Virus record (IMG/VR): IMGVR_UViG_3300034375_011509
Coordinates: 1 to 37,058 of that record
Strand: one strand, 5' to 3'
DNA from: a virus
Length of the DNA stretch: 37,058 nt
Shown here: positions 1 to 37,058 of the stretch, in pieces
Layout: each line of letters opens with the position of its first letter
Position numbering within the stretch: position 1 is the stretch's first letter
The notes under the pieces: generated by a model
Databases searched by the model: none
Seen by the model: only the letters and a program-made list of their open reading frames with translations
What the model was told of the DNA's origin: nothing
Position numbers and translations under genes: made by a program

Positions 1-127
1 CTGCCCCTTGGACGGTTGCTCTGCATCATCTTTGGGGGATTCTTTCAAGAATGCTTCCACCCATCGATCAGGAGGGGATGTGGTTGCGCCTAATTGCTCA
101 CCGACCTGTTCTTGAAGCGATTCAGTC
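1..127. repeat. Terminal direct repeat, copy 1 (circular overlap)
   Basis: The first 127 bases are identical to the last 127 (36932-37058). Exact identity over a length equal to a common assembler k-mer suggests the overlap of a circular assembly rather than a biological terminal repeat. The unique circle is then 36,931 bp. The overlap lies inside an open reading frame that continues in the same frame across the junction. Confidence 0.95.
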
Positions 128-3100
128 TTCAATCGATGGGAATTTCGATCTGTCTTTGGATCAGTGGAAAGGTCTGGTTCAAGATGCGAGAGCAGAGTCT
201 GCGGACGCTGCCGGGAAAATCGGGAATAATGCAACGGCCAATGCTAATGCCTTCTACTTGATGCTGAAGAGGCTTAGTGGGAAGTGGCAGGATGTCGCCA
301 ATGTTTACGCTGCAAAAGACAGTAGGGAAATGGGCCGAAAGTTTTGGAGTCTTGATGCCGGGGCTCTGGGAATCAAAAACAAAGTTCAGAGGTTTATTGG
401 TCTCACTTTCGGGGTTCCGGGAGTCATCATGGATCGTTGGAAGTTCGTTGAGCTTTGGCTGCCTACGGCAGTTAAAGGAACCGGTTCAGACTCTTCGAGA
501 GACTTCTTTAAATACAGCAAAACGACACCAGAATCACCTTTGCCGATCTACGGGATCTATGGGGGTTTGGACGCGAAGAATATTGTGGTTTCTACCGCTC
601 TGTATGAGGGACTAGAAGTCGCGATGCAGGAAGCAATCAATCGTTCTCCTGAACTTCAGGACCTGCTCGGAGACCACCAAAACCCTGGAGGTCTTCACTG
701 GTATGGATGGAATGCCATCAAAAACGAAGCAGTCGGACACAGTAGTCTGGACCTTACAAAAGACCTGATTAAAAATTATGGGCTGGATTTCGGCATTGAA
801 GCCGTAGTAAAACAGGTTCGTGCAGGAGAATATTTCACAGAAGGAACAATCGGATCTTCCGAAAATGCCAAAGTTTTCCTCAGAAAAGGAAAGATTGAGG
901 TCTCTCGCACCCGCATTTCCAGCGGACTTCAGTCAGGACGAGCACCCGGAGTTCTCGGACGAGGAACTGGCGAAGGAACTGGCGAAAGCGGACAAGGAGT
1001 AAGCTTTTCCATCGCCAACACCGAGGTCACCCCGACCGCTCAGACCCGCACTTTCCCCACCGCCAACGGTGGCCTGATTGGCCCCGCCACGTTCTCCATT
1101 CGCGCCTACCACGGCACGCCCCACAAAGTCGACCGATTCTCCACCGACAAAATCGGCACTGGCGAAGGCGCCCAGGCTTTTGGCTATGGACTCTACATGG
1201 CCGGAGATCAAGCAGTGGCCGAAGGCTACCGCAAACGCTTGAGCCAAATAGAAGGGACGGGTGATATTGCAGTCGCCGAGCGCCTTCTCGAAGCCGTAGG
1301 AAACGACATCGCCGCGGCCCTACGCGAAATTGAATCCCGCCGGAAACTTTCCAACATGCCCAACTCCCAAGCCAAATGGGACCGCATCACAGAAATCATC
1401 CAAACAAGGTCCGGACTTTCCAACCTCTACACCGTCACCTTGAACGTGGAGGAACACCAGCTCCTCGATTGGGATAAGCCGCTCAGCGAGCAAAGCGAGT
1501 TTGTAAAAACAGCCCTTGGGGTTGTCGGCCCAAATGGCGAACAAGACTTGGAGTTTTCTTCAATGACAGGCTCTCAATATTACGAAAACCTCGCAGACGA
1601 AATCGGAGGGATTGAAGAAGGCTTCGACCTTGGCCTTGACACAAGGATTCAAGGAACCGAACGGGAAACAAGCAGTTTCCTTTTCTCCAAAGGCATCCGC
1701 GGAATCCGCTACCTCGACGGCAACAGCCGCGCCGATGGTGAAGGCTCTTACAACTACGTCATCTTCGACGACGCCGACATCGAAATCCTCGAGGAAAACG
1801 GCCAGCCGGTCTCCCTCCCCCAGCCAGACACCTCGTTCTCCCTCTCCCCCCGCGGAGTGGAGCGCCTCGAGCGGGCCATCATCGACAAGCTCTCCAAAGG
1901 CCCCGAGGAACGCGCCGACTACGCCGCCCGACTCATCGACCGCCTCGACGGCCTCCGCCGCAAGATTGCCGACAAAGGCCAGCTTTCCGAAGCCGACCGC
2001 ATCGCCGAGAACATCCGCGAGGCTTCCGCGATCTTCACGGCCCTTCCCATCGACGCCCGCACCCGCGCCTCTTTTCCGATCCAAGCCATCATTGAGGCCA
2101 AGACCGAGCGTGGCCGCCTGACCGTCCTCGAAAACATGATCGACAGCGCCGACAAGGCGCTCGAATCCTACCTGAAAAAACAATACCTCGACCAGTTCGA
2201 GAAGCTTTTCGACCTGGCCAAGCCGGACCTCCTCCCCTCGAAGTCCCTCCGCACTCGCCTGGTCCCCGAGCAGCAGCGCCTCGCCTCGCAGGCTTTCGAG
2301 GCTTCCATTCTCGAGCCCGCCGAAGTGATGAAAGGAATCGTCGCTTCCGACGCCATCATTGCCAAAGCCACCGCCACCTTGAATGACCTCTACGCCAACG
2401 ACGGCGCAGCCGAGGACATCGCACGGGAGGAGAAGGCCATCCGCGACGCCGAGCTTGCCCAAGAAATGCTCGAGGTCTACGGCGCCCTCGCCAAACAATC
2501 CGCCGCCGAAATCGCGCAGGCTTACAAGCACCTCAAAAACATCTATTCCAAAGGCCGTCAGGCCCGGGAATTCCTCGACGCCGGACGCCGGGAAGAACTC
2601 GCCGCCATGCGGGCCGACATCCTTCAATCTCTCGGAGGCCCGACCGACTCCCTGGAATGGGCAAAAAACACCGCGAGCGAAGGATACAAGCAACGCCTCG
2701 ACGCTTTCCGCTTTTCTTCTCTCTCCTTCCACCAGATCATGGAGGAGCTTTTCCCCAATTCTCCCACTGCCCGCCAGTTTCAAGACCGCATCCGCGCCGC
2801 CGAGCGCCAGACCGCCCAAGCACGCATCGAAACCCGCGAACGCTTCGAAGCACACCTCACGAAGCGATGGGGCCCCGGCAAGCTCAAACACAACAAGATC
2901 CTCGCCGAGCTTTCCCAGCGCCGGGAATGGACTCGCAAAACGAGCAAAGGCGACCGCCCGCTTGAGATCCGCGAAACCACCAAGACCAAACGCGAAAAGC
3001 TCCTCCCCGATCAAGCCCGCGCCATCCTCGCCGGCACGATTAAAACCGGATGGGAAAACGACCCCATCGCCATGCAGTCACTCCGCGACGCCCTGGCCGA

Positions 3101-5222
3101 CTACGACCTCAAACGCCTCCGCGACAAGTCCCGCGCCGAGTTTGTTTACTTCGACCGCACCATCGCCCGCTCCCCGAGGAAAAAAGTTTTCATGTCAGAC
3201 CTCGAGGCCGTCTATCTCCTCCAACTCGCCGCGCAGGCCCAATACCTCCCGGCCCTCGACCGCTACGGCTACACCGAGCAGATTCTCGACCAGATCCGCG
3301 AGACTCTTTCCGATCCCGCCCGCGACATCCGCGATTTCCTCACCACGGAATACGCCGGAGAATACGCCCGCCTCAATGAGGTCTACCGCTCCCTTTACTT
3401 CATGGACATGCCTCAGATCCGGAACTACGCCCCGGGGAAATTTGAGCATTCCATGTTCACCACCGAGCCCACGCCCGACGGCACGGAAGGCCCCCAGGTC
3501 AATGCCATGTCGGCCGGATTCACGAAGACCCGCGAGCACCACACCGCCCGCCCCCAGCAGGTGAATGCCCTCGACGTCTTTTGGAATCACACCGAGGCCA
3601 CCAATTACTTTATCGGATGGGCCGAAGTGATCCGCGACATGAACGCCGTGTTCAAAACTCCCGAGGTCCGCCGAACCCTCGAGGCCCGCTTTGGCAAGGA
3701 AATCGCTGCCGATTTCTTCAAATGGATTGACCAGCTCACCACCGACGGACGCTCCAACGCTACGGAATCCTCCGCCATGCGCCGCATTCTCAACAATGCC
3801 CAGGCCTCGCTCTCCGCCATCGGCCTCGCTTTCAATGTCGGCTCACTCCTCAAACAGATTTCCGCCGGCACCGGCGCTTTCATGGAAATGCCCACGAAGG
3901 CCGCCGTGAAAGGCCTTTATCTCGCCATCCAAAACCCGTCTTCATTCAAGCACCTCTGGAACAACGAGCGCATTCAGCAACGAATCAAGATGGGAATGTC
4001 GCCCGAGGACCGCGCCCTCCTCGACGCCTCGAACGCGAAGCCTTCTCAGATCATGGCCATCCTCGAAGCCGGCCGCGCCCCGCTTGGCTGGACCGACGCC
4101 CTTTTCACCACCCTTTCCTCGATGGTCGCTTACAACTACCACCTGGACCAAGCTCTCAAATCAGGCCTCTCAGAAACCGCTGCCGAGGAGCACGCAATTT
4201 CCGTCATGGACCGCGTGATCATCCGCACCGCTCAACCAGCCACCACCCAGGACAAATCCCTGATCGAAAACACCACCCAGGGACTCGGGAAATTCCTTCT
4301 CATCTTCCGATCCGATCCCCGCCAGAAAATCGGCCTCGCCCTCGAAGCCATCCGCCAATACCGCACCAACAAAATCACCAAGCAGGAACTCGCCCGCCGC
4401 TTCTTTTGGGGCTGGGTCATGTATGGCCTACTCGCCCAGCTTGCCACCGACGTCTGGCACACCATGAGCCGCGAGGATGACGACGATGACGATTGGTCCC
4501 TCGACAATTACCTCTTCGCCGCCGCCGCTGGCCCGCTCTCCGGACTCCCGCTTTTCGGCGCCATCATCGAAACCGGAATCCGCGGACTGATGAACGCCGC
4601 CGGAGCCGACCTGCAGATCTTCGCCAACTCCACCAACCCGCTCGACAAAGCCGCCGACGGCATTCTCCGCAATCGTTTTATCCGCTCATTGAACGACGAC
4701 CAAGACGACACCGCCACCGAGCTCATGAATGCCGCTCTCCGCGACTCCCGCGACTGGGCCCAAATCATTGGCACCTTCAACAGAGCCGCCGCGATTGTCC
4801 CGGTCACTCTCCGCGTGGTGAAGGACGTCACCGGCATTATCGACAACGTCCTCCCCGACTCCCGCACCGAAAAGGACCTCGAGATTATCGCCGAGCTTTC
4901 CAAGACCGCCGAAGAAGCCCGCGACACCCGGACGGAACGCATCGACGCCCTGGTCTCTGAAATCCGCGAGCTCGATCCCGAGGAACAACAAGCCCGCCTC
5001 GAAGACCTCGACACCACCCTCGCCCGCTCAGTTCGCCGCCAGCTTTCCAACGCTGAAATGACCCGCGTGGAAAAAGCTCTCCGCCGCCTTCCCACCAAGC
5101 AACGCGCCACCGCGATTGAAACCATGATGAAGGAACGCTCCCCCGAGCAACGCTCCACTTTCCGCCGTCGCCTCGAAGACCTTGGCATTCTCACCCCCAC
5201 CGTGGACGCCCTCCTCAACTAA
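1..5222 (+). CDS. Giant polyvalent virion protein, C-terminal part (residues about 1356-3094)
   Basis: This is the 3' part of the gene that starts at 32869; the ATG at 51 is internal. With the circle closed the protein has 3,094 residues. Nt 3 to about 1000 encode the end of an AT-rich unnamed domain (protein residues about 1205-1690). Nt 1107 to about 1790 (residues about 1724-1950) encode an ADP-ribosyltransferase of the polyvalent-protein type: the motif begins YHGTPHK, GYGLYMA follows, and a VTLNV strand comes later. The conserved His and Tyr positions of the H-Y-E class are present. The rest is mostly charged helix. Near the C-terminus two hydrophobic stretches (about 2822-2840 and 2857-2880) flank six aspartates (2847-2852). 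In phages such proteins are packaged and ejected with DNA; that role is inferred here from position after the internal virion genes. The host target is unknown. Confidence 0.9.
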   Translation, partial: APWTVALHHLWGILSRMLPPIDQEGMWLRLIAHRPVLEAIQSSIDGNFDLSLDQWKGLVQDARAESADAAGKIGNNATANANAFYLMLKRLSGKWQDVANVYAAKDSREMGRKFWSLDAGALGIKNKVQRFIGLTFGVPGVIMDRWKFVELWLPTAVKGTGSDSSRDFFKYSKTTPESPLPIYGIYGGLDAKNIVVSTALYEGLEVAMQEAINRSPELQDLLGDHQNPGGLHWYGWNAIKNEAVGHSSLDLTKDLIKNYGLDFGIEAVVKQVRAGEYFTEGTIGSSENAKVFLRKGKIEVSRTRISSGLQSGRAPGVLGRGTGEGTGESGQGVSFSIANTEVTPTAQTRTFPTANGGLIGPATFSIRAYHGTPHKVDRFSTDKIGTGEGAQAFGYGLYMAGDQAVAEGYRKRLSQIEGTGDIAVAERLLEAVGNDIAAALREIESRRKLSNMPNSQAKWDRITEIIQTRSGLSNLYTVTLNVEEHQLLDWDKPLSEQSEFVKTALGVVGPNGEQDLEFSSMTGSQYYENLADEIGGIEEGFDLGLDTRIQGTERETSSFLFSKGIRGIRYLDGNSRADGEGSYNYVIFDDADIEILEENGQPVSLPQPDTSFSLSPRGVERLERAIIDKLSKGPEERADYAARLIDRLDGLRRKIADKGQLSEADRIAENIREASAIFTALPIDARTRASFPIQAIIEAKTERGRLTVLENMIDSADKALESYLKKQYLDQFEKLFDLAKPDLLPSKSLRTRLVPEQQRLASQAFEASILEPAEVMKGIVASDAIIAKATATLNDLYANDGAAEDIAREEKAIRDAELAQEMLEVYGALAKQSAAEIAQAYKHLKNIYSKGRQAREFLDAGRREELAAMRADILQSLGGPTDSLEWAKNTASEGYKQRLDAFRFSSLSFHQIMEELFPNSPTARQFQDRIRAAERQTAQARIETRERFEAHLTKRWGPGKLKHNKILAELSQRREWTRKTSKGDRPLEIRETTKTKREKLLPDQARAILAGTIKTGWENDPIAMQSLRDALADYDLKRLRDKSRAEFVYFDRTIARSPRKKVFMSDLEAVYLLQLAAQAQYLPALDRYGYTEQILDQIRETLSDPARDIRDFLTTEYAGEYARLNEVYRSLYFMDMPQIRNYAPGKFEHSMFTTEPTPDGTEGPQVNAMSAGFTKTREHHTARPQQVNALDVFWNHTEATNYFIGWAEVIRDMNAVFKTPEVRRTLEARFGKEIAADFFKWIDQLTTDGRSNATESSAMRRILNNAQASLSAIGLAFNVGSLLKQISAGTGAFMEMPTKAAVKGLYLAIQNPSSFKHLWNNERIQQRIKMGMSPEDRALLDASNAKPSQIMAILEAGRAPLGWTDALFTTLSSMVAYNYHLDQALKSGLSETAAEEHAISVMDRVIIRTAQPATTQDKSLIENTTQGLGKFLLIFRSDPRQKIGLALEAIRQYRTNKITKQELARRFFWGWVMYGLLAQLATDVWHTMSREDDDDDDWSLDNYLFAAAAGPLSGLPLFGAIIETGIRGLMNAAGADLQIFANSTNPLDKAADGILRNRFIRSLNDDQDDTATELMNAALRDSRDWAQIIGTFNRAAAIVPVTLRVVKDVTGIIDNVLPDSRTEKDLEIIAELSKTAEEARDTRTERIDALVSEIRELDPEEQQARLEDLDTTLARSVRRQLSNAEMTRVEKALRRLPTKQRATAIETMMKERSPEQRSTFRRRLEDLGILTPTVDALLN
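1107..1790 (+). other. ADP-ribosyltransferase domain within the giant protein (ART-PolyVal-like)
   Basis: Domain-level annotation. The sequence YHGTPHK followed about 25 residues later by GYGLYMA is the hallmark of the ADP-ribosyltransferase family found in phage and mobile-element polyvalent proteins: the His binds NAD and the Tyr belongs to the second catalytic strand. A conserved NLYTVTLNV strand and a C-terminal segment around FLFSKGIRGIRYLDG, ending at the YNYVIFDD strand, complete the fold. Catalytic activity is inferred from these motifs. The third catalytic residue could not be assigned by eye. Confidence 0.85.
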
Positions 5223-5236
5223 CCCGCCCACGGAAA

Positions 5237-5285
5237 AGCCCCTCCCCGGTGAAAATCAACACACAAAAAACGCCGGGAAGGGGCT
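5237..5285. terminator. Long hairpin between the giant virion gene and the lysis cassette
   Basis: AGCCCCTCCCCGG (5237-5249) pairs with CCGGGAAGGGGCT (5273-5285), with a single C-A mismatch and a 23-nt A-rich loop. It starts 15 nt after the stop of the giant gene. There is no U-tract, so it is an imperfect intrinsic terminator; it could also be a 3'-end stabiliser. The remaining spacer (5286-5397) is AT-richer and holds a TAAAAT sequence at 5356-5361 that could be a -10 element for the lysis genes, but I see no good -35 partner. Confidence 0.5.
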
Positions 5286-5397
5286 CAACGTAATGAAACG
5301 AAACAACACAGAATTGCTTGCGTGCTCATCATCACCCCGCCCCCCTGTGCGTCAATAAAATATTGCGCCAAAATCCCCCCCGTGGTATCCCGCCACC

Positions 5398-5571
5398 ATG
5401 AACAAGCTCAGAATCCTCGGACTGATCCGACACCTCCTCACGTTCGCTGGTGGCTACTTTGTCGCCTCCGGCAAGCTCGACGAAGGAACCGTGAACGAAG
5501 CCACCGCCGCCGGCGTGACTTTGATTGGCGTGATTTGGTCTCTCATCGCCCCCGAAAAATCCTCCACATGA
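5398..5571 (+). CDS. Small holin-like membrane protein (Pam3-gp28-like)
   Basis: A 57-residue protein. An N-terminal basic helix leads into a Gly/Ala-rich segment, a short polar turn (SGKLDEGTV) and a second hydrophobic helix ending in IGVIWSLIAPEKS. This two-helix layout, with the GGYFVASG and VTLIGVIWSL motifs, resembles the Pam3-gp28 group of putative phage holins, which make holes in the inner membrane to release endolysin. The stop overlaps the next start by ATGA, and the endolysin is two genes downstream, as expected for a lysis cassette. The start is the only ATG, in context CCACCATG. It could also be another small membrane protein. Confidence 0.75.
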   Translation: MNKLRILGLIRHLLTFAGGYFVASGKLDEGTVNEATAAGVTLIGVIWSLIAPEKSST

Positions 5572-5741
5572 AACCTCTTCCCGCCCTCCTTCTCCTCGCC
5601 GCCTGCCTCGCCCTCCCCGCGTGCCAGACCCTCGACCGTGTTCTCACCGTCGACAACGTCGCCCGGGCCCTCCAGATCATCGACAACAGTCAGGCAATCT
5701 ACGAATCCGCCAAGCCGCCTATCATCATCCCCGAGAAATGA
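5568..5741 (+). CDS. Small lipoprotein of the lysis cassette (spanin-like candidate)
   Basis: A 57-residue protein with a typical lipoprotein signal: MKPLPALLLLAACLALPACQ, with lipobox LPAC and the modified Cys at residue 19. The mature part is only about 39 residues, ending in a proline/isoleucine stretch PPIIIPEK. The gene lies between holin and endolysin with ATGA overlaps at both ends. Small outer-membrane lipoproteins in this position often act as o-spanins (Rz1-like) that help disrupt the outer membrane. That role is inferred from location and lipobox and would imply a Gram-negative host. No overlapping i-spanin gene is seen. Confidence 0.75.
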   Translation: MKPLPALLLLAACLALPACQTLDRVLTVDNVARALQIIDNSQAIYESAKPPIIIPEK

Positions 5742-6361
5742 ACCAACTCGCCATCGGCCAAGACCAGATCGAAAACGCCTCCGCCATCCGCCGCGTGCAG
5801 TCGCACCTTGGATTGGTCGCCGACGGCTGGCCGGGCGATAAAACATGGGCCGCAATCCAAGCCGCTTTGGACATCACTCCGGAGCGGACCCCATCGCAAT
5901 GGCCAAACGAGGATTATGCCTCGATGGTCGATTTCTACGGCGCGGCCGGAGCCGAGGGAAACCTCGTCCGTTTTTCCATGCCCTACCCCATGCGCCTTTA
6001 CACTCGGAGCGCCCCGGCCACGCTCAACTCCCACCGGTGCCACCGGAAGGTGAAAGACTCTCTCGAAGCCGTCCTCGAAGACCTCCTCAAAACCTACGGC
6101 CTCGCGTGGATTACTCACCACGGCCTCGATGTTTTTGGCGGATGCTACAACAACCGATCCAAACGCGGCAGCCAGTCCAAATCTAAACACGCCTGGGGCG
6201 TCGCCATCGACCTTGCCCCTGCCGAAAACGGACTCCATACCCCATGGCCCGGAAAAGCCACCATGCCCGTCGAAGCCATCGAAACTTTTGAAAAGCACGG
6301 CTGGAAATCTCTCGCCCGGCAAATCGGCCGCGACGCCATGCACTTCGAAGCCACCTCTTAA
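5738..6361 (+). CDS. Endolysin, M15-type L,D/D,D-peptidase with peptidoglycan-binding N-terminus
   Basis: A 207-residue protein. Residues 14-45 look like a peptidoglycan-binding-1 module (VADGWPGDKTWAAIQ). The catalytic part carries the zinc-peptidase M15 (VanY/DacB-type) signature: SKHAWGVAID with His151 and Asp158, and the distal DAMHFEA with His202. Such enzymes cut peptide stems or cross-links of peptidoglycan to release progeny. No signal peptide is seen, so export through the upstream holin is expected. The start overlaps the lipoprotein stop (ATGA). The family is clear; exact bond specificity cannot be read from sequence. Confidence 0.9.
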   Translation: MNQLAIGQDQIENASAIRRVQSHLGLVADGWPGDKTWAAIQAALDITPERTPSQWPNEDYASMVDFYGAAGAEGNLVRFSMPYPMRLYTRSAPATLNSHRCHRKVKDSLEAVLEDLLKTYGLAWITHHGLDVFGGCYNNRSKRGSQSKSKHAWGVAIDLAPAENGLHTPWPGKATMPVEAIETFEKHGWKSLARQIGRDAMHFEATS

Positions 6362-6385
6362 CCTCATCACCAACCACCACCCATC

Positions 6386-6631
6386 ATGATCCTCGCCGAC
6401 ACCAACCCCGTCATCATTGACGACATTCTCCCCAAAGACTACCTGGTCGCCGCCTACTCCGGCGACGTCGTCATCGAACTTCAAACCACCGACGGCTCCT
6501 GGGAACTTGTCGAAGGCTCCCCTCTCCTCGACGGCCAAAACCGCCGCCTCGCGATTCCATCCTACAGTCAAAAGATCCGCGTTTCCACTGTCAGCGCCGG
6601 GACGGAATTCCTGATTTCCGAAGCTCAGTAA
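6386..6631 (+). CDS. Hypothetical protein, 81 residues
   Basis: A small, acidic, mainly beta-strand protein (SGDVVIELQTTDGSWELVEG then RLAIPSYSQKIRVST). It has no signal peptide or membrane segment. It lies 24 nt after the endolysin and 16 nt before the tail-fibre gene, so it is probably co-transcribed with the host-recognition block. The strand pattern would suit a small structural or fibre-associated protein, but I do not recognise the family. The start ATG at 6386 is preceded by CCATC and no Shine-Dalgarno. Confidence 0.7.
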   Translation: MILADTNPVIIDDILPKDYLVAAYSGDVVIELQTTDGSWELVEGSPLLDGQNRRLAIPSYSQKIRVSTVSAGTEFLISEAQ

Positions 6632-6647
6632 CCCTTTCCTTTTGGCC

Positions 6648-7961
6648 GTGTCTCCCGCTCTTACCACCGAAGCCGGACTTTTCCCCCAGGCCGGTCTTTA
6701 CAACCGCGCCGGACTTTACCTCCGTTCCGGCTTCGCCCCCCTTGACCTCAACCCCCTCCTCGCCTACGATGCCGAGTCCTCGATGGTCGCACCGTTTGAG
6801 CAGCCGACCCTCGACCTTGATCCGTCGAATCCCTCCAGCCTCGACATCATTACCGCAACCAGAGCGGGCGTAGCGACCTACACCGATGCCAATGGAGTCG
6901 TCCAGTCGGCTAGTGCCGACACGGTGAGGGTGGATCATGTGGACGGAGTGCCAATGATTCTCGTTGAGCCAGCAGCGACGAATAGGTTCACGCATTCAGA
7001 GGGAGTTAATAATTATTCCAATCTTGGTAAAGCCAACTGCTCTTACTCGGTAGACTCAAATCCTTTTGGCGGGTTTAGTGCGAGCTGCAAAATAACCAGC
7101 AACACTTTTACCAGCTCATACGTTCGCGCCGTTTTGCAGTTTTACTCTGTCAGCGGGGAAAGTAATTATTTTACTTTTAGAGTGAAGAAAAAAAGCGGCT
7201 GGTTTCTTAATGCGCAATCGGGCAATGGCACTTCACCATCCTCAGTCATATTGGATCTGAGCGGAGCAGGCTACATAAGTTCTAGCGGGACGACAGCAAG
7301 CAGCTATCTTGTAAAAGAATTTAATGATTACTATTTAGTCGGCATTGAAACATTACAGACTGGGACAACTACTGCTGGATTGTTAAATTTGCAATTCTAC
7401 AACAATAGCTCTTTAGCTAATTACGACTTGGATACAGTCGAAGAGTTTTTTGTGACTGGAATCCAATGGGAGAACAATTCAACAGTCGCCACCTCCTACA
7501 TCCCCACATCCGGCAGCACGGTCACACGAGCCGCTGACAACCTTGTGATTTCTGGCAGTGACTTTACGGACTTCTTCAACAGCGGAGGCGATGGCACGTT
7601 TTACGCTGAAGCGGTATTCCGTCAGGACAATAATGGCGACGGCCAAAGTCTACTATACGGCCAATCTTTAAACTACCGCTTTTTATATGGATGGGACGGA
7701 GTAATGCGAGCTTACGACGGGGCAACTATAGCTTCGACAATTCCCACAATGTTTACTGTTGGAAATCTTACGCGAACCGCAGTTACTTTTAATTCCAGCA
7801 CAATAGGTATTTCTCTTGACGGTAGCTCAACTTCATCAGTCTCTCACAATGGCAATCTGTCTTCTGCAAATGAACTAAATATTGGAAATGCTCCAAATGA
7901 CAATCTCAACGGCCACATCAAACGCATCATCTATTGGCCCTACCACTCAGACGATCTCTAA
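6648..7961 (+). CDS. Tail fibre / spike protein with lectin-like domain (receptor-binding candidate)
   Basis: About 437 residues. The N-terminus has repeated AGL(F/Y) units (AGLFPQAGLYNRAGLY). The segment TATRAGVATYTDANG, then ILVEPAATNRFTHSEG, then ATSYIPTSGSTVTRAADN is characteristic of the phage head-spike/fibre domain family, and the C-terminal half looks like a concanavalin-like lectin fold. The likely role is binding a host surface glycan. There is no ATG: GTG at 6648 (context GGCC) or TTG at 6642 are the possible starts, and I prefer GTG because its CC context matches this genome. Base composition falls sharply inside the gene (7321-7380 is 37% GC), which suggests recent acquisition of the binding module. 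Confidence 0.8.
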   Translation: MSPALTTEAGLFPQAGLYNRAGLYLRSGFAPLDLNPLLAYDAESSMVAPFEQPTLDLDPSNPSSLDIITATRAGVATYTDANGVVQSASADTVRVDHVDGVPMILVEPAATNRFTHSEGVNNYSNLGKANCSYSVDSNPFGGFSASCKITSNTFTSSYVRAVLQFYSVSGESNYFTFRVKKKSGWFLNAQSGNGTSPSSVILDLSGAGYISSSGTTASSYLVKEFNDYYLVGIETLQTGTTTAGLLNLQFYNNSSLANYDLDTVEEFFVTGIQWENNSTVATSYIPTSGSTVTRAADNLVISGSDFTDFFNSGGDGTFYAEAVFRQDNNGDGQSLLYGQSLNYRFLYGWDGVMRAYDGATIASTIPTMFTVGNLTRTAVTFNSSTIGISLDGSSTSSVSHNGNLSSANELNIGNAPNDNLNGHIKRIIYWPYHSDDL

Positions 7962-7963
7962 TC

Positions 7964-8440
7964 ATGGCCCTGAATCTCTCAGATCTCACCAGTCCCTCAA
8001 CATCCGATGATGTTCTGAGCGACATCTACACGACCGCGGATCAGGGTGACGGGATCGCGCTGATGATCGACCTATCTGACAACGAAATCGACGCCACTCA
8101 ATCGACGGCCCTTTACCAGCCTGTCGCCTACGTCAACTCTGTCGATGGAACGTTCGCCAGATTCGACGGCATCGATGATCGAATGTCGTTTACCCTGGCG
8201 AGCCCGATCATAAACGGCACGGTATTTTTCGCCACAAAAAATGGATGTCACTCCGCAGCGATCAATCTGGTGGCTGGAACGCATGATTTCACTGCGAACG
8301 AACTTTCCTCTGTCAGTTATGGATCTTCCAACGATCTTGTCGCACTTTACCTGTTCGACTATGCCGTGCCCGAAGCTCAAATTTCTCAACTGACATCCTA
8401 CGTTGTCAGCAAAGGAGCGGCTGAAAACAGTTCGCCCTAA
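7964..8440 (+). CDS. Hypothetical tail-fibre-associated protein
   Basis: A 158-residue protein starting 3 nt after the fibre stop (ATG at 7964). A beta-rich core contains FARFDGIDDRMSFTLASP, which resembles the FDGxDDY strand of LamG/concanavalin-like lectin domains. The order suggests a second adhesion or fibre-tip module, or a fibre chaperone. Composition is intermediate between the AT-rich fibre gene and the rest of the genome. No catalytic motif is visible. Function is inferred from context only. Confidence 0.7.
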   Translation: MALNLSDLTSPSTSDDVLSDIYTTADQGDGIALMIDLSDNEIDATQSTALYQPVAYVNSVDGTFARFDGIDDRMSFTLASPIINGTVFFATKNGCHSAAINLVAGTHDFTANELSSVSYGSSNDLVALYLFDYAVPEAQISQLTSYVVSKGAAENSSP

Positions 8441-8471
8441 ATCGCCACGAATGGGAAACATACCACAAGCA

Positions 8472-8780
8472 ATGGCAGAAACACACCGATATTTTAAATG
8501 CGAGGCAGCGACCTACACCCAACTCGCTGCCGCGGTTGACCAGTCACGGGGCTACCCACATGGCGTCGGAACGAGAGCCGTGACGCTTCGGGGCCTGCCT
8601 CCGTTCGACGAGTTGGAGCTTGCCAACGATAACAGCGGGCGAGGACTCATCGCTATCGACAAGTGGCGATTCACACCCTCCGACGACGAGGAGATGCTCG
8701 CGCCAGCGATTCAGGCTGGGCTGATTGAAGAATTGACCAAAGAGGAGTTTGAGCAATTCACTTTCCCACTGACCCCATGA
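8472..8780 (+). CDS. Hypothetical phage protein, 102 residues
   Basis: The predicted protein is MAETHRYFKCEAATYTQL... with C-terminal acidic helices. Segment RGYPHGVGTRAVTLRGLPP resembles small conserved proteins found near phage fibre genes, but I cannot name a family. Two starts are possible: 8451 (MGNIPQ) and 8472 (MAETHRYF). I favour 8472 because the conserved-looking part begins there. The stop overlaps the next gene (ATGA). It is probably part of the late operon. Confidence 0.65.
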   Translation: MAETHRYFKCEAATYTQLAAAVDQSRGYPHGVGTRAVTLRGLPPFDELELANDNSGRGLIAIDKWRFTPSDDEEMLAPAIQAGLIEELTKEEFEQFTFPLTP

Positions 8781-9082
8781 GCGACACCACGATCCTTACC
8801 CTGGGCGGAACAATTTGCACCGCGTTGATAGGCGCCATTGCCACGCTTTGGAGGGACCAGGTGCAGTCGAAGAAAAACGGAGAGCAACGCGAAGCCCGGG
8901 CCGAGGAGCGGTATCTCCGATGCGAAGAGCGTCACAACGAAACCCGGACGGATCTTCTCCGCGTGACCGAGGAGGTTGGCCAGCTCAAAGGCACGATCCA
9001 CCTAGCCAGCGAGCTTGGCCCCAAGCTCGACCGCCTGGCCGAACGTCTCGAAAACCAGACTCCCCCCGACCGGCCAGCGTAA
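8777..9082 (+). CDS. Membrane-anchored coiled-coil protein (i-spanin-like or holin accessory candidate)
   Basis: A 101-residue protein. Residues about 6-25 form one hydrophobic helix (TLGGTICTALIGAIATLW). The rest is a long charged coiled coil (REARAEERYLRCEERHNE, then heptads up to LDRLAERLE). One N-terminal anchor followed by a coiled coil is the layout of Rz-type inner-membrane spanins and of XhlA-type lysis accessories. It starts by ATGA overlap and is the last rightward gene before attP. The assignment rests on topology; the lipoprotein at 5568 would be a possible partner. Confidence 0.65.
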   Translation: MSDTTILTLGGTICTALIGAIATLWRDQVQSKKNGEQREARAEERYLRCEERHNETRTDLLRVTEEVGQLKGTIHLASELGPKLDRLAERLENQTPPDRPA

Positions 9083-9152
9083 CCTCCGCCATAGATCCCG
9101 CCATACACCGCCGGGAAAAGGTTACCTTTTATTACTCTCAGCGAGTTAAGTC

Positions 9153-9382
9153 CCGGTAAAGTTTCCCCCTCCAAAAAAACCCCAAATCCCCGTAAAGACT
9201 TGGTGGGCAGGGCTGGATTCGAACCAGCGTACTCCGGAGAGAGCAGATTTACAGTCCGCAAAACGCTTTACCGATCTCCGTAAATCCATGAAAAACCTTG
9301 CAAAATCAAAGGTTTCAAATTTCCCGCGCCGCGAGATCCACGCACAAAGGCCACTTTTCGAGTAAAGTTCCGGTAAAGTTTC
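9153..9382. promoter_or_regulatory. Repeated GTAAAG motifs around attP (candidate integrase arm-type sites)
   Basis: CCGGTAAAGTTTC occurs exactly twice (9153-9165 and 9370-9382). Related copies are CCCGTAAAG (9189-9197), the inverted CGGTAAAGCGTTT (9261-9273 on the minus strand), CCGTAAATC (9278-9286) and AGTAAAGTTC (9361-9370), the last abutting the second perfect copy. The copies flank the tRNA-like core and reach the 3' end of the integrase gene, as arm-type binding sites of lambda-like integrases do. No coding potential is evident in 9083-9380. Confidence 0.65.
9201..9260 (-). other. attP: attP core: 3' half of a tRNA-Tyr(GUA) gene
   Basis: On the minus strand this reads as the anticodon arm (CGGACTGTAAATCTGC, anticodon GTA at 9252-9250), a long variable arm (CTCC/GGAG stem), a perfect T arm (GCTGG TTCGAAT CCAGC) and an acceptor end CCTGCCCACCA. 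The 5' half is missing: no GGGCAGG acceptor partner or proper D arm lies upstream. This is what is expected of a phage attachment site that rebuilds the 3' end of a host tRNA-Tyr gene on integration. It lies about 120 nt from the end of the integrase gene. Confidence 0.9.
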
Positions 9383-10634
9383 ACGCCCTCAAACGCACCA
9401 CCTGATCCCCGAGAAGATCCGCCGGACGGAGCGCGAAATATTCCTCGCCTTCACTCCGCGGCCGGGGCTGGTGATAATGCGCGTGCATCATCTTCGGGCT
9501 CGTCCCCATTTCCTCCGCCACTTGCGCGATATTCCGCACCAGCGCATTTCGGTGGCTCCCGTAGGTATGCCGCAGCCAATCATGCGGCCAGCCTTCCTCC
9601 CGCCCGAATTCCTCATCCATGGCCCTACCAAGCCGGACCGTCTCCCGAGCTTGCGCCATGCTCATCGTGGCCACCGGGAAAAATTGATCCGGCTCCCATC
9701 CCGCCCACTTCAACCACGCCCGCAGACAATCCGAAATCGGAATAACATGAGCAAAGGTTTTTGAAACCTCCCGCGAAACGTAAATTACCCCGTCCTCGAG
9801 GGAAATGGCCGACCGACACAAACCCACCTTGCCCCTCCGCGAATCCGGCGCAGTTTGCTCCGGACGCATCCCCGCAAAAAGCCCCAGCACCACCGGCAAC
9901 CGCCATTCCTCTCTCACATTCCGCAGGAGCCAAAGCGTTTCCGCTATTGTCGCAATCCGGATTTCCTTTTCCTCCGGCGCTTTCCTGCGGAGCCTCGACG
10001 CCACCGCCGCTTGTTCCGTTGTCAGATAATCCCGGGCCCCGGCCCAATTCCACAGCGCCACCGCCGCTGCCCTGATGTTATTCCTCCGGCTGGCACTCAG
10101 CCCCGAGACTTTCGCCTCAAACCACTTTTCCAACTCCCTGGTCGAAATCGTCGCCATCGCCACTCCCGGGAATGCCGCCGCCAAATTCTCGAGAATCGCC
10201 CGCACCTGGCGCAGGTGCGACGTCTGCCCCTTCTCGCTTTCCTTCTCCGCCAAATACTCCTCGACCATCTCCGCCAGCTTGGAGCCCCGCCGCCGGTCTT
10301 CCACCACCCGCAGCACCTCCCGCAATTCCTCGACCGACTCCACCCGCTTTGCCAGCTCCACCACAATCGCCCGCTGTTCCCCCGTGATGCGCCCGAGAAA
10401 CTCCTCCCCGGCCGCCAAATCTCTCAAATATTCTTTCGCCGCCTTCGTTGCCTCCGCTTTCGCCACCCGCGTGACCGCCTTCCCATTGGCTTTGAATTGC
10501 CAACCCTCGCCGCCTCCCCAGCGCACCCGATAAACCACTACCGAGAACCGACCCCGACCGACCCGGAACGACTCCGCTTTCATGTCGGAAGTGAATAACT
10601 CCCCGCCTTTTGAGTCAATTCCCTTGTTTTTCAT
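9381..10634 (-). CDS. int: Tyrosine recombinase (phage integrase)
   Basis: A 417-residue protein. The N-terminal part is arm-binding/helical, the middle is a core-binding (SAM-like) domain, and the C-terminal part is catalytic: Arg257 (GMRPEQ), Lys292 (EVSKTF), His351 and Arg355 (HDWLRHTYG), and nucleophile Tyr387 (MMHAHYHQP). The usual GHSS box reads GTSP (Thr378 in place of His), a variant seen in some integrase branches. It catalyses integration at the tRNA-Tyr attB. Its 3' end lies beside attP, the usual int-attP arrangement. It is transcribed leftward, divergent from 10661. The start at 10634 is the first ATG; Met18 is an alternative. Confidence 0.95.
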   Translation of the reverse strand: MKNKGIDSKGGELFTSDMKAESFRVGRGRFSVVVYRVRWGGGEGWQFKANGKAVTRVAKAEATKAAKEYLRDLAAGEEFLGRITGEQRAIVVELAKRVESVEELREVLRVVEDRRRGSKLAEMVEEYLAEKESEKGQTSHLRQVRAILENLAAAFPGVAMATISTRELEKWFEAKVSGLSASRRNNIRAAAVALWNWAGARDYLTTEQAAVASRLRRKAPEEKEIRIATIAETLWLLRNVREEWRLPVVLGLFAGMRPEQTAPDSRRGKVGLCRSAISLEDGVIYVSREVSKTFAHVIPISDCLRAWLKWAGWEPDQFFPVATMSMAQARETVRLGRAMDEEFGREEGWPHDWLRHTYGSHRNALVRNIAQVAEEMGTSPKMMHAHYHQPRPRSEGEEYFALRPADLLGDQVVRLRA

Positions 10635-10647
10635 TCACTTTTCCACA
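10589..10647. promoter_or_regulatory. Inverted repeat and DnaA-box match at the int / small-gene divergent start
   Basis: AAGTGAAT (10589-10596) and ATTCACTT (10633-10640) form a perfect 8-bp inverted repeat spanning the integrase start codon. TTTTCCACA (10639-10647) fits the DnaA-box consensus TTWTNCACA exactly and lies in the 26-bp gap between the two divergent starts. A regulator-binding role is inferred; single 9-bp matches can occur by chance. Confidence 0.35.
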
Positions 10648-10660
10648 GTCTACCAAGGTC

Positions 10661-10936
10661 ATGGGAGCGCAGGACCGCCGCGAATACTTCCGCCGGCGCC
10701 GTCAAAAGTTACAAACCGACGAGCAATGGAAAACACAGGAGGCTGAACGGAAGGCCGCCTGGTATCGCCGCACCCATAATCCAAAGCCCAAACTGTCCGA
10801 GACTGAGAAACAAGAGCGCCGCCGCCAGTATGACCGGGAGCGCCGCGCCCGCCTCGCCCAAGATCCGGAATGGCTCGAGGCCGAACGCAAACGGCGCCGC
10901 GAATCCTATCACCGCAACAAACATTCACCCCCATGA
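10661..10936 (+). CDS. Small, highly basic helical protein, possibly nucleic-acid binding
   Basis: A 91-residue protein very rich in Arg/Lys, with two similar units: REYFRRRRQKLQTDEQW and later YDRERRARLAQDPEWLEAE, followed by RRRESYHRNKH. No zinc or catalytic motif is seen. I do not recognise the family. The charge and repeat pattern suggest DNA or RNA binding. Its ATG lies 26 bp from the integrase start on the other strand, so the two share a divergent control region, and the stop overlaps the next gene by ATGA. Confidence 0.6.
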   Translation: MGAQDRREYFRRRRQKLQTDEQWKTQEAERKAAWYRRTHNPKPKLSETEKQERRRQYDRERRARLAQDPEWLEAERKRRRESYHRNKHSPP

Positions 10937-11106
10937 ACACCTTCAAACTTTGCAGCATCGCCACCGCCATCCTGGTGCTTTCCTCTCTTGGCTTGTTCAT
11001 CCTCGCCATGCGTGCCCACGCGCCCACCGCCAGCGTGCTTTCATTCTTCGCTCTCATGTCGTTTGCCTTTCTGTCTTACGTCCACGACCGCCGAACAAAC
11101 CGGTAG
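10933..11106 (+). CDS. Small two-helix membrane protein
   Basis: A 57-residue protein with two hydrophobic helices (residues about 7-26 and 33-49) joined by a short turn RAHAPTAS and ending in basic residues (HDRRTNR). It starts by ATGA overlap with the basic protein. There is no signal peptidase site. It could be a superinfection-exclusion or other moron-type membrane protein, but nothing in the sequence fixes the role. Its stop codon lies inside the left arm of a hairpin (11100-11141) before the convergent gene. Confidence 0.55.
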   Translation: MNTFKLCSIATAILVLSSLGLFILAMRAHAPTASVLSFFALMSFAFLSYVHDRRTNR

Positions 11107-11131
11107 CCAAACAGGTCGCTCACGCCAACCG

Positions 11132-11160
11132 GCTACGCCGGCGGGTGATCTTGGCTGTTC
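11132..11160. repeat. 29-bp direct repeat, copy 1
   Basis: Matches 11513-11541 at 27 of 29 positions. It lies just past the stop of the 11159-11482 gene and also forms the right arm of a hairpin with 11100-11108. The two copies bracket that small gene. Confidence 0.8.
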
Positions 11161-11482
11161 ACCCTAAATCATCGACGCATAGGCCGTTCTTTTCTAACAG
11201 CTTGTTGATCTGGGCAACCGCCCGCCTTTTCTTAAAATACTCGACTGCCTCTTCGACCCATTCCTCCAAATGGTCGTCAAAATTCGAATGATCTTCTGGC
11301 ACAAACTCCCACAACAAAGCCTCATCGACAAGCGCGCGCCAGTGAAGCCCATCACTAACGCCGCACCATCCTTCGCTTTCGATTTCTGGCAACCCGTGAT
11401 CGGTTACAATCTTTTCGATCACCACCAAAAGCTCTCCAACCGCTTTGTGTAGCAACGCGCCACTTTTCAACTCTTCACTCAT
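11159..11482 (-). CDS. Hypothetical acidic protein, 107 residues (possible moron)
   Basis: The predicted protein starts MSEELKSGALLHKAVGEL, is mainly helical and acidic, and ends in a Lys/Arg-rich stretch and NGLCVDDLG. No known domain is recognised. The start is chosen because AGGAGG (minus strand, 11497-11492) lies 9 nt upstream of this ATG. This is the clearest Shine-Dalgarno in the window and sets the gene apart from its neighbours; an upstream ATG at 11491 would be too close. The gene is bracketed by a 29-bp direct repeat (11132-11160 and 11513-11541). It lies downstream of, and probably shares transcription with, the leftward RHH regulator. Confidence 0.65.
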   Translation of the reverse strand: MSEELKSGALLHKAVGELLVVIEKIVTDHGLPEIESEGWCGVSDGLHWRALVDEALLWEFVPEDHSNFDDHLEEWVEEAVEYFKKRRAVAQINKLLEKNGLCVDDLG

Positions 11483-11512
11483 TGCTTTCATCCTCCTCAT
11501 TCTCACCGACCC

Positions 11513-11541
11513 GCTACGCCATCGGGTGATCTTGGCTGTTC
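11513..11541. repeat. 29-bp direct repeat, copy 2
   Basis: Matches 11132-11160 at 27 of 29 positions. On the minus strand this copy encodes the last residues (NSQDHPMA) and stop of the RHH regulator, so copy 1 looks like a duplicated 3' end of that gene. Confidence 0.8.
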
Positions 11542-11825
11542 TCGATCTCTTTCTCATTCGCAAGGCCGCCGCTGCTTTCCATGTCGTAAACCCGCCCCTC
11601 GCCGTTCTTCTCCGGCGCTTTGATTTCCTCCACAAGGAAATCCCGCAGGCCAACCAGCCCGATCTTTTTCATCGCCTTGAGTCCGGCCGCTACTGACAGC
11701 CGAATCACATCCTGCTTGGAAATCTGAAACTCCTCAGCAACCGAGGCGATTTCCTCATTTTGCTCAGGAGTAAAACGCACGGCCACCGGAGCAGTCCCGG
11801 GCCGAGTCTGATTCTTTTTTGCCAT
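11514..11825 (-). CDS. Ribbon-helix-helix DNA-binding regulator (candidate lysogeny repressor)
   Basis: A 103-residue protein. Residues about 14-60 have the RHH (Arc/CopG/MetJ) pattern: a strand APVAVRFTPEQ, helix 1 NEEIASVAEEF, then QISKQDVIRLSVAAGLKAM. RHH dimers insert the strand into the major groove of inverted-repeat operators. A near-palindrome lies immediately upstream (11840-11874), shared with the divergent RHH gene at 11906. ATG 11825 is chosen over 11831 because the candidate -10 (11837-11832) places transcription start at this codon. Leftward transcription beside the integrase suits a lysogeny gene. Repressor status is inferred. Confidence 0.8.
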   Translation of the reverse strand: MAKKNQTRPGTAPVAVRFTPEQNEEIASVAEEFQISKQDVIRLSVAAGLKAMKKIGLVGLRDFLVEEIKAPEKNGEGRVYDMESSGGLANEKEIENSQDHPMA

Positions 11826-11831
11826 GCCCAA

Positions 11832-11895
11832 ATTTTACCGGTATCAAAAAAAAATACAATTCTTTTTTGACACCTTTGTATGACTGGGATATACA
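11832..11895. promoter_or_regulatory. Divergent promoters and operator between the two RHH genes
   Basis: GGTATCAAAAAA (11840-11851) and TTTTTTGACACC (11863-11874) form a 12-bp inverted repeat with one mismatch. Leftward: -35 TTGTAT (11859-11854), 16-bp spacer, -10 TAAAAT (11837-11832), ATG at 11825. Rightward: -35 TTGACA (11867-11872), 17-bp spacer, -10 TATACA (11890-11895), ATG at 11906. Both starts fall within about 11 nt of the -10, so both messages should be leaderless or nearly so. The operator overlaps both promoters, as a bistable switch would require. Confidence 0.7.
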
Positions 11896-11905
11896 CGCCT
11901 CAACC

Positions 11906-12067
11906 ATGAGCACTCCAACCGAGAACCACCCCCAGGCCGTCCGCCTCGATGACGAGGCCCGCCGAGAAATCGAACGCCTCGCCAAAAAACTTGGCGTTTC
12001 CAAGTCCGCCCTCATCCGCATGGCCCTTGCCAAAGGCCTGCCCAAAGTCCGAGCCGCCTTCGCCTGA
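11906..12067 (+). CDS. Small ribbon-helix-helix regulator (Cro/Arc-like candidate)
   Basis: A 53-residue protein almost entirely made of one RHH domain: strand QAVRLDDE, helix 1 ARREIERLAKKLG, turn VSKS, helix 2 ALIRMALAKGLPKV. It is the first gene of the rightward early operon and diverges from another RHH protein whose second helix is similar (VIRLSVAAGL versus LIRMALAKGL). Two related regulators facing a shared palindrome resemble a CI/Cro-type or Arc/Mnt-type switch. Which one favours lysis is not readable from sequence. Confidence 0.8.
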   Translation: MSTPTENHPQAVRLDDEARREIERLAKKLGVSKSALIRMALAKGLPKVRAAFA

Positions 12068-12068
12068 T

Positions 12069-12242
12069 ATGATGACCACGGAACAGATCGTCGCCCACTA
12101 CCCCACGGCCCTCCTCGAGCAGATCCTCGCCGATATCGGCCAGCGCAATCTCCGCGACTACCGCGACAACGAAACCCGCTGGCTTGCCGAGCGCGCCTCC
12201 GCCGTCCGCAAAGAACTCCGCCGCCGAAAAGCAAAATCATGA
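12069..12242 (+). CDS. Hypothetical protein, 57 residues
   Basis: A small helical protein (MMTTEQIVAHYPTALLEQIL, then a basic C-terminus VRKELRRRKAKS). It begins just after the RHH gene (ATGATG at 12069; 12072 is also possible) and ends with an ATGA overlap into the HTH gene. No domain is recognised. Its place between two DNA-binding genes suggests an early regulatory or accessory function, without direct evidence. Confidence 0.6.
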   Translation: MMTTEQIVAHYPTALLEQILADIGQRNLRDYRDNETRWLAERASAVRKELRRRKAKS

Positions 12243-12547
12243 ACTCGGACATCCTCGACCGCGTCGCGGAAAATCCGCGCATTCTCCGCAACCTGGGCAT
12301 CACCCGGGCCGACGTCCTCGCCGCCATCGAAAAAGCATTCCTCCAGGCTTACCGGGAGGAGCCGCACAAGCTCGACGAAGTCACCTGCCTGCCCCTCCAG
12401 ACCGCCGCCGCCCTTTCCGGCATGTCCCGGCACGAGATCACCCGCGAGGCCCACCTTGTTTCCCCCGGCCCTCAAAAGCGCCTTCGCATCACCCGGGCCG
12501 AACTCCGCCGCCTCATCGAGTCCCGACTCACCCCGCCCGACGCATGA
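12239..12547 (+). CDS. Helix-turn-helix protein, excisionase/AlpA-like candidate
   Basis: A 102-residue protein. The C-terminal half carries a MerR/excisionase-type winged HTH: LPLQTAAALSGMSRHEITRE (helix-turn-helix), a wing, then RLRITRAELRRLIESRL. The N-terminal half is helical (ITRADVLAAIEKAFLQAY). Such proteins bend DNA at att sites or regulate early promoters. The early rightward position, opposite to int, would suit an excisionase. ATGA overlaps lie on both sides. The HTH is fairly clear; the Xis role is inference. Confidence 0.6.
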   Translation: MNSDILDRVAENPRILRNLGITRADVLAAIEKAFLQAYREEPHKLDEVTCLPLQTAAALSGMSRHEITREAHLVSPGPQKRLRITRAELRRLIESRLTPPDA

Positions 12548-12753
12548 GCATCGACGAGCCAAAAATCAAAATCTCCTTTCTCGGGGGTCCCCTATGCGGA
12601 GCCACCGGCGCTTACTCCGCCACCGTCAGGGAAACCGGAGTCGCCATCCTTTCCGGATGTTACCTCGCCACTCACACCACCGACAGCGCGGGCATTCACG
12701 TTTTCAAATTCCACCACTGGCCCACCACCCCGCCAGACAATCCCCTCCCATGA
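12544..12753 (+). CDS. Hypothetical protein, 69 residues
   Basis: A short mixed-strand protein: IKISFLGGPLCGATGAYSAT, later YLATHTTDSAGIHVFKFHHW. It has two Cys and several His but no clear metal motif and no membrane segment. It is held in the operon by ATGA overlaps at both ends, which argues that it is expressed. The family is not recognised. Confidence 0.6.
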   Translation: MSIDEPKIKISFLGGPLCGATGAYSATVRETGVAILSGCYLATHTTDSAGIHVFKFHHWPTTPPDNPLP

Positions 12754-12962
12754 GCACCCACCGCCAGGACCGCCCGGGAAACCTCGCCCGTTGCATCGCC
12801 CACCTCTGCCCCCAGCGCACCAAATGCCACCGCTACGCCCTCGCCCAGACCGAGCCCCCAGTCCCCAAGGACCGGCACGACCGCGCCGCCGTCACCGTCT
12901 ACACCATCTTCCGCGATAAACGCGGCCATTGCCGCCATCAAATCCCCATCCCTCAACCATGA
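12750..12962 (+). CDS. Hypothetical Cys/His-rich small protein
   Basis: A 70-residue basic protein. Its Cys/His cluster (CIAHLCPQRTKCHRY near residues 15-29, and a later CRHQ) could bind zinc, though spacing is not that of a standard finger. ATGA overlaps occur at both ends. The function is unknown; many early phage operons carry small zinc-binding inhibitors or adaptors. Confidence 0.6.
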   Translation: MSTHRQDRPGNLARCIAHLCPQRTKCHRYALAQTEPPVPKDRHDRAAVTVYTIFRDKRGHCRHQIPIPQP

Positions 12963-13108
12963 CCCTACAAGAAGCCATCGACATCCTCGACGCGCACCAG
13001 AAATGGCGACGCGACCTCACCGACGAGCACCCCGCCACCGACCCCAAAACCCTGGGCATCGCCATCGACACCATCCTCAACCACTTCCAATCCAACCCTC
13101 CAAAATGA
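12959..13108 (+). CDS. Small early protein, 49 residues
   Basis: Too short for usual ORF cut-offs but well supported by context: ATGA overlaps at both ends and genome-typical codon use. The N-terminus TLQEAIDILDAHQKWRRD matches a recurrent phage motif of the form EAIxxLxxxQKWRRG seen in many small early proteins of unknown function. The remainder is a short helix (GIAIDTILNHF). No role can be assigned. Confidence 0.65.
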   Translation: MTLQEAIDILDAHQKWRRDLTDEHPATDPKTLGIAIDTILNHFQSNPPK

Positions 13109-13269
13109 ACGCCCCCAAATTCTTCGCCTTCTTCCTCGCCGCCATCCTCTTCGGCTTTATGGCCGCCATCCTCATGCACGATGGCTGGTTCGTCCCTTCC
13201 TCCATTCTCTTCGGCTGGACCTGTTTTTTCACCGCCCACGCTTGCAACTCCCTGTTCCCCGCTCCCTGA
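13105..13269 (+). CDS. Small membrane protein, 54 residues
   Basis: Two hydrophobic helices (residues about 5-23, FFAFFLAAILFGFMAAIL, and about 31-47, PSSILFGWTCFFTAHA) are separated by the polar turn MHDGW. It overlaps the upstream gene by ATGA and ends one nucleotide before the exonuclease start. A host-takeover or exclusion role at the inner membrane is possible; nothing specific is visible. Confidence 0.6.
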   Translation: MNAPKFFAFFLAAILFGFMAAILMHDGWFVPSSILFGWTCFFTAHACNSLFPAP

Positions 13270-13270
13270 C

Positions 13271-13840
13271 ATGCCCACTCACCTCATGGTCGACCTCGAA
13301 ACCCTCGGGACCGCACCCACCGCCATACCCATCCAAATCGGGGCCGTTTTTTTCGACGACAATTTCAAAATCACCGGCCATTTTTTCATCGAGCCGGACA
13401 TTGCCGACGCCGCCCGCTCCGGTCTCACGACTGAAACCGACACAATCGCTTGGTGGATGAAGCGCGGAAGCCTCACTCAGGGGGAAACGCACCCCCTGAA
13501 ATGCTCTCTCTCGCTTTTCAAATCCATGCTCGAAGTGGCCGCCAACTACGGCAAAGGCAAAAAAGCCCGCGACCCGATCCGCTCCTTTTGGGCATGGGGG
13601 ATCGACTTCGACGTACCCATCCTCCGCAATGCCTTCCGCGCCGTCGACCTCGAATTCCCTTGGCCCTATTGGCTCACCCGAGACGCGCGCACCATTCACT
13701 CCCTCGCCTTCCCCGACTACCGGCCCGCCCGGGGCGAAGTGCAGCACAACGCCCTCGAGGACGCCCGCGACCAAGTCGCCAAGCTCGAAGCCGCATTCAA
13801 GACCCTTGGCATGTCTCTTTCGAATTCCCCACAACAATGA
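13271..13840 (+). CDS. DnaQ-like 3'-5' exonuclease (RNase H fold)
   Basis: A 189-residue protein with all DEDD exonuclease motifs: Asp8/Glu10 in VDLETLG (Exo I), the IDFD segment with Asp112/Asp114 in WAWGIDFDVPIL (Exo II), and His159/Asp164 in HNALEDARDQ (Exo III, DEDDh type). It most resembles the small phage/Rv2179c-like RNase H exonuclease group, which trims 3' ends of DNA or RNA. ATG 13271 is chosen because the fold starts immediately (THLMVDLE). It lies in the early operon and ends in ATGA. The substrate is not predictable. Confidence 0.88.
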   Translation: MPTHLMVDLETLGTAPTAIPIQIGAVFFDDNFKITGHFFIEPDIADAARSGLTTETDTIAWWMKRGSLTQGETHPLKCSLSLFKSMLEVAANYGKGKKARDPIRSFWAWGIDFDVPILRNAFRAVDLEFPWPYWLTRDARTIHSLAFPDYRPARGEVQHNALEDARDQVAKLEAAFKTLGMSLSNSPQQ

Positions 13841-13908
13841 ACACCACAGCAAAACCAAAACCATACCGGCACCTCCTCTTCGCAGCCTTCCTCCCCACAA
13901 ACCCATGA
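13837..13908 (+). CDS. Tiny ORF, 23 residues, coupled on both sides
   Basis: Encodes MNTTAKPKPYRHLLFAAFLP plus three residues. Its only support is arrangement: it starts in an ATGA overlap with the exonuclease and ends in an ATGA overlap with the coiled-coil gene, the junction type used throughout the operon. It may be a real micropeptide or may simply carry ribosomes across a spacer. Confidence 0.4.
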   Translation: MNTTAKPKPYRHLLFAAFLPTNP

Positions 13909-14147
13909 GCATTGCCGATTTCGCCGAGATCCGCCACCAAGTAAACCTACTCGCCCGAGCCAAGGCCGAACGCGAGCGCGACGCCCTCGCCGACGAGCGC
14001 AACGCCCTCGCCGACGAGCGCGACGCCCTCCTCGACGAGCTCGAGGAGGCCCGCGACACGATTGAAACCCTGGTGGAAAAAAAACGCGACCTAAATTCAC
14101 AAATCGTGGCCCTTCGAACCACCATTAAAATCCTCAAAGCTCCATGA
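13905..14147 (+). CDS. Small coiled-coil protein with tandem heptads
   Basis: An 80-residue protein, nearly all coiled coil. Three successive heptads (RDALADE, RNALADE, RDALLDE) are encoded by three 21-nt tandem units (13977-14039). No membrane or binding motif is seen. ATGA overlaps lie at both ends, leading into the winged-helix gene. It probably oligomerises; its partner is unknown. Confidence 0.65.
   Translation: MSIADFAEIRHQVNLLARAKAERERDALADERNALADERDALLDELEEARDTIETLVEKKRDLNSQIVALRTTIKILKAP
13977..14039 (+). repeat. Three 21-nt tandem repeats encoding coiled-coil heptads
   Basis: Units 13977-13997, 13998-14018 and 14019-14039 differ by only one to three bases and are in frame, each adding one heptad. 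They probably arose by slippage, and unit number may vary between related phages. Confidence 0.85.
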
Positions 14148-14494
14148 CTGAAAGCCCGGAATTCAACGCCCTTCTCAACTTCCGACGTCTCCGCGACGCG
14201 AAGTTAAACACGATTTACCAAATGATCATCCTCCTCGCCATCAAGCTCGATCCCGAGATCACCACGACGGACCTTGCCAAAAGCCTCAATTCCTCCCGGG
14301 CCGGTGCCAGCCACCAAACCCACCATCTACGGAAGAAAGGTTTTCTCGACTGGCGCCCTCGCACCGAGGACGAGGCCAGACGCCAACGCTACGGCCGCAC
14401 GCACACCCGACGTTATTTCCTCACCGAGACCGGCGAGGCCCTGGTCTCGTTCGCCGCCCAAATTCCCTTTCCTCCCGACGCCGTGACCCCATGA
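14144..14494 (+). CDS. Winged-helix (MarR-like) DNA-binding protein
   Basis: A 116-residue protein. ITTTDLAKSLNSSRAGASHQ (helix-turn-helix) is followed by THHLRKKGFLDWRP and a wing ending in RRYFLTETGEALVSF, the classic MarR/ArsR-type layout. It probably acts as an early regulator. It is translationally coupled to genes on both sides by ATGA overlaps. No ligand-binding region is obvious. Confidence 0.7.
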   Translation: MTESPEFNALLNFRRLRDAKLNTIYQMIILLAIKLDPEITTTDLAKSLNSSRAGASHQTHHLRKKGFLDWRPRTEDEARRQRYGRTHTRRYFLTETGEALVSFAAQIPFPPDAVTP

Positions 14495-14712
14495 AATTCC
14501 TTTCCTTATGCTCCGTCCGCCGCCTCACTCCTCGCGAATGCGAGCGCCTTCAGGGATTCCCCGACGACCACACGCTCATCCCTTGGCGCGGAAAGCCCGC
14601 CGAGAATTGTCCCGATGGGCCCCGCTACAAAGCCCTTGGAAACTCGATGGCCGTCCCCGTTATGGCGTGGATTGGCCAGCGAATCGAAACCATCTCGAAG
14701 CTCCTCCCATGA
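14491..14712 (+). CDS. Orphan C-terminal fragment of a DNA cytosine-C5 methyltransferase
   Basis: A 73-residue protein consisting of motifs IX and X of Dcm-type enzymes: RLTPRECERLQGFP (residues 11-24) and RYKALGNSMAVPV (45-57). The SAM-binding motif I, catalytic PCQ motif IV, ENV motif VI and target-recognition domain are absent here and elsewhere in the window. In full enzymes motif X helps complete the SAM pocket. Despite the truncation it has a clean ATG and ATGA overlaps on both sides, so it looks like a retained, expressed piece rather than decaying debris. It cannot methylate alone; whether it binds SAM, a host methyltransferase or nothing is unknown. Confidence 0.85.
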   Translation: MKFLSLCSVRRLTPRECERLQGFPDDHTLIPWRGKPAENCPDGPRYKALGNSMAVPVMAWIGQRIETISKLLP

Positions 14713-15623
14713 ACTACCTCAACCTCCACACCGACCTCCTCCGCTCAGTCGACTACTTGGGCGCCGAGCCCGTGGAGCGTGCCACATGGCTCAATCTCCT
14801 CGCCTGGTGCGTCTCGCAGGAGAACGGGGGGATCATCCCCGGCGCTGCCGATTGGGGGGACCGCAAATGGCAGCAGCTCTGCGGAGTCACCCTCGAAGAA
14901 GCCCACCTCGAAAGCGCCCTCTACCATTTTGACGACGACGGGAATATGGTAGTCCACCACTACCCCGCCGAGAAGCAGGCCGAAGTCCAAGCCAAGCGCG
15001 AGGGAGGCCGCCAAGGAGGCCGCGCCACCACCCCGGCCAAACAAAAGGCCGTCCGGGAAAACGGAAAAAAAGGAGGCCGCCCGCCGAAAAACCTAAGCTT
15101 AAACCAAAGCTCAAACCAAACGGAAAGGAAGGGAAAGGAAAGGAAAGGAAGGGAAGGGGAAAGGGAAGGTCTGGAAGGGAAAAACGCCTCCGGCGTGATT
15201 GCCTTCCCCCTCCCCCCCTCCGATTCTGATTTCGTTCTTTCCGCCCTGCGCGAGATCTTCCCCCACGCGCCCGATAAGCTCACCGCCGCCGAGGAGGCCG
15301 ACCTTGCGACTTGGTGCGATGACCTAGCCCACCTCGAGCCCGACGACGCGGAAGCTCTGGTCTGCTGGTTCTGTCTGGTCGACGACCGCACCCGAGGCCG
15401 CAAACGGTGGCCCCGTTCCCGGGCCGAGTTCCTCGCCAACTACGCCGAGGCCATGGAGAAAATCCGCGATTGGTGGAAGCTCACCGGTGCCGATTGGTTC
15501 GCCGCTTACCAAGCCCGCCAGCGTCGCAAAGCCGCCAAGCTCGAGGCCGTCCCTTCCCAACCCGATCCCGACGAAGAGCAAATGACCCCCGCCGAAATGA
15601 TCGAATTCCTGAAAACCAAATAA
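14709..15623 (+). CDS. Replication initiator-like protein
   Basis: A 304-residue protein in three parts. Residues 1-100 are an N-terminal winged-helix-like domain (NYLNLHTDLLRSVDYLG, WLNLLAWCVSQENGG, MVVHHYPAEKQAEV). Residues about 100-165 are a very basic Gly/Arg/Lys linker (GGRQGGR, GKKGGRPPKN, KGKERKGRE). The C-terminal domain (FVLSALREIFPHAPDK, CWFCLVDDRTRGRKRWP, MEKIRDWW) resembles DnaD/replisome-organiser C-termini. This layout is common in phage replication proteins that recruit the host helicase. It contains iterons and a polypurine tract (15095-15169) that may be the origin, as in lambda O. It is the best replication-gene candidate, since no polymerase, helicase or primase is present. 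Confidence 0.65.
   Translation: MNYLNLHTDLLRSVDYLGAEPVERATWLNLLAWCVSQENGGIIPGAADWGDRKWQQLCGVTLEEAHLESALYHFDDDGNMVVHHYPAEKQAEVQAKREGGRQGGRATTPAKQKAVRENGKKGGRPPKNLSLNQSSNQTERKGKERKGREGEREGLEGKNASGVIAFPLPPSDSDFVLSALREIFPHAPDKLTAAEEADLATWCDDLAHLEPDDAEALVCWFCLVDDRTRGRKRWPRSRAEFLANYAEAMEKIRDWWKLTGADWFAAYQARQRRKAAKLEAVPSQPDPDEEQMTPAEMIEFLKTK
15095..15221 (+). other. Candidate replication origin inside the replication gene
   Basis: Two adjacent 12-bp iterons (AAGCTTAAACCA 15095-15106 and AAGCTCAAACCA 15107-15118; 11/12 identical) are followed by an uninterrupted 48-nt purine run (15122-15169, GGAAA/GGAAG units), a small hairpin (ACGCC TCC GGCGT, 15184-15196) and a 20-nt pyrimidine run (15202-15221). 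Iterons within the initiator gene recall lambda-type origins; mirror purine tracts can unwind or form triplex DNA. The origin role is inference; low-complexity coding for the basic linker is the alternative. Confidence 0.4.
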
Positions 15624-15639
15624 CCCCCCACTTCCACCC

Positions 15640-16107
15640 ATGGAATTACCCGACCCTCCCTCATCGCTCAACCCCAAGCAGGCCCTCTTCATCCGCGAGC
15701 TTGCTTTCGGAAAGCACAAGAGCCAAAAGGCCGCCGCCATCGCCGCAGGATACGCCCCGGGCCGCGCCGTGGTCACCGGCAGCGCCATCCTTCGCCGGCC
15801 AGACGCTCGATCTTACTACGACTCCCTCACCGGCACCGTGGCCGACGAGGTCGCCAAGAATGTCTCCATGGACATGATCGACCTCGCCGAATACCACGTC
15901 CAGATTCTCAAATCCAAACCCTCGCAGGCCGGACCCGACAACCCCCTTTGCGACATCTACCCCACGCGCGAAGGCGAGGTCTATGTCTTCCCCAAAAAGA
16001 TGGACTCCGCCCGCGCCCTCTTCGACATCCTCAACCGGGACAACGAAAAATCAGAAAGCGCCGGTCTCTCCCTCCTCGAAACCCTCCTCTCCAAACGCGA
16101 CGTATGA
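15640..16107 (+). CDS. terS: Terminase small subunit
   Basis: A 155-residue protein. The N-terminal HTH matches the small terminase pattern LNPKQALFIREL...SQKAAAIAAGY...GSAILRRPDARSYYD; the C-terminus holds acidic and oligomerisation helices. The subunit recognises the packaging site and hands DNA to the large subunit. It is unusual that about 2.9 kb of small early genes separate it from the large subunit at 19035. The start ATG follows a 16-nt spacer, one of the few non-overlapping junctions in this operon. Its stop overlaps the DnaA-domain gene. Confidence 0.85.
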   Translation: MELPDPPSSLNPKQALFIRELAFGKHKSQKAAAIAAGYAPGRAVVTGSAILRRPDARSYYDSLTGTVADEVAKNVSMDMIDLAEYHVQILKSKPSQAGPDNPLCDIYPTREGEVYVFPKKMDSARALFDILNRDNEKSESAGLSLLETLLSKRDV

Positions 16108-16481
16108 TGAAAGTCCTCCTCTACCAAGGCCCCGACCTGGTCGACCAACCGGTCCGCACCGCCGGCCAGACTTCTCTTTTCCCAAATCCCGCCCGCATTG
16201 AAGACCGCGTTCTCGCCGCAGTCACCGAGGCTTACGACGTCACCCTCGCCGAGCTTGTCAGCCCTTCCCGCAAGCCGCACTTTGTCTGGCCCCGGCAACT
16301 CGCCATGGCCCTCCTCCGCGAACTCAGCCCCTATTCGCTCGAATTCATCGGGCAGCTCTTTGGCCACCGGGACCACTCCACCGTGATCTACGCCATCCGC
16401 CGCGTGGAAACCCGCAGCGACCTCGCCGGAGACCACCCGGGAGAATACCAATCCCTTCGCCGCCAGCTTCTCAAACCATGA
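16104..16481 (+). CDS. Standalone DnaA domain IV protein
   Basis: A 125-residue protein. After about 30 leader residues the rest is DnaA domain IV, the DnaA-box-binding domain: IEDRVLAAVTEAYDV, SPSRKPHFVWPRQLAMALLR, and the signature GHRDHSTVIYAIRRVE. The AAA+ ATPase (domain III) and helicase-loading domain (I) are absent. It should therefore bind DnaA boxes in double-stranded DNA without initiating alone, and could block host oriC or dnaA, or mark a phage origin. It is coupled by ATGA to terS upstream and to the next gene. One exact DnaA-box match in the window lies at 10639-10647. Confidence 0.88.
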   Translation: MMKVLLYQGPDLVDQPVRTAGQTSLFPNPARIEDRVLAAVTEAYDVTLAELVSPSRKPHFVWPRQLAMALLRELSPYSLEFIGQLFGHRDHSTVIYAIRRVETRSDLAGDHPGEYQSLRRQLLKP

Positions 16482-17149
16482 AATCTTTCGGCTACCCCAT
16501 CCACTACGATGACTTTTGGGAGCTTTGCGACCCGAACCCGGATTCTCCCTTTCACCGACCCTTCGATCTTGGCCACGGGGAAACCTGCCTCGCCAATTCC
16601 CGCATGGCCCTCCGCACCACCCAGGCCGTTCACGCCGAGGATTGCGTCCCCTTCGATCAATCCCACACCGCCCGCGAGCGCATTCTCCGCCTCGATTGGT
16701 CCTTCTTTGATTTTCCCGAGCGCCGAGACCTCAAGGTGGGAGCCCTCCGCGACTGGGAACATTCATGGCGCCCTCTCACCGAGCGCGGAGGCCTCATTGC
16801 CCGCCCTCCCGTTCCCGCGTGGGAACCCACCACCGACTCCGCCAAGCGCGGAGGATTCGACTTTGTCGACAAGCCCCGCCTCACCGTCGGAGCCGACCTC
16901 GCCGTAATCCCCGTTTCCATTTTGCAGCTGATCCGCCGACTCCCCAACCCCGAGATCTTCACCGCCCGATACCAAGCCCCGACTCTTTCAAATCTCGAAT
17001 ATCGCTGGCTCTTCTTCCGCTTCACCGGTGGCCGGGGCATGGCCCCCAGCGTCCCCATGAAAGCCGGTCGCCCGTGGGACGGCATCCCCCCGGCTTATTC
17101 GATCTATGTCCCCACGCACGACACCCAACTCGAAATCCTCAACCCATGA
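16478..17149 (+). CDS. Hypothetical protein, 223 residues
   Basis: The N-terminal region contains HYDDFWELCDPNPDSPFHRP and FDLGHGETCLANSRMAL. The middle includes RLDWSFFDFPERRDLKV, and the C-terminus holds WLFFRFTGGRGMAPSVP. It is rich in aromatic residues and Pro, with no signal or membrane segment and no catalytic motif I can identify. ATGA overlaps lie at both ends. It lies between the DnaA-domain gene and the SDTPETD-type genes, so it is early and probably host-directed, but the family is unrecognised. Confidence 0.65.
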   Translation: MKSFGYPIHYDDFWELCDPNPDSPFHRPFDLGHGETCLANSRMALRTTQAVHAEDCVPFDQSHTARERILRLDWSFFDFPERRDLKVGALRDWEHSWRPLTERGGLIARPPVPAWEPTTDSAKRGGFDFVDKPRLTVGADLAVIPVSILQLIRRLPNPEIFTARYQAPTLSNLEYRWLFFRFTGGRGMAPSVPMKAGRPWDGIPPAYSIYVPTHDTQLEILNP

Positions 17150-17430
17150 GCGACACACCAGAAACAGATCAAAATTGCCTCGAAAACCCGAGCCCGATTC
17201 GCGAGGTCGTTTGCTCCGATTTTGCGCGGAAGCTCGAAAGAGAGCGCGATAAGGCCCAGGAACTAGCTGATGACCAATACGAACGGGCGAAGCATTACTT
17301 TAACGAGCGCAACAAGGCCGAGCTTCGAATCGCCATTCTCGAGCAAGACATAGCCCTGATCCGCAAGATCATCAAAAAGGGCGGGACCGCGCAGGACGTC
17401 ATGAAATTCTTGGACACGCCGGAAGCATGA
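17146..17430 (+). CDS. Small phage protein of the 'MSDTPETD' type, copy A
   Basis: A 94-residue protein. The N-terminal MSDTPETD and the FARKLERERD helix are typical of a widespread small phage protein family of unknown function; the rest is a coiled coil ending in a short helix (GTAQDVMKFLD). It is duplicated at 18521-18805, with the same length and 88 of 94 residues identical. A more distant relative lies at 17597. ATGA overlaps occur at both ends. Confidence 0.75.
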   Translation: MSDTPETDQNCLENPSPIREVVCSDFARKLERERDKAQELADDQYERAKHYFNERNKAELRIAILEQDIALIRKIIKKGGTAQDVMKFLDTPEA

Positions 17431-17600
17431 GCAAAGACCAACTACCAGAAAACACCTATTACAAATGCGGAACCTGCGGGAAAAAATACACCCTAAGCCT
17501 TTGGGAAAGCGTATTAAAGCGGGTCGGGTGCGTTGAACACGTCGTTTGCACTTGCAGCAGGAATCCCCCTGTGTGGAGAAAAATCAAAACAAAGCCATGA
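17427..17600 (+). CDS. Small zinc-ribbon-like protein
   Basis: A 57-residue protein too short for usual cut-offs. An N-terminal YYKCGTCGKKYTL knuckle (CxxC) and a second Cys/His group GCVEHVVCTC could hold one zinc ion, followed by a basic tail (WRKIKTKP). It is supported by ATGA overlaps with both neighbours. Zinc ribbons of this size often bind nucleic acid or protein; the target is unknown. Confidence 0.65.
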   Translation: MSKDQLPENTYYKCGTCGKKYTLSLWESVLKRVGCVEHVVCTCSRNPPVWRKIKTKP

Positions 17601-17998
17601 GTGACACCCCAGAAACCGACGCCCTCGAAATCAGGATGGACGAGCAGGATTTTGAGCCGAGCGACAAGCTGCCGGAATACGCCAAGCTATGCCGGAAGCT
17701 TGAACGCGAACGCGACGAATTGATCGCCCGCCCAGACTATCGTCAAAAATTCCTCGCAATGCGCCGATCCTGCCGCGCCGCCAACCGAGGAGCCGAGCGC
17801 AACGCTCAAATCATTTCCAATCTCACCAACGAACTAAACCGTCTACGATCCCGCGACCAAACCGATTACCGTGACCTCATGGAATTACGCCAAGAAAACC
17901 GCGCACTCAACACCGTGTTATTTCAAACCCTCAAACGATTTGAAACCCTCAACCTAGAAAATGACCGGGCCCTTGCCCGCCGCAAACGAATCTCATGA
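17597..17998 (+). CDS. 'MSDTPETD'-type coiled-coil protein, long variant
   Basis: A 133-residue protein. It shares MSDTPETD and the LERERDE motif with the two 94-residue copies on either side but has a different, longer body: RSCRAANRGAERNAQ followed by long helices (LTNELNRLRSRD, LRQENRALNTVL). It is likely an older paralogue. ATG 17597 is chosen because it overlaps the upstream stop and starts the conserved motif. The function is unknown. Confidence 0.7.
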   Translation: MSDTPETDALEIRMDEQDFEPSDKLPEYAKLCRKLERERDELIARPDYRQKFLAMRRSCRAANRGAERNAQIISNLTNELNRLRSRDQTDYRDLMELRQENRALNTVLFQTLKRFETLNLENDRALARRKRIS

Positions 17999-18210
17999 AA
18001 CCACCAAAACCTCAAAAACCCGATTCTCCAAAATTCAAAAAGTCAATCGGCCACCAGACCCGATGCGGAGTAAAGCACAAACCCTTGCGAGGAATTTTCC
18101 AGATGAACCAAGCCCTCGACAATTTCATGGCCAGCCGGGGAATGCTCAGTCCCTCTGAACTCGCCGAGCTCAAAACCCAAGCACGCCTCGCCGGAAAGAC
18201 AAGACAATGA
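17995..18210 (+). CDS. Hypothetical basic protein, 71 residues
   Basis: A Lys/Pro-rich N-terminus (KPPKPQKPDSPKFKKS) is followed by a helical part LDNFMASRGMLSPSELAELK. It is joined by ATGA overlaps to both neighbours. No domain is recognised; the charge suggests nucleic-acid or acidic-protein contact, without proof. Confidence 0.6.
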   Translation: MKPPKPQKPDSPKFKKSIGHQTRCGVKHKPLRGIFQMNQALDNFMASRGMLSPSELAELKTQARLAGKTRQ

Positions 18211-18524
18211 ACACCACTTCACAACCATCTTCAATCTTCGAATTGGTCGATTCGACCGCCGATGAGTATTACACCCTCGGACTTTTTTACAGCAAAGAGG
18301 AGGCCCTGGCCACCGCTACCAAAGGAGACCACCCGCCGACCGATTGCGAAGACAGCGCAACGCTACAAATCCGCGAGCGCAAAATCGGATTCACCGGATG
18401 GGGCAACAACGGAAAAATAATCGCGGAAATCCGGTGGGAAATCTCCTTCGATGAAGACGACGACGACTGGGGATGGGAAACCCCGAGTGTCTTTCTCAAA
18501 GATCAAACCGAGCCCAACCCATGA
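18207..18524 (+). CDS. Hypothetical acidic protein, 105 residues
   Basis: Features include an N-terminal ELVDSTADEYYTLGLFYSK, a strand-rich middle (ATLQIRERKIGFTGWGNNG) and a strongly acidic tail region (FDEDDDDWGW). Acidic patches of this sort occur in DNA-mimic inhibitors, but here only composition supports that idea. ATGA overlaps lie at both ends. The family is unrecognised. Confidence 0.6.
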   Translation: MNTTSQPSSIFELVDSTADEYYTLGLFYSKEEALATATKGDHPPTDCEDSATLQIRERKIGFTGWGNNGKIIAEIRWEISFDEDDDDWGWETPSVFLKDQTEPNP

Positions 18525-18805
18525 GTGAAACACCAGAAACCGATCGAAAATGCCTCGAAAATCCTAGCCCGATTCGCGAGGTCGTTTGCGCCGATTTCGC
18601 AAGGAAGCTTGAAAGAGAGCGCGATAAGGCCCAGGAACTAGCTGATGACCAATACGAACGGGCGAAGAATTACTTTAACGAGCGCAACAAGGCCGAGCTT
18701 CGAATCGCCATTCTCGAGCAAGACATAGCCCTGATCCGCAAGATCATCAAAAAGGGCGGGACAGCGCAGGACGTTATGAAATTCCTCGACAGGCCGGAAG
18801 CATGA
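18521..18805 (+). CDS. Small phage protein of the 'MSDTPETD' type, copy B
   Basis: A 94-residue near-duplicate of 17146-17430. The six differences are D3E, Q9R, N10K, S24A, H50N and T91R, and long stretches are identical at DNA level. Duplication therefore looks recent or homogenised by recombination, with three unrelated genes between the copies. It starts by ATGA overlap and ends in one. The function is unknown. Confidence 0.75.
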   Translation: MSETPETDRKCLENPSPIREVVCADFARKLERERDKAQELADDQYERAKNYFNERNKAELRIAILEQDIALIRKIIKKGGTAQDVMKFLDRPEA

Positions 18806-19038
18806 CCGACCACGACCACCCGCTCCTCATCGCCGCCCAGCAATCCCGCCGGGACGCCGAGGACGCCCTTTCCCCTTGCCGCGAGTGTGATGGCTTTCCC
18901 CTCCTCGCCTACGAACCCGGCTCGACCTACTCCACCTGCCTCCACAACCGCCGCGATTGCCCGTGCCTTGAGCGCGCCCCAGACGAGGACTACCCGGAAC
19001 TTGTCCGCCGGATCAATGCCAAGAACCGCCCGGAATGA
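18802..19038 (+). CDS. Small Cys-rich protein upstream of the large terminase
   Basis: A 78-residue protein. SPCRECDGFPLL and later STCLHNRRDCPC give five or six Cys that could form a zinc ribbon. The C-terminus is acidic to mixed (DEDYPELVRRINAK). It overlaps TerL by ATGA. A small zinc protein next to terminase could assist packaging (HNH-like helpers are known there), but no HNH motif is seen, so the function is open. Confidence 0.65.
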   Translation: MTDHDHPLLIAAQQSRRDAEDALSPCRECDGFPLLAYEPGSTYSTCLHNRRDCPCLERAPDEDYPELVRRINAKNRPE

Positions 19039-20600
19039 ACCTGACCGCTGACCAAGCATCGCGCCTGGGAGACCCGCTTTGGCGTCTCAACAATCTCTAT
19101 TCCATCATCACCAAGCGCGATGGCATTCAGCCCTTCCGCCCGTTCTGGTATCAGAACCGGCTTTATGAAGACATCTACAAGAAAGGCCGTCGAAAGCACG
19201 TGATCGTGAAAGCCCGCCGCATGGGATTCTCGACCGCCATCGACCTCCAAATGATCGACCTCGCCCTCTTCAACCGGGCAATCCAATGCTCGATTGTCGA
19301 TCTTACCCAGGAAGACGCCCGGGAAAAAATGCGATCCAAGGTCCGCGTCGCTTGGCAGGAGGCCGAAAAATCCGGCTGGACCTCCGCCCTTGGTATCGTC
19401 CCCCATCACCGGGGCGACGGCCACTGGTCCTTCAATACCGAATCCCATATTTACGCCGGCATTAACGCCCGGGGGGGAACCAATCATTTCCTCCACATCT
19501 CCGAATGGGGACCCATCGCCCACCAAGACCCGGAGCGCTCGAAGCGCATTCTCACCGGCGCCCTCCCCTCCGCTGATGAAGGCGTGGTGGTGATCGAAAC
19601 CACTTGGATGGGAGGCAAGGCCGGAGAGCTTTGGGGAATCGTGAAAGACGCCATGGAGATCCCGGCCGAGGAAAAGACCGAACAGGATTTCTGGTTTCAC
19701 TTTGTCCCGTGGTTTGACGACCCCCGCCACCGCCTCGACGGCCAACGCACGCTCGACGAGGACACCGACAATTATCTCCGCGACCTCGAGGAGAAAACCC
19801 TCCGCGAATTCACGCACGAGCAAAAGCAATGGTTCTTTGTCAATAAGTCCCGCTATGGCGACGACATGGGACAGGAATACCCCTCGACGCCCGAGGAAGC
19901 ATTCGAGCGCCGCGTCGCCGGAGCAATTTACGGCAAATGGGTTTCCGCCGCCCGGGCCCAAGGCCGCATTTCCGATTTCCCTCTCGAAGAGCGCGCCCCG
20001 GTGCATATCTCGATGGATCTTGGAATCGCCGACTACCTCCCCCTTTGGTTTGTCCAATTCGTCGGAAAGGAAATTCGCCTGGTCGACTGGTACGAAAACA
20101 ACGGCGAAGGCATCGCCCACTACGCCCGCACGATCAAACGATGGGAAACCGAAAACGACGCTATCATCGCCGCCGTCTATCTCCCGCACGACGGCAACGC
20201 GAAACAGCTCGCCACCAATCAGACGATCAAGGAAACCCTCGAAGGCCTCCTCCCTCACATCACCATAAAGCTCGTCGACCGGACCGCCAACGTCTGGCAG
20301 GGAATCGATTGGATTCGAAGCAACTTCTCCCGCTTCTGGATTCACAAAACAAATTGCGGAACGCCCCGCAACAAGGACGGAGTCGATTACCCGTCCGGCC
20401 TCGAATGCCTCGAGAACTACCACCAGAAGCTCGCCCAAGCCGGAAGCATTTCCGACAAGCGCCCCGTGCACGACGTCTATTCTCACTCCGCCGACGCCCT
20501 CCGCACCCTCGCCGAAGCCATCGACCAAGGCATCGTGGAAAACGTCGCCTCGCCCAAGGCCTCCGCCCGTAACTTCATCGCACCACCTGTCATTCAATAA
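19035..20600 (+). CDS. terL: Terminase large subunit (packaging ATPase and nuclease)
   Basis: A 521-residue protein. The N-terminal ATPase shows a deviant Walker A KARRMGFST (residues 59-67), preceded by RKHVIV, and an acidic motif HISEWG (about 154-159) in the Walker B position. The C-terminal RuvC/RNase H nuclease starts at SMDLGIADYLPLWF (Asp328) and ends at SHSADALRTL (Asp487). The enzyme docks on the portal, translocates DNA and cuts it. Length is normal. It is followed by portal and head genes. Its start overlaps the upstream stop (ATGA), joining the early operon to the morphogenesis block. Confidence 0.93.
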   Translation: MNLTADQASRLGDPLWRLNNLYSIITKRDGIQPFRPFWYQNRLYEDIYKKGRRKHVIVKARRMGFSTAIDLQMIDLALFNRAIQCSIVDLTQEDAREKMRSKVRVAWQEAEKSGWTSALGIVPHHRGDGHWSFNTESHIYAGINARGGTNHFLHISEWGPIAHQDPERSKRILTGALPSADEGVVVIETTWMGGKAGELWGIVKDAMEIPAEEKTEQDFWFHFVPWFDDPRHRLDGQRTLDEDTDNYLRDLEEKTLREFTHEQKQWFFVNKSRYGDDMGQEYPSTPEEAFERRVAGAIYGKWVSAARAQGRISDFPLEERAPVHISMDLGIADYLPLWFVQFVGKEIRLVDWYENNGEGIAHYARTIKRWETENDAIIAAVYLPHDGNAKQLATNQTIKETLEGLLPHITIKLVDRTANVWQGIDWIRSNFSRFWIHKTNCGTPRNKDGVDYPSGLECLENYHQKLAQAGSISDKRPVHDVYSHSADALRTLAEAIDQGIVENVASPKASARNFIAPPVIQ

Positions 20601-20607
20601 CTTCCCA

Positions 20608-21105
20608 ATGAACGCCCTCGCCCAAACCCGCGCCTATTACCAAGGCCGCGACGACCGCCTTTTCGACGACCTGATCTTCTACGGCTCTACCGGCATTGCC
20701 CTCCTTTCCCCGTCGTTCTGTCTTCTTGCCCGCCCCGTTTCCCCGGGCTGGACCGACGACGAAATCATCGGCCGCCAAATTTGGCCGCACAAAGAATCCT
20801 TGACGCACAGTTATTTTATGGTGCATATCCACTTGGCAACGGGTGACCTCGCGGAAATCCGGGCCTGTCTTTTGGCGCATCTTGGAAACGCCGCCACCGT
20901 TTCCTTCCAGCGCCGGGGAGGCCGCCTCCGCAGAATCCCCGCCGACCTCCTCACCCGAAAGACCGCGCCCCATGGGATTCTCGCCACCAAAGCCGCCCCA
21001 GCCCGACCCCGCCACCAAAATGGTGCAGGCCAAGACCACCCGCACCGCCGACCGGGTTTCCCGTCGCGACGAGTTCTCGACCGCCAGAACCCGCCTCGCC
21101 CGTAA
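20608..21105 (+). CDS. Hypothetical protein after terminase, 165 residues
   Basis: The N-terminal part (YYQGRDDRLFDDLIFYGST, PVSPGWTDDEIIGRQIW, HIHLATGDLAEIRACLL) looks like a folded globular protein. The last 45 residues are Arg/Pro-rich, overlap the 20972 gene in another frame by 134 nt, and may be an overprinted tail. It starts 7 nt after terL. The family is not recognised; the position suggests a packaging or head-associated accessory. Confidence 0.6.
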   Translation: MNALAQTRAYYQGRDDRLFDDLIFYGSTGIALLSPSFCLLARPVSPGWTDDEIIGRQIWPHKESLTHSYFMVHIHLATGDLAEIRACLLAHLGNAATVSFQRRGGRLRRIPADLLTRKTAPHGILATKAAPARPRHQNGAGQDHPHRRPGFPSRRVLDRQNPPRP

Positions 21106-21157
21106 GACCGCCCGCCGCAACCCCCGTGGTGTCGATCTTGGCGGACCCCCTGCCTGA
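20972..21157 (+). CDS. Small portal-adjacent virion protein, 61 residues
   Basis: MGFSPPKPPQPDPATK is followed by a basic helix (TARTRLARKTARRNP) and a GVDLGGPPA tail. The Pro-rich start with a basic RxxRRxxR helix is typical of small proteins placed just before the portal in short-tailed phages. It lies 8 nt upstream of the portal start and overlaps the 3' end of the previous gene in a different frame. GC-rich third positions favour this frame as coding. Confidence 0.6.
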   Translation: MGFSPPKPPQPDPATKMVQAKTTRTADRVSRRDEFSTARTRLARKTARRNPRGVDLGGPPA

Positions 21158-21165
21158 TCCACGCC

Positions 21166-22815
21166 ATGACCATTGCCGACCTCCTCCGCCAAGACGAACG
21201 CCTCACCACCGAGCGCTCCGGCTGGGATTCGTGGTGGCAGGACCTCACCGACCACTTCCTCCCCGCCCGCACTTACCGCCACCCAAAAGGCCAGCCGCAA
21301 GGGAGCCAGTTCGACCGCATTTACGACACCGTCGGCATGGAGAGCGCCGAAGGCCTGGCCAACATGCTCACCACCAAGCTCTCGCCGGCCGGAGAGAAAT
21401 GGGTTTCCTACGCGCCCCCGCCCGAGCTCCAAGACGACGAGGAGATCATGGCCTACTATCGCCGCGCGTCGGAAGTGGTGCTCGATTACGTCCTTCACTC
21501 CAACTACTACACCGAGCGCCACGAGGCCAACCTCGACAAGGCCGCCCTGGGAACGTCCGCCCTGTTTGTCTCCCGAGGCCGCAAGTCGCTCTTCCAGTTC
21601 AAGCACGTTGACCTCGGCACGTTCAATTTCCAAGAAGACGACGAAGGAACCCCGCAGGAAATTTGGCGCACCATCGACCTGACCCCCGCTCAGGCCGCAG
21701 CCATGTTCCCAAACACGCTTGGCCCCAAGCTCACCGCCGCCCTCGCTGATTCCAACAACAAGCACACCCAGAAATTCTCCTTCCTCCATTACGTCGGCCC
21801 CAATCCCGACTACCGGCTCGACAAGGTCGAAGCGAAATACAAGCGCTTCATCTCCCGCTGGATTTGCAAAACCGACAAGGTCGACCTCGACCTGTCCGGA
21901 TTCGATGCTTTTCCCTACGAACTTTCCCGGATGCTCAAATGGTCCGCGTCCGACCAATGGGGACTCGCCCCGGGCCGTAAGGCCATGCCCGCCCTTCACC
22001 AGTTGAATTGGCTGGAGCACTTGAACGACCTCGCCGCCGAGCTCCAAGTCCGCCCTCGAATGCTCACCATCGCCGACCAGGTTGGCCAAGTCGACCTCCG
22101 CGCCGGTGGCCGCACCGTCGTTTCCGAACGCGCCGCCGGCACCAATCTCCCCCGGGAATGGCTGACCAATTCCCACTACGATATCGGCAAAGACCGCGCC
22201 GAAGAAAAGCGCGAGGCCGTCCGCCGCATGTTCCACCAGCCGCTCTGGCAATTCCTCTCGCAGATCGACCGGCAAATGACCGCTTACGAGGTCTCCGCCC
22301 GCGAGCGCGAACAGCTCAATCTCTTCGCCCCGCAGCTTTCCCGGCACGAAACGGACTCACAGCCGCTTCATGCCCGCCTTTTTGGCATTGCCCTCCAAGC
22401 CGGTGTCCTGCCCCCGCCGCCGAAGCGACTCCTCGACGCGACCGGCCCCGACATTCCCAACCCCATCGCCCGCACCGAGTCCCGACTCGCCAAGGTGACC
22501 CGCGACGCCGCCACTCAGGATTACTCCGCCTTCATCGAAATCCTGACCCAGACCGCGCGACTCGCCCCCGACGTCCTCGACTCCTTTGACCTCGCCGCCG
22601 CCGCCCGCGAAATGGCCCGCTCTCAGAACCTCCCGTCCTCGATCCACCGCACCGAGAGCGAAGTCATTGAAATCGCCCAGCAACGCGCCGCCGCCCAGCA
22701 GGCTCAGGAAGGACTCGCCGGTGCCGAGCAGGCCGCCGGTGCCGCCGCCAAGGCCTCCCAGGCTGACCCCAACAAGGTTGCCGAGATGGCCCAGATGATG
22801 GGCGAAATGGTCTGA
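21166..22815 (+). CDS. Portal protein (podovirus head-tail connector)
   Basis: A 549-residue protein of the usual length for this family. It begins TIADLLRQDERLTTERSGWD, followed by motifs of T7-type connectors (DSVG-like DTVGMESAEGLANML, LSPAGEKW, ALGTSALFV, and a helical wing region). The C-terminus is a Gln/Ala-rich coil (QQRAAAQQAQEGLAGAEQ). The dodecamer forms the DNA channel and docks terminase and tail. It follows terL and precedes scaffold and capsid, the canonical order. Confidence 0.9.
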   Translation: MTIADLLRQDERLTTERSGWDSWWQDLTDHFLPARTYRHPKGQPQGSQFDRIYDTVGMESAEGLANMLTTKLSPAGEKWVSYAPPPELQDDEEIMAYYRRASEVVLDYVLHSNYYTERHEANLDKAALGTSALFVSRGRKSLFQFKHVDLGTFNFQEDDEGTPQEIWRTIDLTPAQAAAMFPNTLGPKLTAALADSNNKHTQKFSFLHYVGPNPDYRLDKVEAKYKRFISRWICKTDKVDLDLSGFDAFPYELSRMLKWSASDQWGLAPGRKAMPALHQLNWLEHLNDLAAELQVRPRMLTIADQVGQVDLRAGGRTVVSERAAGTNLPREWLTNSHYDIGKDRAEEKREAVRRMFHQPLWQFLSQIDRQMTAYEVSAREREQLNLFAPQLSRHETDSQPLHARLFGIALQAGVLPPPPKRLLDATGPDIPNPIARTESRLAKVTRDAATQDYSAFIEILTQTARLAPDVLDSFDLAAAAREMARSQNLPSSIHRTESEVIEIAQQRAAAQQAQEGLAGAEQAAGAAAKASQADPNKVAEMAQMMGEMV

Positions 22816-22825
22816 CTCCCCACCT

Positions 22826-23080
22826 ATGGCCCTCAACGACAAAGGAAAGCCCATCGCCTCGCCGGATGATTACCGGACCTTTTTCGGTTCCCAGCAAGGA
22901 ATCAACATCCTTGCCGACCTCGAGGCCCAGTTTGAAACCAACCTCCCCAGTTTCCGCACCGACGAAATCCTCGCCGACCCGGAAGCCGCCGACACTTTCG
23001 CCAAGCTCCGCGACGGCGCCCGCGAGGTGATTCTCTACATCCGCACCCGAGCCCAATCCAACGAAACCACCAACCCCTAA
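22826..23080 (+). CDS. Bbp19-like small head protein
   Basis: An 84-residue protein. The pattern DYRTFFGSQQGINILADLEAQF, then an acidic segment and FAKLRDGAREVILYIRTR, matches the Bbp19 family of BPP-1-like and other podoviruses (small protein between portal and scaffold). Its biochemical role is not established; the position implies head assembly. It starts 11 nt after the portal. Confidence 0.75.
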   Translation: MALNDKGKPIASPDDYRTFFGSQQGINILADLEAQFETNLPSFRTDEILADPEAADTFAKLRDGAREVILYIRTRAQSNETTNP

Positions 23081-23096
23081 GCCAACCCCTGACACC

Positions 23097-23552
23097 ATGA
23101 GCGCCATCTATTCCCTCGCCGGCCACAAGGTCTACCGCAACGGCAAACACGCCGCCACCCTCGACGGCGACGAAATCACCTACAAGCACGGCTTCAAACA
23201 GCACGCGGCCGAGATCGACCAGTTCCTTTCTGACCTCGACGACGCCGAAGACACCGAACCCGTGGCCGAACCCGAACCAGTCCACGAAGAATCCACCCGG
23301 ACGGACGACGGACAGACCGCACGGACGACGGAACCCGCACCCGATCCCGAGGAATCCCCAGCCCCGGATCCGGAACCCAAGAAAAAGCCTGGCCGCCCGA
23401 AAAAGGCCGACAATCCCGAGCCGCCTTTCTCCCGCCGCTTTGGCGACCTGACTCCCGAGGTGGTCCGGTGGCGCCACGAGAATTGGCCCAAGTCCAAATT
23501 CCGCGAGCACTACCACCACCGCCTTTCCGCTTTCCCCGATCTTCAAGACTAA
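23097..23552 (+). CDS. Hypothetical head-region protein with disordered middle
   Basis: A 151-residue protein. Residues 1-50 are folded-looking (IYSLAGHKVYRNGKHAATLDG), residues about 55-110 are a low-complexity Glu/Pro/Asp linker, then KKKPGRPKKAD (an AT-hook-like GRP motif), and a short C-terminal domain (TPEVVRWRHENWPKSKFREHY). The C-terminal part could bind DNA or scaffold. It lies between the Bbp19-like and scaffold genes. The family is unknown. Confidence 0.65.
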   Translation: MSAIYSLAGHKVYRNGKHAATLDGDEITYKHGFKQHAAEIDQFLSDLDDAEDTEPVAEPEPVHEESTRTDDGQTARTTEPAPDPEESPAPDPEPKKKPGRPKKADNPEPPFSRRFGDLTPEVVRWRHENWPKSKFREHYHHRLSAFPDLQD

Positions 23553-23570
23553 ACCCAACCCCTCGCCATC

Positions 23571-24569
23571 ATGACCGATGCCCCCACCGCCGAACCGACC
23601 GCCCTCCAACAGCAGTCCCAAGACCCCCCGGCCACGCCGCCCAGCCAATCCGCGCCCCGGCCCACCCGCCTCGCCGCTGCCGCTGGTGACCCCCCGGCCA
23701 CCCCGGCTACTCCGCAGGCCGCGCCCGTGACCACGCAGGCCCCCGCCCGGGGACCAGTCCAACCCACCGCCCAACCGGACAACACGCCACCCCTCCTCGG
23801 AGACGATCTGTCCCTCCGCCCCGGATGGGTCGACGCCCTCCCCGAGGAATACCGCGAGCACTACAAGACCGGCGCGAAATTCGACAATCTTGGAGGCCTC
23901 CTCAAATCCTATTCCAACCTCGAACGCCTCCGCAGCATTCCTTTACGCGACGCACCCGACGAGGTGAAAGCCGCTTTCCGCGACGCCAACAAAATCCCCG
24001 GAGATCCCGCCGAGTTTGCCAAACAAATCCCTCTCCCGGAAGGACAGGAGATCCCGCCGGAGCTCATTGCCCGCGCTGCCCAAGCCGGCCTCGAGGCCAA
24101 CATGCACCCGTCGCAGATGGGCGCCATGATCGACTTCCAGCTCCAACTTTCCCAAGACGCCCTCACCCAGGCCGAGCAATCCGCCCAAGCCGAGAAGGAC
24201 AAAGCCTTCGAAGCGCTCGAAAAGGAATGGGGACGCGACACCGAAGCCAATTACAGCAACGCCACCAGCGCCGCGAAAATGCTTGGCCTCGACATCGCCG
24301 ACCCAAACATCGGAGACAATCCCTCCCTCATCGGAGCCCTCGCCAAACTCCACGCCAAGCTCGATGAAGACACCCTTCGCAGCGTCGCCAATGCCGGACC
24401 CGTGAATTCTGGAGGTGGCATGGGAGACCGCGCCAAGGCCCGCGACATCGTGAACAACCCCGCCAACCCGCTTTACAAGCCTTACCACGACCCCAGCGAC
24501 CCCGCGCACGAACGCGCCCACCAGCAGGTGGATCTGTTCAATGCGGCCGCCACCGGCTTCCGCCCGTGA
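23571..24569 (+). CDS. Capsid scaffolding protein
   Basis: A 332-residue protein. A long disordered Ala/Pro/Gln N-terminus (to about residue 80) is followed by a conserved segment RPGWVDALPEEYREHYK and LGGLLKSYSNLERL, then long charged helices (FQLQLSQDALTQAEQSAQAE) and a basic/helical capsid-binding C-terminus. This layout, between portal and major capsid, is diagnostic for podovirus scaffold proteins that template the procapsid and then leave. The stop is immediately followed by the structured RNA region. Confidence 0.85.
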   Translation: MTDAPTAEPTALQQQSQDPPATPPSQSAPRPTRLAAAAGDPPATPATPQAAPVTTQAPARGPVQPTAQPDNTPPLLGDDLSLRPGWVDALPEEYREHYKTGAKFDNLGGLLKSYSNLERLRSIPLRDAPDEVKAAFRDANKIPGDPAEFAKQIPLPEGQEIPPELIARAAQAGLEANMHPSQMGAMIDFQLQLSQDALTQAEQSAQAEKDKAFEALEKEWGRDTEANYSNATSAAKMLGLDIADPNIGDNPSLIGALAKLHAKLDEDTLRSVANAGPVNSGGGMGDRAKARDIVNNPANPLYKPYHDPSDPAHERAHQQVDLFNAAATGFRP

Positions 24570-24578
24570 TAAAATAAT

Positions 24579-24906
24579 GCGTAGGCCCTTCCCGGCGAGG
24601 CTCTTCGATGGCTAGGGGAACTCAGAGAAAACCCATGACCCGGGAAGGTCCTACGCTCCACTTTTCTCTGACTCGATGGCATCGGTAATGTTTAACTACC
24701 CAGGGCGCCAAAGCTGGCCTCTTGGCTTGCTACTGGTGAAAACAGGCAAACTGCCTCGACCCTACCTGGCACGCGACCGGAGATAGGGCAAAAGATCGAA
24801 GCGCCGGATACGTTGGCAGTCGTCAAAAAAGCCGGATTCCGGTGCCATCGACTCAGAGAAAAAACCCACGCCCCGCCTCACCGCGCCACCACTGGCGCGG
24901 TTTTTT
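24579..24906 (+). ncRNA. Candidate structured noncoding RNA between scaffold and capsid
   Basis: This stretch has no credible coding frame. Helix 1: 24579-24595 pairs with 24640-24656 (16 of 17 pairs). Helix 2: 24663-24685 pairs with 24839-24861 (22 of 23 pairs including one G-U), closing an inner domain of about 153 nt. Inside, CCCTA/TAGGG with flanking TCGA/TCGA, GGCGC/GCGCC and ACTGCC/GGCAGT pairings are possible. An intrinsic terminator ends the unit. TCAGAGAAAA in the helix 1 loop can instead pair 10/10 with 24662-24671, competing with helix 2. I recognise no Rfam-type family. Roles to consider are packaging RNA, capsid-expression switch or antihost RNA. Confidence 0.6.
24880..24906 (+). 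terminator. Intrinsic terminator before the capsid gene
   Basis: ACCGCGCCA (24880-24888), loop CCAC, then TGGCGCGGT (24893-24901) form a perfect 9-bp GC-rich stem followed by TTTTT. It should stop rightward transcripts coming from the scaffold gene or end the candidate RNA. Confidence 0.88.
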
Positions 24907-24907
24907 G

Positions 24908-25131
24908 TTGACGCACACCCGCGCCCGTGCTTAAACGGGCCCACAGCTTGGCAGAGGACAATCCTTTCGGACCCGCTCCCAAGTCATTCCCAGGGATGAA
25001 TTGAAACTCCCCAGGTCTCACGACCCGCGCAAACGCGCCTCCCCGGTCAATCCGCATGGACCCGGTTGGATGGAGCCGACGCCGGCCAATCAAAGCCGCC
25101 CTCGAACCCAAACCCAACCCACTCAAAAACC
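24908..25131 (+). promoter_or_regulatory. Candidate capsid promoter and long leader
   Basis: TTGACG (24908-24913), a 17-bp spacer and TTAAAC (24931-24936) make a plausible promoter directly after the terminator; the -35 is good and the -10 weak. The roughly 190-nt leader has potential structure: CTTGG (24947-24951) with CCAAG (24979-24983) enclosing a 6-bp hairpin with triloop (24953-24967). No ORF of note is seen in it. Because the upstream terminator would cut read-through, a promoter here is expected to drive the abundant capsid protein. Confidence 0.5.
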
Positions 25132-26073
25132 ATGCCCACTGATATGACCGTGCCTGATCATTACCAGATCAAGTATGCCGACACCTTCGAATCTCGCCTT
25201 CAACAGAAGGTGAACCGCCTCGCCCCTTTCGTCACCGTGAAGCCGGACGCGAAAGGCAAGGTCTGCTTCCTGGACCAGATCCAGCCCATCGACCTCGACC
25301 AGAAGACCAGCCGCCACGAGAAATCCCAGCTCACCGAGCCGGATACCCTCCGCCGCGCGATGGTCGCCAAGACCTTCCACAAGATGATTGGCTTTGACGA
25401 GGACGACGAATTCAAGCTCAACAGCCAATCCGTCCCCATGCCGGAAACCGCCATGCAGCTCATGTATGGAGCGCAGCGCGCCATGGAGAAGGTCGTCATC
25501 GACGGCATCTCTGGCGTGAACCAAGTCGGCAACGGAGCCAATGACCTCCTCACCACCGAAACCTTCCCAAACGCGAATGAAATCGCCGTGACCGAAGGCT
25601 CCGCCGGTGGTGGCACCAACACCAACATGCCCATCGACAAGGTGATGGCCGCTATCGAGAAACTGATGGTCGACGAGGCTTTCGGCCAAGCAAACGACGA
25701 CGGCCTCGAAATGCCCTGCCTTGCCCTTGGACCCTCGCAGCTTGTCGACTTGATCCGCCAGACCAAGGCCAGCTCGAAGGACTACCAGCCCGGAGACAAC
25801 CTCGCCCTCTTCACTGGTCGCCTTGAGCAGATTCTCGGATGCAAGATCCTCCTTACCAACCAGCTCGAGGTCGCTTCCAACATCCGCACTTGCCTTGCTT
25901 GGGTGAAACCGTCCGTCGGCTTTGGCCTCTGGAAGAACTACTCGACCCACCTTTGGGTGGACGAGGAAACCGGTGGCCCTCGCCTCCGCGTTCACATGGC
26001 CTGCGGAGCCGCCCGCCGGGACACCAAGGGAGTCTTCAAGCTCTTTGCCGACGAGACCAAGAAATCCGCCTAA
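25132..26073 (+). CDS. Major capsid protein
   Basis: A 313-residue protein. Motifs such as HYQIKYADTFESRLQQKVNRL and HEKSQLTEPDTLRRAMVAK at the N-terminus, LGPSQLVDLIRQTKASS in the middle and THLWVDEETGGPRLRV near the C-terminus match the capsid family of podoviruses with a separate scaffold, inferred to have the HK97 fold. It is placed after scaffold and before decoration and tail-tube genes. The gene has its own candidate promoter and is followed 18 nt later by a strong terminator, consistent with high, separate expression. The start at 25132 (AACCATG) follows the leader; there is no Shine-Dalgarno. Confidence 0.85.
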   Translation: MPTDMTVPDHYQIKYADTFESRLQQKVNRLAPFVTVKPDAKGKVCFLDQIQPIDLDQKTSRHEKSQLTEPDTLRRAMVAKTFHKMIGFDEDDEFKLNSQSVPMPETAMQLMYGAQRAMEKVVIDGISGVNQVGNGANDLLTTETFPNANEIAVTEGSAGGGTNTNMPIDKVMAAIEKLMVDEAFGQANDDGLEMPCLALGPSQLVDLIRQTKASSKDYQPGDNLALFTGRLEQILGCKILLTNQLEVASNIRTCLAWVKPSVGFGLWKNYSTHLWVDEETGGPRLRVHMACGAARRDTKGVFKLFADETKKSA

Positions 26074-26090
26074 CCCAAACCCTCAAAACT

Positions 26091-26125
26091 AAAAAGGGGG
26101 GAGGCCCCACGCTTCCCCCCTTTTT
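26091..26125. terminator. Strong intrinsic terminator after the capsid gene
   Basis: A 15-bp stem runs from AAAAAGGGGGGA (26091-26102) and GGC to GCT and TCCCCCCTTTTT (26114-26125), with a 5-nt loop and one G-U pair. A-tract on one side and T-tract on the other make it bidirectional. Partial read-through would be needed to express the decoration and tail genes, unless they have their own promoter. Confidence 0.9.
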
Positions 26126-26143
26126 AACAACCCAGCAAATACC

Positions 26144-26590
26144 ATGGCCTCTTACACTATTGATTCCGACGTCGCAGCCGACCAGGCCGCCGCGCGCGAA
26201 AACTCCGCCCTTCTCGTCAGGGACGGCACCAAACTCACCGGCAACGTGCAAGCACTCACCGCCCGCGTGACCACTGATCAAGCTTACCTCAACGGAGACG
26301 TCATCACGATCAACGTGGGCTGTCTTCCGAAAGGAGTCCGCATTCTCCCGGGGGGTTCTTCAGTTGTCTCCGACCAATCCAGCGCTTATTCCGCTACTTT
26401 GATCGAAGGAACCGGCAGCGAAATGATTCTGGAGACGGATCAAACCATGATCCAACAGCCCAAAATTCTTGGGCCGCTTACCCAAGTAACCACCGCGCTT
26501 TGCCACATCACTTGCGACGTGACCCTTGGCGCCAACCTCGCCAGTGGCTCCACTTTTGAAATTACCGTGCTCTACGCCTCCCCCGCTTAA
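26144..26590 (+). CDS. Capsid decoration/head-fibre-like protein, paralogue 1
   Basis: A 148-residue protein and tandem paralogue of the next gene, with equal length. Shared blocks include the DSD(V/L)A.DQ start, LVRDGT(K/R)LTGN, the NGD before a strand, and LP(K/A)GVRI(L/I)P. It is beta-rich with no Lys/Arg clusters. Such Ala/Thr/Gly-rich beta proteins directly after the capsid gene are often head decoration or stabilisation proteins; that role is inferred from place and composition. It contains two Cys (CLPKG and CHITC regions) that paralogue 2 lacks at these places. Confidence 0.7.
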   Translation: MASYTIDSDVAADQAAARENSALLVRDGTKLTGNVQALTARVTTDQAYLNGDVITINVGCLPKGVRILPGGSSVVSDQSSAYSATLIEGTGSEMILETDQTMIQQPKILGPLTQVTTALCHITCDVTLGANLASGSTFEITVLYASPA

Positions 26591-26593
26591 ACC

Positions 26594-27040
26594 ATGGCCG
26601 CTTATTCCTTCGACTCGGACCTCGCGACCGACCAGGACCTCGCTTTCGGCGATTCCGCCAAGCTGGTCCGCGATGGCACGCGCCTGACCGGTAACCTGCA
26701 ATCCTCGATTGCTCGATACGCTGCCGCCGATGTTTACGCCAATGGTGACACCGTCACCGTAAAGCTTGGCACTCTCCCGGCTGGCGTCCGCATCATCCCC
26801 CAGCTTTGTGGCATCGCCCGCACCGCCGGAGGAACTTACACCTGGCAGGTGAAGGAAGCCGCAAACGACAATGTCATTTTGTCGGGCTCCGCCACCACCA
26901 GCACCCCCGCTCTCTTCTCGGACTTTGCCGAGCAGAAGCTCACCGCCCCCACGGAGGTGATTCTCGTCCTGACTCTCGGAGCCGCCCTCCCGGCTTCTTT
27001 TGTCGCCGAGATCCTTCTCACCTACGCTGCCCCCGCTTAA
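26594..27040 (+). CDS. Capsid decoration/head-fibre-like protein, paralogue 2
   Basis: A 148-residue protein starting 3 nt after paralogue 1, with the same blocks (YSFDSDLATDQ, SAKLVRDGTRLTGN, LPAGVRIIP) but divergent C-terminal half (WQVKEAANDNVILSG, VILVLTLGAALPASF). Tandem duplication followed by divergence is evident. It may form heteromers or serve alternate capsid sites. No enzyme motif is present. Confidence 0.7.
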   Translation: MAAYSFDSDLATDQDLAFGDSAKLVRDGTRLTGNLQSSIARYAAADVYANGDTVTVKLGTLPAGVRIIPQLCGIARTAGGTYTWQVKEAANDNVILSGSATTSTPALFSDFAEQKLTAPTEVILVLTLGAALPASFVAEILLTYAAPA

Positions 27041-27047
27041 CCCACCC

Positions 27048-27698
27048 ATGACTGACCTCGACTTGGCAAATCGGGCCCTTTCCCTTTTGGGCGAGGGCTC
27101 GATTGCCGAGTTGAGCGAAGCCGCCGCCGCGTCCGATGACCGCGTCGCGCATTGCCTACGAATGCTCCCTCACGCCAAGGGAGAATTCCTCACCCTTTAC
27201 GATTGGGGTTTCGCCCGAGCCCAAGCCGAGCTTGTCGCCGCCTCCTCGCCCCCGTTGAATTGGGACTTCGCCCACACCCTCCCAGATTCTTTCCGGCGCC
27301 TGGTCGCAGTTTACACCGCCGCCGAAGCCTCCTCGCCGGCCGGAGCATGGGAAAAGGTGGAACGCTTTGCTCTCGGAGGCGGAGTGATCCGCAGCGATTA
27401 CGAATTCCTCGCCATTGAATACGTGAACGACGCTCCTTTCACTCTCTGGCCCGCTTACGCCATTGCCGCCATCGCGCGACTCCTCGCCCATTATCTCGCC
27501 ATCCCGGTGACCGGCCAACCGGACATCGCGCAGTTGATGCTTTCCACTTACGAGCAACGCGACCGGCCCAACGCACTTTACCAGGACGCCACGCAGTGGG
27601 CCTCAAATGAAAACCACGAACCGGCCATGCTTCTTTCCCGCTCGACTCTCATCACCGAGCGAAGCCGCGGCCTGACTTCTTACGACGAAGGATATTGA
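27048..27698 (+). CDS. Tail tubular protein A-like head-tail adaptor
   Basis: A 216-residue protein. The N-terminus LDLANRALSLLGEGSIAELSEA is the hallmark of podovirus tail-tube A / gp11-type adaptors; ending helices (WPAYAIAAIARLLAHYLA, QLMLSTYEQRDRPN) also match. It connects portal and nozzle. It starts 7 nt after the decoration gene with context CACCCATG and precedes the nozzle gene, the expected order. Confidence 0.85.
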   Translation: MTDLDLANRALSLLGEGSIAELSEAAAASDDRVAHCLRMLPHAKGEFLTLYDWGFARAQAELVAASSPPLNWDFAHTLPDSFRRLVAVYTAAEASSPAGAWEKVERFALGGGVIRSDYEFLAIEYVNDAPFTLWPAYAIAAIARLLAHYLAIPVTGQPDIAQLMLSTYEQRDRPNALYQDATQWASNENHEPAMLLSRSTLITERSRGLTSYDEGY

Positions 27699-27713
27699 CC
27701 CCTCCCCGCACCC

Positions 27714-30179
27714 ATGAGAGTTGATCGCAATTCATTCAACGGCGGGGAACTTTCCGATTGGCTCGATTCCCGCTCAGACCTTTACAAACGCGCCTCCGGC
27801 TGCCGTACGCTGGAAAATTGCCATGTGATCCGATACGGCGGAGCCCGCCGCCGCTCCGGATTTGTCCTCGCCGGGAAGGCCGCCGCCGATACCGTCCGCC
27901 TCGAAGGTTTCAATTTCTCCCGCACGACCGGATACATCCTGGAATTCTCCCAGTTCAAAATCCGCTTTTGGAATCGCGACGGCTCACCTGTCGAATCGTC
28001 CCCGGGCACTCCCTACGAACTCACCACCCCTTACCTCGAGGCCGATCTTTTCCGCCTCGATTTCGCGCAGCAAAACGACGTCATCATCGTCACCCACCCA
28101 GCCCACCATCCGCAATGCCTGAAGCACGCAGGCCCGACCGCGTGGGAACTCTACCCCGTGCCATGGCTGGTCCGCCCGTGGTCGGATTTCAACGACACCG
28201 CCACGACCGTAACGGTTTCCAAATCGGGAGCCGATACCCTGGTCACCTTCTCCGCCAACACGCTTTCTTCCGCGTGGACGGACTCTTACCTCCGCGTCCG
28301 CCGCGCCGTGGATTCAACCTTGGAAACGACCTCCTTCCGCAATGTCTGGCGACCCCCTGATCTCCCGGCAGAATATGACACCGTGGAGTTTGTCAGGTCC
28401 TCCCTCTACGATCCCGACCCCGCCACCAATGGCCGCAAGTCCCATGTGTTTCTCCGCGATGGCTACGGTTCCGCGTCCGGCCACCACACGCTTTTCCGGT
28501 GCATCGCCCCTTACGATGGCACCGGCACTTCTTCGGACCCCAACGATTACCCCGCCAATTTCGCCCCAGGCATCATCGCCCTTGGCCCCATCCTTGTGAC
28601 CGGCCGATGGGAATTTGAAACGAAAGGAACGTGGACCGGCACTTGGCGGGTGGAACGCTCTTACGATTCTGGCTCGACATGGGACGAGGTCGGCACCGCG
28701 TTTTCGATCAATGATTCCAACACCTTGATTTCCGAAGAGGAAGATCCCGACCGCCCCGCCCTTTTCCGGGTGCTGGCCATGTCCTCGACCTACCTCCCTT
28801 CCGAATCCGTTTATTTCCGCGCCCTCGACGGCTCCATCACCGCCGAATACCAGATCCAATCCGTTTATTCCGCGACGTCCGCCAAGGTGATCCCCGGCGC
28901 CAATGCCGACGACTTCCCCCTGGGCGAGGCCTCGACCGATTGGTCGGATGATGCGTTCTCCGAAAAAAACGGCTTCCCGGCCGTGACGACGTTCCACGAA
29001 AGCCGCCTCTTTTTCGCCGCGACGGACGCCGAGCCGGAGCGACTTTGGGCCTCGAAGACCGACGCGTTTTTCTCGTTTCCCTACGGCACCGAGGCCGCCG
29101 ACGCTTTCACGTTCGTCCTGAATGCCAACCGCTACAACGCGATTGTGTGGCTTTGTTCCCAGCAGGCTCTTTTGATTGGCACGACCGGCGCCGAATGGTC
29201 CTCCTTCACCACCGAGGGAGGCCCCATGACTCCGGAAACGACCAACTTTCACCTCCACACCCACCACGGCAGCGACCCGAACCCGGGATTGGTTCTTTCG
29301 GACGCCGCTGTTTTCGTGCAGCGCCAAGGCCGCAAGATCCGCGAGTTCGCCCCCTCCCCCCAAGGCCTGGGCATTTACGCCTCGCCCGATCTCACGGAGC
29401 TCGCCGAGCACATCACCCGCGGAGGAATCAAGCAGCTTGCCAAACGGGACTCGCCCGACACCGAGCTTTTCGCCCTCCGGAACGACGGGACCATCGCCAA
29501 CATGATCTTCGAACGCTCTCAGCAGATTTACGCCTGGAGTCGATGGACCACTTCCGGCCAGTTCACCAGCATCGCGACGACCTACGGAGACGGCGAGGAC
29601 GACGCGGTTTTCGTGGCCGTGGTTCGAAATGTCGGGGGGACCGATCAAACTTTCATCGAATACCTCGCTCCGGACGGCATCCGCACGGAGGAGAATGCCA
29701 CCGCCGCCGATTTCATTTCTCTCGATCATGCCCAGACCACCACTTCCCTTGCCGCCGAATACGCCGGGAAAATCCTCGCCGCGCAAGATGGCTTTGAAGA
29801 TCTTGGCGATTTCACCGTCGCCGGAGACGGCACCGTGCCCCTTTCCGGAGGAGAATCCAATCCGGTGGTGGGATTCAATTTTGTCACAGACATCGAACCT
29901 ACACCATTCGAGCTTGGAGGCCACGCCAACAAGGTTTCCCACCAGTCCGCCCACATCCGCCTCCGGTATTCCAGCAATTTCAAAATCGGCACTTCGGACC
30001 GCTCCCGCTTCAATGCCATTGCCATCGCCCCAGCCGACCACTCGCCCGTGAACGTGGACAAGGTGATTTCCGCGCCGGGAAAATTCGACCGCAACAGCTC
30101 AATCGTGATCCGCAAGGACCGCCCGGGACCGCTCTCAGTGGTCTCCATCGACCTCGAAACTCAAACCGGAACTCTCTGA
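27714..30179 (+). CDS. Tail tubular protein B-like nozzle protein
   Basis: An 821-residue protein with a length typical of gp12-type nozzles. The opening SFNGGELSDWLDSRSDLYKRASGCRTLEN followed by GGARRRSGFVLAG (read here as separate blocks) is the signature of podovirus tail-tube B proteins, which form the nozzle of the short tail. Extensive beta structure follows, including LTELAEHITRGGIKQLAKRD near the C-terminal third. It lies directly downstream of the adaptor gene. It probably binds the fibre protein from 6648. Confidence 0.88.
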   Translation: MRVDRNSFNGGELSDWLDSRSDLYKRASGCRTLENCHVIRYGGARRRSGFVLAGKAAADTVRLEGFNFSRTTGYILEFSQFKIRFWNRDGSPVESSPGTPYELTTPYLEADLFRLDFAQQNDVIIVTHPAHHPQCLKHAGPTAWELYPVPWLVRPWSDFNDTATTVTVSKSGADTLVTFSANTLSSAWTDSYLRVRRAVDSTLETTSFRNVWRPPDLPAEYDTVEFVRSSLYDPDPATNGRKSHVFLRDGYGSASGHHTLFRCIAPYDGTGTSSDPNDYPANFAPGIIALGPILVTGRWEFETKGTWTGTWRVERSYDSGSTWDEVGTAFSINDSNTLISEEEDPDRPALFRVLAMSSTYLPSESVYFRALDGSITAEYQIQSVYSATSAKVIPGANADDFPLGEASTDWSDDAFSEKNGFPAVTTFHESRLFFAATDAEPERLWASKTDAFFSFPYGTEAADAFTFVLNANRYNAIVWLCSQQALLIGTTGAEWSSFTTEGGPMTPETTNFHLHTHHGSDPNPGLVLSDAAVFVQRQGRKIREFAPSPQGLGIYASPDLTELAEHITRGGIKQLAKRDSPDTELFALRNDGTIANMIFERSQQIYAWSRWTTSGQFTSIATTYGDGEDDAVFVAVVRNVGGTDQTFIEYLAPDGIRTEENATAADFISLDHAQTTTSLAAEYAGKILAAQDGFEDLGDFTVAGDGTVPLSGGESNPVVGFNFVTDIEPTPFELGGHANKVSHQSAHIRLRYSSNFKIGTSDRSRFNAIAIAPADHSPVNVDKVISAPGKFDRNSSIVIRKDRPGPLSVVSIDLETQTGTL

Positions 30180-30182
30180 CCC

Positions 30183-30704
30183 ATGGGATTTGACCCTCTC
30201 TCTCTCGGACTCATGGCCGCCGGTGCCGGAGTCAACTACGCCGCCGGCCAATACTCCGCGCAAGCTCAAGAAGAATCCGCCCGATACCAAGCCGACCTCC
30301 TCGACCAGCAGGCCGAGCAGGAACGCGAAACGAACATCGAAAACCGCGCCCGCCGCCAAGCCAATGCCGACCGCTATCTTTCCCAAGTTTTCGTGCAGTC
30401 CGCCAACACTGGCACGGTGGCCAGCGCCGGAACGTCCCGCCTTCTCCTCGAGGACATTTCCTCTCGAGTGGAGCAGGACCTCGAGGATTTTATCAACGCT
30501 TCCCAAAACCGCGTGACCCGCCTCGAATCCTCCTCGACGATAGCCCAATGGTCCGGCACGCAGACCGCGCGCGCGACTCGCCTTCAATCAGCCGGTGGCC
30601 TTCTCGCCGACACCGTCCGCCTCTCCGCTGGTATCGCTGACTACCTCGACCAGCAGGCCGATCCCCAGCGCAATCCTTCCCGCTCTTATTCTTTGTTCCA
30701 GTAA
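30183..30704 (+). CDS. Internal virion protein (gp14-like)
   Basis: A 173-residue protein. A Gly/Ala-rich hydrophobic N-terminus (LGLMAAGAGVNYAAGQYSAQ) is followed by long helices (YQADLLDQQAEQERETN) and a motif VQSANTGTVASAGTSRLLL typical of podovirus ejection proteins. In T7-like systems this class forms the outer-membrane part of the ejection channel. The stop and next start share TAATG. The role is inferred from layout and synteny. Confidence 0.75.
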   Translation: MGFDPLSLGLMAAGAGVNYAAGQYSAQAQEESARYQADLLDQQAEQERETNIENRARRQANADRYLSQVFVQSANTGTVASAGTSRLLLEDISSRVEQDLEDFINASQNRVTRLESSSTIAQWSGTQTARATRLQSAGGLLADTVRLSAGIADYLDQQADPQRNPSRSYSLFQ

Positions 30705-32872
30705 TGCCCCGCGTCCCTGACTTCCAACTTCAGCAGTCCTTGGCCGTCCCCGGAGACGCCGAGGGAGTTTCCCGCACGATGCTTTCCACGGTGCAAGCCG
30801 CCACCGGTGTCGCTGGTAATCTCCTCGACGCTGGCCAGACGGTGGTAAAGACCCTGAAACGCCAGCAGCAAATCGAAGACCGAAAGACCGCCCTCGACGC
30901 CCGCTTGGGAATGCAGGCCAATCTTGCCGAGTTCGAAAGGTCGCTCGAAGGAGTCGACCCGAAGGAATGGGTTTCCCGATTCGATGAAAACGCGCAGCAA
31001 TACAAATCCCAGTTTCTCGCCCAGGACTACCCGCCAAACGTCCGACGCGAACTCGAGCTCGAAGCCAATCAGGCTTTCGGACGCGCCCGCATTCAGATTG
31101 CCGGTGCCGCTCTGAAAAAAAACGTGGGCCTGACCCGCCAGAAATACGGGCAGGAAATCGACCTCCTCACCAAGCGAGGAGAAACCGCCGCCGCCAAGGC
31201 CCGCCTCGATGAGGCCAAAAATCTCGGAATCATCGACGATCCGGATTACGACGCGCAGGCCCAGCAGATCGACGCGTTCGAGCAGATCACCGGCCTTCAC
31301 GACCTCATCCTCGACCACCCCTACAAAACCCTCAAAACAATCCAAGCGCCGGACTTTCTCAAGAAGTTTCCCGCCCTGACTCTGGCCGATCAAGCCGAAC
31401 TCGAAAGCGTCGCGACCCGCGCCATCAATGCCGACCGCGCGCAATTCTGGGAGGCCGCCGTCGAGGCCGCCAACAACCCGGACAACCCGAAGATCCTCAC
31501 CGACGAGGAACTTTCCACTCTGGCCGACCAAGGCCAAATCACGCAGACCCAGCGCGCCAAATACCTCGAGGCCTACCGCCCCGACACCGCCCAGCCTTTC
31601 GATCCCGCTATCTATCAAAAGGCGATCACCATGATTCGAGGCTACACTCCCGAAAATGATCCCGACGGCTTCGAAGCCGCGACGATCCGCGAGACGCTTT
31701 CCAATCTCAACCTGCCGACAAATTACCGTCGGGAGCTTGGCAAGCGCTTCACCGCCCACCTGAACGAAGACGCCACGCCGACGCGATCCGGCAAAAAAAT
31801 CCGCCCCAATCTTCGCCCCATCGAAAAGCACTTCGCCGACCTCCACAAGAAATACCTCGAAGCCGGAAAATTCGGCGGATGGATCAATCTCGAAGACCAC
31901 GACCAGGACGAATCCACCGCGCCAAAGGAAGTGATCGACTTGAAAGCCTACAACCGCGCAAACGCGCTGGCCATCGACTTCCAAACAATGTGGGAAAACC
32001 ATCTCGCCAACGCGCCCGAGGATTATCCTTCCACCCAAGCCGCCCTCGATTTCGAAACGCTTTACCAAGACTTCCGTTCCAAGGGACCTTCGCCCTTTGA
32101 AATGCCAAGTCTCCCGCCGCCCGTGGATTTCGACAAGCGCCTCCGCGACCTCATTGGAGACGAGGGAGCCAAAGGAACCCCGGGCACTCCCGGCACCGCC
32201 AACACCGACACCGCCAAAGCAAATGGCCCAACCTACCACCTTGGCTTTTCCACTTACCCGAAGCGCCAAGCGATCTTCCGCGCCGGTGGAACTCCCATTC
32301 TCCTCGACACCAACTTCTCGACCGCCGAGGGAGGCATCGCCCACCCGCTGATGGTCATCCCCGATGAAGCAACGCAGGCCCAGCGCGACGCCGCCCAGGC
32401 TTACGTCGACCGCGTCGCCAAAACTCTCAACAGCCGATTCGGCCGCCAGATGAAAGGCCGCGTGGTGACCCGATCCGAAAACGGACGCGGTCGCGCCTAC
32501 GCTTTCCACACGGAGCCTTTCGCCCTGTCAGACCGACCCGTCGCCCGTTTCATGGCCACCCCGGAAGGTCTCGAAACCCACCGCCAGATCATCCGCGAAA
32601 CGCTGGCCAAGGCCCCCGGCGCCCAGTTTTTCCTGCCCCACTCGCCGACCGATCCCGGCGCCACGGTGGGAAATCAAAGCGAGGTCTCGATGGCACGCGA
32701 ACTCCTCCGCGGATTCTCGACCGACCTCCCGCCCGCAGCTCTCACCGCCCCCCGGCCCGAGGCCCAAACTCTTTGGCACCGCACTACCCGCCCCACTTCT
32801 CCCGCTGAAATTCGCGAAGGCCTCGACGAGCTCGACACCCTCCGCGCCATCCACAAGCACTCCCAGCAATGA
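30704..32872 (+). CDS. Internal virion / ejection protein, 722 residues
   Basis: A long, charged, mostly helical protein, starting VPDFQLQQSLAVPGD and including VSRTMLSTVQAATGVAGNLLD and many heptads, with a C-terminal globular segment (HLGFSTYPKRQAIFRAGG, VMRVIP-like LMVIPDEA, and YVDRVAKTLNSRFGRQMKG). Its size, helicity and position between a gp14-like protein and the giant last protein fit gp15-like ejection proteins. The C-terminal part contains regularly spaced His/Arg, but no catalytic family is recognised. It overlaps the giant gene by ATGA. Confidence 0.75.
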   Translation: MPRVPDFQLQQSLAVPGDAEGVSRTMLSTVQAATGVAGNLLDAGQTVVKTLKRQQQIEDRKTALDARLGMQANLAEFERSLEGVDPKEWVSRFDENAQQYKSQFLAQDYPPNVRRELELEANQAFGRARIQIAGAALKKNVGLTRQKYGQEIDLLTKRGETAAAKARLDEAKNLGIIDDPDYDAQAQQIDAFEQITGLHDLILDHPYKTLKTIQAPDFLKKFPALTLADQAELESVATRAINADRAQFWEAAVEAANNPDNPKILTDEELSTLADQGQITQTQRAKYLEAYRPDTAQPFDPAIYQKAITMIRGYTPENDPDGFEAATIRETLSNLNLPTNYRRELGKRFTAHLNEDATPTRSGKKIRPNLRPIEKHFADLHKKYLEAGKFGGWINLEDHDQDESTAPKEVIDLKAYNRANALAIDFQTMWENHLANAPEDYPSTQAALDFETLYQDFRSKGPSPFEMPSLPPPVDFDKRLRDLIGDEGAKGTPGTPGTANTDTAKANGPTYHLGFSTYPKRQAIFRAGGTPILLDTNFSTAEGGIAHPLMVIPDEATQAQRDAAQAYVDRVAKTLNSRFGRQMKGRVVTRSENGRGRAYAFHTEPFALSDRPVARFMATPEGLETHRQIIRETLAKAPGAQFFLPHSPTDPGATVGNQSEVSMARELLRGFSTDLPPAALTAPRPEAQTLWHRTTRPTSPAEIREGLDELDTLRAIHKHSQQ

Positions 32873-35800
32873 GCGACCTCAATCCCTCTCCCTTCATTGC
32901 CTCGCCTCTCGCCCCGATCAATCTCGCCGAGGAATACGGCCCCGAGTCCGAATTGACCGAAGCCCGCGCCTTCCAGGCTCTCCATCTTCTCGAAGCTTTC
33001 CCAAAACCAACCATCACCCCCGGCACTCCGCCGCCCCCAAATCCTCTCCGCGATTACCTCCGCCGATACGCCGCCGACCGCGAATCAAGAGGACTAAAGT
33101 TTTTCCCCAAGGAAAACGCCAAGGCCAACCAAAAGCGCATTCAATACTCCCGCGATCTTTACCTCAAATCGCCCGAAGATCTCCTCACCGGCGACCAGTT
33201 GAAGGCATATGAAGCCGACCTAACCGAGATGCCGGACCCGGACTCCTACCGCGCCCGCCAGACCAACCGCGCCTATTTTAACCTCATCGCCCCGACCCCC
33301 ATCGCGCCCGACCGATACGACCTGGTCCGCGATGAATACGCCCGCGCCGTCCTCAAACTCGACGACACTTCCGACAAGGCCGTCTTCTCAGCGATCCAAG
33401 CCCAATTCCAAGAGGAAGCGTCCGCCTTCGATTCCTTGAAGCCCCTGGCGAAAGAAGCATTCGACAAAGGACTCACCGGCCAACCGTTGTCAGCCGCCGA
33501 CCGGTGGAGGGCCACCGCCGCTCTCCCCGCCAAGCACAAGCGGAACGCGCGCGAAGTTCTCGCCGCGCAACACCAAGAAGCGCAAGCCACTCGCCGCCGC
33601 CTCATGCCGACGGTGAAGTTTCTCGCCACCAGCATGCTTTCCCGCCGGGGAATGGACGTTCCCCGCGACCTTGCCTCGCCTGAAGCCTCCGCCACTTCGC
33701 GAGAATGGCTTCGCGCCCTGGGAGAACTCAACCCGCCCGACCGCGCCGCCGCTCTTTTCATCCTCTCGCAGGAGATGGAAAAGCTCGACACCGCCGACGA
33801 CTCCGCCGGCACGTTCAAACGCGCCGCCACCAACGCTAGCAAAACCGCCCTCCAGCTTCTCGAGTCCGCTTTCACCATGATCGACAGCGAGACCTCGGAA
33901 GGTTTCCTCGATGAAGAAGACCGTTGGACCATCGACGCCGACGAACGCGCCCGCCTGACTGCCGCCCTTCAAGGCATTGAAAGCATTCCGGAGAATTTCC
34001 GCCCCGATGATTCCGCCTTGCAAAAGGCCTTCATTGCAGGCTCAGGCCAAGCCGCGATCTTGGGCTCCCTCTTCACCGGCGCCGCAGGCCTGACGTTTCT
34101 TGGCACTTCGATGGCCGGACAATCCTACGCCGGCCAGCGTCTCGAATCTCCCGAGGCCGACCGCGCGATCCAGTACGGCGCCGCCACTCTTTCCGGCACT
34201 GCCCAGGCCGCCACCGAAATTTATTTGACCAAGCTTGGTCTCAAAATGATCGGTGGCCGTCTCCCCGGCCTCGCCACTCTTTTCACCAAAGCCCGCATCA
34301 CCGCGCCCGTTGCCCGCTCTCTCGCCGCCTTCCCTCTCGCCGCCGCCGGTGCCTCCGCCGTGGAATTCACCGAGGAGATTGTTCAAGACGCCACCGACAA
34401 TCTTCTCTCCGACATCGCCAACGAGCTTTCCGGCATTGATCCGGCCACCGATTGGGGAGAATTCCTCACCCGCTGGACCACCAAAAACCGCACGACCGAG
34501 GAGGTCTTTTACGCCATCGTCCCTTTCGCTCTCATTGGCTCCGGCGTTGTCGCTTCTTTCCGACATTTCAAGCACGGCGCATACCTCCAACAGGCCACGC
34601 CCATCATGGCGAAGATGGGTTTCCGTTCCGACAAAATCAAAGAGATCCGCGAAGCTTCTCCCGAGGAAGCCGCCAGGATTGTCAGAGAAGAAATCAAGCA
34701 CGTTAAGGAAAAAGCAGAAGACCGATCGAAAGCCGCCGCCGCTTCTCAACCGGCCAGCCAACTTGCCAAGGAAGCACCCAACCGCGCCGCCAAACAATTT
34801 GATCTTTTCCACGCTGGGGACCAATCCCTAACTTTCGAAACAATTTCAGTAGATCCCAGAAAAACCCGCCAAGGGAAAACTGGGACTTATGGAGGCCTCT
34901 ACACTTTTGACAATCAAACAGAAGCAGACAATTGGAACTCTGACCTGGAAGGCAAAGAGGTTTTTGGCATCAAACTCAAAGATGGAGTCAAAATTGAGCA
35001 ATATGACAAACAAATCGAGCGACTTGACCAAACCGAACTTGAAAATCTTAGGGCACAGGGAATCAAAGTAATTTCGGGCAAATCACTACTCGGAAAAAGG
35101 GAGATCGTTATCATCGACAAAACCGCCATTGCCTCTTTTGAACCTCTGAGCAAATTGCAATCTGACAATTCTTCTAAGACTTCCCAAGATGAAAGCGAAC
35201 GATCCTCTGTGCTTGAAAGTTTCCGCGAGGCTGCCGAGCTTTCCCAAAAGGCCGGTTTCCCCATCCTTGAAACCGAACTCAATGAGTTCACCGAACAAGA
35301 GCAATACGTCCTCCGCCTGCCCGAGCAGGAAGAACAATACTTTGACGACGAGGAACAAGCCATCGAAGCCTGGCAAGACTTCCTGATTCAGCAGCAAAAC
35401 GAAGTTTCCGCCGAGGTCATCCGCGCCGCAAACACCGACCTCATTTCCTTCCTCACCGAAGAATCACAACTTGCTTTTGGGACCAAGGTCCGCGAGCGCG
35501 ACGTTGAAATGGACGCCGCCCGGGCCGTGAAAGAAGGCCTGGCCACGATGGAGCAAATCAAAGCCCGCGCCCGCATCTTCGCTTTGCAGGAAGGGAGCTC
35601 CACCGCACCCGATTTTGCGATCATGGCCCGCCGCTGGGCGGAGGTGACCACCCGGGGAATTTACCGCGCCACGGTGGAATACTACCGCGGAGCCAATCCT
35701 CTTAACATCCTAGAAGACCTCGCCGAAACCAACATCGACAAGGGGCTCACCATGGGAATGCTCGACGGCGCCGAGCTTGTTTCCGAACTCCGCGCCCTCG

Positions 35801-37058
35801 AGGAAGCCACCGGCAACGCATACATCGCCGACGATTACACCTACGCCGACACCGACAAAATGCCCCTCCTCGAGGCCATGTCAAAAGCGGGCGTGGAATA
35901 CTTCATGGGGAACATCAAAAACGACATGATCCCCTCGACCATCCGCCGATGGTTCCAACAAATCCTTGCCGTCGCCGGAGCGATGTTCCGCCACGCCCGC
36001 ACGCTCGCCCGATCCGAACCGCTGATGAAGGCGATCAAGGAAGGCCGCGTGAATCAAAAGTTTGTCGACCTCATCGCCGACAGCGTCGGATTGAATGAAG
36101 CCAACACCGAGGCCCGCTACCGCGCCGCCGAGCAGCAGGCCCAAGAGCAGGCCCTCAATTCCGACCTCGAAGAGATTTCCGACGTCCTCCGCGGCCGCCT
36201 CCCTCACCCCGACAGCATGGCAGGTGACCCCATGGCTTCCGAACTCCGCGTCATTCACGATGGCATGGTGAAGGTGAGCAAGCGCCGGAACAAGAAGGGC
36301 CAGCGCCTTCTCAACACCCGCAAGGCCGACAACTTCTTCCTGCCGCGGGGCGAGGTCGTTTCCATCGACGGCATTCGCGAGGAATTGAACGAGCGCGGAT
36401 TCGACTTCGACACCGAGGCCGACATGCTCGCCGCCCTCGACGACTCTCTCTACCGCAACCTCAAAACCTACGCCGTAGGAACGATGGAGCAGGAGACGAC
36501 CTATTCGATTTCTCAGTTCAGTACAGGCATGAGACCACCGAAAGGTGTGACCAGTAGAAAAACGGAAGCCCTGCCAGTTTGGAATATAGAGAAGCAAAAG
36601 GATAGCCTTCCAAAGGTAATCGCCAACAAAACACAGCGTGAGGCTTTCTTTAAAAGGTTGGATGATGCGCTGGATTGGCTGCGTGAAGACCCTTCCAAAT
36701 TGGGAACAGCTGGAGGATGGGTGAAATTCTTGAGGAAAGCAGGGGTCTATGGGGAGGTTCCAATGCCTCCCACTGGAATCACGGAACTATTTGAAAACCC
36801 TGCTGGATACGCTGAAAAAGTTCGGGGGGCGTATCATGGGGACCTGGCTATTTCGGGAACAAACGCATCAGCAAAAGCGGGGTTAGACGGAACAAAGGAA
36901 ATGCGTGAGCTTATCGGGGAAGGGAAAGCCCCTGCCCCTTGGACGGTTGCTCTGCATCATCTTTGGGGGATTCTTTCAAGAATGCTTCCACCCATCGATC
37001 AGGAGGGGATGTGGTTGCGCCTAATTGCTCACCGACCTGTTCTTGAAGCGATTCAGTC
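32869..37058 (+). CDS. Giant polyvalent virion protein, N-terminal part (continues at position 1)
   Basis: Starts by ATGA overlap with the internal virion gene and stays open to the window end; the frame continues exactly into 3-5222 after closing the circle (total 3,094 residues). Residues 1-390 are helical and charged. About 390-480 is Gly/Ala-rich and hydrophobic, and 547-564 is a hydrophobic helix (FYAIVPFALIGSGVVASF). Residues about 645-760 resemble an ADP-ribosyltransferase (LFHAGDQ, then TYGGLYTFDNQTEADNW) in an AT-rich patch. Residues about 770-1200 are helical again. From 1205 (nt 36481) a second AT-rich domain begins. The architecture fits phage polyvalent proteins ejected into the host. 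The exact start is supported by coupling only. Confidence 0.88.
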   Translation, partial: MSDLNPSPFIASPLAPINLAEEYGPESELTEARAFQALHLLEAFPKPTITPGTPPPPNPLRDYLRRYAADRESRGLKFFPKENAKANQKRIQYSRDLYLKSPEDLLTGDQLKAYEADLTEMPDPDSYRARQTNRAYFNLIAPTPIAPDRYDLVRDEYARAVLKLDDTSDKAVFSAIQAQFQEEASAFDSLKPLAKEAFDKGLTGQPLSAADRWRATAALPAKHKRNAREVLAAQHQEAQATRRRLMPTVKFLATSMLSRRGMDVPRDLASPEASATSREWLRALGELNPPDRAAALFILSQEMEKLDTADDSAGTFKRAATNASKTALQLLESAFTMIDSETSEGFLDEEDRWTIDADERARLTAALQGIESIPENFRPDDSALQKAFIAGSGQAAILGSLFTGAAGLTFLGTSMAGQSYAGQRLESPEADRAIQYGAATLSGTAQAATEIYLTKLGLKMIGGRLPGLATLFTKARITAPVARSLAAFPLAAAGASAVEFTEEIVQDATDNLLSDIANELSGIDPATDWGEFLTRWTTKNRTTEEVFYAIVPFALIGSGVVASFRHFKHGAYLQQATPIMAKMGFRSDKIKEIREASPEEAARIVREEIKHVKEKAEDRSKAAAASQPASQLAKEAPNRAAKQFDLFHAGDQSLTFETISVDPRKTRQGKTGTYGGLYTFDNQTEADNWNSDLEGKEVFGIKLKDGVKIEQYDKQIERLDQTELENLRAQGIKVISGKSLLGKREIVIIDKTAIASFEPLSKLQSDNSSKTSQDESERSSVLESFREAAELSQKAGFPILETELNEFTEQEQYVLRLPEQEEQYFDDEEQAIEAWQDFLIQQQNEVSAEVIRAANTDLISFLTEESQLAFGTKVRERDVEMDAARAVKEGLATMEQIKARARIFALQEGSSTAPDFAIMARRWAEVTTRGIYRATVEYYRGANPLNILEDLAETNIDKGLTMGMLDGAELVSELRALEEATGNAYIADDYTYADTDKMPLLEAMSKAGVEYFMGNIKNDMIPSTIRRWFQQILAVAGAMFRHARTLARSEPLMKAIKEGRVNQKFVDLIADSVGLNEANTEARYRAAEQQAQEQALNSDLEEISDVLRGRLPHPDSMAGDPMASELRVIHDGMVKVSKRRNKKGQRLLNTRKADNFFLPRGEVVSIDGIREELNERGFDFDTEADMLAALDDSLYRNLKTYAVGTMEQETTYSISQFSTGMRPPKGVTSRKTEALPVWNIEKQKDSLPKVIANKTQREAFFKRLDDALDWLREDPSKLGTAGGWVKFLRKAGVYGEVPMPPTGITELFENPAGYAEKVRGAYHGDLAISGTNASAKAGLDGTKEMRELIGEGKAPAPWTVALHHLWGILSRMLPPIDQEGMWLRLIAHRPVLEAIQ
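34800..35150 (+). other. Second ADP-ribosyltransferase-like domain, in an AT-rich patch of the giant gene
   Basis: The motifs FDLFHAGDQSLTF, TYGGLYTFDNQTEADNW and a following VFGIKLKDGVKIEQ strand follow the order His strand, Gly-Leu-Tyr strand, helix and core strand of ART domains. The clear ART is near residue 1724; this one (His648) is more divergent. Local GC is 40-43% in 34921-35040 against about 57% upstream, so the domain may be a separate acquisition. No catalytic Glu was assigned. Confidence 0.5.
36932..37058. repeat. Terminal direct repeat, copy 2 (circular overlap)
   Basis: Identical to 1-127; see copy 1. Removing either copy yields the 36,931-bp circle and restores the giant open reading frame. 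Confidence 0.95.

Follow-up and report, generated by a model that had tools for sequence, protein, structure and literature searches.

In T7-type phages, long hairpins separate late genes in the scaffold and capsid region (the RNase III hairpins and the gene 10 leader) and are processed by RNase III; the gene order portal, scaffold, capsid and tail tube is conserved. The phage locus described here is like that arrangement in both respects, with the hairpins compared in layout alone. Output of coat protein must far exceed that of the other late proteins, and the mechanism used by phages without their own RNA polymerase is poorly described beyond model phages.

The locus is part of an IMG/VR record of 37,058 bp, all of which was analysed (the window). 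An exact 127-bp repeat at the two ends (window 1-127 and 36932-37058), together with a contig of the same phage (L005) that bridges the junction, indicates that the genome is probably complete; its form is probably circular or circularly permuted. The genes for a head-tail connector (phrog_332), a scaffold-like protein (phrog_3742), a major head protein (phrog_3437) and a tail tube protein (phrog_376) follow each other in this order. On sequence comparison the phage belongs with the HTVC010P-like podoviruses; its best named relatives are mainly Pelagibacter phages, plus two spring-water phages and one Alteromonas phage, with capsid identity of 22-28%. A blastn search of phage records gave zero matches. 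A scan of the window for tRNA and tmRNA genes detected none, and none of the ORFs compared with Pfam or PHROGs (not all small ORFs among them) encodes a reverse transcriptase, the gene that would adjoin a retron msr-msd. A 291-bp segment is duplicated with 94% identity at window 17140-17430 and 18515-18805, ~1.4 kb apart and immediately 5' of the terminase large-subunit gene.

The original prediction was a new structured RNA in a gap of 560 bp between the scaffold and capsid genes, built of two long helices and a terminator. The gap measures 562 bp (24570-25131). Helix 1 lies where it had been placed (Table 1), with 16 of 17 positions paired and one C.U mismatch. Helix 2 is real as well; its extent, first given as 24663-24685 with 24839-24861, was too short, and the full helix has 22 Watson-Crick pairs, one G.U and one C.C in 24 positions. 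The terminator, also as described, has a 9-bp stem (24880-24901) with a 4-nt loop and a T-run that reaches 24906.

Table 1. Features of the scaffold-capsid gap and its surroundings (window coordinates)
Feature	Position	Strand	Evidence or remark
Scaffold/capsid-assembly protein gene	23571..24569	+	phrog_3742 match; weakly phrog_458 protease; tblastn against capsid assembly proteins of HTVC010P type
TGATAAAAT, extended -10-like box overlapping scaffold stop codon, no -35	24567..24575	+	Seen in sequence; not called by promoter scan
Scaffold stop-to-terminator segment, ~280 nt longer than the 20-56 nt of relatives	24570..24879	+	Comparison; without homolog
Helix 1, 5' arm	24579..24595	+	Pair probability 0.93-1.0 except one mismatch
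26-codon ORF MARGTQRKPMTREGPTLHFSLTRWHR, GAGG upstream, stop codon right after helix 2 5' arm	24608..24688	+	
ACTCAGAGAAAA, in helix 1 loop, exact direct repeat of 24851-24862	24620..24631	+	
Helix 1, 3' arm	24640..24656	+	Inverted-repeat ranking, predicted pairing
Helix 2, 5' arm	24662..24685	+	Inverted-repeat ranking, predicted pairing, Markov simulation
Sequence enclosed by helix 2 (153 nt)	24686..24838	+	Structure no greater than shuffles, z -0.38
Helix 2, 3' arm	24839..24862	+	Inverted-repeat ranking, predicted pairing, Markov simulation
Intrinsic terminator, G+C-rich stem and T-run, ancestral to site	24880..24906	+	Terminator scan; comparison with relatives
Promoter-like TTGACG-N17-TTAAAC for capsid unit, weak -10	24908..24936	+	Sequence; relatives have TTGAC boxes at the corresponding place
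Candidate degenerate leader-family member, first hairpin region ACAAUCC..GGACC	24945..25029	+	7.6 bits, E 0.049 in 581-nt stretch
Major capsid protein gene	25132..26073	+	phrog_3437
Post-capsid terminator, long hairpin and T-run directly 3' of capsid gene	26090..26126	+	

Among inverted repeats spanning at most 220 nt in the window, helix 2 ranks top and helix 1 is tied second; predicted pair probabilities of both are near 1. Chance was assessed with 400 first-order Markov genomes of the same dinucleotide make-up, taking the best helix score per genome. Genome-wide, the score of helix 2 (16) was reached in 2 of the 400, and a score of at least 13, as for helix 1, in 54. Two helices of such score inside 300 nt are therefore well beyond chance, which bears out the claim that they are very improbable as random pairings.

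Compared with shuffles, the fold of 24570-24910 has a z-score of -4.8 and that of the long-helix domain -6.3. This excess stability sits in the helix arms, because the interior of helix 2 taken alone, which in a complex fold would beat its shuffles, and the loop of helix 1 (z +0.44) both fold like shuffled sequence. The minus strand folds almost equally well (z -4.9), so that folding by itself is no proof of RNA as the selected form; the unstructured interior and the folding of both strands are also compatible with an inverted repeat at the DNA level.

Three copies of ACTCAGAGAAAA, one of them with a mismatch, are present at 24620-24631, 24662-24673 and 24851-24862 (orientations +, - and +). 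The first could pair with 24662-24671, in the helix 2 5' arm, at about -12 kcal/mol versus -38 for helix 2 itself. Together with the helix 2 arm the copies possibly make a switch or pseudoknot; alternatively, they may be left over from a duplication. No convincing protein-coding gene was seen in the hairpin segment, where the sole ORF, of 26 codons, is doubtful and probably fortuitous.

About 150 relatives were gathered by searches with the tail tube protein; a capsid profile was unsuited for this purpose (very distant phages without conserved stretches). In relatives without extra genes the scaffold-capsid gap is mostly 150-310 bp. A terminator-like hairpin, where the simple scan detected one (in several relatives none was seen), begins 20-56 nt past the scaffold stop codon; L144, where the case is weak, has it at 80 nt. 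Usually a box, TTGAC or TTGTC, comes next, no more than 36 nt after the terminator, and from terminator to capsid start codon the distance is mostly 166-223 nt (134 and 149 nt in two relatives). The window has the same order, with 310 nt before the terminator, TTGACG at +7 and then 230 nt to the capsid gene. Since the order is shared and 310 nt stand against 20-56 nt, the hairpins make up an extra segment of ~280 nt ahead of an ancestral terminator. Being ancestral to the site, the terminator lends no support to a dedicated RNA gene.

In one soil clade among the relatives, the scaffold-capsid slot holds ~1.7-2.0 kb of sequence that includes three small genes; thus the site tolerates insertions. 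The extra genes occupy L025:1687-2962, with equivalents in L026, L028, L048, L058 and L091, and the first of them (246 aa) has the GD, GNHE and GHTH motifs of calcineurin-like phosphoesterases, as judged by eye. A tRNA gene (Rfam RF00005, 60.9 bits) was observed in the structural gene region of another relative (L019:1670-1741).

No known RNA family accounts for the gap, as had been supposed by inspection: a search of the whole window against Rfam 15 gave 0 matches, and at loose thresholds the best score in the gap was 19.4 bits versus a cut-off of 70. Other copies of the hairpin element were found only in two contigs from two other metagenomes; both belong to the same phage, are identical across the whole gap and, over longer shared stretches, show no more than one base of difference from the window. 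Searches of all relatives with blastn and nhmmer (some records being incomplete) produced no homolog, nor did a covariance model built from the single hairpin sequence, insensitive to distant relatives, in 84 loci and 24 records. Viral contigs were scanned with arm patterns of either helix, and the genome contigs of 84,980 species with those of helix 2; no further element came to light. Additional viral matches were located inside open frames without a partner arm, and the arm of helix 1 occurred elsewhere as single matches only. The idea that the arms are a dispersed bacterial repeat was rejected, given that the two exact matches fall within coding genes or at a gene's end and have no partner arm. 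Judged from these searches, the hairpin element is an orphan, specific to its lineage, among the data examined. The hairpins are absent from all examined relatives, and their conservation as an RNA is not supported.

In many HTVC010P-like phages this gap holds a different structured RNA, which directly precedes the major capsid gene (L025:3198-3385, L127:1231-1410, L022:3031-3121, L147:3791-3885 and ~80 other loci). Family models R1 and R3 were built from the relatives, and 83 members were aligned. In the soil clade, TTTTGACTAAACCC precedes the capsid start by ~209 nt and GGGTTTAGTCAAAA is situated just 5' of the ribosome-binding site, and the leader is closed by a 14-bp helix adjoining that site. 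The closing helix shows a compensatory change, AGACC/GGTCT in L127, L130 and others versus AAACC/GGTTT. A core of ~90 nt is common to other clades; it consists of a hairpin, [GGCAG]ACAA[CUC]..[GAG]C[CUGUC], and then an internal-loop stem, GAC-GACCC..GGAUAAUCGG.

The initial MAFFT alignment of the leaders misplaced several members and was replaced by a smaller set and a model-based alignment. When 12 members were aligned by sequence only, both partners vary in 7 out of 20 pairs; shuffles average 2.9, and 2 in 500 reach that number. The proportion of pairing cells is 86.6%, versus at most 43% in slid controls. Alignments fitted to the model, which lean towards the structure, comprise 24 and 41 distinct sequences and have 11 covarying pairs (0 of 500 shuffles). 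When L158, L133, L140 and L144 were left out of training, the model recovered all four (44 to 27 bits), each directly 5' of the capsid gene. Matches to the core pattern have the capsid gene directly downstream in 58 cases out of 62, the other 4 being within 200 nt of contig ends, and nine of the ten records searched whole contain a single copy. There was no match for the leader in Rfam, and in the literature searched for structured RNAs at phage capsid genes we found no description of it. Viral contigs have been screened for structured RNAs on a large scale in published work, and earlier detection in one such screen is possible. By these comparisons, the capsid leader of the relatives is a covarying RNA that Rfam lacks.

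The idea of a new structured RNA at this site holds in part: the helices are real and not due to chance, no Rfam family covers them, and a conserved structured RNA does exist in the scaffold-capsid gap of the group. That conserved RNA, however, is the capsid leader 3' of the terminator and not the hairpins, the interior of helix 2 is not unusually structured, and the terminator belongs to the ancestral site rather than to a dedicated non-coding RNA gene.

The window's own leader (24907-25131) has its candidate match at the expected place, and a wider search with R1 gave 4.2 bits (E 2.3, not significant); with the marginal score in Table 1 it is at most a degenerate member of the family. In the hairpin segment (24570-24906) both models scored at noise level, the best hits wholly inside it on the + strand being 2.1 bits (R1) and 1.4 bits (R3). 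A similar arm layout and a common CGGATAC.TYGG motif had made helix 2 a candidate for an upstream copy of the leader RNA, which the covariance models ruled out. The leader family and the hairpins are alike in their location in the same gap 5' of the major capsid gene and in that some leaders are closed by a long helix (TTTTGACTAAACCC/GGGTTTAGTCAAAA); they differ in that the hairpins lie upstream of the terminator and have no core motif in common with the leaders, besides the noise-level scores.

Our preferred reading, held tentatively, is that the gap is composite: an ancestral layout in the 3' part and, 5' of it, a lineage-specific non-coding insertion of ~280 nt that would act as a 3'-end processing and stability element. 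The ancestral part would comprise the terminator of the portal-scaffold transcript (24880-24906), the promoter-like box (24908-24936) and a capsid mRNA leader (~24945-25131). It would form a transcriptional boundary, where the portal-scaffold transcript ends and the capsid gene uses its own promoter and leader. The 5' part (24570-24879) may form the 3' end of the scaffold transcript, or a weak promoter over the scaffold stop codon may drive its transcription; the transcribed segment would fold into the two long hairpins and terminate at the terminator. By analogy with the T7-type hairpins, these could be RNase III-type substrates, whose cleavage would free a stable RNA of ~325 nt, guard against 3' decay and set the capsid unit apart.

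The main rival is an independent RNA, namely a dedicated gene (24579-24906) for a trans-acting phage sRNA with TGATAAAAT as its own promoter, a 5'-terminal hairpin, a structured body and the terminator, targeting host or phage RNAs or proteins. The succession of hairpin, long helix and terminator fits such a gene, and so do the extended -10-like box immediately before helix 1, possibly the promoter of a hairpin RNA, and the accessory genes that relatives hold in the same slot. Nevertheless, the box lacks a -35, the terminator is ancestral to the site, the interior of helix 2 is plain and no homologs were found, and we consider a dedicated gene doubtful. Next comes an inverted-repeat insertion at the DNA level, MITE-like or a product of recombination and without RNA function. 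Nearly perfect arms around an unstructured interior, the similar folding of both strands, an imperfect direct repeat (ACTCAGAGAAAA(AA)CCCA at 24620 and 24851) and a site tolerant of insertions are all in line with it. A MITE should be present in multiple copies, however, and exact arm patterns detected no other copy in the viral contigs or the genomes, the remaining matches having no partner arm or lying in reading frames; inspection of 24655-24870 by eye found no target-site duplication flanking the arms; and the segment ends just before a + strand terminator with a T-run. An insertion of this kind is unlikely in our judgement.

It is quite improbable that the upstream hairpins are functionally part of the capsid leader, for example as an attenuator of read-through into the capsid gene. 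The third arm copy (24620-24631) does offer an alternative pairing with 24662-24671, the 26-codon ORF overlaps the arms, and soil-clade leaders too have a long closing helix; still, inspection revealed no antiterminator that would compete with the terminator, the alternative pairing is far weaker than helix 2, the leader-family models score nothing meaningful in the segment, and relatives have terminator and leader without the hairpins. We think it just as improbable that the ~90-nt covarying structure, with its long closing helix beside the ribosome-binding site in one clade, defines a new class of capsid-leader RNA, one that would time capsid synthesis by sensing a protein or another signal, with the window's leader decayed and the upstream hairpin RNA partly in control instead.

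With the composite gap as the preferred reading, the boundary between scaffold and capsid can be drawn as a testable plan (terminator, promoter, leader RNA, capsid) for a widespread and mostly uncultured group of podoviruses, and the leader RNA with compensatory changes, absent from Rfam, has come from analysis of the neighbourhood. Pending a diverged homolog or a transcript, the window hairpins are a lineage-specific curiosity. They can be set beside phage-derived sRNAs, as far as the accounts of IsrK of Gifsy-1 (PMC4825925) and of the wider group in a review (PMC12197685) describe them. Unlike these sRNAs, the window segment is without a sequence or Rfam match and its RNA is putative; like them, it combines a non-coding stretch, a possible promoter and a terminator.
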